A stretch of 64,000 bases of DNA from Opeltia flavorubescens (Eukaryota; Ascomycota; Lecanoromycetes; Teloschistales; Teloschistaceae). The DNA lies in assembly GCA_000442125.1 (NCBI GenBank), contig KE546965.1, positions 1,798,001 to 1,862,000 of the forward strand. Reading direction: 5' to 3'. Shown piece by piece: positions 1 to 64,000 of the stretch (its first letter is position 1; each line of letters opens with the position of its first letter). A model generated the notes under the pieces. The model did not search any database. It was given only the letters and a program-made list of their open reading frames with translations, and was not told the origin of the DNA. A program made the position numbers and the translations under genes.

Positions 1-390
1 GAGACCAATTCTACAGACGAAGAGCTGCAGAAGTCCCTCAAAGCCGTGAGGATTGAGATAGACCAGGCGCAAAATGAATTTGCGGAGGACATGCGAACGT
101 TGGGGAGGTTTATGAGAGAGCAGGCCATGGCTCAGAAGAAGGCAATTGCAACGCATAAGAGACTCCTGGGTTTGAAAGATATGGAGAAGGCAATGGAGGA
201 GGATGAAAGTCGACTTCAGACCCAGGCTGCAGTCGTGAGCGAACTTTCTGCGTTTCAACCACAAGATTTTTCCAGCCAGGCTTCGGGTCCAGCACTCATG
301 GGAAGGCAAGAGGGAATGGATCTTGATGATGCTTCCGTTTCATCTGGTGAGAGACACATGAGGGAATTTGAAGAGATGTGGGATTCATGA
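1..390 (+). CDS. 3' end of an unrecognised coiled-coil protein (partial)
   Basis: The frame is open from the first base of the window to a TGA at 388-390, so this is the C-terminal 129 residues of a gene that starts upstream. The visible part is highly charged and rich in Glu, Lys, Gln and Ala over about residues 5-75, which suggests a helical or coiled-coil segment. A polar Ser/Asp-rich tail ends in an acidic patch. I do not recognise the family and assign no function. Codon choice and the clean stop support a real gene end. The start and any upstream introns lie outside the window. Confidence 0.6.
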   Translation, partial: ETNSTDEELQKSLKAVRIEIDQAQNEFAEDMRTLGRFMREQAMAQKKAIATHKRLLGLKDMEKAMEEDESRLQTQAAVVSELSAFQPQDFSSQASGPALMGRQEGMDLDDASVSSGERHMREFEEMWDS

Positions 391-1181
391 TTTGCCGCCA
401 GTTCCTCACCTTACTGCCTTCCATCCTACAGAGGTACCGTTCTAGTACAGGTGGGTTTGATCGGTTTATAGAAGCCGCATATACGCTCGTGATGGTCGCC
501 TAGTATACAGTGGACAAGAGAGGACGATCCTTTGGGAGTGGGCATGGCCTCGTTTAGAGTAGCAGCTACTTAGCCTATATCACGAAAGCGCGTGATTCTT
601 ATCTCTAGAAAGCTTATAGGTGTTACAAAACAACATAGAAGTCATACAACGTTTTTGTAGCAACAGATAATCATAATCACTAGTAAGATTTGGAAGTATC
701 AAGGCGGTCAGCTTGTACGAAAACTTTTGTTTTCTAGATCTTGCACGCTGTTACGGCAGGGATTCTCCTGGGATCGAAGCTGCTGAATTAGCTATCGACC
801 TGTGGCCTTACCTCACGGTCCATTCACATTGTTTCGCACGTACGAAATCGGACCCTTTATCAATGTATACGGTCTTGCTGAACTCGTCTACTTTTATTTT
901 AATGCAGACATCGCTTTAGACTTTTCTATCAAAGATGAAAATCATTCCCCAATCGCGATACAGCCTCTACAGAATACTGCCGATAAGATTTGTAACCACT
1001 ATAATAGCATCCGGATTGATTGCAGGAGGAAGGACTTACAATACATGCCTTGTAGGCCACACAAGTCATATCCATACGACATTGCTCACCGCGTTGATAT
1101 CCAGTTCTACATCCCTTACTCCAGCCATTCCAAACGTATTTCACAGCGAGGAATTTAGAAGCAGAAGGGAGATCTTATCAA
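391..1181. other. Intergenic, convergent 3' ends
   Basis: About 790 bp between the 3' end of the partial plus-strand gene and the 3' end of the minus-strand nitrilase gene. The open frames here are short, overlap one another and show no recognisable protein. Nothing else is seen. Confidence 0.6.
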
Positions 1182-2665
1182 TCAAGGCGGTGGATCAAGA
1201 TCCAATCCCGCAACCTTGAGCTCGAATGCATCATTCCTACTATAGCTTCCCGCAACATCTAGATCCAACCTCCCGCGTTCGCAGTCCTCGAAGTCGATAT
1301 CGCGACAGATTAGTAAACCACCATCTTCCACTTCCCAGAGCGGGCCGGCAAGGACGTCGCCAAAGGGGCCAATGATACAGGATCCACCGCGGGAAACAAA
1401 TTCTTCATCTTCAGCTTCTTCGGCGTAGCCAGAAGAGGATTGATGCGTTCTTTCGGGGATTTCATCCGAGTCGTCAATCGCTGGTATTGATGATTGTTCG
1501 CCTGGTAGAGCGAGAAGGTGGTTATCCTGAATAGGCATTAAGTTCGAGGACCGTCTTCGACTGCTTCGATGTTTCAGTGGTGAAGTGAATCTGTCGTCTG
1601 GTGAGTTGGCGTCGATGTGGAGGGGCGAAGGGGAGGCAACGTCGAAGGGATTCTTGGGCAAAATGGGTGGAGTTTTGGGCATCGATGTTCCATTTGGCGA
1701 GGCAAGTGCGATCTCGTGGTTTGTACCGACTGGCTCGATTTTCTCAAGACCGTTGCTAAAGGTCGTTCCTGCCGTGGGTCCCGAAATTTTGGCGGTGCTA
1801 TTGGATGCTCGTCCTCGGATCCAAGGAGGTAGATTTTTCCTCCTTGTGCATTGGTTGGCACTGAGAACATACGCCCTCCCCTCGCATGCTATTGTTCTCA
1901 TTAAAGGTAGCCAAGTATCTTTTGCGTCAGCCGTGGGTGCAAGATAGAGATTGATATTCTGTGAGTACAAAGACTGGCGTAGAAGCGGCATCATATTTTC
2001 CCAACAAATGGCTGCTGCTAATGTGATTTTGACCCCTTTGATCGTTGTGGTGATAGCTTTGAGAGTCGAAGGGGAGCCCTGAGCCCAAACCAATCGCTCG
2101 CTTCCTGTCTGCAACCCCTTCGTCAGCGCTGGTCCACTTGCCGTGATTCTTCTAGACTCCAATGCAGAAATTGTGCATTTTTTCTTACCGGCATGACCTT
2201 CCTCCGCTTCCCTAAGCATCCTTCCCTCGGACACACATACACCACACTACAGTACAGACTTCCCCCCGCCCTCTCCACCAACCCTATAACAAGAAAGACC
2301 CCCGTCGTACTGGCCACCTTCTCCAGCTCCTCCCTTGTCCCATCTCCTCTGTACTCCTGCCCATTTGCAACCTTCAGCTTCCGTTCCACCCAGTCATCAC
2401 CGGCTCCTCGCGGCGTATCTCCAAGATCAACGGCACTATGGAAGTACTGGAGGAATTGCTCTCGACCTGCATCTGATCGGCTACCGACGACGGCACCAAA
2501 GTTACAAGTCCGAGGGTAGCCGCCAAGATAGGCTTCGGGGAAAAGAAGGAGGTGCACGCCCTTGCGTGCGGCTTCTTCCGTGGTGGATTTGAGAGCGGAG
2601 AGGGTATCGGCGGTCGTGGGGAGGGTACGGGACTGGGAGACAGCTACTGTGAGGTGTTGAGGCAT
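1182..2665 (-). CDS. Nitrilase (carbon-nitrogen hydrolase), two exons
   Basis: Exons 2665-2189 and 2108-1182 are joined over an 80-nt GTAAG...GCAG intron and give 467 residues. Start is the ATG at 2665. Nitrilases hydrolyse nitriles to acids plus ammonia through a Glu-Lys-Cys triad. All three are visible: Glu44 in [10 protein letters not shown], Lys156 in GKRRKVMP (its strand is completed by TGSERL across the splice junction), and Cys194 in [10 protein letters not shown]. The fold resumes at [19 protein letters not shown]. Between about residues 250 and 385 lies a low-complexity Ser/Pro/Asp-rich insert of roughly 130 residues, absent from bacterial nitrilases. From memory, some fungal homologs have similar inserts. 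Probably cytoplasmic. The physiological substrate cannot be read from sequence. Confidence 0.9.
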
Positions 2666-3139
2666 TGTGAGATAAGTCTTGAATGTTTTGCGACCTGGCT
2701 TGAATCGATATATAGTTTAAAGAAGCGGTAAATATGTGGGGGTGAAAAGCGGAGATTGCGGGGAAAGGAGCGCGGCAAGTCGGTCTCTTGCGTCCCATCT
2801 TCGGGGCTTTTATGAGGTTATTCTAACGTTCCCGAGTTGGCCATACGATGTATCGACATCGGAACGATCGATTGAATGACAATTTGGGGTCGCTTCTGGC
2901 GTACAAGGTCGTTGAATATGATCATTGATCCGCTGGTACCCCTGCTAGTGCTTCTTAAAGGGTAGGTAGCATAAGGTGCCATGTGAAGCCAAGATACTCC
3001 GATGTGAGTCATAGAGTTTGCTATACAAGCTGAAAGCTGAAAACTGGTCTCATTCTCTTACCCGTTGTCATTGACATCTTTTACCTTTCTCAATCGTCAT
3101 TGAAAAATTCAAAAGACACATTTCACGTATTCATCGAGC
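2666..3139. promoter_or_regulatory. Divergent promoter region, nitrilase / DUF4291 gene
   Basis: A 474-bp gap between two start codons pointing away from each other. It must hold both promoters. Apart from the TATA-like stretch near the nitrilase gene and pyrimidine-rich sequence just upstream of the DUF4291 start, no defined site is recognised. Confidence 0.5.
2708..2714 (-). promoter_or_regulatory. TATA-like element upstream of nitrilase gene
   Basis: On the minus strand a TATATAT stretch lies about 45 bp upstream of the nitrilase start codon. The position is close for a fungal TATA box, so the transcription start would be just upstream of the ATG. Assigned from composition and position only. 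Confidence 0.3.
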
Positions 3140-3766
3140 ATGGCGACTTCTGAAGCTCAAAATCCCATACCGTATCGTCAAATCCGCGCAAAGTATGACG
3201 CCAAAACAATCACAGTATATCAAGCCTACTCAGCTGCCATTTCCATCCCAGCCGTGAAGGAGCAAAAGCTCAATGCCTCGCCTACCTTCAAACCAGACCG
3301 CATGACATGGATAAAGCCATCCTGGAATTGGATGATGTATCGCTCTGGCTATTCGTTCAAAGATCCCCGTCAAGCTCATATCCTTGCCATTAAGATGACG
3401 CATAAAAATTTCCGTTCCCTCCTCTCGCTTGCTAGCGTGACGGGTCATGGGAAGACCATGACGGCCGAGGAGAAAGCGAAGCCGGTACGCGTGCAATGGG
3501 ACCCGGAACGATCTGTTAAGATGGGGATACTGCCGTACAGAAGCATCCAGATTGGTATTTCGGGGGACGTGGGAAAGAAGTGGGTAGAGGAATGGATTGA
3601 GGAGATTGAAGATGTGACGGAAATGGCGAGGAATCTGAAAGCGGCGATTGATACTGGAAATTTAGATGGTGAGGGCGAGGAAGTGCTTATTGAAAAGAGG
3701 TTAATACCGAGAGAAAACGTCTACGAGGTGGACACTGAGATACGCAAGGTCCTCGAGATAGATTAG
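3140..3766 (+). CDS. DUF4291 domain protein
   Basis: A single-exon gene of 208 residues with an ATG at 3140. The sequence matches the DUF4291 family found in bacteria and fungi. Conserved elements include IRAKYDAKTITVYQAYS near residue 18, DRMTWIKPSWNWMMYRSGY near residue 53, and VQWDPERS with the following RSIQIGI segment in the second half. The length is typical for the family and the whole domain is present. No biochemical role is known to me for the fungal members. There is no signal peptide or membrane segment, so it is probably soluble and intracellular. It is convergent with the BTB gene and divergent from the nitrilase gene. Confidence 0.9.
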   Translation: MATSEAQNPIPYRQIRAKYDAKTITVYQAYSAAISIPAVKEQKLNASPTFKPDRMTWIKPSWNWMMYRSGYSFKDPRQAHILAIKMTHKNFRSLLSLASVTGHGKTMTAEEKAKPVRVQWDPERSVKMGILPYRSIQIGISGDVGKKWVEEWIEEIEDVTEMARNLKAAIDTGNLDGEGEEVLIEKRLIPRENVYEVDTEIRKVLEID

Positions 3767-3976
3767 GGATGGTCTAATCACCGTTGGCGATTCAATACTT
3801 GAGCCAAATTTCTATTCTACTGCAGGCCGTATCGGCAAGTCGATATGTGGACCACTAATCGAGCTGCCCAAAGCCGTATATGCACCGACTTCCTAGAATA
3901 GAATACCGTTGCCATGCCAGAGAGGAGTTTCTGTGGTCGAAAGTACCTGTATTCTTAAGGCTCGAAAGTTGCCGAG

Positions 3977-5124
3977 TCAGTGCCGGCGTCTTAGGTCCAG
4001 GAATCGGTCTCGAGCTTCCTTTCTCCCCATAAACGAGAAGTACCAAGTTGGCTGCCCGTGAGAAATGCGGCACCCGCTGTCCCAACCCCACTCATCGCTA
4101 TCGTCCTGATACCAATAGTCCGTCTCGTCTGTCTTGGTTTTTGATTTGCTGTTGTCCATACAATCCAGGCACAAGCCATCGAAGTAGCCCAAAGCGTACC
4201 TATGAGCACTCATTGTAATGCTTTCGTAATCAAGGGTGCAATCTTTACAAGAACCAGGCTCTACCTCATAACGAAATTTTTCCAATCGCTCTGCGAGAGT
4301 GTGAACGGAGTTACGCGAAGCTTCGGATTCTAACGGCCAAACGTGGATCTCGTATAATGCCTTCTCATAACCGAAGAGAGTCTTTTCTTTGCAGCTGCAC
4401 TTTGCCACGAAGAGTTTCTTAGTCACCTCAAATAGATGTTTGTGTAGGACATTACGCAAGCGACCTTTTGCAGCATTCAGTTGTTCTGTTCACCGTCAGC
4501 GAGGTCTCCAAACCAAAAGGTCTGGTTCTTACGGATGATACGGGGCGGAAGATGCAGATGAAGATTGTCGTCGTCGGGACGGGCTTCTGTGATGTGTCCT
4601 ATCCCATGGTATGCAAGGGTCTTGGTGACATGTTTGAATCCCTTCGCATGATTGAGGCGCCAAGTAGGATAGAGCATCTCCCTCAACGTACTAACATCTA
4701 GCAAATCTTCTTTATTGACTATTTCCCAACGGCTGTACCAGCCCTTGAACCAACCGTAAAGGGAACGAATATCGAAGGAATATTTGTCCGCAGCGCTCAC
4801 CAGTTGGCGTATTGTCGATACAGCCACCTCGTAGTCCTTTTTATCATGCCGCTGGTGTAAAACTTTGAACCAGATGTCCATAGCCGCAATATCGTCGTCC
4901 TTCAAGACGACTGGGTTCATCTTGGCCTCTTGGAATTTGCCGTTAGGATCTAGCATTGCAAGAAAGTGGTCGGAGTATTTCCGTAGTGTCTCTCGATCAA
5001 CTGCATAAGACTGTTCACGTAAAACAACAGGCGGCTGATCATTTTGTCTGAAGACAGTATTGTCGTACTCGACAACCTGGATCGTCAGATCACTAGGATC
5101 TGCGAGACGAATTGGATCCGACAT
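3977..5124 (-). CDS. BTB/POZ domain protein, two exons
   Basis: Exons 5124-4533 and 4485-3977 are joined over a 48-nt intron to give 366 residues. The first ATG in frame is at 5124; the open frame reaches further upstream only through a TTG codon. The N-terminal 110 residues resemble a BTB/POZ fold used for dimerisation or cullin-3 binding: a strand at SDLTIQVVEY, the segment YSDHFLAMLD, then VVLKDDDIAAMDIWFKVLH. The C-terminal half, reached through PPRIIQQLNAAKGRLR, carries cysteine pairs (CSC, CKDC, CLDC) that could bind zinc. Fungi have many such BTB proteins and individual roles are mostly unknown. The intron is well supported because it restores the frame. Confidence 0.85.
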
Positions 5125-6834
5125 TGACTGGTTCCTCAAGTATTGGCTAGAATTATCATGACAGCAACGAGATCAAGCAGGTTGAATTCGAAAGAGAGAG
5201 CGAGGTAGTCTGTGTTACTATGTGTTGAAACAAATCAGGGCAAAGCAGCAGTAGCTTGGTTGCTTAAATATATGGTAACGCCATGCTAGTTCCAAAATCT
5301 GTCGAGTGGAACAAGGTATTGGACTTCAAGCTGAAATGGCGGAGAATGTGTAAGTTGGCTCTGATTATCGATTGAAACCTGTCATAAGGTCAGCACAAGT
5401 TCACCAAATTTCATGTGAGACTTCACCTTGGAATCAAGGTGTGAAAAGTGTAATTACACACCGTCAGCTGCATTCAAGATGACAAGAAGATTTGCGAGCT
5501 GAGTATACCAGCTCGAGTCATGAGCATCGATCTTCGTCAAATGATTTGATGATTGTGTGGAAGGGGTGAGACTGGAAATCATTCACTTCGCAGAGGCGTT
5601 CAACATTGATCAATAAAACACAGCAGGTTCAGGTGATCCAGCAAAGAGACACAACATGATGATAAGGAAGTCGGCACGTCCATACCATGCAGTGATGAAT
5701 AAATGAATGATTTATATCTCATGCCGTGTTTCGACATTGATTACGATGCAGCTCTATTCATCAAGATTTGCCGCTACGTCTGCGCGTTTTTCTCATGGCT
5801 CCATTGACGACATAACACCTCATACCGATGATCGAAGCACTGGATATACTAACTTACCACGGAATGCCTTGTAGGGTAACCGGGACATGGAGGTGTACAA
5901 CATTGCGTACGATAATTAGAAGGAAGCATGATGGAAACGGTGCTCCTAACATTCTGCTCATGCCATGGCAAGGACACTCGATACTGTCATCATCAAATAT
6001 CAGACTTCAAGATGCTAACTGCATATGACGTTTGTTTCTGTGTGGTATACTGGGAGAAATATAATCCTTGATCCCATGAAAACATTCACGCGATAGGCGC
6101 CGCATCCGATTATACATAATCTCGGCAACCAAGATCTCTCCTCATAAGGGAGTCGTCTGTCCAAGGCCTTTTTACAGCAAGTGACGGGATTTCCATTGAG
6201 AAGTCAAATTCCTTCGCGCTATGCAGGTTAAAGAAGTCAATTTCCAAGGAGATAACTGTCAAAGTGCCTATGCAAATACCGGGAGGAATCAATGAAATAC
6301 TAACCATGAGACCACATGGTCAAGCGCGTCAACTAGAAACGAGTCTCCCACTAAATACATCATGATTTCGATTTTACAGTCTTCTCCTTTGCTTACCTTT
6401 TAACTTGATCATCAGAGGTTCAGAGCAGCCTCGTCTCTTAGTTTCGATTGTATCAGTTGCATCAGTACACAACGCCTCTTGTAGCCATTTCTTTCGCAAG
6501 GCTAAACACGATACATCGATGTATCACTTACTGAGTCAGCTCATCGTTACACAGACGCAGGAACTGGCGGATGGTTCGTTAGCGCAACCCTTGATTGGCA
6601 TCCCATGATGTTGGGGAGACAAAAGTAGTCACAATTTCGCAATCGGGGTGTGCATACTGTACGTGGGACCTCTGCTTTCTACTAGGTCTGGCATAACGCC
6701 TAGGCGAGTCTGGGTCATTCGTTCTCTTTCCTCAATTTTTGGATCATGGTACAGCTNCATGAATCTCATCATATTCCACGACACCACGACTAATTATCCA
6801 GCCACCGCAGCTCTATCCACATCATTGATCAAAC
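5125..6834. other. Long intergenic region upstream of BTB gene
   Basis: About 1.7 kb between the BTB start codon and the 3' end of the ankyrin gene. It contains only short open frames of 60-120 codons in several frames, AT-rich stretches and one undetermined base at 6757. No coding, RNA or repeat signal is seen. Confidence 0.55.
5265..5272 (-). promoter_or_regulatory. TATA-like element upstream of BTB gene
   Basis: An AT-rich TATATTTA on the minus strand, about 140 bp upstream of the BTB start codon, a common spacing for fungal TATA elements. No other support. Confidence 0.3.
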
Positions 6835-9800
6835 TCACGAAAGTTCGAGGGCTCCATATCCCAACAACTTATCCACTTCATCTTCTCCCGCTCTTTGCTT
6901 TCCCTCCTCCTTTTCTTTCTCCTTCTCCTCGTCCTCCTCGCGCTGCCGCTTCTTCTTTTCCGCCAGCCTCTTCGCGACCTCCCTCGCCTCGTTCACACTA
7001 ACTAGTATCCTGGCCCTGGGCTCTTTTTCCGCGAACTCCCGACAAACCATCCAAGTTCGTGTTCTTTCTCCATCGGATACTTCGTCCATCTCGTCGTCCG
7101 AGTCGCCATCCCTTTTATTGGCCGTGAAAGTTTCCGGCTCACGACCGTCGAGAGGTCTATAATTCGGATTACTGATGCTGAGGTTCGTTTTGGCGCATTC
7201 GGCGACATATAGGCTATGAGCTAATTCCAGAGGCGTTTGACCCATAGCATTTTCCTTGAAAAGTAGAGCTGGATCATACTCGAGCAATTTTCGGACCATG
7301 GCTGTATGCGAGGTCTTGACCGCCAGATGTAGAGGAAATTGTCCGCTACCATCCATCATGGTAAGAGCTTCTTCGCCTCCAAACTCCAACATGATGCCAA
7401 GGAAGTCTGGAGACAGATGAGATCGAGTGGTACGACTATACGAATAAATATCAGTACTTGGCGTCGACATCCACAATCCCAGCGGTGTGAGCGCTCCAGG
7501 CCCGTCTTTACATCGATCAATAAACATTGATCGAATCAAACGCTTATCGACGATGGCAAGCAGGGCCTTGAAATTCTTCGTATCCGTGTGGCTCGATTTA
7601 GACGCGTTGATCAAAGCCAGATGAACGAGATTCTTGCCACTCGCGTCCCGAGTCGTTTGATCGGCCCCTGCGTCGATGAGAGCTCTGGCAGCTCCAATTC
7701 TGCCATTGAGGAAAGCAAGAGCAAGAGGCGTCAATTTATGGCGAGCGGATGGTAGATCGACAGAGTCTGGCATGACCGAAATAAGATATTTCACAACCTC
7801 CAGCGTCTTCGTCGAATCGACTTTCGATAGTACCGCAAGGTGCAGAGCTAAGTTGTCTACGGAAAGGAGTTAGCAGAGCTATGCTGTAGTGATTGAAGAC
7901 ACGAACTCCTCTGTTCCAGCCAACGCCCGACGACTCCTTCGAATCCGCCTGGTGCTTCTGCTAATCTCAATATTCTCGGATCGTTCTTGTTTTTGTTCTT
8001 GTAGTCTCTGTAGTACCTCAAAGGTGTATCACTCAAGAACCATTCGACCGCGGCAAGGCTTCCAGCAGTGGCAGCCTGCAACAAAGGAGGTGTGCTTTCG
8101 CCTATCGCGCGCTGACTGTTGCTCTCTCGCTCTCGCGCCCAACCAGTCATCTTCTGACCGCCAATGCTTAGACCTTGGTAATACTTGTGTTTCTCCTTAT
8201 TTTCGATCCCTGTTTTCTTGATCAGTGCATCAAGAGGTAGTTCAGCACCTGCAATCTTGATCATCTCTGCAATTTCCCTATCGAACCCTTTTTCGAGTGC
8301 AAACCGGAAGCCGTGAGCGCCAAAACTCCCGGTAATGCGGTCATTCTTGCGTTTCATGTTCAGAGCTGCCTGACAGCACTGGAGCCAGAAGCGGAATAAA
8401 CCCAGCTCTCGATTGACCAGCGCGAAACGGCCAAAGGAGAAGCGTGTGTAAGTACTAGATGAGAGAATGTCTTCATAGACGCGCTGGACGACGGTCAGGA
8501 CCTGAAAAGCATTACAGAAATGAATACTTACCGATGCGCTCAAGCCATCCCTGAGATTCCCTTCAAGGTTTACCGAACCAGTCCCAGCGATACTACGCGC
8601 TTCTGCTTCCGGCTTGTCGAGGAGCCACCATACCTCGCAGGTCTTTTCGAGCATCTCCATCGCTGTTACTTTGTCAGATACGGCAGTAAATTAATAGTTT
8701 ACGAGAGCTTACCTGAAACGCTGCTGCCTACTGACTCCTGTAGCGACGCTATATCATAGGTATATGTGTCATCAATCACTTGCGAAGATAGTCTTAATCC
8801 TTCGTCGTCTTCATCGTTCTCTGAGTCGCCGCTATATTCGCTGTCATCATCAGCTATCTGGTAACGCCGGCTTGTAGTCTGCTTTTCGGGTTCTTTGAAT
8901 TGTGCGTCAGCTATCCCAAGGATCAGCTTCGCCGATTCGAAATGATGCCGGTACATTGCGATAGCAAAAGGCGTGAAGCCTCTCTTGTCCTGAGTTGTCA
9001 CGTGGAGCGGTTTCCTATCGCCGTCTGGGCCCCAATTAGCAAGCGTGAGTTCCTTAATCTTATGATTGTCGCCCTCCCAGGCTGCCTCAAACCTAGCATC
9101 GTATAAGCATGATAGCGAATCGGCAGCAGTTGACCTTACAGTTGCAAATATCCATCGAGTAGCTTATCTGAAGCAGATACCTGAAATTGGACTTGAAATG
9201 TCATCTCTACTGGAACGTCTTTGCTATGACTTGTCCTGCTATCCTCATCATCCCTTGGTCTTGTAATATTGGGTTTGAGTTCCTCAAATGTTTTTGCGCC
9301 GTCTTTCTTCAATTGATCTCGCAGATCGACGTAGCGAGCTCTGAGCTCCTGCAAAGCCATAAGCCTCTGCTGTTTTCCGGCACGCTCTTCTTCCTTTTTG
9401 ATTTGATTAATTCGGCATTCTTTCCAGCGAGTGATAATATTCTGTGCCGAAGTAACGGACTTCGAAATATACCATCGAGCGTAGGAATTAGGCTTCGATC
9501 CTTCAAGGTAAGACCCATGTTCCAGCAAAGCAGGAGGCTCCGGAAGATATAGCTTCTTCTCAATAGCTTTATCTAGCTTCCGAACTTTCGAAATAACAGT
9601 ATCAAGCAATGATTTCCCTCGTTGATGGTATCTATTATTTTGGTTATGTGTGGCGATGTCTTTGTGCGCGTTCTCATCCAATATATTTAAGTCTGGATCG
9701 TTGCCGTGAGCTAGCAGCCTGATGACAATCTCAGGCATGTCATTTTCTACCGCAAGGAATATTGGCTGAGTGATCTCCTCGCGCCAGATTTTCGACGTAT

Positions 9801-12628
9801 CTTCATTCCTTTGATAGTAAGATCTCTGCTCGTTGGAAGCCAGATAGGCAGATGCGAAACTATCGAGGTCTATGGAAGAGTTGGCTCCAATCGTCAGCAG
9901 GTAGTCTGCAAGCTCAGCGTTGCCCGTCTTGATTGCAGTTGTGAGGGGGCTCTCGGCGCTCGGCCTCCAGTGGTGACCTGTGATGACGAGATGGTTCAAA
10001 GCCCTTTCAGCAGCTGGACCGTCTTCGTTGATGCAGGCTTTGAGCAGATTAACCCTTTTCGCCGCTACTAGATAGTGGAATGATGAGATATGATTCAGAT
10101 CAGCCTGCGCGACCGAAGCGCCATTTCGAAGAAGGTCACAAGCTACTCGTGGGTTTGCTAGGCGAGCTGCTAGTAGCAGCGTCATGATAGCGTACTGCGG
10201 ATTCCGGGTGTACTGATTGATGATTTTGATAGGCAGCAAAGCGTCAGCTCCGAAAGTGCCAATTAAAGTTTTGATTGTTTCCGAATGAGCCCCGAGGATC
10301 GCTAGGTGAAGGGGAGATACCGGCGTGTCCCATGCCAGAACATTAATGTCGTAAAAATCAGGCTCGGCGTCGTCGTCGCTGTCTAGAGCATCTTCACCTA
10401 CCCGGTTCTTGTCGTCTACTTTGACTGTAGAAGAATCCCAGTGTTAGATGCGGCTATCATCGATACATCAACCCGCAAGGCCGAGGGAGGGCTTAGTACT
10501 TACCAAATGAACCTTCGGTCATTGCAGTGCCGTCGTCGCTGCTCATGTCTTCAGTTACGTCGTCACTATCACTTTCATTGCCCGAATTTGTCCTGACGGA
10601 TTGGGAAGCCTTTTGCTTCTCAGCTTTCTTTCGATCTTCTTTGTCAGCCTCTGCAGCCTCGTTTTCTTCCGACTTCTCGAGTAGAATTGTGACCATCTCA
10701 GTGCTACCGCGTGCACTCGCGATGTGCAGAGCAGTCAGGCCATCAACGAGACGGCTGACAATTCGAGCGCCATTGTCGACCAGGCATCTCAGAATCTCAG
10801 GGGTGGAGCTTTGAGCTGCTAAATGGAGGGGCGTGCGACCAGTGTGATCACGCCGGTCAATCGAATCGGGATTGTTCTTGCACCAATCCTCGACAAATGC
10901 AATGTTACCGTCACAGATTCGTTGACACAATTCTTGGGTATTTCCAATATATCCCATATCGGTCCAATCCGAATCCGTCAAGGGATGAAAGGATCCGATA
11001 GCTTGCCGGCCAGGATCATCTTTCATGAACTCCAGGTCTCCAGCTACATAGATCTTGCTCTCTTCTTCGGCTACCTCTTGCTCCTCGTTGGTCTGTGGTA
11101 CAGGGCAGGAGCCACAGCAGTCGTGTATGACCGACCTCAACGGCCCCATGAAACATGGATGGCGGTGCAGATTTACCGTCCTTTGTTTATTCTGATTCCA
11201 CTCGGCGTTGAGCAGGAGATCTTTTGTATACAGGAGTTTTTCAATGCGCTTAGCGGTGTACTTGGGACCATAAGGTACGGTGAATGAGTGATAGTTGGAG
11301 ATTTCATCGTCGTAAGCCCACTCGGGCACATCGTTCGGGTCTTGGTCTTTGACATTGTCTCGGAGTGACCGTCTCGAGCGGTAATAAGTGTTTGCGCTCG
11401 GCCTTCCTCTTTCTTCTCGGCGTTGAGACAAGTAATCCTCCCTATCCCCAGGTTTTGGCAGCTTTTCCAGTACCAGCAGCCTAGCCAGGCCCACAGTTCT
11501 GGCGAAGGATCTTTCAAAAATCGTTGGATCTATCTTAGTGCGATCCAGGTTCGACCAGAACACTTCAAAGCCACGATGGGCATACCTAAGAGTGTATCAG
11601 TAGAGACCCAAGCAAAAAGTGGACCCAGTTCTGGAAGTTTTACTTAGAGAGACGGCTCTCATAGCTTGGTGAACGTCGGGTCAGGTCAATGGTGTTGGTT
11701 TGAGTCATGAAGGCCGCTCTGTGATCACGGTCAGTGTATTCGATAGATCGTTATTGTGCCTGTTGATGGGGACAGCTTACATGCCCCGAGGAGTCCCATA
11801 AACTTGTGCTCCGTCAAAAGCAAAGCAGGAACAATCAACGTCGAAACCACTGAGAATTTCTGACACGGACTTGTAAAGACGGAGAACAATTTGGACGTGC
11901 CGGATGGGATAGTGAGAAGCGATAGTGATGGCATTTTTGGTCCGGACCGTCTTTGACTTTGTCANAAGACAAGCACTTCGCATAGAATAGAAACGTACCG
12001 TCACTTCCTCGAGTATAGCGTTACGAACGCTTTCTTCGATCTGCTCGATCTTCTTCAGAGCATCACGTTCATTCAATCCCCAGATGAACAGATCGACGTC
12101 ACTAGAAGGTGCAAGGTGCTGGTGGTAGTATTCACGTTGAGCTTTTTTGGAAGTGCTATATTTGTCAGGAGTTGGCAAGAGAGCTGTCACAACAGAGCTT
12201 CCAGCAGCAACGACGTTAGACCAATCTAGATCTGCTAGCGAAGACTCAGAAAACAGGTTGAAGTTCTTCTTGAATTCAGCAATGGACTGGACCGTGGCAG
12301 GGGACCCTTCAGCTTTCCGTTCTTTCGCACTTAAAGGCATAATGTAGGTCTGGTTATGCGTCCTCTCGTCGATGTCTCTTTTGGAGATGCGGGGGACATC
12401 TTCCCCCTGATTGAAGATAGGGACTGCATTAACATTGCGGTCCTGTAAAAGGGGATGATCAGGGTGCTGGGCAAACCCTTCTCTCAATTTTGCCTCGAAA
12501 GCATTGTAGGGTGCGAGGAGCTTTTGGACTTGATCGCCATCTTTCTTATTGATATAGGAAACAAAGTGCTTATGAGCAACAGGAACTTTGGGCAAAACGA
12601 AAGGGGAAGAGTTTTCAGTCGAGGACAT
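6835..12628 (-). CDS. Large ankyrin-repeat protein with nucleotidyltransferase-like N-terminus
   Basis: Eight exons: 12628-11999, 11950-11781, 11718-11644, 11585-10504, 10424-9140, 9092-8713, 8662-7907 and 7856-6835. Phases agree throughout and give about 1799 residues. Start is the ATG at 12628; upstream only a TTG is in frame. Residues 143-180 (GSS, then SDVDLFIW) and 246-250 (FDVDC) look like the acidic motifs of the nucleotidyltransferase fold. The following GFDVDCSCFAFDG and TQTNTIDLTRRSPSYE segments are, from memory, hallmarks of a fungal ankyrin-protein family. Ankyrin repeats run from exon 4 (TPLHLAA, TALHIASARG) through exons 5 to 8. The C-terminus is a charged Glu/Lys/Arg helix. One base at 11965 is undetermined, inside intron 1. 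Function unknown; the enzyme activity is inference. Confidence 0.85.
8502..8531 (-). other. 30-nt intron-like segment within ankyrin exon 7
   Basis: This stretch begins with GTAAGT and ends with TTTTCAG on the minus strand and is 30 nt long, so either retaining or removing it keeps the frame. It encodes ten residues if translated. At 30 nt it is below the size usual for fungal introns, so I leave it in the gene model as coding. The splice-site match at both ends is nevertheless exact. Confidence 0.35.
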
Positions 12629-13238
12629 AATGAAGATTGAGAAAGAGTGCAATGAAAACAGTCGATGTTTCTTTGGTGTGCTTAGTGGAAGATTGAATCA
12701 ATAGAAATATGTAAGATATAGGATAAGAGAAGTCTAAAGGAGAAAGGAAGCGTAGAGGGCATGTTTTGTACTCTGAGCGGGCCAGCGTCGAGCTAACCAC
12801 GGTGTAGAAAAGAGGTCAATATTCTAGGCAGCACGTGCATTCGCGACAAGGAGTAGATGGACGTGTCAGTAAACTTGCTATTGTATTGACTAAACAGAAC
12901 AGGCAACAGATGTCTGGAGGATTTGAGCGTGGTCCATCGAAGTCCTGCTGCCTGAGATCGCCACAGTCGTATGGGAGTTGAAGCCATCCTCTTTTTAGCG
13001 CCTTGGCATACTCCGCAAACAAGCACGACGAGGTATAGGCTGCGGAAGATCGGTCTCCAGAGAAAATATCAAGCGCGGTCGATGTATCGAGTCCAACACA
13101 TATTCACTGGACACATCGATGAGCTAGGAAATCTGGGACATTGTAAGGATTGCTCGTTCTCTATTCCGTACTCGTGGCCATCTTGTATAACGGAACCTAA
13201 GTTCAGATACCCTTGTCTCATTGTCTCCATATCCCCTC
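12629..13238. other. Intergenic, ankyrin gene promoter side
   Basis: About 610 bp between the ankyrin start codon and the 3' end of the small secreted protein gene, both on the minus strand. It should hold the ankyrin gene promoter. No defined element is recognised. Confidence 0.5.
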
Positions 13239-13856
13239 TCAAGCCGTCTGTACAGCTGCCTCCTGCATCCCCAGAGAGCCGTAGCCCAGATGCCCCCATT
13301 TCTTACTATAAACGTCAAACTGCGCTGAAGTAAATGTTGTATTTCCCAAGCCCAATGCGACCGCGCGCAAACTCTCCACGATTATTCCCCATGTTAAAAT
13401 ATGATCCTTATCATCCTGATTCTGCATCGTCAAACAGTTTTCATTCTTCGGCTGTTGGCTACCCGAGTATGACCAGGGCTTGGTGAGAGGAGTCGAGATG
13501 CCGTGAACGTTTTGGGAGCTATAGATCTCCTGGAGAGCCTCGATAATGCATACCATCGAGTCGTTCTGTGTGAGCGTTTCAGATGCAGCAGTGCTGAACC
13601 TCGAAAACGTCACAGTAGTTTCCGTGCCAGGGGCTTGAACACGCATAAGGACGGTGATGGCCCTGTGGTTTGTTCAGTGGTTGCAGGCAGCAGATACATC
13701 GTATTTATTCCCGGGAGGTGGGGGTAAATACCCTTGAGCCATGCTACCTGGCGCAGGAACAACATCGCTAGATTGTGGAAGGCCAGAAGCAATAGTACCG
13801 AAAGTAAGTACTTGAACGAGGATTGAAGGCAGGAATTGTGGAATGAGAAGTTTCAT
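13239..13856 (-). CDS. Small secreted protein, hypothetical, two exons
   Basis: Exons 13856-13732 and 13662-13239 are joined over a 69-nt GTATTT...CACAG intron with a CTGAAC branch-like site, giving 182 residues from the ATG at 13856. Residues 1-25 form a typical signal peptide: Lys2, then a hydrophobic stretch ending near SG. The mature part is polar, with few cysteines and two potential N-glycosylation contexts. Family not recognised. Size, signal peptide and lack of homology fit a secreted fungal protein of effector or wall type, but nothing in the sequence proves that. The intron is the only one that joins the two open frames in phase. Confidence is moderate because no known domain anchors the model. 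Confidence 0.5.
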
Positions 13857-14318
13857 TGTCGGTCAGGGTTATTGCAAACAAACCAAGACTGCAAGGAGTC
13901 TTTGAAATAACTGAAAGCCAGAGCGAGTGGAGGCGAATCGCTTCAAAGGTGATCATTTTTAAATATATCGAATGCTTCTCAATCCAAAGTAATAATCCGA
14001 CAGCCCTGGTTATTGGCGATAAGCGCGAAAGCAGGCATTCGTAAGGTTCGGAGGAATCACGAATACAAGCGCTCGATCTTTTGTGGGCTTGCCGAAAACT
14101 ATGATTTGTACTGAGGAAGACACTGAAGCTGCGTGAAAATTGGATTGCCTTTCCACTCGAAAACGTTGCAAACAGCATAGAACAGATGGTATCCAAAGAA
14201 AGAGCATACACCATTCTCGCCGTGCCACGCTCATCATCAAGTACGTCGGTTCGTTGATCTACAACTATGTACAAAAAGATATGACTCCATGACCTCTCTG
14301 GCCGAGACCTACCTCATT
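13857..14318. other. Intergenic, secreted-protein promoter side
   Basis: About 460 bp upstream of the small secreted protein gene and downstream of the 905-residue gene. A 168-codon minus-strand open frame crosses it but overlaps the secreted-protein start and has no recognisable features, so it is not annotated. Confidence 0.45.
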
Positions 14319-17036
14319 TCACTCTTTCTTGCCCCTTGGAGGCTTTGTCTCACCCAGAATATCCTCAAAGCTCTTCAGAGGATCGTGCTTTGCTACCACT
14401 ATCTTGGTACCGCTTGGCGAGAAACCAGCAGGTAGCGGTAGCGCTTCGAGCCCTAGATGTACAGAATCACGCTGGCTGATTCTGTTTGGTGAATTGGATC
14501 TCGAAGAGAATCCACCGTCGGGGGACAACAGTGGCGGCGATAAGATATTTCCAGTTGAGTCGTGACGAGGAACTGGAGCATTGATTCCACTCCACTTCTC
14601 TGCAGCCTGCCATGCATGGCTGCGTCGATAGATACCCTCAACACCGTGGTCAATGATATCAGCTGGGAGACTGACAACGCCTGAGCCGCCCGTTATAGCA
14701 TACCAACTTCGGCTGTGGTTTTCTGGAATCCAAGGGGCTGCGCCTTTGGGAACTTCGCACAAGAAGTATTCTACACCTTGAGTCCATTGGATTCCCGGGG
14801 CATCGATAATCACCAATGGTAAGGACTGGATGACTGCATACATGAACAACCATTGACCATTGCGCAAATCTTGGATTTCCTCAATGCTTTTTCCCCGCGC
14901 TAATTGTCTCTCAAATGTCATAAATGCTTGAAGAAAAGTAGTAGCGTTGATACAGTCTCGATTATAAGACTGCATGAGGGCCTGATTAATCTCATCATTC
15001 TCAAGGCGTTTGGAGTTTTCCTTTTTCTGTTTCTTGGCATCCATGGTGTCAAAACCTCGCCTATGCTCTAAAGACGGTAGTAAAGGAGTATCGAAAGGCA
15101 CAGGAGGTTGGACTGGTGGGGAGCTCCGGTCGAATTCATCCATGACTCTGCGTAGAGCAGGCCCTGTTACGTCTTCCTTGTTACGTCCCATTCCATCAAC
15201 TGGGGTCATGTCCACAGTGCGGGTGGTAAGGACGGCACGATTAACCAATGCATCGTAGAGATCTGAGAAATCGCGGTATACTTCTTGCAGTAAGATTCGG
15301 TTGAGTCCACTTTCTCCAAACTCGTTCTTCTTTGATTTAGCACTTGGAGGCCATGCTCCATACCTTTCCTTATAAAATGTGATGACGTGCTTGCGCATGG
15401 CAAGAAAAGCTGCTTTCCACGCCTTGAAGCGAACAGTCTTACTCTCGTTACTCGTTGTGGAGTTTGCAATGCCTGCGAACAGCGATGGAAAGTCAAAGCT
15501 TTCCAGCCTCGTTCGGACAGTCTTGAGCCGCGAATTTAGATCCAAGGTCGCCCTCTCCAGCCGTTTTGCGGTGCTTTCCGTAATCATGTAATACTTAGCG
15601 CTTTTAAGCTTGGCGATTTCATGATACTTTCCAACCCCATGTACGAAACCTTCGTTGTAAAGGTCCCACGATCTCATCCTCTCGCCAAGTATGATCGCTT
15701 CCAACGTCTTCTCTCGACTGGCTCTGACATCCGCAAGTTTGAAATGATCTGAATATTCTTTGAAGCTACTTGCTACTTCCTCGCCAAGGGTCGAGCCATC
15801 CAGATTCGAGAACTCGTATCGCTGTAGGAAGTCGGCGATTTTAAGAAAGATTTCAAAGATTGTGCTCGTTCGGAAGGTTGCGACTAATGATTGATTTGTC
15901 AAGAAGGCAAAAACGTTGCGGACTGCAACAAGGTGCTCAACATCATCAGAGCCAAGGTTAGAGTAAGCGCTAGTTAGATCGGCTTGAAGAGGTAATGACA
16001 AATACAAGTTTGCGTTCTGCCGAGGAGACTCGTCGAATGTATCACTGATCGTACGAGAACCTTGAGAAGCGCCATCAAAGGAAGATCCGGACTTTGACTG
16101 ATTCTCCGGTGGTTGGAGATTCATACTTTGAGCTTGATCCTCCGGCGTGCTGGCAGCTGGCTCACTGGAGACAACCTTACCATAAGCCATAGAAGTCAAT
16201 TTCTTAGAGGCGGCAAAGATCGAGGAATCAATTCGGAAAGATGGCCCTCTATCAACTTCGTTCGCGTGCAAGAAGACGGTGACATCGCCAGACTCATCCC
16301 ATAACCCAGGGACCTTCTGGAAATCTAGCAGTGATGATATATCGCAAGATAACTTGTCAGTGCTTGATGGAGATACCACCCATGCCTGTGGCAATTGTAC
16401 TCCACCTGCTTCCTCCTCGACGCGTGATCTTCCAGGAATCCAACTTTTGCGCCGCGAGATTCTCTTTTCTTTCGTAGTTGTGGGCGGTTGCTTCAATGGT
16501 GATGCGGGTCGACTTCCGGGGCCGTAGGTGTGTCTGCTTGCAGGTCTGCTAGTGTCGGAGACTGGGGTAAAAGGCCGGTGGAAATCCTTGTGTGGAGATG
16601 AGGCACGACTTCCACGCCGACTGCTGGCTCGACTGTCAGGTGGGCCTACATCAGAAACTGGGGTCATTGGCCGAAGCAATCCATTCGAAGGTGACGCTGG
16701 CCGACTATTCGGTCTGCTACCCGCTCGGCTCGTGGTACCGTCTTCTGGAGATTCGGTCCGGTCTGGGGTTTCGTTAGGAGGGCACCAGCCATCCTTTGCC
16801 AAGCCTGTCAGAGGAGGGGACAGTGTAGGACCGAACGTTGGAGTTTTCCCAATTGCTTGCTTTTCACGCAGCTCCTGGCTAGCCGAAGTCTTCAGAGGGC
16901 GCATTGCTGCGGGTGGAGGCTTATAGGAGTCGCGAGAAGAATTTGAAAAATGGGAGGAGACAGCGGAGGATGCGTTGCTGCTTTTGTCGGACGCATTGCT
17001 GAACAGGGACGAAATTCTATTCATAGATCGCTCCAT
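14319..17036 (-). CDS. Conserved fungal protein, BTB-like segment (possible DUF8004 family)
   Basis: A single-exon gene of 905 residues from the ATG at 17036. Residues 1-200 are disordered and Ser/Pro/Arg-rich, with repeated DSR, RPASRxxS-like phosphorylation-prone motifs. A core follows from about residue 220 with a BTB-like start (GDVTVFLHANEVDRGPSFRI, SSIFAASKKLTSMAYG). A helical region runs from about 350 to 620 (YMITESTAKRLERATLDLNS). A well-ordered end includes NGQWLFMYAVIQSLPLVIID and RSWYAITGGSG. The overall pattern matches a Pezizomycotina family that I tentatively identify as DUF8004. No enzyme motif, signal peptide or membrane segment is visible. Function unknown. Confidence 0.8.
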   Translation of the reverse strand: MERSMNRISSLFSNASDKSSNASSAVSSHFSNSSRDSYKPPPAAMRPLKTSASQELREKQAIGKTPTFGPTLSPPLTGLAKDGWCPPNETPDRTESPEDGTTSRAGSRPNSRPASPSNGLLRPMTPVSDVGPPDSRASSRRGSRASSPHKDFHRPFTPVSDTSRPASRHTYGPGSRPASPLKQPPTTTKEKRISRRKSWIPGRSRVEEEAGGVQLPQAWVVSPSSTDKLSCDISSLLDFQKVPGLWDESGDVTVFLHANEVDRGPSFRIDSSIFAASKKLTSMAYGKVVSSEPAASTPEDQAQSMNLQPPENQSKSGSSFDGASQGSRTISDTFDESPRQNANLYLSLPLQADLTSAYSNLGSDDVEHLVAVRNVFAFLTNQSLVATFRTSTIFEIFLKIADFLQRYEFSNLDGSTLGEEVASSFKEYSDHFKLADVRASREKTLEAIILGERMRSWDLYNEGFVHGVGKYHEIAKLKSAKYYMITESTAKRLERATLDLNSRLKTVRTRLESFDFPSLFAGIANSTTSNESKTVRFKAWKAAFLAMRKHVITFYKERYGAWPPSAKSKKNEFGESGLNRILLQEVYRDFSDLYDALVNRAVLTTRTVDMTPVDGMGRNKEDVTGPALRRVMDEFDRSSPPVQPPVPFDTPLLPSLEHRRGFDTMDAKKQKKENSKRLENDEINQALMQSYNRDCINATTFLQAFMTFERQLARGKSIEEIQDLRNGQWLFMYAVIQSLPLVIIDAPGIQWTQGVEYFLCEVPKGAAPWIPENHSRSWYAITGGSGVVSLPADIIDHGVEGIYRRSHAWQAAEKWSGINAPVPRHDSTGNILSPPLLSPDGGFSSRSNSPNRISQRDSVHLGLEALPLPAGFSPSGTKIVVAKHDPLKSFEDILGETKPPRGKKE

Positions 17037-19489
17037 TGCGAAAGATGAAGCAGGCGTTAGACGGGTGCTGGTAGAAGTTCTTTGCCCAGAGGGTGTAGAG
17101 TTATAGTGGAAAAATCTGCGGAGATTACATTTCAGGAAGGATTCGAAGGATCAATCATGGCGTGTTGGAGCGGGATACTAGGGTGGCCAAAACTGCGGAC
17201 TGGTGGCTTTCAGTGGAAAATGGGACGAGGCGGTGAAGAGATCGATGATACTGTAGGGAAAAGAAGGTGTAGGCTGAGCCAAATAAATCAACGTCCAGAA
17301 TAGCTACTAAGGGAAAAAGCTGGAAAAGCTGAAAAAATATTCCAAGTCTGCAATGCAGGTCAAGAAAAAATAGCCCGAGGGCGTCCAATGACATAATTAG
17401 AGTAGAAACATGTTGTAGGGCTGGGCTTGGCCGAATCATGGTCACATTAGCTTTGGCCCCCACAGAGCAAGCATACGAAAATAATTCGTCACCCTGACTG
17501 ACTAGCTGAAACATACCTCCAATGGAATTTCAGCAACACAAGGGACAGTATGCATCGATGCTCATACGCTTATTTGCAGCGGGGACTAAGCCGCCTCAAG
17601 CTTTCAGCTTGCACAAGCTCGACAAGTTGAATAACCGCGTACCACTACAACTATCGATTAATTCCCACGCCAGAAATTGATATCGGCACCGCCCGATGTC
17701 CGGATCAAACTATGTAACATACCCAGTGTAGGTGACGTACGATCCATTCGAATCAACTGAAATCTATGTTCTTCATAGGCTGATCGTCGGTGATGCGAAT
17801 GTCTAGCTCTGGATCGAAAGTGATCTTTGTCATCAATTGTCGAGCGTTACAATAGGGAACTATCAGTGGCAAAGCTAACGTCAGAGCCCAACCAGTGACC
17901 AATCCACCCAAGGACAGCTATGATGAAGTTGCACGTCCTTGAACGATTGACGACTGGCCCTGGCCATGTCATATACTAATATCAGCTGCACCTAACCATC
18001 ATAAAGCACTCGAGGTATCGGGATTGCTCAAATTCCAATAGCTCGTCACACAAGTGCCGGAGACGTACGAAGACCTAGTGACGGCTAAGACTTGAAAATG
18101 AATACTGGATGCTGAGCAGCAGTCTTATGACTTGAGTCTCAAAGCGCGGAATGAGCATCTGCCAGTTCTTTAGTGTAATGCGGGGAAGCGAAAACTAGAG
18201 TACGAAATCTGGGGTAAATGCAGGAATACCCTCTGACGTTACAGAATTCCAGGATTTGGTTGAGTGTCGTTGAGTAGGCCTTGTGCGACGAGCGCCTGAC
18301 TCGCCGTTCATAGTCTGGATGACTGATGGCTTCAACCGCCAGACCGGACAACACTCTCACACACTATGATGTGAACACTCATAGAATGGGAAGATGCATC
18401 ATAGAGTGCTGTGTTTACTTTAAAAAAGTGCTCCAGTAACTGGACCGAGCAGTCGCCTCGAGAGGTGGAGTGATTCTATGAAGCTAAGACTACGAAAGTA
18501 GTTAGACCAACTGGGCAAATGTTAGCGGGGCGCGCTAGAGTATGCTGCCAGCCACTGAGTGTTATGAATGCACTTCAACTTCACGTTTCAGATCCATCTG
18601 ACTGGCCTGCTGTCGACCGCGCTCGAGTGGCTCCCTTTGACTGATTCAATTGCTGTGCAAGCGACAAGGGTCTTGACCACGCGCTCTCACAAGTGTTTTG
18701 TAAAGTTTCGTGTCCTGGTGAGACTTGATTGATAATACGTCTGTCTTGAGAAGGTGATTATAGTCTGGGAATAGTCATCCTCATTAACTCTACCCATTCC
18801 CCAACCACACATGACTGGTTCATCCATTCCAGAATTCCCTGCTCTTGACCATGAGACACCAGGAAATGACGATCGTCGCAATACCAATGGTTGCATACCG
18901 AAGCGTGATGGCGGGACCGGTGGCAGAACATACAAGGGGAAGAATGCAGAAAAGGCAGAGAGGAGGACGGAAAAGAGGAGTCGAGAAGAATCCCCAAACA
19001 TCAAATTATCTTCACTGAAGAGAACCTCCTGCAACAATAGTAAAAAAGTGGTCCATGTAAGCTTAAAGCTCGTCATAGCAGACCAAATCTATTGATTCAA
19101 TAATCCCAAAAATCTTCTTCCTTCACTCCTTACCCGCTAATCGTAAACACACCTCACGAATCTTTCCCAGCTACTTTTCTTGAAACTTATTGCCTTGAGT
19201 TTCTCTATCCTTAGTACAGAGCGCTTGGCCGCCCATTGTTCCATTCACTGCCCCTTTGCCTCGTTCGGCACAGCGTCTCATCTCCAATAAATTCGCAAAA
19301 GTACCTATACGACGTCTCTTATCGTCGTCAACTTTACAAGATAGTTCATCTTATCATTCATTCATCATCTTATCTCTTGTTCGACACCTACTGCCAACGA
19401 CGTTCATTCAAATATTTGGAGCAGTGCAGGATCACTGACATCTTCTACACCAAAAGAATCCAAAAACCAGCAGGAGGAACCTCACCATC
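17037..19489. promoter_or_regulatory. Long divergent intergenic region
   Basis: About 2.45 kb between the start codons of the 905-residue gene (minus) and the first GH55 gene (plus). It contains overlapping open frames on both strands near 18.7-19.1 kb with no recognisable domain. The last 350 bp are pyrimidine-rich (TCTT, TTCTTC), as is usual for fungal leaders. No specific regulatory site can be named. Confidence 0.5.
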
Positions 19490-22100
19490 ATGATTGGCCT
19501 TTCATCTATTGCACTTTTCGTCACTCTACGTCTTTTAATTTTATCGATTGCACCTACTTCACCGGTTGGAGCAGTGCCATTAGATCAAGTAGCTTCAGCT
19601 CCATCAACTTACTGGCAATCCGACATTCAGAGACAAGGAAAGAGCGCCTTCGGTGACTCCGCATTCCAGATCTTCCGCAATGTCAAGGACTTTGGTGCCA
19701 AAGGTACGCACATATTTACCCCTTCGATCGGCAGGATTAACAGTTGCAGGTGATGGTAGCACCGACGATACCGAAGCGATTAACAACGCCATATCTACAG
19801 GGAACCGATGTGGTCAAGGCTGCGATTCGTCCACTACCACCCCTGCCTTGATTTACTTTCCGCCCGGTACTTATGTTGTCAGCAAGCCTTTGATTCAGCT
19901 ATACTATACTCAATTTATTGGAGATGCCATTAGTCTTCCCACCATCAAAGCAGCAGCCTCTTTCCAGGGTATCGCAGTCATTGACTCGGATCCTTACGAA
20001 GATGGAGGAGCAAACTGGTATACAAACCAAAATAACTTCTTCCGCCAAATTCGCAATTTCGTAATCGATCTTACGGATATGCCTGCGAATATCGGTGCGG
20101 GAATCCATTGGCAAGTTGCCCAAGGTAAGACCGTGAAACTATAGCAAATATCCAATACGCTAATGATTTTTGAAGCTACAAGTTTACAAAATCTTCGCTT
20201 CGAGATGAAGAAAGGCGGTGATAACAACAAGCAGCAAGGGATCTTTATGGATAACGGGTCCGGTGGTTTCATGACCGACTTAATCTTCAACGGGGGCAAT
20301 TACGGCGCCTTTCTGGGAAACCAACAATTCACTACACGTAATCTCACTTTCAACAATGTCAATACCGCCATCTTCATGAACTGGAATTGGCTGTGGACAC
20401 TGAAATCCATAAGCATTAACAACTGCGGACTGGGGATTGACAGTAAATCATCACCCTTGCCCCGTTCTTTTGACGCAAGTGCTGACTTCAAATCTTCTAG
20501 TGGCCAATGGTGATACCAATCAAACTGTCGGATCTGTTCTGATCCAGGATTCTATCTTTACTGGAACACCTCAAGGCATCAAAACGTCTCGTACGGATTC
20601 CACGATCCCAGCAACTGGAGGTACTCTGATTATCGACAATGTCGATTTTTCTGGTTGCCCTGCTGCAGTTGTCGGTACGGGAGGCAACACCATACTGGCT
20701 GGAGGGTCAAAGGTCGCCAGCTGGGCCCAGGGCCATGCCTACACGACTGGCACTGACGGTGCGGCGAACGCTACTTGCACCACTGGCGCGGCTCCTTCAG
20801 TATCAAGTAGCACGATCCAAGGTGCCCTGACGGCCCCAAGCAAGCCTGCATCTCTTTTGAACGCTGGTGGGTCTGTTTTTGAACGCTCCAAACCGCAATA
20901 CGAGAACGTCCCATCTTCGTCCTTCCTCAGCGTCAAGTCCGCTGGTGCGAAAGGCGACGGGACTACCGACGATACCGGTGCCATCCAGGCTCTTTTCAAT
21001 AAAGCGACCGCAGATCAGATTGTCTACTTCGATCACGGCGCTTACATAATTACATCGACGATCAAGGTCCCCAAGAATATCAAGATCACTGGCGAGATCT
21101 GGCCGTTGATCATGGCTAGTGGTCCTGCCTTCTCCGACCAATCCAAACCTACTCCCGTTTTCCAAGTGGGTCAACCAGGCGACACAGGCGCTGTCGAGAT
21201 CAGCGACCTCATGTTCGAGACAAAGGGCCCACAACCAGGCGCCATCCTCATGCAATGGAATGTCGCGGATCCTGCAGGGCAGCAAGGCGCTTCGGGCATG
21301 TGGGACGTACATTTTCGCATAGGAGGTACGGCTGGCACCCAGCTTCAGTCCGATAAGTGCTCCAAGAATCCCAGTTCGACACATAGCGCCAATCCAGACT
21401 GCGAAGGCGCCTTCCTACTCCTCCACGTGACGAAGCAAGCGTCCATTTACCTCGAAAACAACTGGTTTTGGGTCTCGGTAAGCAATCACTTAAGTGTCTC
21501 TTCTCTAGAAGTAAGGTGCTGATTTCAAAATAATCTTAGGACCATGAGCTTGACCTTGCAGACCATAATCAAATTGATATATACAACGGCAGAGGAGTCT
21601 TCATTGAGAGCACCAACGGTCCCGTTTGGATGTACGGCACCTCTTCCGAACACTCTCAATTGTACAACTACCAGATCGCAAATGCGAAGAATGTTTATAT
21701 GGCTCTGATCCAAACCGAAACTCCGTACTTTCAATCCAATCCTGATGCCTTGCAGCCTTTCACGCCCAATCCCACATTCTCCGATCCGGATTTCAGCACC
21801 TGCACCACCGCCGGTTGTAAGAAAGCTTGGGGCTTACGAATCCTCGGTAGTCAAGACATCCACATCTTTGGCGCGGGTCTGTACAGCTTCTATGACAATT
21901 ACGAGCAGACCTGCCTCGCCACGGAGAGCTGTCAGGAGAACATGGTTTCCTTGGAATGCGGGAATGAGAATATTTACCTTTGGGGCTTGAGCACCAAGGC
22001 GAGTACGAATATGGTCACGATCGACGGGACGGGTGTGGTGGCGCAGGCAGATAACAGGGATAATTTCTGCTCGACGCTGGCCGTTTTTGAGGAGGTTTAG
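19490..22100 (+). CDS. Secreted GH55 exo-beta-1,3-glucanase, copy 1
   Basis: Exons 19490-19703, 19750-20124, 20176-20442, 20501-21477 and 21540-22100 give 797 residues, a normal GH55 length. A signal peptide covers about residues 1-27. Family GH55 enzymes are tandem right-handed beta-helix proteins that release glucose or disaccharides from beta-1,3-glucan. Both helix halves begin with the family sequence: GAKGDGSTDDTEAIN after the first intron, and SAGAKGDGTTDDTGAI in exon 4. Further signatures are SGMWDVHFRIGG, ENNWFWVSDHELD and EHSQLYNYQ; the last probably carries the catalytic glutamate, by family analogy. Exported, acting on fungal wall or external glucan. Paralog at 31.5 kb. Confidence 0.93.
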
Positions 22101-22797
22101 GTACGGTCACATGGGATAAATGGTAGAGGGGCAAAGTAATATAAGGGATGGAGGATTTCATTCATTTCTTTTGTTCATGTTAAAGGGAGAAATTGGCAGC
22201 TGGCATTTGCATGGAACTGGCAGGTATGGGGGCGCTTTCTTTTCTTATTGCAGCACATCTTGCAAACGCTCGTTTATGGCAGATACCCCGGATAATTAAA
22301 TGAACTTACGCTTTGTTCGTGTACGAAACATCTTCGTTTGATACTTGCTTGGTAATTAAGGTTGATTTTCCTCTTGTACGGCGGTCACAAGATTGTAGCA
22401 TTATCCTAATAACCTCGCTCGGGGCTTGTATTTGGACTTCCTGAAGCCTCGTATATACTGAATGTCCTCGTGGCTTGTGGTTTATCAAATCTAGACGTGT
22501 TGGANTCGATAGCTTCATTTAGGTTCAATTAAAACTAGAAACTGCCAATCTTTGAAGCCCGCTATCTGCGCCCAACGGTATCACGGTAGAGCTTTCCTCG
22601 TGCAAAGATTGTGGTATGAGATAAGCTCTACGCCTTGGATGCTTCGTTCTTGCATTCCCAAGCTACGTATGTGAGTCCTGATTGTGCATCAATGGCAAGA
22701 ACAACAGACATAAAACCAGCCAGTTATTGATTGACATTGCGGGTTCAGTACACTCTGAACCCACATGCCTGCATAAGTCCCCAGCTGAAGCGACATT
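22101..22797. other. Intergenic, convergent 3' ends
   Basis: About 700 bp between the 3' ends of the GH55 gene and fibrillarin. It holds the 3' untranslated parts. One undetermined base lies at 22505. No terminator or gene is recognised. Confidence 0.5.
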
Positions 22798-24062
22798 TTA
22801 CGTAGCAGAGCGGATATACTTCCCGACAACGATGCAGTGATCTGTTTCGAGTCAGCAGACCTTTCTCTCTTAAGCTTGCAAGTCAAGCGGAACGAAAACT
22901 CACCCCTCTCAAAAGGCTCCAACGTCAACTGTTCCAACGGCTTGATCCTCTCCTCCCTCAGCTTTCCCACTTCCCTCGCGAATACCGCCTCTGGTGCTGC
23001 CGTGCTATCGATACAATTCGCCTTAACGCTCACCACGACCCCCCCATTAACCTTCAAGTACAGATGACAGTTCAAGCCCACGATACGCGCCTGGTCCGGC
23101 TGCGCCACGTCCGCGAATACCGTGTCCACCATCCCGACTAACATACGGTACCGGAGTGGATGTCTTGCATCCTCGATTATGGGAATGACGTTTGTGCGAT
23201 GGGTAGCCATGTTAATAAGATCGCGACCACTGCGATGGGAAAATTCGACGGCGTAGACAGTACCTGCCGGACCAACGATATCGGCGACATGAGAAACGGA
23301 GGTTCCCGATGCGGCACCTAGGTAGAGGACTTTTGCGCCGGGGCGGATGAAGATTTCGTCAAGGCCGCCAAGGATACCGGCGGCGAGTTTGCTGCGGAAA
23401 GGGTTCCATACTCGGTATTCGGTCTTTGTAGCGGTAGGTACAGAAGAGGCTGTATCGCCATTTGGAAGAGCGGGGGAGGGAGATTCAACTGCGATGCGTT
23501 TTTCGCCGTAGACTGATTCACCAGGGGTGATATTTTTAGTGACCAGCATGTCTTCTTTCCCGCGGGCTACGAAGACACCTGGGTGACGGTGGGGTTCCTG
23601 GCGAAGTTTGAAGTTAGACGAGATCTTTCGGAAGAGGGAAAAGGAGGATGAAATGTACAATGATGGTCTTTGCGCCTCCTAGACAAGCAAGCTACGTTAG
23701 TTCTAGGCCTGCTCTTGTATGCGATGGATGATTTTACTGACCTTTAGCACCACCTCTGCCTCCGCGCGCACCTCCTCCTCGACCGCCCCTACTGGCCCCT
23801 CGAGGAGCTCCACGTCCGCCACCACCTCTCGCTCCTCCCCGACCTCCACGGTCACCGAAGCCACCTAGGTCATGTATGAGTTTTGTTCGTCTGAATAATC
23901 CTCGTGGATCCATCAAATCCATTTGGAATCTCCCCCGTAACATCGTCAATAGGTCCACTAACCTCTGCTGCCTCCCCTTCCACCTCGTGGAGCTCCTCCA
24001 CGTCCTCCACCACGGAAGCCCCCGCGATCCCCACCTCCACGGCCTCTTGGTGTGAACGCCAT
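22798..24062 (-). CDS. NOP1: Fibrillarin, box C/D snoRNP 2'-O-methyltransferase
   Basis: Five exons: 24062-23963, 23864-23742, 23678-23659, 23597-22904 and 22841-22798, giving 326 residues from the ATG at 24062. The N-terminal 75 or so residues are a Gly/Arg-rich domain split by intron 1. The methyltransferase core starts at [13 protein letters not shown], with [17 protein letters not shown], the cofactor-binding loop [18 protein letters not shown] and [14 protein letters not shown]. The C-terminus is [14 protein letters not shown]. The protein methylates rRNA in the nucleolus, guided by box C/D snoRNAs, and also glutamine 104/105 of H2A in yeast and man. Introns carry CTAAC branch sites. Exon 3 is only 20 nt. 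The gene is divergent from the uL22 gene and shares its promoter region. Confidence 0.95.
23659..23678 (-). other. NOP1: 20-nt microexon of fibrillarin
   Basis: This exon encodes GGAKTII, joining the Gly/Arg domain to the methyltransferase core. Both flanking introns (63 and 61 nt) have good donors (GTCAGT, GTACAT), CTAAC branch sites and CTAG or CCAG ends. Skipping it would shift the frame. Confidence 0.8.
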
Positions 24063-24509
24063 CGGCGTAGCTTTTTCTTGTACGACAGTCGCTTACTTAT
24101 TGAAGGCTTATGTGCGAATATGGCAGTGCTTTTCAGGTTTTCTGTGAGGCGATTGCGAGCTTCTTCTGTAGTCTCAAGCTACTTTTGACCTTCACTCGAA
24201 AAAATCTTGGATCGGAGGAAGGAAATGGACGAGAATCTCTGCAAGACTCAATTAATATTTCTCAGCGACCGATAATGGCGATCTGTCATTTTCTTACCGT
24301 AAGGCCTTGTTGAAGTGCAGTCGCTTTTGATTTTCGAGGTGGAGGAATGCTCAAACTTCTTTATTTTAGTGGAGCTATGAATTCCCGCGAATTGAGCTAG
24401 TCTAGTTAGGGCCAAGCCCACACTCGCTTAGCGAATCTCAATATCTATCATCAGCCTCAATCATTTCCGAAGTTAGGATTTCAACAACCATCGCCAGCGT
24501 CACGTCAAG
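24063..24509. promoter_or_regulatory. Shared divergent promoter, fibrillarin / ribosomal protein uL22
   Basis: A 447-bp interval separates the two start codons. On the minus strand positions 24412-24406 read GCCCTAA, matching the RCCCTAA core bound by Tbf1-type factors at ribosomal-protein and snoRNA promoters in several ascomycetes. Co-expression of a nucleolar methyltransferase and a ribosomal protein from one region is biologically sensible. Factor binding is inference. Confidence 0.5.
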
Positions 24510-25375
24510 ATGGTGAGTACATTCTCTTCTTTTGGCAGCTCGCGATCGAATTGAGAGGACAAATATAACCCCATCCACAAGCACCCTCCTATCTCCCCTC
24601 AAGACGCAAATAATTGACCACATTCTCTCCGCTTTGCAGGTCCGCTACGCAGCAACCCACATCGAACCCTCCAAGTCCGCCCGTGCTCGCGGCGCCTATC
24701 TTCGTGTCTCCTTCAAAAATACCCGCGAAACCGCGCAAGCCATAAATGGCTGGAAGCTCCAGCGCGCAGTCACCTACCTAAATAACGTTATCGGCCATAC
24801 CGAAGCGGTGCCCATGAGGAGATATGCTGGGAGTACTGGGCGGACTGCACAGGGTGAGTCCTTGGCTTCGCGATTTTAATGGGGAGAGTGGCGAAGAAAA
24901 CAGAAAAAGAAGGGTTGTGCTGATTAGGGAATGTTTCCGTGATACTTAGGCAAACAATTCGGCGTCTCCAAAGCCCGCTGGCCCGTCAAATCCGCCGAGT
25001 TCCTCCTCGGACTACTCAAAAATGCAGAGGCCAACGCAGATACAAAGGGCTTGGATACGGGAAATTTGATTGTGAAGCACATTCAAGTCAATCAGGCGCC
25101 GAAGCAGAGACGTAGGACATATCGTGCTCATGGACGGGTATGTGGTTCTGATTTTCCTTGGTCCATCGAGATCATTGGTTGTTCTGTCTCAAAATTGTTG
25201 CTGATGGTGAAAGTAGATCAATCCATATATGTCAAACCCTTGTCATATCGAGCTCATCCTTACCGAAGCGGAGGAGGTGGTGCAAAAAGGTCCACATGTT
25301 GCCAAGCGCGAGGACGAGAGATTGAACAGCAGGCAACGAGGCTCAAGGGTTAGGAGGGCGATTACAGCTGCATAG
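24510..25375 (+). CDS. RPL17: 60S ribosomal protein L17 (uL22)
   Basis: Four exons: 24510-24512, 24640-24853, 24950-25137 and 25217-25375, giving 187 residues, the usual fungal size. The first coding exon is the ATG alone, followed by a GTGAGT intron. Exon 2 begins [18 protein letters not shown], then [16 protein letters not shown] and [15 protein letters not shown]. Exon 3 carries [23 protein letters not shown]. Exon 4 has [13 protein letters not shown] and a basic tail. uL22 lines the polypeptide exit tunnel of the large ribosomal subunit. Introns split across GG|GKQF and at GR|IN, all in phase. It shares a promoter region with fibrillarin and is convergent with the F-box gene. Confidence 0.95.
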
Positions 25376-25956
25376 ATTTCTTGTGGTATGACTACTAGGG
25401 AGCAATTTGGCCTCGAGACGCTTGATTTAAGGATCTAGCAGATGAGGAGACGACTCCAGCGATCATGTTGTAGGCATTAGCAGGAACACTTCGTCACACA
25501 TTGCTCCGATACCACGACTCCGGACAAGGCCCAAACGCGAAGGCTGAAAGAAATTCTCTAAGCTTCAAACTTCGTCCTCGCGAGAGGTTCATTGCTGTCT
25601 GGACATCTGGGTTTCCTATTGTACACATCCCTGAACATTCGTTGTCCCTTGCCTTCCCATGCTGCTCAAAGGAAAACTAGAAAGATCCGCCATTAGTTCA
25701 ACAACCATTTGCCTTGTCCTCCAACACCTCGCTATATGCACATTCTGGAATGCACCAGACTCCAGACTGCGCCTTAGATGCACCTGAAAGTCTCTTTGTC
25801 GTCCGTAAAAAGTCGCAATCCTTTTCCCTCACCGTTGGTGCCTCCATTATTTCCAACACGTCTTCATTCTCTTCCTCGCCAAAATCCTACTCCTCCATTG
25901 CCAGGAAGCAAATCAGCAAGGTTCGACTGTCGACCGTATTTAAATGCCACTTCCTC
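25376..25956. other. Intergenic, convergent 3' ends
   Basis: About 580 bp between the uL22 stop and the F-box gene stop. A plus-strand open frame enters the F-box gene antisense; it is Ser/Pro-rich with no domain and is not annotated. Confidence 0.5.
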
Positions 25957-28900
25957 TCACTCCTTTTTCACCACCCCTTCAAACCTCCCCATACCTCCAA
26001 TTCCCATCCCATCCTCCCTAGCATCCCACCTCTCCTCCTTGTCTCCCCATCCCATCACCATGCCCCAGACCGCATTCAAGCAACCCTCCTCTTCGTCCGT
26101 CAAGCAAGGCACAATAGTCCCCAAAAGCTCATCATCGACCTTACCAAGCATCAAGCTCCCTAGCTCTTCATGTCGTTTCCTCAAACATTCCGGTGGCTTA
26201 GAAAATAGCTTTGGCACAGTTTGTTGGTTCAAGTGAGATGGAATCATCTTTTGGAGGCGAACATAGCCGCAAGAATCGAAAGTGATAGATTCTAGGGATG
26301 TAGGGCCCGCTGGAGGAGGCTTTTCAGCGCGTCTGCCGTGCGCATAACGAGCATGATCAATGCATAGACCGGGAGTTATAGTGTCGATTACCTCGGACCA
26401 AGAGCCGAACATGGGGTCTTCGTTAAGCCACTTGTTGCGCCGAGTGGCAATAGCTTGGTCATCCATCCCTTCGGGACCGATTGAGATGTCGTCAAGAGCG
26501 GCGTCTGGGTCTGCAGTAAGAGAAACGGACTCAAATTTGACGGTCTTGAGTTCTGTGGATTCCATTCTAGAAAAGAAAGTCTTGGTGGCTTCAGGCGTTA
26601 GCCAACAATTTGAGAGGATCAGATTCTCCACATTGGGTAAATACAGCGTGTCCTCGATCGCGATACCGACTTTCGGATGGCGGAATCGCATGATGGGGGC
26701 TGGAAGAACGTTCATGTTGCGGGCGTACATTCCTGGTGCATGTTCTCCGCCTCCTATATAGCCGACCTTCAATGTCTTGATAGAACGATTCTTCTTGAAT
26801 ATGTTCGACAAAAACGTCTCGAAAAGGTCTTGCGCATGCGAAGGTTTTATCAGCTTGCTTTTGACATTTCCTTGCACATCCTTCGAAACCCGACGCCAAT
26901 CAGGCAGCACAAGCACTGTCAGGTTTGCCAGATTAGGGAGAGCGCCCCAAATATCATCACGCTGTAGTGATCCTAGGAGACCGCTCGAGAGGTTGCCGAT
27001 AGTGAATTTACTGAGGCCGTGAAAGACACTAGGATTATCTAGGACGGCGAGGCACCAGCTGGACAGAAACGCACATTGTGCCCATTCCATCTCCATTAAC
27101 CACTCGTCTTGTTCGACACTTAAAGAGGCTGGTTTAAGTCCATTTGTCTCAATATCAGCTTCTGGTACTGGGAATGCTGGTCTTCGCGCGCCCGTGTTAA
27201 TGCGAATGCTGGTTCTCGCTATTGCAGTATGTGGGTGTGGTTGATGATCCACGGTAGTGTCATCGAAGAAGGCGTCATCCTGGTGAAAATGTTGACTTAA
27301 TGACAGGTGAGATTCCATGTTGACGCTATCGAACATGATGGGGGGCGGAATCTCCCCATCCTTCGGAGCTTGATTCCTGAACGATACTTTTGGGCAGAAC
27401 TCATCGGTAGGTAACTCTTTAGTGATGTCGAAGAAACGCAGGGAATCGGAAGACGCTGACAGAATCTGCTTGCTTGTACGGGTCTGCTCGGTAACAATTT
27501 CTTCCCATTTCAGGAGATTGTCACGGAAGCTTTGGTCAGGAACATTGTACTGAGGCCCGAAGATGACCGGTTTCGCACTGAACAATTTGGCTCGATCCGA
27601 TACGTCGGGCCCGGTCTGCCAACCAAGACCGCTGATTATCGAGAGCCCAAATTCTTGAATATCCTTGAGCTTTGAGAATGCGGTAGTCATGACGCTACTT
27701 TCGTCTGCTTTCTCCTCTAGCTCAGCGGTGTGTTCGAAACGGCTATACTGTACCGGCGGCCATTTGTATGTTCCCCAAAAGCTGTCATGGAGTACATATC
27801 TTTTCTTCGGTACAAGTCCCTTCAGGGAATCTAGTGCTTGATTTAGTGAATGAAGCACTTTAGAGACATTTGGAAAGAACAACAAACCTTCTGTGACCTC
27901 AAATGTAAGCGCAAACTTTTTAATCTCTGGACCCCATTGCTCGAAGACACGCATGCCATCTTTGACATGACTCTCCTTGGGATCATAATTCTCTTCAAAG
28001 ACTTCACGCTCAGTCATAGCATGCTCTTCGCTAGACATGGCTGCTTTTTGCTTTCCCTTGCCTTTGCAATCATTGACAGACGTGACCGATCCATATATTT
28101 GGGGATTGAATGCTACGACGACGGATCTGAACGCTAAACGCGAGATTTTTCTCTCAAATTCCCGGTTTACCAAACGCAAATTTTGGACGCTATCACGTGA
28201 CAAGTAGTGCCCAATGAGCAAAAAGATTTCCGCAGGGAGAGCTCGATGATGTTCGCCCCCATATTTGGTCGGCCATCCCATTCCAGAAGGGCCAAGAGGA
28301 TGCTTGAAATTGGGAATTATTTTGATTTGCTCCTCTGGAAGGATTTTGTCAATGATGAAACGCTTAGTATTCCAGACTGTCGGAAAATCGCCGGGGGCAT
28401 TGACTTCCATCACACACGCAGGTATGTAGGCTGCGTAACACTGAAAGATCCAGAGGATTTGCCTACGGGTTGCTGAATCATACTTCTTAGGGATCAAATG
28501 GGATAAGAAAACAATATTTGTATCTGGGGCAAGAGGAGAAAATTTATGATTCGTGAAAAATACTTGACGAACTTTGCGTCCGTCATGAAGCACTGATGAA
28601 CATGTCACTTCCCATGGGAAATCACGGTATTCTAGATCGCTGGCAATCAGTTTTGTCAGAAAGTGGAATCTTAAGGAAAGAACATACTGCGTGACTTCCC
28701 GATTTGGTAGCGTCCCAATCGCTGGTTTTCACGACCTGCATTGTCCGCAAGTATTGACGCCTCAGATGGCGCTGAATGGCTGTCGGCCATGACACGCCTT
28801 CGCTTTGTGCCCGATGGACAGGCTGGTTCAGTATGAGTAGATGATTGTGCTTGAGGAGTACAGGAAGCCGGCTGGGAGGGGCCTAGTGGGATGAAATCAA

Positions 28901-29811
28901 CAGTGATTGCGCCGTACGCTGGGTTTGTGAAAGAAAGCAAAGCATGCTCTGCTTGTGGCAGATCACGTGGAATTGGCGAGCTGGCGGCGGCATCTATGCT
29001 TCCAGCTTGATGATGCTTCTGGCCTGGATTTGGATTGAGCACACATCTCGATGGTTGTTTAGTCTTTCGCCGTGACCGTCTGAGCACCTGAGCAACTTCT
29101 TCAGCCTGATAGTCGTAATCGACTGGAAAGTCTGAAAGGTCTTCGTCACTTTGTCCGCCATAACGATTTGACCTCTTGGTAACTGAAAGTTTACTTCCAC
29201 TCGCTTTTCCAGGCCGCAATGTGGGTTGCTGACCACAAGAAGCTCGCAGCGTAGGAAAAGAGGGAAGGCATTTCTCTCCAGGTGGGCCCGACAGCTCTTC
29301 TACGCCGCTATCGTCCCTGGTCCATTCCTGCGGATCCCCCCAGAGTGTGAGTCCTTGAAAGTCGTGGTAATTGCCAGATGCGAAAGTTGGATATATTGAT
29401 CCCCCATGCTCAGCGGTTGCAAGCACTGAACCATCCCGACAAAAGAAAGGTTCAATGTGAACATCTCGAACGACAGCAGTCTCAGCTGCCGATGCCGAGC
29501 TTCGTAGTCCTACACAAGTAGCATCTTTGCAGAGCTTCTTCCGTAGAGCCGGAACTGAGTGCCTGGAATATCTCTTCGGCGAATGCGAAGGTTGCGAGCT
29601 TGCAACGGCGTCACGCCCTTGGTCATCATGTCTATCTGCTTGTCATTAATGGATCTTTGCTCTTACGTTTCTCCTGATCACAGTTTGTTTGCATACTTGT
29701 TTGCATTCTCAAAGTATTGGACCCGTCTGGCACGGTAGGTGTTGTGTTATTTTCCTTGAATTCACGAGGATAACTCAGAGTTCGTTGTCCCGGATGTATT
29801 GGCTCCATCAT
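25957..29811 (-). CDS. F-box protein with long N-terminal extension (possibly two genes)
   Basis: Exons 29811-29667, 29635-28688 and 28631-25957 join in phase to 1255 residues from tandem ATGs at 29811/29808. The first intron is 31 nt with a CAG acceptor, or 49 nt with an AAG acceptor ending at 29618; both keep the frame. The N-terminal 370 residues are polar, with a basic RRSRRKTKQ stretch. A compact module follows (VRQVFFTNHKFSPLAPDTNI, TRRQILWIFQCYAAYIP). An F-box then begins at HHRALPAEIFLLIGHYL, followed by a leucine-rich-like region. F-box proteins recruit substrates to SCF ubiquitin ligases. The frame runs without a stop from the N-terminal module into the F-box. The ATG at 28281 (MGWPTKYGG) could start a separate 774-residue F-box gene, as I recall for relatives. 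Confidence 0.6.
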
Positions 29812-31524
29812 GTCCGAGTCGCTTTGCAAAAGGACTAGGAACAGTCAACTTCATACCAACTTTAACACTAAGAGATGGAGTTTCGTGGTTTCGTGAGGGC
29901 GGATTGCGATTGTCTTGATATTGCTGGTGTTATTGACAAGATGAATGTCTTTTAATTTTTTCTGCTTCCAAAAGTTTGCTGTTCGGAAGATTACCGTGAA
30001 ACGTATACTACTTACTTTGATTGATTTCCTTTCCTATGATTTAGCTGGCCTCTCCCGTGTCTGAATCTCACCCATTCAAACACGGCATCTTGGTTGGTCA
30101 TGGAAAGATGATAAGGAGAAGAGGTTATTGGTCTCGAAAAGAATGCAACGACGTTAGTCCGAAAGCTGACAGCGGATCTTAAGAAGGGGATCAATACTCA
30201 AAGAACCACTATATACAGTCATACAGTGTTGCTTGCTTTTTGATGTTCAATAGTGCATCCGATTTGTTCGGCAAGCCTGACATGGGGGCGGAAATGATGC
30301 AACAGTTTCCATAGGTTTTCCCTTTTTTCCTAAAAGCGCATAGTCTTCTTGTGCACGGACCAAGTCAAGAATTCACGTGATGATGGTCAAGTTGCATATG
30401 TAGAACATCTCCACTAATATTGAATAGTGCTCGATCTGACCGCATGTGACTAACAGTCCCCATACTTTACTGTTTGTCTAAATTGTAAGACTATTTCTTG
30501 TGGACTCCCCCTAGCATGAGGGTGACGGAGAATCCCAAGCCAACTCTGTCGGACACGACTCTTGTCACCGACCCTTGTGCACTGTTTCAGGTACTCATTG
30601 TCATTGTCATGTAGGAGCCTCCCGGTCAACTTTCATTACGAGATGATATGCTATTTGTTTAACAATGCCACTACATTTTCACGCAATCCATAGGGAACTC
30701 AAGCAAGCACAGATTAGCATGGAGTCGTAAGGACTGGCGATGTTTCGACATGAAGACTGCCTCGCTTAGTAGGCTTCCTTCACAATGGATGAAATTCAAG
30801 GGACCATCCCTTCTCTACCAGTCGGTGGAATAGCAAGATCCGGAAGGTGATGAATGAAGGATTCCTCCAAGATCTCAATAGCAAGCAATTTCATTGATCG
30901 TCCACATCGTTCGAGATCCACCACCTCCAGCATCTACCGAGAAGAAGCATCAAGCCTCAAACCTTCATCACCATACACACCGTACTGTTGATAGTACCTC
31001 TACTCAGTCGCTCGCGTTGAAATATCCCATTGTCATGAAAGACGGCCGCTTTAAAGCCAGCGACGCAGCTCATTAGACGATTCAAAAATACCAGCTGGCG
31101 AAATTCGCAGTGTGAGTAGGCACGAAGAATTACTTGGTGAATCGATGGGTCGTTGCGCTTCTGAATTGGTCTACATAGTTCAATGTTGTACCGCCTATCT
31201 CCAAATGTAGCGCACATCCTTGCAATTATCAATGCCGATTCGACCAGTCGGACCATCCATGGCAATATCATCTTGTCTCGTATTTTTAATTAATTATCCA
31301 GCATCCTTTCCTTAATTGTGGACATAATACAAAGTTGGCCCTTGCGGCAATAGGCGGGAAGTTGCGCTGAGACGGACGGGATAATCGAAACAACGCTTTA
31401 AAGCCGTGTTCCCTAATCTGACAGAAGAAACAAAGTAATAATAGTAATGCCCTAATTTGCATATTGATATACCTCAGCACGCTTTCCTTTCAAGACGCTC
31501 TTTCCTTCACTATCAAGTGTTATT
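29812..31524. promoter_or_regulatory. Divergent intergenic region, F-box gene / GH55 copy 2
   Basis: About 1.7 kb. It should contain the promoters of both genes. A short upstream ATG frame (MKLTVPSPFAK) overlaps the annotated start of the F-box gene in another frame and could be a uORF. Otherwise only short, unconvincing open frames are present. Confidence 0.45.
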
Positions 31525-34412
31525 ATGTTCTTTTTCTTTCTCTTCCTATTTGTTCGTTGTGTGTTTGTCTGCGCAGCCATATCAGATCATCGCCCTGTCT
31601 CGCTCCTTCAAGGCTCGAAGACCCAGCATTTTGGCAACAGTACTACCGACAGTCCTTACTGGCTTGCAGAGATTTCTCATCGGGGGAAAGCGCCATTCCA
31701 TGTAACCGGAGCAAACTCAAGCTTCATTGGTGAGAACAGCAGTGTCCATGCGAACAGTACCGGGAATTATTCAGTCTTCAGAAACGTTAAGAATTACGGA
31801 GCCAAAGGTCAGTGCTTCGATATCTCGAGAATCTTTCGTTTGAAAATGCTCTTCCCTGTTTCTAAATCAGCTGCTCTTGGTCTATGGCCCAAATCGACTC
31901 ACTCTGAGGACTAATCACTATCTATCAACGTTCTTGCTGACCTTCTTTAGGCAATGGTTTCACCGATGATACAGCTGCGATCAACCTAGCGATAAGCAGT
32001 GGTAATAGGTGTGCGCCGGGCGTATGCCAGTCGTCCACCACAACCCCAGCAATCGTTTATTTCCCTTCTGGCACTTACAGAATTTCTTCCCCGATCATCG
32101 ACTACTACTTCACTCAGATTATCGGCAACCCGAATAACCTTCCCGTCCTTAAAGCAACAGTAAATTTCTCAGCTAACGCCATTATTGATGGCAACCCATA
32201 TCTTCCAGGCAACGCAGATCATCCAGCAGGATTCCCTGGCTGGCAGGCAACAAATGTTTTCTATCGACAGATTCGAAACCTTGTGATTAATATAACCGAT
32301 GTGTCCCATAATTTGAGCGTTCAATGCATCCATTGGCCGACATCGCAAGCGACCAGCTTACAAAATATCCATTTCCTCATGAGCCAAGCGAAAGGAACCC
32401 AGCATCAAGGCATCTTCATTGAAGAGGGTACAGGAGCCTTCCTCAAGCATGTGCTCTGAGGCAAGGCTAAGCAGTTCGTCTAGGATCCGGTGGCTTCATG
32501 AGTGATCTGACCTTCAATGGTGGGCAGAATGCTGCCAGCTTCGGAAATCAGCAATTCACTGTCCGCAATTTCGTCATCAATAACGCCAATAATGCAATTA
32601 ATATGATCTGGGATTGGGGTATGCCATTCTCCACTTCGACCAAGTTTACCACTTTTACTCTACTTACAAGATGTAGGTTGGACATTCCAGTCTATCAAGA
32701 TCAAAAATTGCAGTGTCGGCTTGAACATTACGAATGAATCCCCAACCTCGCAAACCGTCGGCTCCGCACTCTTTATTGATAGCTCTATCTCTAATACCCC
32801 GATCGGCATCTTGACAAGCCATAGAAAGAATGCCACCTTTACCAATGGTAGTTTGGCACTCGAAAACATCCAATTAGATAATGTACGAAATGCAGTTCAA
32901 GGACTCGATAATACGACCTTGCTCGCTGGTACAAGGAACAGCGGTCCCCGCACCATCGCCGCTTGGGCTCAAGGCCGCTCATACGACCGTTTACGCCCAA
33001 AATCCATCGCTGGCCCAATCTCGCCATTTGCAAGGCCCCAAGCCCTCCTTGATAGCTCCACCAGGAAGTTCTACACACGTTCCAAGCCCCAGTACGATAA
33101 AGTCCCTGTATCTAGGTTCATGAGCGCTCACTCTCAAGGTGCTACTGGTGACGGTAAGACAGACGATACAAAATCTCTACAAAGACTCTTCACGCGTGCA
33201 GCTAGCTCCGGCAAGATCGTCTTCCTAGACTCAGGAGTGTACAGGATCACACGTACACTCTACGTACCGAGAGAAACAAAGATCGTGGGCGAAGCGTACC
33301 CTCTGATCCTGTCCAGCGGGCCCTTCTTTGCCAAAATGTCAGATCCTCAACCGGTTGTTCAAGTCGGTAAGCAAGGTGAAAAGGGTTGCGTCGAGCTTTC
33401 AGATTTCGTTGTCGGTACCCAAGGCCCTCAAGCAGGCGCGGTGGGCATTGAATGGAATCTTGTATCTGAGGGCACTCCGTCGGGCATGTGGGATGTACAT
33501 GTACGCATTGGAGGCTTTGCGGGCTCAAAATTACAGCTAGCTGACTGTGCTGCTACGCCTGAGTCGCCGAGTGTGAACGAGGAATGTATAGGCGCTCATA
33601 CATCGATGCATGTCACTGCTGGAGTTCGTGGCTTGTATATGGAGAACGTGTGGCTGTGGACGGCGGATCACGATCTTGATGATCCCGTTTTTAAGAATAT
33701 TACCGTCTACAATGGACGTGGATTGAACATGCAAGCCGCTGGTGAGGTTTGGCTGTGAGTGTTTCTACATCTCTTCCCATCCGAAGGCCATGAAGATGAT
33801 AGCCCTTCCACGAAGGATCTCGCTAACCATACCACAATTCACAGCGTTGGAACATCAGTAGAACACCACACCCTATACCAATACCAACTCTCCAACACCC
33901 GCAACATCTTCCTCGGTCAAATGCAATCGGAAACCGCATACTACCAACCCTCACCCAGCGCACCTGCTCCTTTCACCTCTGACCGGACATTACTGGACCC
34001 TCCTCCTTGCAGCGCCAAGAATGGAACGGGACAGTGCTCCGGCTGGGGTTTTCGTATCCTAGACTCGCAAGATATCGGCATCTACGGGGCTGGTCTCTAC
34101 TCGTTCTTCAACAACTACAATAATTGTAAGTCTTTCACCTTTCATTGCCTTCCCTGTTCACCTTAGGCGAGAGACCGTTCAAAGGACATATGACTGATGA
34201 GTGGTCCTTTAACAGCATGTTCATTCCCTCAATTCGAAGATTGCCAGCGGAGTATTTTCAGTATTGAGGGCTCATCGACTCGGAATGTGGGCGTCTTTGG
34301 CCTGAACACAGTTGGTGTTACTAGTATGGTCGATGTGGACGGTAGGAGTGTAATGCGGGCCAGGGACAATCGGAATGTTTTCCCGGATGGTGTTATCGTT
34401 TTTAGGAGGTAG
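31525..34412 (+). CDS. Secreted GH55 exo-beta-1,3-glucanase, copy 2
   Basis: Exons 31525-31807, 31951-32427, 32484-32618, 32677-33754, 33845-34125 and 34216-34412 give 816 residues. A very hydrophobic Phe-rich signal peptide covers about residues 1-18. Family features are GAKGNGFTDDTAAINLAI, TGDGKTDDTKSL, SGMWDVHVRIGG, ENVWLWTADHDLDD and EHHTLYQYQL. Compared with copy 1 it keeps the more standard WTADHDLD motif and has more Asn-X-Ser/Thr sites, especially in residues 30-95. Only the first intron (inside GAKG) matches copy 1 in position; all others differ. Predicted to be exported and to act on beta-1,3-glucan. All exons are in phase with no internal stop. Confidence 0.92.
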
Positions 34413-34761
34413 ATGTACGATATACTTTGTGTAAGAGACTTATACTTGTTGTGTGGGAAGTTCGGTTGCTTCAAAGGAAAGATTGATATGGCTTAACCTT
34501 CCTGCGACAAGGACATCGTCAGATTTCATTACAAAGATGGCGTTACTGGGAAGGTGGAAGGAGTTGCGAGTGGAACTTTTATTAGGAGATTATCTAGGGG
34601 CAAATGTTGATGGGCTTTCTACGTGACGAGGCAGGACCTCAACTGAGAGTAGTTTCGAATGCATAGACCAGGTTCTTCGTTTTTTGCGCGAAATTACATA
34701 TGTACATCATATATCAATTTCCAACATGATTATTTACACTCCCAAACAATATACACTATAT
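34413..34761. other. Intergenic, convergent 3' ends
   Basis: About 350 bp between the stops of GH55 copy 2 and the ferric reductase gene. AT-rich, no gene or repeat seen. Confidence 0.5.
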
Positions 34762-36609
34762 TCACCAAGTGAAACTCTCCTCCACGAAATCGACTACACC
34801 ATCCTGAACCTTCTCCCTCGCCGCAGCCCTCACCTCATCCGCAAATGCCCCGGGCCCGCATACTGTGATTGCCATCGCACCTGCCCTCTTCTCAAACTCC
34901 TCCTCGACAATCTTTCCCGGCTTGCACCTTCCCCCATACATCTGCACCTGTGTACTCCTGCTGACTACATCGCCCGCATGTTTCGGCTTCGTGACGAAAA
35001 GCAAGACCTTGAGAACTTGTCTTCGATGGGGCATCTGAAAGATCTCCGTCATCCACGGATGCACCCAGTCAAAGGCGTCTTGTGTACGAACAGACCAGAT
35101 GAGCACGATCTTACGAACGGCAGAGGTGGAGTCGTTGTATGTTTGGAGCAAGTCTCGAACGTGAGAGAGCTGGTGAGTGATGCCGACGCCGCCTGCGAAG
35201 AGGAGGACAGTGCCGTAGGAGTGAAGGGATTCGAGACCACCATAAGGTCCTTCAATGTACCCAGGGATATTGATGACGCCGGAAGGCGAAGCGAGGGCCT
35301 TTGCATGAAGCTTGGCGGTCATGCCTGATTTCTTGGACATGATTAGGGTGATTGAAGTGGTGGTTCGGGAAGGCAATGAGGGTCCAAGATCTTGAGTTGT
35401 GGAGGGCAGCTTCTCATCTTCGAGGGTCTTGTAGGGAGTCGGTCGAGTATCGTACCATGCGATCGAGAAGGGATGAGAACTGAGGGACCAAGTAAGAGTC
35501 GGGAAATGGGCGTAGACGTGGCAGCCCGGTCGGAGCTCCCAAGGTCGTTGAAGTTCGTAAGTGACTCTGCATGCTTCCGGAAGAGCCTCGACAGTGACAC
35601 GTGTGCTACTTGATAGGCTAAAATTGCGGTAGATGATCTTCGACCAACGAATGAAACGCTCGAGGAACCATAGAGCGATAGTCACGTAGACGTAGTTCGT
35701 TAGCGGGAGTTCGCCCTTGTGACCATGAATGGCAGCCCCGAGGAACGCGAAGAAGGCAAGGATCTGGTGAAGGTGTAGAAATGTCTCATAAGCCATATGA
35801 CGGATTGCCGACGAAGCTTGGATGAGGATGATAACCATGGCGATTACAGACACGAGACCCCACCCCAAGAAGGAATTACCATACAGAGCTCGCGCCATAC
35901 CATCTTGCTGGCCCATCATCTTATCGGCATAGTTCTTGGCTGCCATCCATGCAAATGTGTGAGCGAGCGACTCGATCACAACCAGCCTCGAGATCCATCG
36001 ATGGAAGATGTTGAATGTGTCGAAGCTGACTCGAAGCAGCGGAATGAGTGCATTATTGCGGCCAGCGAAAATCATCAAGGGCATCATATTGACGAATGCT
36101 AGATGGCCTGTGCGACCTCTCAGTTCGGCGAAGATGGCGGCTTTGTTGCATGATTTGTAGTTGAGAAAGCAGCAATATACGACGTTGCTTAGGATGTATA
36201 GAGTCAGCAGTGTGGTGTGAAACCGCGAAGGTATCGTCCCCATGTCCAGTCTTGCCAATGTGAGGTTCCGGTTGTGTCGTTTTCGGAACAACGGAGCGTA
36301 GACAAGGTTCTTCTTGAGCCATGGCCAAATGACTGAACCGTTCCGAGCCCAATATGACTGTTGTATCGGGTCTGTCCGGAGGTTGAAGAGGTGCCGTATT
36401 TTCGAGACGCCTCCCTGTACGAGTCTGCTGACTATGACGATTAGACACACGGTGATTATAGAAAGCCATAGCGAATATGTTGTGACATCGTCCATTTGTA
36501 GATTAACGCCCATTAGTCCATGTGTAAAATTGCTGGGCGCCATAGAGCAGATAGTGTAGTTCGACCCATCTTGTGGCCGTGGGAATCCATGTTCAGCGTT
36601 GCGAGACAT
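34762..36609 (-). CDS. Ferric reductase-like transmembrane oxidoreductase (FRE family)
   Basis: A single-exon gene of 615 residues from the ATG at 36609; further upstream the frame is open only through a GTG. A short N-terminal region with NFT and NYT glycosylation contexts precedes a first membrane segment (about residues 45-65). The ferric-reductase transmembrane domain follows, with the paired haem-ligand histidines in IFHRWISRLVVIESLAHTFAW and FLHLHQILAFFAFLGAAIHGH. The FAD-binding motif is HPFSIAW, the nucleotide-binding loop is LLFAGGVGITHQLS, and the end has VCGPGAFADEVR. Such enzymes move electrons from NADPH through FAD and two haems across the plasma membrane to Fe(III) or Cu(II) before uptake. 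It is divergent from a P450 gene. Confidence 0.92.
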   Translation of the reverse strand: MSRNAEHGFPRPQDGSNYTICSMAPSNFTHGLMGVNLQMDDVTTYSLWLSIITVCLIVIVSRLVQGGVSKIRHLFNLRTDPIQQSYWARNGSVIWPWLKKNLVYAPLFRKRHNRNLTLARLDMGTIPSRFHTTLLTLYILSNVVYCCFLNYKSCNKAAIFAELRGRTGHLAFVNMMPLMIFAGRNNALIPLLRVSFDTFNIFHRWISRLVVIESLAHTFAWMAAKNYADKMMGQQDGMARALYGNSFLGWGLVSVIAMVIILIQASSAIRHMAYETFLHLHQILAFFAFLGAAIHGHKGELPLTNYVYVTIALWFLERFIRWSKIIYRNFSLSSSTRVTVEALPEACRVTYELQRPWELRPGCHVYAHFPTLTWSLSSHPFSIAWYDTRPTPYKTLEDEKLPSTTQDLGPSLPSRTTTSITLIMSKKSGMTAKLHAKALASPSGVINIPGYIEGPYGGLESLHSYGTVLLFAGGVGITHQLSHVRDLLQTYNDSTSAVRKIVLIWSVRTQDAFDWVHPWMTEIFQMPHRRQVLKVLLFVTKPKHAGDVVSRSTQVQMYGGRCKPGKIVEEEFEKRAGAMAITVCGPGAFADEVRAAAREKVQDGVVDFVEESFTW

Positions 36610-38104
36610 AGCTGTAATTCGAGAGGACTTGAATTTGCTGTTAACCGCCTGCGGTGTATTACGGCTTGCACTGTACCGATAATTATTGGAGCTTGACAGC
36701 AGTAGAATCGAACCAAGAGCGGAGCGAAAGCTCCGGCGAGATACACCTACCGCTGGGTTTGAGGGATGCTCTGGGCCGTTTATTGAAACAATATTTGAGT
36801 ATATGATCAAATCCAAAAGTGACACCGAGGGAGGCCCAATATTATCTTGTGGCTGCTTGATAGAACAATGACGCTTTGTTAAATGATGAGGAATGGCCGC
36901 TTCGTCTTTGTTCGTGGTGGAAGCATCCTAATTAAAGATCCAAAATCTTTCTTTGTCACACGACTCGCAAGCTGGGTGCCTTGATGGCGACGAGGGGAAT
37001 CAGAGGTAAAAGTGAAAAGCTTGACGAGGCCAGCACGTCGATTACAAATGATTAAGAGAATATGATTTCGAATGTAAGAAATAAAGACCGATATGTGAGC
37101 TGTGCTTTTATGCAACGGAGTCAGTACTCTATGAGAAGATAATAAAGCCAAGGAAGAAAACCAGATTATGAGTCGGGGGGAGGCCATTGTTGTCATCAGG
37201 ACAATGGATGAAATATCGCAAAACAATGCGTTTCATTCGTCACGAATGGGACTCGAAAGAAAAAGGATAGGGTTCAAGACACATTGACAATAGGGAGGAA
37301 GATCATCATCCAATAGTCACGGAAAGGGGCTATGACTCTTCGTCGCAGAGGGATGCCAGCCGAGAGCTGGAGCCCATTGAGACTCAAGTAACCAGAGCTC
37401 TCGACACTGATGAAGCCTGAGCCTCTGGGACGCGTCATACTGGACAGCGTTCATGGCAAGAGCCATACGTGCTGCTTGAAGTTCTGAAACGTCGAGGGTG
37501 ATGGTAAACAGAAGTCGGATGAGGTTGACTGGTTCTCGACACTCAGCCCTAAAGTCGACCGCTTGCTCCTAATTCGCTACTAGCTCGGTCGTCATAAGGT
37601 ATCTCAGAGCATCGTGACTCACCCAATGAAATCTCGTCGCTGGCGACATTTGACCGCGACGCAATGGCTGTCGTTCCATTCGGTGAATATCATTGAGTCA
37701 ACGGATGTTTGATATAATCTGAATCGGTACAGCTCAATTAATACCTTTCTCAACACGGCTCGCCATGCTAGAAGCGCACCAATTAACAACGTACTCGAAT
37801 TGCATCTAGCACATCTCGCTCGTGTAGTTGCACGCCGTGTACAGGCGATGTTATAGCTCCCGGACCGAACAGCTATTGCTCCACTGACAGTTCGTACTAT
37901 CCATGCATAATTTGATGAAGATCCTTCTCTCTAGCTCGACATCGGGTGCTGTCACTCACCTCAAGCTTCAAGCTCGCCGCGTGCTGGCGCCAGAAGGTAA
38001 GGCGGGGCCAGGGTGAGATAGCTAAAGATATCATTATGTCGCACTTCCCTTCCTATGGAAGTATGCAAGACATCTTCCGTTAAATCTCGCATGTATGATT
38101 CAGC
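36610..38104. promoter_or_regulatory. Divergent promoter region, ferric reductase / P450
   Basis: About 1.5 kb between the two start codons. A GATAA core lies at 37138-37142, the type of site used by iron-responsive GATA factors, but the fuller ATCWGATAA consensus is not present. No other element can be named and no open frame here looks coding. Confidence 0.4.
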
Positions 38105-39747
38105 ATGATGGGTACCCTCCTGGCTATCCTGATACTCTCCGCTTTTTCCTTTATCATCTACAGTATTTATCTTCTCATTCTTCGAGTGTACTTGTCTCCA
38201 CTACAAAAGGTTCCAGGCCCAAAATTGGCAATCTGGTCCTTTTGGTATGAGTTCTACTACGACGTCGTGCTTCATGGCCGTTATACGTGGAAGATTGCCG
38301 ATCTGCACAAGCAATATGGACCAATCGTCAGGATAAATCCCTACGAGGTCCATATTGACGATCCAGACTTTTACGACGAGCTTTATGTGAGTGGAGGCAA
38401 GAGGAAAAGCGAACAGTGGAGCTGGACGGTAAGTTTCATACATCATCGCTGCTACTCTCATATGATCATCCCATAGGGAAGGAAAAGTGTTGGTGGAATT
38501 GTCAAGGAAGCTGTTCAAGCTGAAATCATACCATATTTCAGGTTCCCATGTTCGGCACTCCCAACAGCATTATCGCAACCGTTGACCATGACGTCCATCG
38601 CCGCCGTCGAGGTGCCTACTCCAATTTCTTCTCGAAGCAATCCATCCGCAAATATAGCCCTGTAGTACAATCCTGTGTTGATAAATTATGCGAACGTCTC
38701 GAGGAACATCAATCAACAGGTCAGAAGGTCAATCTGATGCACGCATACACAGCCTTCACTGGTGATGTCGTGACCGAGTACTCATTTCCTACTTCGTATG
38801 GCCTCCTCGACCAGCCAGACTTTGCGCCCGACTATTATGAGCTATGGATGAGTATCTTGAGCGGAAGTCATCTGCTGAAGCAGTTTCCCTGGATTTTTCC
38901 CTTGATGAGTACTTTCCCGCTCTGGTTTGTTGAAAGATACCTCCCCGATCTGGCGGTTTCCTACCGATGGCACAAGACATGGGCGCAGCAAATTCAGAAC
39001 ATTAAAGATGGAAGCGACGAGGTCGAGAAGAGGAGAGGACGGCCAAGTATCTTTGAGACACTGTTAGACTCTGACCTACCGCCTTTCGATAAATCAGTTG
39101 GTAGGCTGGTGGAAGACGCGCAGACTTTAGTAGGCGCAGGTTCCATCACCACGAGCCTTGCACTCGCTCTGGCTACCTACTACATCACCTGTGACCAGGC
39201 GATTGAGGCGAAACTTTTGAAAGAGCTAGAACTCGCATTGCCCGATCCGAACAATCCTCCACCACTTGTCGAGCTCGAACAACTTACTTATCTGTCCGCT
39301 GTCGTCCTCGAAACCCTCCGTATCAGCTATGGCGTATCTCATCGTCTCCAGCGTGTCTGCCCGGACCAAGCCATCACCTACAATTCCTACGTCCTCCCAC
39401 CTGGGACCCCTATAAGCATGAGCTCAGTCCACATCCATGATGATCCACTTATCTTTCCCGGACCCCGCACTTTTAGGCCAGAGCGATGGCTCCCACTCGA
39501 GACCGAAGGTGCACGTCTGCAGAAGTATATGGTGGCATTCAGCAAGGGCTCGAGACAATGTTTGGGTATGCATTTGGGGACGGCGGAATTGTACCTAGGA
39601 TTAGCCGGGGTATTTAAACGCTTCGGAGGGCAGCTGAGGATTGTGGACACCGTGAAGGAAAGGGATGTGGAGTTGACACATGATCTTTTTACGCCGACAG
39701 CTGAGCTGGATTCGAAGGGTATTTGTATGATTATTGAGAAGGCGTGA
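38105..39747 (+). CDS. Cytochrome P450, trichodiene oxygenase-like class
   Basis: Exons 38105-38428 and 38542-39747 give 509 residues from the ATG at 38105 (a second ATG follows at once). The 113-nt intron has a GTAAGT donor and a TTTCAG acceptor. An N-terminal membrane anchor covers residues 3-27, followed by the hinge VPGPKLAIW. The oxygen-binding I-helix is AGSITTS, the K-helix is ETLR, the PERF-like motif is FRPERW, and the haem loop is [10 protein letters not shown] with the ligand Cys448. Overall resemblance is to the CYP58/CYP561-like fungal P450s related to trichodiene oxygenase. Endoplasmic reticulum membrane monooxygenase. No terpene cyclase, PKS or NRPS gene is within the window, so a pathway cannot be assigned. 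Confidence 0.92.
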
Positions 39748-40164
39748 ATTATTCTCCGTTCGTCGTTAATGGAAGGCAAGAAATACCGTGACTGATTTGA
39801 TTATGATGTGTGCTCGTAGTCTACTGTGTTTCTGGTGAGCGCCTACGGATCATCTCTGGAAGCTCCCATCGCATCTGCTGTTCCAAGTATCTTTTTCTCC
39901 CAACATCACTGCTCGCACTTATCTTATATCGGAAAGCCGAGTGACATTTAAGAGAAATATATATCGATAGAAACGCGGTAAAGCGAACGAAATAAGCAGG
40001 ATCCGTTGAAAGATCGGGAAAAAAAGAGGGCACAGCTCGATTTGTTTTCTCCAATTGTGACTATCCAATCGAGGTGGGACCCCTATGGTCAACATATCGA
40101 TACCCGGCTCAAAGCCCAGAGATGAAACATCCTATCAACACAGCTGTCCCCATGACTCTCGCTA
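39748..40164. other. Intergenic, convergent 3' ends
   Basis: About 420 bp between the P450 and DUF6604 gene stops. No gene, repeat or structured element recognised. Confidence 0.5.
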
Positions 40165-43135
40165 TTAATCCACCGCTTCTTCACAGCTGAACCACTCTTC
40201 CTCCTCATCCTCATTTCTCTCCTCGCCACACCCCTCCTCCTCCTCCTCCTCCTCCCGCTCTGCTTCCTCCACATCCACCTCCAACCCCGCCAATCGCCTC
40301 CATTCCTTAACCATAAGTTCACAAACCCCCACATGATAACACCGCCCATCCTTCACCGGATGCCACCTCTCATCAATCTCCCACTTCCCGCCACCATACC
40401 CGTCCCCCCCAAATCCCATGGCCAAATCCGTGGACAGTTCCACGGCCAAATCCATCGCTGCCTTTTCGTCCGCCCCTTCTTTCGTTGGCCAACACCCCCT
40501 CCTCAAATCCTCCTCTCCCATCTCCCACGAACTGAAAAACTTCTCCACCGTCTCCCCCACACTAGCGAGCCATTTCCCCTTTGGATCGTCCAAGTGGCGT
40601 TCGAACAGAAACAGAGGCACCCAATGCAACCTTGTCATGAACGCTTCTCCGTGTAGATCGTTCTTGTCGAGATTGTACTGCTTGCAGAAACGCTTTTTGA
40701 CCATCTTTGACGTTACGATCTCTTGGAGGAGGCGATTACAGGTGAAATATGCATTGTAGAAGCTTGCGTCGAGTCGGGGCTGCTCCTCTTTGATGCGGTC
40801 TCGGAGATTGGTGAGGAAGGCGATAGGGTCGGCGTTGATGTCTTGCTGTGGGGAAGATGGCTTCGAGGGTGAAGACCGCAGTTTTTTGGGTGATGCATTC
40901 TTCCTCTCTTGGACAAGCTTAATGAGATCGGAGGAATGGGTGTTAGCTTGCTCGGCTGTCGGGCAGAATTCATTCTTCAGCGCTTGCATGGTTGGGCGAA
41001 GCTGCATTAGATCTCTGGGGCGAGTCTTATCGTTTACCCGCTTGGTGCTACCCTTGCGAGGCTTACCGGCGGCGAAGTACTTGAGCGAGAAGCCGAGGAT
41101 GACGAGGTAATCTAAGGAAGTCTCCAAGTTAGCATGTTCATTTGTAGTGGACCGAGAGCAGTAAAGCGTATCTCGAAAGTCCCAAGGTTGTAATGATACA
41201 AGGCATGATGGGTTTGAGAAAGACTTACGATTCCGGTATGCCTGTGGTTTGCTAGGCGCTTCACCGAGGAAAATATTCTCGGGCTCGTAAAGCTTTTCCA
41301 GCGCCTCAAGCATAGGTATAGGTGCGGAGATGCAGCCCTCCTTCTTCAGAGCGTTGTGAAGATGAAGGACCGCTGTGACATCATAGAGCTTGTCCGCAAG
41401 ACGTATTGATATCGCCTGCATCATAAGGCAAGTGGCCGCAGCGATGGTTCCACAAAACAAAGTCTGATGAGTGATGAGGAAATATGGTTTTTGGCTTTGG
41501 GATTCATACTCGTGATTAGGCAGATCACGGTAATAAGACCGACGCCAGCGCAACATCGGGTCGTCCGATGTAAAGCGATCGTAACTATCCACGAGCATCT
41601 GGTATGCTCGGCAAACCTCATCATGTACTTTGGTACGTTCTTGCAATGGCTTAATGATGGTGTCTCGATGGCGGAAAAGCCGGGAACGCACAACTTCCAA
41701 GTCGACATATGGTCGGAACGTTTGTTCGCCGAGAACAAGATGGATGTCGCAGAGGATCTGAAAGGCGAAAGCAATGTATAGATATACATGCTTCGCATCA
41801 AGCATGTGCTTGAAAGCATCGGTAAGTTTGTCTCGGATGGGTATGATCCTATGCCTCGCCTGCAAACATAGCTCGGGGAGGATATTATCCATCAGCGTCT
41901 TGCTTCTGACTAGTTTCTGCACCGAATTGAGCTTGGAGACATCTTCTCGAGGGTCATATACACGGTTGACTTTTGGCGTCCAAATTTTGATCCAGTCGCA
42001 AAAATACGACGAGTTGCATGTATGTTGGAAATCCTTGAGCATTTGTGTACTGAAGTAGAATATCGACTCAAGATCTTCCACGTCCTGCTCGACCCATGCG
42101 CTTGGCTCTGACTGCCAATGGTCCGTGATGTCAGGGAATAGTACCTCGATTAGTTCGTCCCAATAAGGACTTTCTGGAAAATCGACTCTGAATTTGTCTT
42201 CCCAATTGTGAGCGAGCTCGATGGCTGTATTTGTGACCGCTGTAGCATTGATGAGGCTGATACTTTCTTCTCGATATTCCGTCCAGGTTTCCTGAATGCC
42301 CTTTCGGGTCTTCTGTAGTCTCTCGAGCAAATCATACATCGCTATGAGCCTATCCTCGTCGGTTGATTCGGCTTCATAGATCTCTTTGGTCCCGATCGGC
42401 TGAGGCTCGATCTCTTCCGATCGATGAACTGGATCATCATCCGCCCCCAACAACTCTGTTATATCTGCCACGTCTTTAGGGTCCTCAACACTCAGCTTTG
42501 AAAACCGATGCCCATCTTCTGCGACTTCGTGGACATCTGCCACATCGTCAGACGGAGTGACATGTTGAAGTATTAGCACACTTGAAGAGTGTAGCTCAAG
42601 CATCGCAAGCACGTCTTTGAGTACGCCAGTGAAGTGGACGTGGTCTTCTGTACTTCGCTCAATCTACAGCATGTCGCCGTTAGCATCTCCTCACTATAGA
42701 AACGGAAAGATCGCTGGGAACTTGGAGAATACCCTAATATAAGGGTTTATTGCGCATAGAATTACTTACTAGAATATCTCCAACCATGTGCTTGCAAAAC
42801 CATGTAGTACATCTCTCACGGTCCGCGATAGACTTCTTGAGATATTCCATGATGTAGTTCGGAACGCTTCTTTTGTGCTTCTGCGCGGCAATAATGAAAT
42901 CCACTCGATCAACGATCTCGTAATATGGAACGGTATACTTGGTCGGCTTACTGGGATCATCCGATTGAAGTGTGCTAATGGAGCCGGATTTGCTATGTTT
43001 GGCTTTTTTGCTGGAGTTTGACGTTATTGGGTTTCGATAGCCGTATGAGTTAGATGTCGAGATAATCCAGTGCAAGATTGGCGACTCGTAAGCTTTATAT
43101 CTGCCGTAAGAAGTTGAAATCGCTTCAGGCAACAT
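40165..43135 (-). CDS. DUF6604 domain protein with acidic tail
   Basis: Exons 43135-42770, 42663-41229 and 41111-40165 give 915 residues from the ATG at 43135. The N-terminal part (SYGRYKAYESPILHWIISTS, YEIVDRVDFIIAAQK, SVPNYIMEYLKKSIADRERC) is the DUF6604 domain known from fungal proteins of 800-1000 residues. The rest is helical with no enzyme motif. The end is strongly acidic (runs of Glu), encoded partly by a CCT/AGG trinucleotide run at 40233-40253. The second intron is 117 nt, has GTAAGT, a GCTAAC branch and TTAG, and contains no stop, so reading through it would add 39 residues. I favour splicing. No signal peptide; probably soluble. Function unknown. Confidence 0.85.
40233..40253 (-). 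repeat. CCT/AGG trinucleotide run
   Basis: Seven tandem CCT units on the plus strand, read on the minus strand as a run of glutamate codons in the acidic tail of the DUF6604 protein. A potential length-variable microsatellite. Confidence 0.8.
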
Positions 43136-44157
43136 ATCGACCGTTTCGAAACGGATTGTAAATATTCATTCCGGGAGACCAAATCTGAGCCTAGAAGAAA
43201 GAGCGGGATCGCAAGCCATATATGTAGAAAAGCTCAACACTGAGATATATAATCAACAGATTCAACAGATTCAATGATTGTGATGGACATACAACCAGGC
43301 AGAATTTTCTGTAAACAATAAACATCATGCATTCAACATAAATTACATACTGAGAAATAAAGAAGAGTGATCCTTGCCATGAAGGAGAGTGGAATAACGA
43401 CGCTCCACCGCAACGACTACCATGCGCAACAGGGCGAGGGATACCTACTCGACTGGATGGACGCGAGCGACTGATCAAGAAATTTGAATATGCGAAGCCC
43501 ATCATGGCTCGCACTTAGTTTTCTTGGTCACGATCGCACGCAAACAGCATCATGTATCTCCCAAAAGTCGGTACTGTCACTTGTTAAAAAACATGCTAAG
43601 TGACAATTTCGGCTTCCTTCGATGGATTCATCGTTGAAATTCGGGTTCACTCCCCTGTGTAAGTATCAAACCTAATGAACGGATTAACAAAATTTGACCC
43701 TCCTATTCTGCAAGAAACACTCATTCAAATAGTATAGTAGTGCATGGAGACAGATAGTAGAATTCATATATTGCCAAATGAAAGGAACCCTGCACTAGAA
43801 TAGCGATCTAGCGAGAGATCGCAAGATATAACGACAAACAGCAGGAAATGGGAGAGGAGTAGCCTCATGATATCTGTACGACTCACTACCAGAGGGCGCT
43901 GACAAGGTACTGTGGGAGAAAGGCTGATAGAGAATGTGCAAAACTTACTACTATGGTACTTTCACAAGTACTAGAGTGGGAAAGCGATGAAAGCATCATT
44001 ACCAGAATACCCGCAGGGTAAATAAAAAAAGGGAGATCGTGCCAAAGGCTGACATGACAATACATACACACATAATATATCTATTTCTCAAAATGCCAGG
44101 GAATGGGATGAGCAAGTCTATGCTGTACATTCGACAAATTGTTTCTCGCCTTAAGAT
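43136..44157. other. Intergenic region upstream of DUF6604 gene
   Basis: About 1 kb between the DUF6604 start codon and the 3' end of the zinc-cluster gene, both minus strand. A short direct repeat (CAACAGATT twice) lies near 43255-43275. No gene recognised. Confidence 0.45.
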
Positions 44158-46263
44158 TCAGCTTTGCTGCGCCTGCGCGTATCGCTGTTCCTCTCTTTCG
44201 TTTTCGTGCGAAGTAGAATCCTGCTGCTGCTGTTGTTTCGACTCACTGACTTGCTGGGCTGCCGCTGAAAGTTGTATCAGTGCGTCCCTTTCCTTATCGC
44301 TTTGTTCGGTGTCTCTTTGCAATTCCTCATCGTCCTGTCGAGGATGAGCATCATAACCAAAGGCGACTCCTTTGACATTCACACTCTGAAAGCCATTTGT
44401 GCCAGTCGATGGCCGGCTCCCGTATTCTATTCCAGAAGCAAAGATGGTTGATGCTCGATTATCCAGTTCTCCAGGCGGAGAAGGTAATGCTTGAGAATGT
44501 TCATGATCATTCCCTGTGTGTCCTGGTGTTGGGTAATCGGGCACTGATCGATAGCTTGTCGTATTAGCAGCTGGTGGAGAAGTGATGGTCTCTGCTTGGT
44601 GTCCTCGCTCGTGGTCGAGATCTTCTTCATCACCACTTCCTTCCTCTCCAAGCAGCTCCTCATCCCGAACTCCTCTGTCATCTTCTCGGACAAAATCCCT
44701 CTTTGGCGGATTACGATGGCTGATAGTAGGTAAATCTCTATATGGATCCCTGGATCTTTCTCTCTCCCCCCCACTACCTACGTCCATAGCGTCTTCCTTT
44801 GATGACCGTAGAACCAAAGGATTGTCGATAAGCTCTTGCTCGATGACATCTTTCCAAGAGCACTTAGCATGCTTCTTGGTACATCCCATGCAAGCAGTCA
44901 GATTCTTCAAACAGTCCATGTGCAGACGCCTGCAGCGATCACACGGTGGCTGGACGCGGTCTCCACGGTTCAACTGCTCCATACGTGCCATCATATCGCT
45001 CTTGTACGGCCCGCTGTCATCGAATCGATCTTGTTGCGTGGACTTGGAGAACGGAAGGAGGTTGGAAGGGGTATGAGGAATGGGAACAGGCGAGCCCGTG
45101 GTCTGTACTAGATTCCCAGGATCGACATTTGGGTCGGAACCGTGTTTTGACTTGGCTTTGGTAACAGAGATCGGGCGTCCTGTCGCCGATAGCCTGCTCT
45201 GACCTTGGTCTAGTGCCGCCGCTCGTTCGCTATTCGTAAAGAACTTACTGAGAAGCTCAGCACGAGTGGCAGCAGAAGCGGTGTGTAGCAATGTTCCATT
45301 GGACGATCGACCAGACAGGAGAGCTTCCGGGAGTGACGCGCTACCATTGTAGAAATCGTAGTCATTCTTCACGTCCGAGTTCGATGGCCGTTGATTGACA
45401 GCGACGAATCCGGAGGTTGGTGATGCAGATAGTCTTTGTTGGCCATAGCCTCGGGGACTACCTGACGATGCAGGGTTTCGAGTCATAGAATCATCACTTG
45501 CCGCAGCTTCCGCCTCTCGCCGGCTGATGATGGCATTCTTGCGGTTTTTGAGACGGTGGTTGAGTTGACGGGCTCGAGCCGATACTACAGGTATGTCAGA
45601 CGGCAGATATTATAGTCTCCGAAAGTACGAATACCTACCTTGGTCCGCTAGCTGGACGACTTGACCTATGCTCTTTTCGAGAATCTCTAGGGTTCCCAGC
45701 TCCTTCTCCTCGTCTTCCACTATTGGTTGGGGAGGGATCAGCTTTTGTGGCATGCCGGAAGCGATCAGCACGTAGTCCTCTTCGGTGATCTCGACTCGAC
45801 TTTGTTTTGTATAAAATTGGCACACACGCACGCCGTCCCTCATTTTTTCGAGGTTGAATTGCTCTGGCTTATTGCGAGCAAATTCGACAACGTCAAGCCA
45901 GCCGACGGTAGTGCCTTCCTTCCCGTGAGACTTTAAGACTTTCGGAGGTCCATCGAAGAGCCTTTCAAACCTCTTGATCAGGATGGGTCCAAGTGGTCTA
46001 GCTCCCAGGTTGCCGGCCATACTCTCATGTCGATGGAGCACACCGTCGTAGTCTCCGACCAGGCTGAGGAGGGCCGGAAGAGAATCATCGACGGAGATGA
46101 GCGGTAGGATTTCCTGGTACTGACGGGCGAGGTAGTTGATCTGAAGGTGACTGGAGTGTGTCTTTGCCACCTTGACGGGAGGGGTCGGAGCGTCGACTGA
46201 TGGGCTTCTTTTCCTTTTCGCAGTGACACTGTCAGCAGGCAGCGGAGAATCTAAGGTTTCCAT
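44158..46263 (-). CDS. Zn2Cys6 zinc-cluster protein with conserved N-terminal domain
   Basis: Exons 46263-45639 and 45584-44158 are joined over a 54-nt intron, giving 683 residues. The first ATG is at 46263; the frame stays open upstream for about 165 nt without an ATG, so a further 5' exon is possible. The N-terminal 240 residues form a conserved block (LQINYLARQYQEILPLISVDD, NLGARPLGPILIKRFERLF, then VSARARQLNHRLKNRKNAII). The zinc cluster sits in mid-protein near residues 425-452: Cys-x2-Cys-x6-Cys-x5-Cys-x2-Cys-x5-Cys, starting CDRCRRLHMDC. The C-terminus is Ser/Glu-rich with a short polyglutamine run. Zinc clusters of this spacing normally bind DNA. Likely nuclear regulator; targets unknown. 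Confidence 0.87.
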
Positions 46264-46923
46264 GGGAAGAGGTGCTGTGGGTATGGAGTATTCAAAGGAG
46301 GGCAAGGCGATCGGAAGTGCGAGTGCTTGAGGGTGTGGAAGCGGCGGTGGACGGGTTTTTGCGCGAAGGGCGGAAGAGTAGCGGTGGGGAATGAAGCTCT
46401 TCAGATGGGCTTGTAACTGCGATCAAGCGATAGCTTACTTTGGAATGTGAACAGCAACATGCTGACAGGTAGAGGGGAGAAGAACGAAGAGGAAGGAGAT
46501 GGGGGGGCAGTGAGGGTCTGGTATGGACGAAGCCGTCGTCAGCCCTGGCACCACAAGCACCACCCACCCCTTCCCTTCGTTCCGGTACCCGAGGCACTCA
46601 AGCGGAAAAGCGGCGGCTCCAAGCCTCGGACTGAAGCCGACACTGTGAGTAACGGATGGACATGTCACATCTCCGGTTGGTGGGAAAGCTGATTAGAGAG
46701 GGTCTTCCCACGCTGTCCCACACACAGTTTGAGAATGTCCCCGAACGCCGATTGAATTATCGCGGATCATTTCCTAAAAGCACGGTGGAGCTGAGCTGTC
46801 TTGCGTGGTGAGGCACAAGCCGCCCAGTGTCAAGCTTAGTCAGCAGCCCCATGTACACCATTCCCGCAGTGATCGCCTTTTCCCCGTTAATAGAATAGAT
46901 CATGAAGCTCCTCATGTCCACCA
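46264..46923. promoter_or_regulatory. Divergent promoter region, zinc-cluster gene / LSM7
   Basis: About 660 bp between the two start codons. It contains G-rich/C-rich stretches and a minus-strand frame open into the zinc-cluster gene without an ATG. No specific site is recognised. Confidence 0.45.
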
Positions 46924-47430
46924 ATGTCAGAACGCGCTAGTTTCCGCGGTGGCCGTGGAGGCAGAGGAGGAGGTGAGCAGCGGGGTGGGCGAGGAGGAGG
47001 AGCATCCCGTGGAGGCGCCGCTCAGGGTCAAGCTGAGAAACCGAAGAAGGAAAATATCCTCGATTTGACAAAATATATGGACAAAGAGATTACCGTCAAG
47101 TTTAATGGTGGCCGAGAAGGTATGGAAACCCCTCCAGGATGTAAAGTCCGGCACTGACCCATCTGTCCAGTTGTCGGCACATTAAAAGGGTACGATCAAT
47201 TAATGAACTTGGTGTTGGATGATGTCAAAGAGACTCTGAGAGGTACAGCATTGCTCCTTTCAATGAACCCTGCTATTTACCCCATTCTGAAGCTTTTCCC
47301 AGATGATGATGGCAATGAAACCACTCGCCCTCTTGGCCTTATCGTTGCCCGTGGCACCCTTCTTGTCCTCATATCGCCCCTCGATGGTAGCGAGCAGATC
47401 GATAATCCGTTCACTCAAAGCGAAGAGTGA
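46924..47430 (+). CDS. LSM7: U6 snRNA-associated Sm-like protein LSm7
   Basis: Exons 46924-47119, 47171-47242 and 47303-47430 give 131 residues from the ATG at 46924. Residues 1-35 are an RGG-rich tail (FRGGRGGRGGG), from memory common in LSm7 of filamentous fungi but absent from yeast. The Sm fold follows. Sm1 is ILDLTKYMDKEITVKFNGGREV with GTLKGYDQLMNLVLDDV. Sm2 is RPLGLIVARGTLLVLISP. LSm7 belongs to the Lsm1-7 ring (cytoplasmic mRNA decapping) and the Lsm2-8 ring (U6 snRNA binding in splicing). Introns are 51 and 60 nt and all junctions are in phase. Transcription is divergent from the zinc-cluster gene. Confidence 0.95.
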
Positions 47431-48028
47431 GACTGTGATTAATTCGTGGTCGGAGCATTGGTTCAAAGCCAGTCAAGTGCAGTAGGCGAAGAAACCGGGG
47501 AACAACCAAGAATTTGATTTGGCATATCAAATCTTCTACTGCCCTTGGTGGGTACCTTGGAATCTCCAATAATACCTGCTCATATATTAGTATATGACGA
47601 TTTTAGAGCTTGAAAAAGAGAAATATCATCCAAGATTCAGAACTCCGGTTCTCGAGTAGAAGAGAACGCCTTGAGGGGAAGTGTCTTTTCACGCATTGAA
47701 TATATCCTGGATCCATGCCCAATCTATAACACCATTTTCGACTCTATTTCGTGCAACTTGCGTGAAGTATATTTTCTGCCATTGGCTGCTTACGATAGGA
47801 ACGGCCTTGGTGGTTTCCAATAGTTGATATCATGCATGACACATCGATCTCTTTGAAGCGAGACTCTTCTATAGAAATGGATGGTTGCGTCAAGTTCCCT
47901 AGGTGCTATGTTGTAGGTTTCTTGACGCTCGAGGTTATCCACTAGTCATTTACAGATTACTTATTCAAGACAGTTCGAAGGTAATCCAACCCAGATTCCA
48001 GTTCCACGCTTTAATGCCAAACAGTAAT
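47431..48028. other. Intergenic, convergent 3' ends
   Basis: About 600 bp between the LSM7 stop and the GT71 gene stop. AT-rich; no gene or repeat seen. Confidence 0.5.
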
Positions 48029-49610
48029 TCATGAGCACATCCTTTCCGATCCCCCCTCCCATCTCGATACAACTCCAAATGTCCTATCGATGTGTCTCCT
48101 TGTCCGATGGCAGATGTCCTCTTCACTAAATACACCCACACAAGCCACTCTCTCCATGACTCTCCAGATATCCTTCTCGGTATCGAGGTTGCCCATATTG
48201 TTCAACCCATCCTGAGTCTTGGTAGCAAAGATCCTGTCTCCATAGTTCAGCTGCTCCCAAATATTGCTTTTATGATTGGAGATAGAGCCCTTGAAAGTCA
48301 CCTCTTCCTCTTTAAGCCGTTGTTCAGTCGACAGTGCGGAAATATCCTCAGCGCATTCGCCGCACATCAGTCGACGGACGCTTAATTTGATGAAATTGCT
48401 ATGTAGGAACAGTGGCATGAATTTGCTTTCATGTGTAGGGTCCGCTTGCATCATCGCCATGCCAGTGCCCATTCCATGTCCAGTGCCGTCATTGTAGTAC
48501 TGGGTTTCCAAGTGGTGTGATATCATAGTCCAATTTGCCTTTAAAGCTCGTAAAGCTGTCGGAAATGTATCTTTATCACCCCATCCAGGACCCCCTTGGG
48601 TGAACAGGGTGTAAAAATAGGTTGGCCCGAAGTAATTGTAATATGCTGACAGACAAAGCGACTAATGGTATTAGCAAAGGATTAGATAAGAAATGCCCGG
48701 AATGTCTTCACGATACCTTCCAATGCTTCTCTTTATTCCACAACATCTGTCCAGATTCTGCTGTTTTGAAGTGAGGGACGGTGTTTGACTTCCTAGGAGC
48801 CTGACCTGTGATGAAGGGAGTAAAAGGGGATTCGGTAGCGAACCAGTAATCGGGCCATAGAACAGCGCCAGTGTTCATATAGGCTGGTGCATCAAAGACA
48901 TGGTCTGGATTGATAACAGGCAGGCTATCAGCGTCTAGATAGAGCACTTCTTCGAAAGATGAGAACATAATAGCCGGGATTTTCAGCTGGTAATGATGCG
49001 AGAAGGCAGACATGTCCGATAAGTAGTCACTGACAAAGCGGCAAGCAACTCCCTGTGACGACAGCTCCTCGCACCAACCCTCCTTCTCTTCAATGGGATC
49101 TATCATCCAGACCTCTACCGGAAGGCGACTGCCTAGAAGACGGATCATGCCGAGCGTCGTGGCAGCGATCTCCGAGTACTTGCCGCCAGCGAGGATGACA
49201 ATTCCACGGCCTGCAAAAGCTCCGACTGGATGATTAGGAAGGCTCTTGACTACGGCAGTATGCTCATTTCGCATGATCATGGCTTCGGGGATGCTCATCC
49301 CCAGGTAGTCGGCCAATACACGGGCGGAACGAGTTATCACCTTTCCGGCCTCGAATGGGTGATAATTCAAATCCAGATTTGGGGGGTGAGCTTCGAATAT
49401 GTCCTGGAGCTGATCCCATTGTTCCGATACTTCGGTTGAAGTCTCGTGGATGGGAGGGAAGGCTGCCGACTCGCAAGGCCATTCGTCATCTTGAAGGAAC
49501 GAGACTTGAGGATCGAACGAGAGGCGAGGATGGCAAACTTTGAGGATCAATAGTATGACAAGAATGCAACCCAGGGTTCTCTTGGAACGGCAACTGGTAT
49601 AAGGCCGCAT
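48029..49610 (-). CDS. GT71 alpha-1,2-mannosyltransferase (MNN2-like), type II membrane protein
   Basis: Exons 49610-48717 and 48661-48029 give 508 residues from the ATG at 49610; the longer frame begins only with TTG. A basic N-terminus (MRPYTSCRSKR) and a membrane anchor at about residues 12-26 give type II Golgi topology. The catalytic domain contains AGRGIVILAGGKY, GSRLPVEVWMID, the metal-binding DxD motif in LYLDADSLPV, and NTGAVLWPDYWF. After the intron come GPGWGDKDTFPTAL and the late DGTGHGMGTGMAMMQADP segment. The pattern matches GT71 enzymes such as MNN2/MNN5 that add alpha-1,2-mannose branches to mannoproteins. Intron 55 nt, phase 0. It is divergent from the patatin gene. Confidence 0.9.
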
Positions 49611-50778
49611 AGAAAAGCTCCTCAATTCAGAAAGGACGAGACGAGCTATCAACAGTCAAAGGAGTAGGAATTCACATTTGATGACAAGAAAAACTAAGGA
49701 TGATATGAATGGTATTTCTTTTTTGAAACCGCTACATTTCACTTCACATCTTCGAGCGGCGACGCCCTACTCTAGAGTGTTACACGATCCTGAGTTGTCT
49801 ACTAGCGCTTGGCGGAAGAACAGGACGATGCCTGGATGCGACCCGAGCGTTTCGGTAATAAATAGAAAACATCTGCACCGAGAAATTGTAAATTCAGACC
49901 GGGAATTGTTGTGCTTGTAAGCAATAGTAGAGAATTTAAGTAATTAGGAAAAGTTGGTAAGGAGGATTTGTAGGAATAATCGGAGGATTAGCAAAACGGA
50001 GTATGAGGTGTGAAGATGGTTGTTGGCGACCTATTGTGTGGCGCCGCACTAGTCAGGGGTGGAAAGACAGGGGCCTCCAACCGAGGACGCGGGGACGTCG
50101 CTTTAATGCGAAGACGCATCAATAATTTGTAACCCACCTCCAAAGCCTTGTCATACAATTTCACTGATAATGCGTACTGGAAGAGGTGGTGAGCTTCGTT
50201 CCAATGGTCGACCGTAAAGTAATCAAACGATACCAGATGTGGAACATGTATAATCTAAAATTGTAAGCAATGCGAGTTATTAAAGGAGCTCTATCCTCAG
50301 GGACACCTCATGGCGGTTGCCGACCCACCATGATGGAGTTCAGCCCCAGTGGAGGGGAGATGTTGTCGTGTTGGAGTGTTTGATAGCTTCTTGAGTGGTC
50401 AGACAATCGTCCGGATGAAGCAGGCCCAAGACACACATTCAGCGAACCTGCAGGATACAGCCTCGCGAATTTGGCTCCTAAGACCTTCCAGGATGGGCGC
50501 TCATCTCGGATGGAGGTGTGAGATTTGTTCTGACAGGACGTTTATGGCGCCGGAAGCTGGCACGAGAAATCTAGGCTCCTCGGTGGTAGGTCATGGAGGA
50601 AATAGGACATTTCAGCCTCAAGCGTTTACGATAAACAGCACCAGCATGCATAACGTAGCCTTGTGTCATCAAACCCTCGAAAATTTTTCTCTGTGAATTT
50701 AAGTCAGGCTATGATCCAGCCGATCTCCCTCCCTTTTCTTGGTGCAATTTCCCTATACCTTTGGACTAGCCAGCGTTG
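49611..50778. promoter_or_regulatory. Divergent intergenic region, GT71 / patatin gene
   Basis: About 1.17 kb between the two start codons. A 115-codon open frame at 50349-50696 has no recognisable feature. No regulatory site can be named. Confidence 0.45.
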
Positions 50779-53700
50779 ATGGCTCAGTTAACCAATCCAC
50801 TACAATCAAAGATTAACATTCGTTGCGAAGGTTCTGGATGTACAGGTGCACCCTCTACTCCAAAATCTATCTGTTTAAATTGCAGCTCGACATATTGTGA
50901 CACTTGCTGGGACAAGCAAGGTCCACATCAACCTGGCAAGACTGGTCCTGATGGCCTTCCTCACGAAAAGACCGACAGAGAAATCTACGAGCGGCTACAA
51001 CGGATTCTTGACCCGCCGGAAAGTGTCTCGGAACTTAGTCTTCTACACCAAGAAGATGAGAGCACTACTTGGTTTGGTATAGAAAAGGACCTCAATGGCC
51101 CTCCAGTCTTTCAAGACCATGGCCGTTTCGCCGCTCTCATGGCTGATACGAGGCAACCAAATGCTGGCGTGAGATACCCTCAATTGGTCTCTTTTGTTGG
51201 GGAAACAGGTGAGCATTGCTCGAACTGGGGCATATTATCCCCCAAAATCTAAAACATGGACTATAGGAGCTGGAAAGAGCACTCTAATTAAGATGCTTGT
51301 GTCCCTGAAAGAGCATAAACTTCAAATGCATGCCGATTTACCATTCGAAAGTCCGGTGGTTGGCTCCATGAAGCATGACAAATCGCCTACTTCTGGTGAT
51401 GTCCATCTTTATGCGGATCCAGAGACTGCGTACACCAGATTACCTATGCTCTATGCTGACTGCGAAGGACTTCAAGGTGGTGAAACGGAGCCTGCAGCCA
51501 ACAAGTTGCGGCAAAAGAACAAGAACAATCACAACAACGTTCAAGGGCGACAACGCTTCTTTAAAAGCCAGCCTCGCGAGCTCGTCTACGCGAAGTCAAA
51601 CAGTGAAGCACGAAACAGAGAGTGGGCTGTCAAAAAAGTGTATCCTCGCCTGCTTTATACCTTCTCAGACGTGATAGTCTTCGTCCTGCGAAACACGAGG
51701 TACGATACTTTCATGGTTTGGTCATGCTAGGCTCACGACATAGGACTTTTGAATCATCTGCGCTTACACTACTTCTTGATTGGGCGTCGACGTCGCTCGA
51801 ATCTTCCATCAATCAACCAACAATCCCGCACGCAATCATTGTTCTTAACGCCACAAATCCAGGCATTGATCATGACGAATGGGACATTCCCACGGCAACT
51901 GAGCGCTTGATGCAACACGTCCGCAATGCGGTGTATGAGAACCCCTTCTTTGTCAGATATGCTGAACATTGGCGAAAAAAGGGGAGAAGGATCAACAACA
52001 TGTTGGACCTTGTCCGCTGCTATTATGCAGATATATCTGTTGTCCGTATTCCGGAAAAGGGCCGTTACATGTTGACCAATTCTCAAATCAATAAGCTACA
52101 CCACAAGATTGTTTTGCACTGCGATGCATCGTTCAGCGCGAAGGACGATGCACATATGCTGTCCAATGTTGAAGAGCTGGATGCATACCTCCAAGCAGGT
52201 TTCGACCACTTCACAACAAAAGAAGATCAACCGTTCAATTTCGTTGACGTGGCTCTTCGTAACAATCCTATTCCTCGCGATTTTGGAGACCATATCCTTG
52301 CCATGGCAGCGAAGATCAGAATAGTAACGAAAGTATGTGACGGTCCTCACCTCTTCAAAATTCTCAGCTCCATGGTTGCATCATGCATCTTCACTGATTG
52401 CATAAGAGCAAGCAGACCAGGTAAGAGTATCCTTTTAAAACTCTAGGCGTTGAGGCTTATCTTTTCACCTACAGGCAAAGCTTTGGACCTGTTCGATAAA
52501 TTCTACGCCAATTCTTGTGTGGCAGCGCTTGAGCATTTCTGTGATAAATACTGGCCCTGCAGCTTTGTCAGCAGAAAAGGTAAANCCTGTGTGAATGTTA
52601 AATCTTCGCATGTTGCCAAAGGCCATCAGACTGCGGGCGGCAGAATAATCTCATCCGGGAATTACGTGTCCGCATTTTCCTCCTTTAATTTCTCCAATCA
52701 ATGGACAGTCTTCCTCAAAAGTCAATTGAAGCGAATCGAGGCCGAATTCCACAAAATTCGAAATGCTACCATGCCAAAAAAAGACGACCCTTTGACTGTT
52801 AATGACAGGAGGCTGGCATACGATCTTCACAAAAAATGCATGGGAAGCTTCTTCCGCTCTTACGAAGGATACAGTGCATCAAAATTTATAAGTCTTACCA
52901 CGTGTTATTGTTGTCTTATGGAGGTTCCGGAGCATCCTTTGCAGTGCGGCCACGTGCTATGCACCGTATGCGTCAAAGCATACGGGTATGAGAATGACTC
53001 TCACTCGGTAGTCATGGATTATTGCCCACTTCATCCCGCCAATAACTTTGATAGACCTTGGATCATCCATTTCAAACCAGCGTATGCTGGCGTGAGGGTA
53101 CTTGCACTCGATGGGTTCGTTAGGGTTCTATAAATCAAACTACGGGCCTTGACTAATTGGACACAGTGGCGGCATGCGTGGTATCTTGGAGCTTGAGGTT
53201 CTCAGAGCTGTTGAGCTGGCACTTGGCGGCAAAATCCCGATTCAAGCATTCTTTGATCTCATCGTAGGCACAAGGTTTGTCTCCCCTAGCTAAATATCGA
53301 GCAATTACTGAATCGCTCTTTCAGTACCGGTGGTATCATAGCCCTTGCACTTGGCGTAAAGCAATGGACTATCAATCAGTGTGTCACTGAATTTGTTAGA
53401 CTCTGCGATCAAGCATTTACTCCCCGGGAGTTTAACAATCTTCATGGGCTCCAAGAAGCGACAACTTTGTGGCACGGAAGCAAATACAAAACGAAACCCC
53501 TCCGTGAGGCTCTTCACTCGGCCTTTGGAGAAGAACCGTTGTACGGCGGGAGGCGGAAAGCACATCTGAATTACACTACTCAAGTCGCTGTCACAGCTAC
53601 TTCGGGCACCGGCGAGAAAGGACTGGTCCTGGCAAATTATAGTCGACCTGAAGAGAGCGAGCCAAGCTACAGGTTCGAGTTTCCTCATTATCTACAAATC

Positions 53701-55511
53701 TGGGAAGCAGCAAGTGCCACTTCTGCAGCGCCATCATTTTTCAAGCCATTCTCGACTACTAAATATCCATTTAGAACATACCTTGACGGCGCACTGTATC
53801 ACAACAATCCAGCTAGCGTTGCAAACAATGAAAGGAAGTTTTTGTGGCCTGATGTTGCTGAGAACAGTCCTGATATCCTTCTTTCTCTCGGTACCGGCAA
53901 ATATGGTCGACAGATAGAAGGACAGATAGCGGAACTTGGACCTCTCCCAAGCAAGCAACAACAGACAACACGATCAAGTAACCCGGACATGGCTTCAAAG
54001 TCAAAACGGAAAGCCAAGCCCACGTGGAAGCGAGGAAATTCGTACAAACTTGTAGCTAAGTATTTCAGTGTTCTCGTCAGTCTTCCNCATGCTTTCATGC
54101 TTGACTGTGGTATGTGTTCCGCATGCACAGGACTGACAGGATCAAGGTAAACCGAATCGACAGTATTCTAGATGCAGAGATTGGTTGGAAGCGATTTCGC
54201 AATGACATATCCGACGCAAAGGAAGGACAAGTACTGGAGCCGCGCTTCATCCGCCTGAACTTAGACTTGGGCCGCGAGCCTCCAAGATTAGACGAGAATA
54301 ACAGGCTGGCAGAGCTTCAAGATCTGGGTACACGGTTGCTCAAAACGGATGAATACCGAACCATCATTGAAAGAATAGCTCACATGCTGGTTGCTAGCAC
54401 CTTCTATTTTTTGAAGGAACGGTTCTGGTATAATGAAGACACTGGGACGTGGACTTGTACAGGTACGCATTGCTTTCTCGTATGAAAAGTCCGAACCGTG
54501 CTTGTTGTGCTGACCTGGTTTTAGGGAGAATCGTGTGTCGATTCGAAGGAAAACTCCTGGAATCACGTAGCAATATGCGTGCGCTAGGAGACCATTTACG
54601 ATATCAGCAGTCACCTGGTTATCAACCGTTTTTTACGGTCAAGGGCAAGATCGATGATCCTGACAGACATCAGGCAAGTGGCCGAAATCCTCAGGATATA
54701 GCTATTCTAAGTTGCCATTAGATACCCATTACCGAGAGCATGATTGAGGGGATGATCAACAGAGCAGAATTTCGCTTCAATGACCCTATTACAATAGAGA
54801 TACCGGCCTTGCTTAGCTCTACAACAATCTATCTCAAGATGAGAGGCATTGAAAATGAGCGAACAAGCTTTTATGCTATAAGCGGCTTCCCTAGAAGATT
54901 GATTGCCGAGGATACGATAAATGGTACGTTTAGCTATTAGCATAATGATTAGTCTGACTCAACGTCCAGAAACACGACTTGACAAGCGGGCGGAGCTCAT
55001 CAAAGAGCGCCGCTACGGTCATCTCGCTGTTGCCAATGACCCCAAGGTTGCCGTGTTGGGTAATCGCGATCATGCACCGGAAACGCCGCCAAAAGATATT
55101 CAAGATGACAACAACGATGGGGAAGAAGGTGTACCAGCCACAAGAGACAGCGCCGAGGTTGCCCCCACTGCTACTGCCGGAAAAAGGACTCCCAAACGAG
55201 ACTCTTCCCATTCTCTGGTTTCCCAAAGATCCCGTGGTTCTTCCTCTATGCCAAAGACAACCCAGCAGAGAGATTCAATTGTCGAACTGAGAGCTCAAGC
55301 GCAGAGTGCGGCTCGGGATGGTCATGATGGGTTGATTACGATTGAGGATGGGGATGAACTTGCAAGGAGGATTTCTCCAGCATTAGCGTTGGGTGCTGCT
55401 AGGGTAAGCGTTGGTATGGAGGAACCGAATCTTGAGAGTGACGACTCCGATGGGCCACCCTTAGAGGAAGAGGTAGAAGGGGAGGTGGAAGTGGGAGAGA
55501 AGGATAATTAA
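50779..55511 (+). CDS. Zinc finger / P-loop GTPase-like / RING-like / patatin phospholipase protein
   Basis: Ten exons: 50779-51208, 51267-51699, 51744-52420, 52475-53114, 53167-53274, 53325-54075, 54147-54462, 54525-54673, 54722-54923 and 54970-55511, in phase, giving 1415 residues. Residues 16-62 form a B-box/ZZ-like finger (Cys16, 21, 32, 35, 40, 43; His50, 62). A P-loop GETGAGKS lies near 141-148, with DCEG at 208-211 like the G3 motif of GBP/atlastin-type GTPases. A cysteine-rich RING-like segment (CYCC, CGHVLC, then C and H) is near 660-705. The patatin domain has the oxyanion loop DGGGMRG, the nucleophile motif GTSTGG and DGALYHNNP with the catalytic Asp. The tail is acidic. One undetermined base (52585) makes one residue unknown. 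Related fungal patatin proteins act in germling or heterokaryon death; that role here is inference. Confidence 0.88.
54674..54721 (+). other. GC-AG intron in patatin gene
   Basis: The exon ends CAG, the intron begins GCAAGT and ends CCATTAG, 48 nt. It is the only junction that joins the upstream frame (DDPDRHQ) to the downstream frame (IPITESM) in phase 0. The donor matches the known extended consensus of GC-AG introns. Confidence 0.75.
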
Positions 55512-55872
55512 TTGCGTGATGAAATGATGAGTCATGCCCTGTAATCACTTACCATTATGACCGGACCATACTACTGTACTACATATAAGATTGACTAGAG
55601 TACATATGTGTGCGTTGGGTAAGGACAACGCTGGCTAAAAGTTTGTAAAGCTAAGACTTGGTCTTGTAAAGGCAACAGTAGCGCTCTTCAGCTGGTGCAC
55701 CTTGCGTGGCGGAGAGCTCAGTAATTAGTCCAGGCATCAAAGCGATAACGCAGAAGTCATATATTTACTCAAAATTTCTTTTACTCTCAAAACAATGACC
55801 CCAGCATGGGAGCAAATATGGCAGACATCGGCTTGAGAAAAATATGGATAAGATTGAAACGACTCATTATGC
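55512..55872. other. Intergenic, convergent 3' ends
   Basis: About 360 bp between the patatin gene stop and the end of the small membrane-protein gene. Nothing recognised. Confidence 0.5.
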
Positions 55873-56441
55873 CTATTTCGGTTTCAATGGTCCTTCCCCA
55901 GCGACCACTTTCCTCTCTACATCCTCCACGCTCTGGCTACTTGTGAGCACATGCCCTACCGTCGCCACAACGCTGCCCGCTGCCGCTCCTCCTACGATAG
56001 CTCGCCACGTCGAGAGGCCTGCTGTAACTCCTCCAGGTCGCCTCGTCATGATCCCTATGCCCACAGCCCCTAGTATCAAGCCTCCAAAACTCCAATCGTC
56101 CTCTCTATTTTGCGATTTTTTGCGAGTATTCGCCAGCTCCGGTCTTGCCATTCTACCTCTCCACGACCCCACATACGACCTACCATTGCGAAAGCTGTGA
56201 ATGCCGTGAAGCCAAGACTGCCGATGGCTGCTGAGGAAAGTAGTCGTGTGGTCCATGGTAGTGGTTTGAGGAGGCCCGGTCGACGAAGGATACCTGCGTA
56301 CGCGGAACGTGCGAATGGCGCGAGAAGGCCGAGTACTGCGCCGGTGGTGAAGCCACGGTGAAGGCAGTGGACTGTGAGAATGGTATAAGCAGAAGGCTGA
56401 TCTTCAGCATAGGGCGGGTGCGGGAATAATTGAGGTAGCAT
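55873..56441 (-). CDS. Small membrane protein, frame broken at a poly-T run
   Basis: The ATG at 56441 starts MLPQLFPHPPYAEDQPSAY, then several Gly/Ala-rich hydrophobic segments (TTGAVLGLLAPFA, SSAAIGSLGFTAFTAFAMVG), then WQDRSWRILA. The frame then diverges. The continuation EDDWSFGGLILGAVGIGIM...KVVAGEGPLKPK lies one frame over, ending at 55873. The change falls at or near a run of six T (56116-56121; six A in the coding sense). A seventh base would restore one continuous protein of about 190 residues. Alternatively, a GTAGAA...AGAGAG intron could join the frames but would remove the WQDRSW segment. Segment spacing suggests a Tim17-like or mitochondrial inner-membrane protein, but the family is not recognised with certainty. 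Could be a base-calling error or a true mutation. Confidence 0.6.
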
Positions 56442-57283
56442 CGTTACTGGAGGAGGTATTCTGCTTTCCTTTCTGCTTTGAGCGAATGAAGGTAGATGCG
56501 GACGTCGACAGCGGTAAATGTATCAAGTACACTATATTACGGATGATTCAAATGCTTAATAGGGACATTATGGGTCTTGTGTGATGCCCAATGGACCACA
56601 CAAGGACTGCGAGGAGGCATCAGAGCGAAGTTCGTGGATACCAGAGCACGCCGCGTGGTGGCTGGACATCCGCCAGCGGGAAGGCGCATTGGTAATCATA
56701 AACGGTAATCGGACCTTTTCGCTATAGCTGTCCAACATTTTGTAAAGTGATCCAGTATGGGGCCATGCCGTGCATTTTGTTGAAAAGATCAGCTCTTTTG
56801 TACTTCATTACCCTCACACAATGATGGGAAACTTCTGGCAGTGGGAAATCGTCAAGGTGACATCTGCCGAGGTCCAATGGAATGGCCCCCAAATCCAGGA
56901 CCTGCAGCTATGCATTACCGATCTCTGCTAGTTTGTAACAATACCTCCCCCTGGCTAACGGGCTTCATTGGTTATTTCGTTTGCTGGGGCGCTGCGGCTG
57001 AGCTGCTGAGAGGTTGGGAGTGGGATCAGTCATTTCTAGCATAGCAAGAAGAGTTTCTGCTGTAGCAGAACTTGTGAGCTATTGTATAACCATGCGGCGA
57101 CTGACTTACACCTTGAGTGCCAACTCAAGCAGGTCTTGATTGGTATCAATGAACGACTGTCTCTCTACGGCATTAGTGTAGCTGTAAGGTTTGACTCCTC
57201 TGGATTCCCATTTTCTTCGACTCTTTATACTCAACAGGCTCAGGATCGGTACTTCGAATTCATGTCACCTTGTCAATACGACC
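56442..57283. promoter_or_regulatory. Divergent intergenic region upstream of NACHT-ankyrin gene
   Basis: About 840 bp between the two start codons. The NACHT-ankyrin frame is open for 93 nt upstream of its ATG but starts only with TTG. No specific element recognised. Confidence 0.45.
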
Positions 57284-60200
57284 ATGTCTGCTCCCAGCAG
57301 GAACCAAGGTCCGATGGATCTCTATGTCCGGGAAAGCAAATCAGACACGCGTCCGCCCAAAGCCTCTGTACAAAAGTCAGGATATGTATCGAGTCTATGG
57401 GAAGTTGCTGCGAGCAGGTCCAAGAAAGCACTACCGCAGGAGATAGTCGATGCTGATCCATCCAACATACTGCTCAACGTTTGTGATGAAGCAAAAGCAC
57501 GCCAGGACGAGTCAGAACGGAAGCAATGGAAGGTCAAAAAGCCTGGAAAGAGCGGCGAAGAGGTGAAACTACGCGAGGTTTATGGAGTCATCGTTTCTTG
57601 TGCAGAAAAATTTCGTGATGTTGGAGATCTTGTCGTTCAAGCAGATCCAGTTCACACGGCCCTTCCGTGGTTGGTCATTCGAACATGTCTATCGGTCGGT
57701 ATCAATGAGCATGAGATGTACGGTATTATGATTCAAGGACTGGAAATGGTGTCCGGTCTTGTAACCCATTACGTTGTTATAGAGCAGATATTTGTCCTTG
57801 AGGAGTCCGATCATGCGACAGCTGTCAAAAACTCGCTACTGGCTCTGTACACGGCCGTCATGGACTTCCTGCTCGAAGCCCTCGGCTACTTTCCTCCCGT
57901 TCATCGCGAGGAAGACGAAAAGCATTGGTTTCGCCACAAGGCTGCTTCTGGCGCTGCTAAGGTTAAAAGAGCTTTTCACGTTTTAGACCCCACAGCACAA
58001 GCTACTACCCAAGGTCTCCTCAATACAATTTCAAAGGCGAAAGCGAACGTTGATGCTGATGCAAATCATGCCTATGCTAATAAAACCATGGACACCTTGG
58101 GGGAGTTTGGGCATGTTCAGGATCGAATACTAAGACAGCTCGAAAGTAATGGGCTGGACCAAGTAGAAAGGGATCGGCGCTTGAGCGCTATCCTATCGGA
58201 ATTCCATGATCCACTCTACTCAATGGACGATAAGGTTTCTAGTCTATACGACCAGATGGAGACGACACAGCGACGAGCTGAAGTTAGCCGTGTCCTGGAT
58301 TGGATTTCACCTGCAGCACAAGAAAGCAAGCGAGAAACTTACCACAAAAACCTCAGCAGCCCGAGCCATCGCCTCAAAAGTTCTGGCCGTTGGCTTTTGG
58401 AAGACCCAGAGTACTTGCGGTGGCAGGGTTCCAAGACCTCGTCCGTTGGCTGTCTAAGTGGGATTGAAGGCACAGGAAAGACTTTTCTTATTTCTATTAT
58501 TATTGACCACATGCGTAAACAAATTTCAGAGAATGGAAGTGCAGAACACTTGGCATTTTTCTATGCTTCAGCGCAGGAAGGCAGTTTCTGGGGCCATCCC
58601 GACGAAGTGATTCGAAGTATAATCCGCCAGCTTTCCGTGACGCAGACCGGAACGACACTTGAGTCCGCCACCAAGCAGAAGTACGACGAACTCACGTCAA
58701 CAAGCAGCGAGCCCGCACGACCGGTGATGTCAGAATGTATCGAGATTGGAGTTGCGCTCGCTAATGAATTCCCTATAACCATTATCCTTGACGGTCTTGA
58801 CGGCTTACATGCAAATAATTCGAATTTGCAGAGCTCGCGTAACGATTTGATCGAAAGTTTGAATGAAATTGTGAAAAGATCATCAAATCCTGTCAAGTTA
58901 TTTTTTTCTGCCTTTTCGGACGGACCAGCCGAAGCACGGCTACGAAGGGTCTTTTCTAACCCTTCCATGGATGATACGAACCCCCCAACGAATGAAAATT
59001 GGCAATTCATCGAGGTCAACGCAGCGAAGAATTCGGAAGATGTTGGTGACTATATTGAGAAGGAACTCGCCAGGAGAGCCGCCAGTGGTGATCTGCTTGA
59101 CGGAGAGGTGGATGAAGATCTCAAAGTAGCAATCAAGAGCCGTTTGCTCAAACGATCAAACGGGATGTTTCGATATGCCACAATGCAGCTTGATCGTCTT
59201 TGTGACGATAGGTTGGATAAGATCACGGTCCTCGAAGAGCTTGACAAACCGTTACCTGGAATAACGACCTTCTATGATAATAGCGTCGAGGAAATTAGGA
59301 ATGAGGGCATTGATCGAGTCCGTGTCACCGCCCAAAATACCCTGAGGTGGCTCCTGTGTATCCAGGAACCGCACCTGCCTCTCAGCGCTTTGCTTGAAGC
59401 TCTTTTGGTTGAAGGGGGCATAGACAAGCCCAAGGAAAGTAACATCCACAGCGCCTGCCGTAGGCTAGTCAAGACAGATCACTACAACGGAACCCTTGTT
59501 TTCACACATGACTCTGTCAGAGAGCATCTGATCAGCATACCGGAGTATAGTAAGACTGATTGCCATCTTGCAGCAGCAGAGCGCTGCTTACGGATGATGA
59601 TCACGGCTGCCTCGTCTGTCAGTCGGCTGTCTGCTACCCAAGTTCGTTTTTATTGGTACGCCAAACTCTATTGGTCTCTGCATTATCAGAACATCAATTT
59701 CGAGGACGTCTCGGATGAGAAAGTATTAGATGAAGAACGGCAAAAGGCTTTTAGCCGGGTAAAAGAGCTGGTCAGAAAATTCCTCATGCAAGGCCATAAA
59801 ACCTCACCAGCTTTCAACAAATGGATGGCACAAATCCCTGATTTTGTACGAGAGTTAGGGGAGGAGCATCCACTCTCCTCACAGCTCAAGTCACTGCAAG
59901 CATCACTTGAGGATCCTCTGCATGTCATATGTGTCTTTGGTCTGGCACCGATAATTGAAGCTCATTACAAGCACCTCGATTTCAATCAGCGTAATGTACA
60001 TGGACAAACGGCGCTATGCCTTGCGGTGGAAAACAACCAAAAAGCAACAGTTGAAGCTTTATTGATCCATGGTCGAGTCGATGTCAACGAGTTCAATGTC
60101 AAAGCCGTTCATCAGTTACAAGAGCAAAATTTCTCTCCAGTTGTCTGTTATGCCAGCGCTCTTCAAGCGGCAGCTGTTCGGGGTTCCAAACCCATTGTTG

Positions 60201-62644
60201 AAACACTTATCGACCATGGTGCTAGGGTTGGACTTGTAGCTGGCTACTACGGAAGCGCTCTCCAAGCCGCATGCTTCAACGGGCATGGAGATGTTGTTGA
60301 ATATCTGCTTACTGAAGGCAAGGCTGATCCTAACAGCCAAGGAGGCTACCACGGAAATGCCTTGCAAGCAGCCGCAGCGAGTGGGAATTTACAGATAGTC
60401 GAGCGCTTGCTTGAAGCTAATGCGTGTGAGATGGTGAGTGGTGGACATTATGGCTCGGTCATAATGGCTGCGATATGTGCTGGTAGCAAGGAAATCGTCG
60501 ATTGCCTGCTAGCCCATACGGTGGATCCTACGCTCCTCGTCAATATACAGAGCCCGACGTATGGGACACCGCTACAGAGAGCGGCCGTTATCGACAGGAT
60601 TGATATTGTGGACTTACTGATCGCGAATGAAGCTGACATCAACGCACTTGGTGATTCCAAAAAGGAGGGCGGGCCCAGTGATTCGACGAGCGCTCTTGCC
60701 ATTGCTGCGTGGGGCGGCCATAAAAAGATCGTCTCAATCCTGTGCGGTCTCGGCGCGGAGGCTGATATGTCCTACAAACGTAACGAACTGCACCTTCTAC
60801 ACCAAGCCGCAATGCATAACATGATAGATCTGATCAAATATTGTCTCGATGCGGGCTGTGACATCAACATGGTTACTGATAAGGGCCGTCGTTACCACGA
60901 CGCTCAGGGCAATATGACGCCTTTATCTTTTGCGAGTGCCGAAGGCAACCTTGAAGCCGTCCAGATACTGCTGCAAAATGGGGCTAAGATCAAATACCCC
61001 AAGGACAAGATACCCACCCTCCACCTGGCAGCCCGTCTGGGGCATCTAAGCGTCGTGGAAGCGCTTTTGAAAGAGCATAAAAATCGGCACATCCAGAACG
61101 CCCAACTCACGCTTGACTACATCAACAGAGGCACTGAGAGTCGAGGGAGCACCGCTTTGAAAGAAGCGGTCCATGCTGGATCCCCAGACATAGTCTCACT
61201 ATTGCTCGCAAGCGGAGCCACTTTCACTCCTGGTAAAGACGGCGTCGGACCACTGCACGTAGCGGCATGGGATGGCAAACCTCGAATTGTCAAGATCCTA
61301 GTCGGACATCTGGAAAGAGCAGCAAGCCCGGAGTTGTGCGCGCAGATTAACGCCCGGAACAGATGGGGGAAAACCCCGTTACTCGATGCAGCTCACCGGA
61401 ATCGTTTCAACGTCTGCAGATTCTTGCTAGAACATGGTGCAGACTACACGATTGCAGATAATGACTCCAACTCTATACTGCACTATGCAGCTTGGCGTGA
61501 TAACCACGAATCTGTGAAGTCAATACTGGATGCCATCCAAAATGGAGCGACTGAGACAAGAGCGAATCTTCTGGCTATGAAAAATAAGAATGGAAACACG
61601 GCTTTGCAGGAGGCGCTATATCGAAAAAATTCTCAAGTCGTGCAACTGCTAGTCGCAGGTGGAGCAAAGGTTACGCGCAGTCATCGTCGTGCATATCTCC
61701 TGCGCTTTGCTACTGAAACAGGAGTCGAAGTATTGGAACGACTCATCAAGGCCTTTGATGGTTATCCTGAAGAATTGAGAAAGTTCCTGAATCATCGCAA
61801 CTCCGCCGAGGGGTATTCCATCCTCCACGATGCGGCCGAACATGACCGCCTGGATATGGCAAAACTTGCACTTGAACATGGCGCCGACCCAACTACGATG
61901 GATGCCGAAGAGGGCCTTGACCCCTCCAAAGTGGACGTGAAGACCGCCCTTCACGTCGCGGTATGGAAAGGTCGTAGAGACATCGCTGATCTCCTGCTCT
62001 CCTACGCGAAAGAACAATGTGATAAGGAAAAACTCGCCCGCTTCATCAACCACAGAAACAGCGCTGGCAAAACCGCCCTCATTGATGCCGCCGAACGAGA
62101 TCGCCCGGAATTCATGAAGCTTCTCCTTGAGGAACCCTACAATGCAGACTGGTCCATAACCGACAACAGTGGCTTCAACGTTCTCCATTATTGCGCTTTC
62201 CGTGGCCACCGCACTTGCGTTGCTCTCCTCCTCCGCCATGCCTCTTCTGCTAGGGATGACAACAAGATTCGCTTCCAAGCGTTCCTCAACCAACAATCTA
62301 CCGATAACAAAATCCCACCCCTGCACGACGTTACTGCGAGAGGATTCAAGGACATTGCAATGCTGCTGCTGGATACTTATGGCGCGGAGTACGAAATCTA
62401 CGACGTTCATGGCGATTCTATACTCCATCGATCTGTGCAGGCGAATCAGGATGATGTTTTGTTGCGACCATATCTGGAGTGGATGATGGGGAAGAAGGGG
62501 GAAGGAGAGAGGGAGAAGGTGAAGAGGGTGGTGGGGAAGAAGAACTCGAGTATGGGTAGGACGGTGAGGGAGGCGCTTTTGGTGAGGGGGAAGAACGAGG
62601 CGGCGGAGATGGTGGGGAAAGTTGAGAAGGAGTTGGGGCTGTAA
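57284..62644 (+). CDS. NLR-like NACHT-ankyrin receptor, single exon
   Basis: 1786 residues in one uninterrupted exon from the ATG at 57284. Residues about 105-235 match the fungal NACHT_N domain (FRDVGDLVVQADPVHTALPW, MIQGLEMVSGLVTHYVV). The NTPase follows with Walker A GIEGTGKT at 392-399 and Walker B ITIILDGLDGL near 500. A winged-helix-like region runs from about 670 to 780 (NTLRWLLCIQEPHLPLSALLEALL, FTHDSVREHL). From about residue 895 to 1760 there are around twenty ankyrin repeats, many with standard TALHVA and LLL.HGA cores. The tail is Lys/Glu-rich. Such STAND proteins are fungal counterparts of NLR immune receptors, and relatives control heterokaryon incompatibility. The ligand, and any partner effector, are not visible. 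N-terminal effector domain is not a HET, HeLo or lipase domain. Confidence 0.92.
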   Translation: MSAPSRNQGPMDLYVRESKSDTRPPKASVQKSGYVSSLWEVAASRSKKALPQEIVDADPSNILLNVCDEAKARQDESERKQWKVKKPGKSGEEVKLREVYGVIVSCAEKFRDVGDLVVQADPVHTALPWLVIRTCLSVGINEHEMYGIMIQGLEMVSGLVTHYVVIEQIFVLEESDHATAVKNSLLALYTAVMDFLLEALGYFPPVHREEDEKHWFRHKAASGAAKVKRAFHVLDPTAQATTQGLLNTISKAKANVDADANHAYANKTMDTLGEFGHVQDRILRQLESNGLDQVERDRRLSAILSEFHDPLYSMDDKVSSLYDQMETTQRRAEVSRVLDWISPAAQESKRETYHKNLSSPSHRLKSSGRWLLEDPEYLRWQGSKTSSVGCLSGIEGTGKTFLISIIIDHMRKQISENGSAEHLAFFYASAQEGSFWGHPDEVIRSIIRQLSVTQTGTTLESATKQKYDELTSTSSEPARPVMSECIEIGVALANEFPITIILDGLDGLHANNSNLQSSRNDLIESLNEIVKRSSNPVKLFFSAFSDGPAEARLRRVFSNPSMDDTNPPTNENWQFIEVNAAKNSEDVGDYIEKELARRAASGDLLDGEVDEDLKVAIKSRLLKRSNGMFRYATMQLDRLCDDRLDKITVLEELDKPLPGITTFYDNSVEEIRNEGIDRVRVTAQNTLRWLLCIQEPHLPLSALLEALLVEGGIDKPKESNIHSACRRLVKTDHYNGTLVFTHDSVREHLISIPEYSKTDCHLAAAERCLRMMITAASSVSRLSATQVRFYWYAKLYWSLHYQNINFEDVSDEKVLDEERQKAFSRVKELVRKFLMQGHKTSPAFNKWMAQIPDFVRELGEEHPLSSQLKSLQASLEDPLHVICVFGLAPIIEAHYKHLDFNQRNVHGQTALCLAVENNQKATVEALLIHGRVDVNEFNVKAVHQLQEQNFSPVVCYASALQAAAVRGSKPIVETLIDHGARVGLVAGYYGSALQAACFNGHGDVVEYLLTEGKADPNSQGGYHGNALQAAAASGNLQIVERLLEANACEMVSGGHYGSVIMAAICAGSKEIVDCLLAHTVDPTLLVNIQSPTYGTPLQRAAVIDRIDIVDLLIANEADINALGDSKKEGGPSDSTSALAIAAWGGHKKIVSILCGLGAEADMSYKRNELHLLHQAAMHNMIDLIKYCLDAGCDINMVTDKGRRYHDAQGNMTPLSFASAEGNLEAVQILLQNGAKIKYPKDKIPTLHLAARLGHLSVVEALLKEHKNRHIQNAQLTLDYINRGTESRGSTALKEAVHAGSPDIVSLLLASGATFTPGKDGVGPLHVAAWDGKPRIVKILVGHLERAASPELCAQINARNRWGKTPLLDAAHRNRFNVCRFLLEHGADYTIADNDSNSILHYAAWRDNHESVKSILDAIQNGATETRANLLAMKNKNGNTALQEALYRKNSQVVQLLVAGGAKVTRSHRRAYLLRFATETGVEVLERLIKAFDGYPEELRKFLNHRNSAEGYSILHDAAEHDRLDMAKLALEHGADPTTMDAEEGLDPSKVDVKTALHVAVWKGRRDIADLLLSYAKEQCDKEKLARFINHRNSAGKTALIDAAERDRPEFMKLLLEEPYNADWSITDNSGFNVLHYCAFRGHRTCVALLLRHASSARDDNKIRFQAFLNQQSTDNKIPPLHDVTARGFKDIAMLLLDTYGAEYEIYDVHGDSILHRSVQANQDDVLLRPYLEWMMGKKGEGEREKVKRVVGKKNSSMGRTVREALLVRGKNEAAEMVGKVEKELGL

Positions 62645-63306
62645 GAGTCTTTGATGCAGGGGCTGAACGACGTATGGATATGTCGGTTCCTGAAATTGAA
62701 AGCTATACGAAGCACAAGCATGGATATGTATCGCGATCGACATTGAGATATTAGAACGAGATATGGAATGCATCGTTTTGCGAGTATGGACATGTAAACG
62801 TATATATGATGATCTAGCCTATTGGAACTATACTATCAGTATCATTTCTACTATTCGATTTTTTGTTCGGAGCAACACGGAGCCAAATGGAAAGACCCTC
62901 CCTGGCGTGATTTCTCAATAATTTGGAACATTCCAAAGACTTTTTTTGAGAAGTCGGGCGAAGATAGTCCAAGTTCTCTTATTTTGCAAATTCTATTTTT
63001 AAGTCTCTATGAAACATCGATTATAGTCCACAGAAGTATCGGAGGGGGGGGACATTGATAGTAAAAGAAGGGATGATTTAATGATTTTCGCCATCGTTGC
63101 GATGTGAATTGAGAAGACGATGATTAATCTCACCCGACTCCATGGGTATGACTACGACAACATGCATCTTGCATCTATATACAAGGCGACCTAAAGCCAA
63201 GCCATTGGGGAATCAGCCTCCCATGATTATCTCCATCCTATCCCTCAAAACTCCAATTCCGTACCCAAATCCTCAATGAGCACCTCCCTTGCACAGAAAA
63301 GAAATC
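62645..63306. other. Intergenic, convergent 3' ends
   Basis: About 660 bp between the NACHT-ankyrin stop and the CDF transporter stop. AT-rich with a short G run near 63045. No gene recognised. Confidence 0.5.
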
Positions 63307-64000
63307 CTACAACTCCTTTTTCAAAAAGTGCTCCGGCTTATGGCTCGTCTCGAAATCGATATGTACATACGCCCTCTCCACATCCGGTAAACTCTCAAGT
63401 TTCACCTGGAGATCCTCGGCCACGTCGTGTGTCGCTCGCAGAGTTTCGTCAGGCGCCATGACGATGTCGACTTCGACGATGATGCGGGGGCCGGAATGGT
63501 AGGCGCGGACGGTGTCGAGGGAGAGGATTTGTGGGGAGTGGGTCATCGCTGTTGATTTTCGGTAGGTTAGTTAATTAATCTAGGGGGGGTGGGAAACTGA
63601 AAGAACAAGGGAGGTATAGGGGAGAATGGGGGTAAAGAGAGAAACGTACAGATGTAAGTGATCCATTGCTGCAACTGCGTATCTGCCGTTACCCCAATGA
63701 GGAGCTGGAACTCTTTGTACGCCGTCCTGAGCCACAACGTTGATATCATGATTGATAGTAAGATTGCACCCATAGGGTCTATCCACCAGTAGAGATAGCT
63801 CCCACCGACGGAAGTGAGGATACCGACCCCATTGATGAACATGTCGTTTCGATGGTCCTCCCACAGAATATGTATTTGCGAATACACGTCCCTCAGTGCC
63901 CAGCAGTAACAGAATAGAACAAGCTTGGTGCAGAAAGCGACGCTGACGACGATAATGGCGGCCAAATGAAACGGCTTCGTCTTCAATGGCCCGCAGTTGT
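63307..64000 (-). CDS. Cation diffusion facilitator transporter, C-terminal part (5' end outside window)
   Basis: Exons 63650 to beyond 64000 and 63548-63307 are joined over a 101-nt GTACGT...AACAG intron, leaving about 197 visible residues. Membrane segments are HLAAIIVVSVAFCTKLVLFCYCW, the stretch after FINGVGILTSVGG, and PMGAILLSIMISTLWLR. Between the first two is HILWEDHRNDMFING, carrying the HxxxD metal-site signature of CDF helix V. After LIGVTADTQLQQW the cytoplasmic domain (RAYHSGPRIIVEVDIVMAP, HDVAEDLQVKLESLPDVERAYVHID) has the ferredoxin-like fold that dimerises these transporters. CDF proteins exchange Zn, Mn, Fe or Co for protons. Resemblance is to the Mn/Fe-type fungal group, but the metal cannot be fixed from this fragment. 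Confidence 0.9.

Follow-up and report, generated by a model that had tools for sequence, protein, structure and literature searches.

In a window of 64,000 nucleotides from Opeltia flavorubescens (the whole stretch of DNA analysed, on contig KE546965.1), one gene joins a patatin-type phospholipase to zinc-finger modules and a nucleotide-binding P-loop region in a single polypeptide, which raises the question of whether its lipase is switched by a GTPase of the GBP/atlastin type, as a sequence-only reading had proposed, or by the NACHT or NB-ARC domain of an ordinary fungal NLR. The span given in that reading is exactly that of the gene, from the start ATG to the stop (Table 1). The spliced model is a coding sequence of 4248 nt free of internal stops, and its nine introns (44–71 nt) comprise eight of GT-AG and one of GC-AG type (54674-54721); they were placed manually on the strength of splice sites and an unbroken frame and are backed by colinear homologs, not by transcripts. 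Among the matches listed, the homologs are colinear with the window protein across 85–90% of its length. Because the gene is spliced, the list of open reading frames gives fragments only, and a frameshift or pseudogene was rejected since the introns account for them. Of two undetermined bases, one lies in the coding sequence and gives residue X, and the other lies in an intron (54087). Only Patatin exceeded the Pfam cut-off on the window protein, the P-loop and zinc-finger matches falling below it. Towards the C-terminus follows a conserved strand-rich module that ends in SGFPR (residues 1064-1180 of homolog P0015, about 1110-1236 of the window protein) and that none of the structure matches listed for P0015 covers; the protein ends in a variable low-complexity tail.

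Table 1. Exons of the patatin gene and other features annotated in the window
Feature	Position	Strand	Content or basis
Whole gene	50779..55511	+	ATG at 50779, last base of stop codon at 55511; 10 exons, 1415 aa; uninterrupted spliced model and colinear homologs
Exon 1	50779..51208	+	B-box-like zinc site (residues 16-62), start of GTPase domain, P-loop
Exon 2	51267..51699	+	remaining P-loop (AGKST), PTSGDVHLY (candidate G2), ADCEG (G3)
Exon 3	51744..52420	+	GTPase core, G4-like NATN (323-326), then helical region
Exon 4	52475..53114	+	helical linker, RING finger (C657-H700); holds unknown base 52585
Exon 5	53167..53274	+	start of patatin (GGMRG), as far as GT of GTSTGG
Exon 6	53325..54075	+	patatin core: nucleophile S763, D917
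Exons 7-10	54147-54462, 54525-54673, 54722-54923, 54970-55511	+	remaining patatin-aligned fold, strand-rich module, tail
Ferric reductase	34762-36825	-	Pfam
Cytochrome P450	38548-39747	+	Pfam
DUF6604	40165-42612	-	Pfam
Putative mannosyltransferase	48708-49652	-	Pfam
Short ORFs	55844-56441	-	between patatin gene and NLR-like gene
NLR-like ORF	57191-62644	+	single ORF, 1817 aa; NPHP3_N/NACHT-like P-loop (PF24883, E 2.7e-24), many ankyrin repeats

The large ORF that starts about 1.7 kb downstream of the patatin gene is, judged by its domains, a typical fungal NLR-like protein. A linkage of the two genes was considered and rejected, as the short opposite-strand ORFs intervene.

The architecture is not a product of chance, because 626 proteins match the whole window protein at E<=1e-3. 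All counts given below over 121 aligned rows refer to the window protein plus 120 listed homologs (120 of the 626, with the other 506 left out). A precomputed Patatin domain is present in 119 of the 120, the exception being the degraded-looking P0010, and PF28431 is precomputed for many of them. In the source records they are called ‘FabD/lysophospholipase-like’, ‘calcium-independent phospholipase A2-gamma’ or hypothetical, and one Septoria homolog bears the name ‘Zinc finger, RING-type, patatin-like phospholipase’, so that the pairing of RING and patatin has already been noticed in annotation. The family is spread over a wide range of ascomycetes; among the matches listed, P0002, P0005 and P0001 (Pyrenodesmia, Kuettlingeria and Bathelium records) branch nearest to the window protein, followed by Exophiala, Pyrenula and Endocarpon records, neighbours that by themselves would probably point to a host of Chaetothyriomycetidae type. 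Four of the 120 carry a C-terminal SPRY domain in precomputed Pfam (P0045, P0059, P0077 and P0079, all lichen-fungus or lichen records by name), and two of these, P0045 and P0079, also carry ankyrin repeats. The genome itself (34.4 Mb, 23 contigs) holds two members, the window gene and a copy at C3:89355-93460 (-), whose exons are about 36-48% identical to P0003; this copy still has the patatin Ser, and its G4 is NKSD. A second, more distant subfamily, with 154 proteins at E<=1e-3 (120 of them listed), was collected with L016, which itself has the P-loop, ADCEG, a RING and a patatin. When the GTPase piece was used as query, the matches listed were for the most part short fragments in draft or environmental data.

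Origins outside the fungi were rejected in a narrow scan with a few conserved peptides. The lone match on a bacterial contig was L016 itself (NYXK01000209.1, from a MAG labelled Deltaproteobacteria); since its gene is intron-split the contig reads as fungal, and it is probably fungal contamination of the MAG bin. Of 33 pattern matches in viral contigs, none was confirmed. Separately, the database record of P0063 names cork oak (Quercus suber) as its source, and because it groups inside a fungal clade (the Gly clade described below) it is probably fungal contamination of the plant assembly.

The effector end of the protein is the easiest to assign. Pfam Patatin covers residues 723-929 (E 6.6e-24), and the catalytic core proposed as complete is so, with the oxyanion loop GGGMRG, the nucleophile S763 in GTSTGG and the Asp of DGA (D917, conserved in 121/121 rows). 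In a PDB sequence search the patatin matched the CapV phospholipases of CBASS best (9.3e-14), then iPLA2-beta (3.9e-9) and plant patatin (6.5e-4), and Foldseek matched it to CapV at E 1.2e-14; the order by VIA differs, with patatin-17 (31.4) above CapV (29.7) and iPLA2-beta (29.5). The NCBIfam model CBASS_lipase gave 117.4 bits, below its curated 200-bit cut-off, while other patatins of the same genome scored 70, 48 and 19 bits and a fourth piece had no match; the likeness to CapV is tempered by the mainly prokaryotic content of NCBIfam and of PADLOC, the latter applied to two homologs only. The window protein is a putative lipase.

As to the switch, structure matches for a relative show that the P-loop region has a GBP/atlastin-type fold, as had been proposed, with no NACHT or NB-ARC fold among the matches listed; human GBP1/GBP2, atlastin, RNF112, Sey1 and SMG9 are among the matches listed, at 11-14% identity. 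The P-loop pattern G-x4-GK[ST] is found in 117/121 rows (GETGAGKS in the window protein), and DCEG (208-211) in 120/121, the window protein included. The proposed resemblance to GBPs and atlastins holds for the fold and for these two motifs, but not for two further features of the class. The P-loop arginine, R48 in GBP1 and R77 in atlastin, is absent from the 120 listed homologs, whose fourth P-loop residue is N in 60, G in 52 and S in 3 (pattern not found in 5), and from the 113 of 120 listed proteins of the second subfamily that have the pattern. The class also has R-D at G4 instead of N-K-x-D, and this was not found: N323 is present in 121/121 rows and N-x-x-D/E in 112/121, with the G4 position taken from the strand it terminates, not from residue-level superposition. 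At position 326 the rows have D (92), E (20), N (4), S (3), H (1) or Y (1). The window protein reads NATN and has Asn in place of the Asp; in P0001, P0002 and P0003, the relatives nearest to it, the residue there is H, N and S, respectively. Replacement of D by N at G4 moves some GTPases toward xanthine nucleotides, so the nucleotide of the window protein is not to be assumed. The domain is GBP-like in fold and, given these motifs, only a putative member of the GBP/atlastin class by mechanism.

Two zinc modules flank the GTPase region. The eight RING ligands (C657, C660, C671, H673, C676, C679, C697 and H700) are all C/H in 112/121 rows and fit the order C-x2-C ... C-x-H-x2-C-x2-C ... C-x2-[CH], with His as the final ligand. 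A ten-sequence profile retrieved 17 PDB sequences at E<=0.1, every one a RING-type E3 or TRAF by name, with TRIM34 as the best (2.2e-4), and the cysteine cluster described earlier as RING-like does behave as a RING. For the N-terminal finger called B-box-like, the ligand pattern stood up and the curated match did not: C16, C21, C32, C35, C40, C43, H50 and H62 are all C/H in 87/121 rows (30 of the remaining 34 have at least one gap in these columns), the B-box Pfam match of the window protein is below cut-off, and of 32 members 5 match zf-B_box at E<=0.05, weakly (best 0.0014).

The relatives differ at the nucleophile. Position 763 is Ser in 72 rows, including the window protein, Gly in 47 and a gap in two. 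All but one of the Gly rows form a single clade (46/47; support 0.997, or 0.996 with L016 as root), with records of Zymoseptoria, Cercospora, Fulvia, Hortaea and Friedmanniomyces; P0007 (Geoglossum) is a separate Gly row outside it. Since L016 has Ser, Ser is likely the ancestral state. In Friedmanniomyces endolithicus a Ser protein (P0021) occurs alongside Gly proteins (P0092, P0093 and P0107). The clade keeps the P-loop, DCEG, T185, the D/E of G4 and the patatin Asp each in 46/46, all RING ligands in 45/46, and the GGG and Arg of the oxyanion loop, while Ser and Asp are both present in 72/72 Ser-type rows. The patatin/GTPase distance ratio is 1.38-1.83 in the Gly clade against 1.03-1.10 in Ser rows (five bins of matched GTPase distance), though the pairs are non-independent and the same rise would follow if the GTPase had slowed in that clade. 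From means, the RING/GTPase ratio is 1.33-1.68 against 1.08-1.33, and the patatin/RING ratio 1.01-1.19 against 0.77-0.98. Considering that the RING also diverges faster and that the GTPase may have slowed, these ratios are read as ‘GTPase best kept, patatin relaxed’ and not as proof of what changed. The clade does show a GTPase maintained where the standard patatin chemistry cannot occur. That the GTPase motifs are kept without the catalytic Ser implies that the switch does more than serve catalysis by the lipase, and the family conserves more than its lipase activity. Degeneration of the dyad in relatives had been set beforehand as a possible refutation; the dyad is intact in the window protein and in 72/119 rows overall and lost by Ser-to-Gly exchange in 47/119, which does not refute a GTPase-switched effector for the window protein.

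GBPs and atlastins dimerise on GTP, and CapV and CapE were solved as filaments, according to the titles of the structure matches. PLP-1 self-associates in cell death (PMC12881547). Together these make gating by nucleotide-driven self-association the simplest synthesis, and we tentatively favour, at somewhat less than an even chance, that GTP-driven self-association of the GTPase domain gates the patatin effector in a cytosolic multidomain protein. The N-terminal domain would bind guanine nucleotide and self-associate once loaded, which would cluster or unmask the C-terminal CapV-like patatin; the patatin would then cut membrane phospholipids, with a lipid signal or local membrane damage as the result. 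Lying between these two domains, the RING would probably contribute ubiquitin-ligase activity or serve as a zinc-bridged scaffold. Members of the Gly clade would have lost the lipase step and the GTPase-RING part would act alone, with the patatin fold perhaps kept as a lipid- or partner-binding module. Such an effector would probably act in stress or cell-death signalling.

Rather less likely is a constitutive enzyme of lipid remodelling or trafficking, in which the GTPase would sit at internal membranes as Sey1 and atlastin do and the patatin would trim lipids, with no part in immunity or cell death. The presence of Sey1 and atlastin among the fold matches, the conservation over many ascomycetes, and two copies in the genome where NLR families typically have large variable repertoires would all suit it. 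However, no stretch of the window protein stands out clearly as a transmembrane helix (hydropathy averaged over 19 residues peaks at 1.75, within the patatin core), the SPRY or ankyrin tails of some members would fit target sensing, and a housekeeping lipase would hardly be expected to lose its Ser throughout a clade. We also consider it unlikely that the ancestral core output was ubiquitin ligation by a GTPase-controlled, TRIM-like RING/B-box protein, with the patatin serving chiefly to bind lipids or for targeting, its catalysis being dispensable. The motifs kept in the Gly clade, its raised patatin/GTPase ratio, and the recall of TRIM proteins by B-box, RING and occasional SPRY speak for this. 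But in the Ser-type rows the dyad is intact and the patatin is as constrained as the GTPase, which indicates that catalysis matters there; the faster divergence of the RING in the Gly clade means that it is not the best-kept part; and the E3 activity is putative, the final RING ligand being His. Finally, an ordinary patatin NLR, that is a STAND protein whose NACHT or NB-ARC domain has diverged, is very improbable. Fungal NLRs with N-terminal patatin do exist, almost exclusively with NB-ARC (146, 95%, in PMC12258605; also PMC4986451), but the patatin is C-terminal here, no NACHT or NB-ARC Pfam match appeared at E<=1, and the 50 matches listed in each structure search of the GTPase region are GTPases or GTPase complexes, none of them NACHT or NB-ARC; nor does either kind occur among the 50 matches listed in each of two further structure searches. 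One may speculate, against our own expectation, on a so far unrecognised class of fungal innate-immune or cell-death switches without a STAND ATPase, where guanine-nucleotide loading and self-assembly of a GBP-fold GTPase joined to a TRIM-like RING/B-box and a CapV-like lipase would trigger both attack on membrane lipids and ubiquitin signalling, and where one lineage would have become a pseudo-lipase with the GTPase-RING switch kept.

Compared with known systems, the family shares the fold of the GTPase domain, G-x4-GK[ST] and D-x-x-G with GBP1/GBP2, atlastin, RNF112, Sey1 and SMG9, but it lacks the P-loop Arg, has N-x-T-D/E at G4 and is fused to RING and patatin. The CBASS proteins CapV and CapE have the patatin domain in common with it; CapV, though the best PDB sequence match, is a stand-alone lipase gated by a bound cyclic dinucleotide, and the window patatin is below the CBASS_lipase cut-off. 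TRIM and TRAF6 proteins resemble it in the RING profile matches, the B-box-like N-terminus and the SPRY of 4/120 relatives, but differ from its order (B-box, GTPase, RING, patatin) and its last RING ligand. NTE/PNPLA6 patatins, one of which (L001) is encoded in the same genome, likewise join patatin to a P-loop-like domain in one protein, but with cNMP-binding and NTE_Ploop domains, neither of which Pfam families the window protein matches. The fungal patatin NLRs (PLP-1 of Neurospora, Pa_1_11380 of Podospora and vic2 of Cryphonectria) also combine a patatin effector and a nucleotide-binding domain in one polypeptide; PLP-1 has the order patatin, NB-ARC, TPR, with the patatin N-terminal (PMC12881547), whereas the window protein has the GTPase fold first, the patatin last and two zinc modules. 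The architecture of GBP-fold GTPase, RING and patatin was not found described in the literature covered, which included the accessible parts of PMC9815663, PMC10197012, PMC3689799, PMC10714772, PMC4986451, PMC12881547 and PMC12258605, with subscription papers and preprints outside the search. In the Ser-to-Gly clade the functions are separated naturally, and GTPase and RING would have a role there without a working lipase. Members are frequent enough to be expected in laboratory fungi, which opens the idea to direct test. Patatin effectors gated by nucleotides are already known, in fungi with NB-ARC and in bacteria with cyclic nucleotides; a gate of GBP/atlastin fold, if true, would be a different activation logic for them and would unite in a single fungal protein parts known from interferon-induced GBPs, from TRIM proteins and from CBASS lipases.
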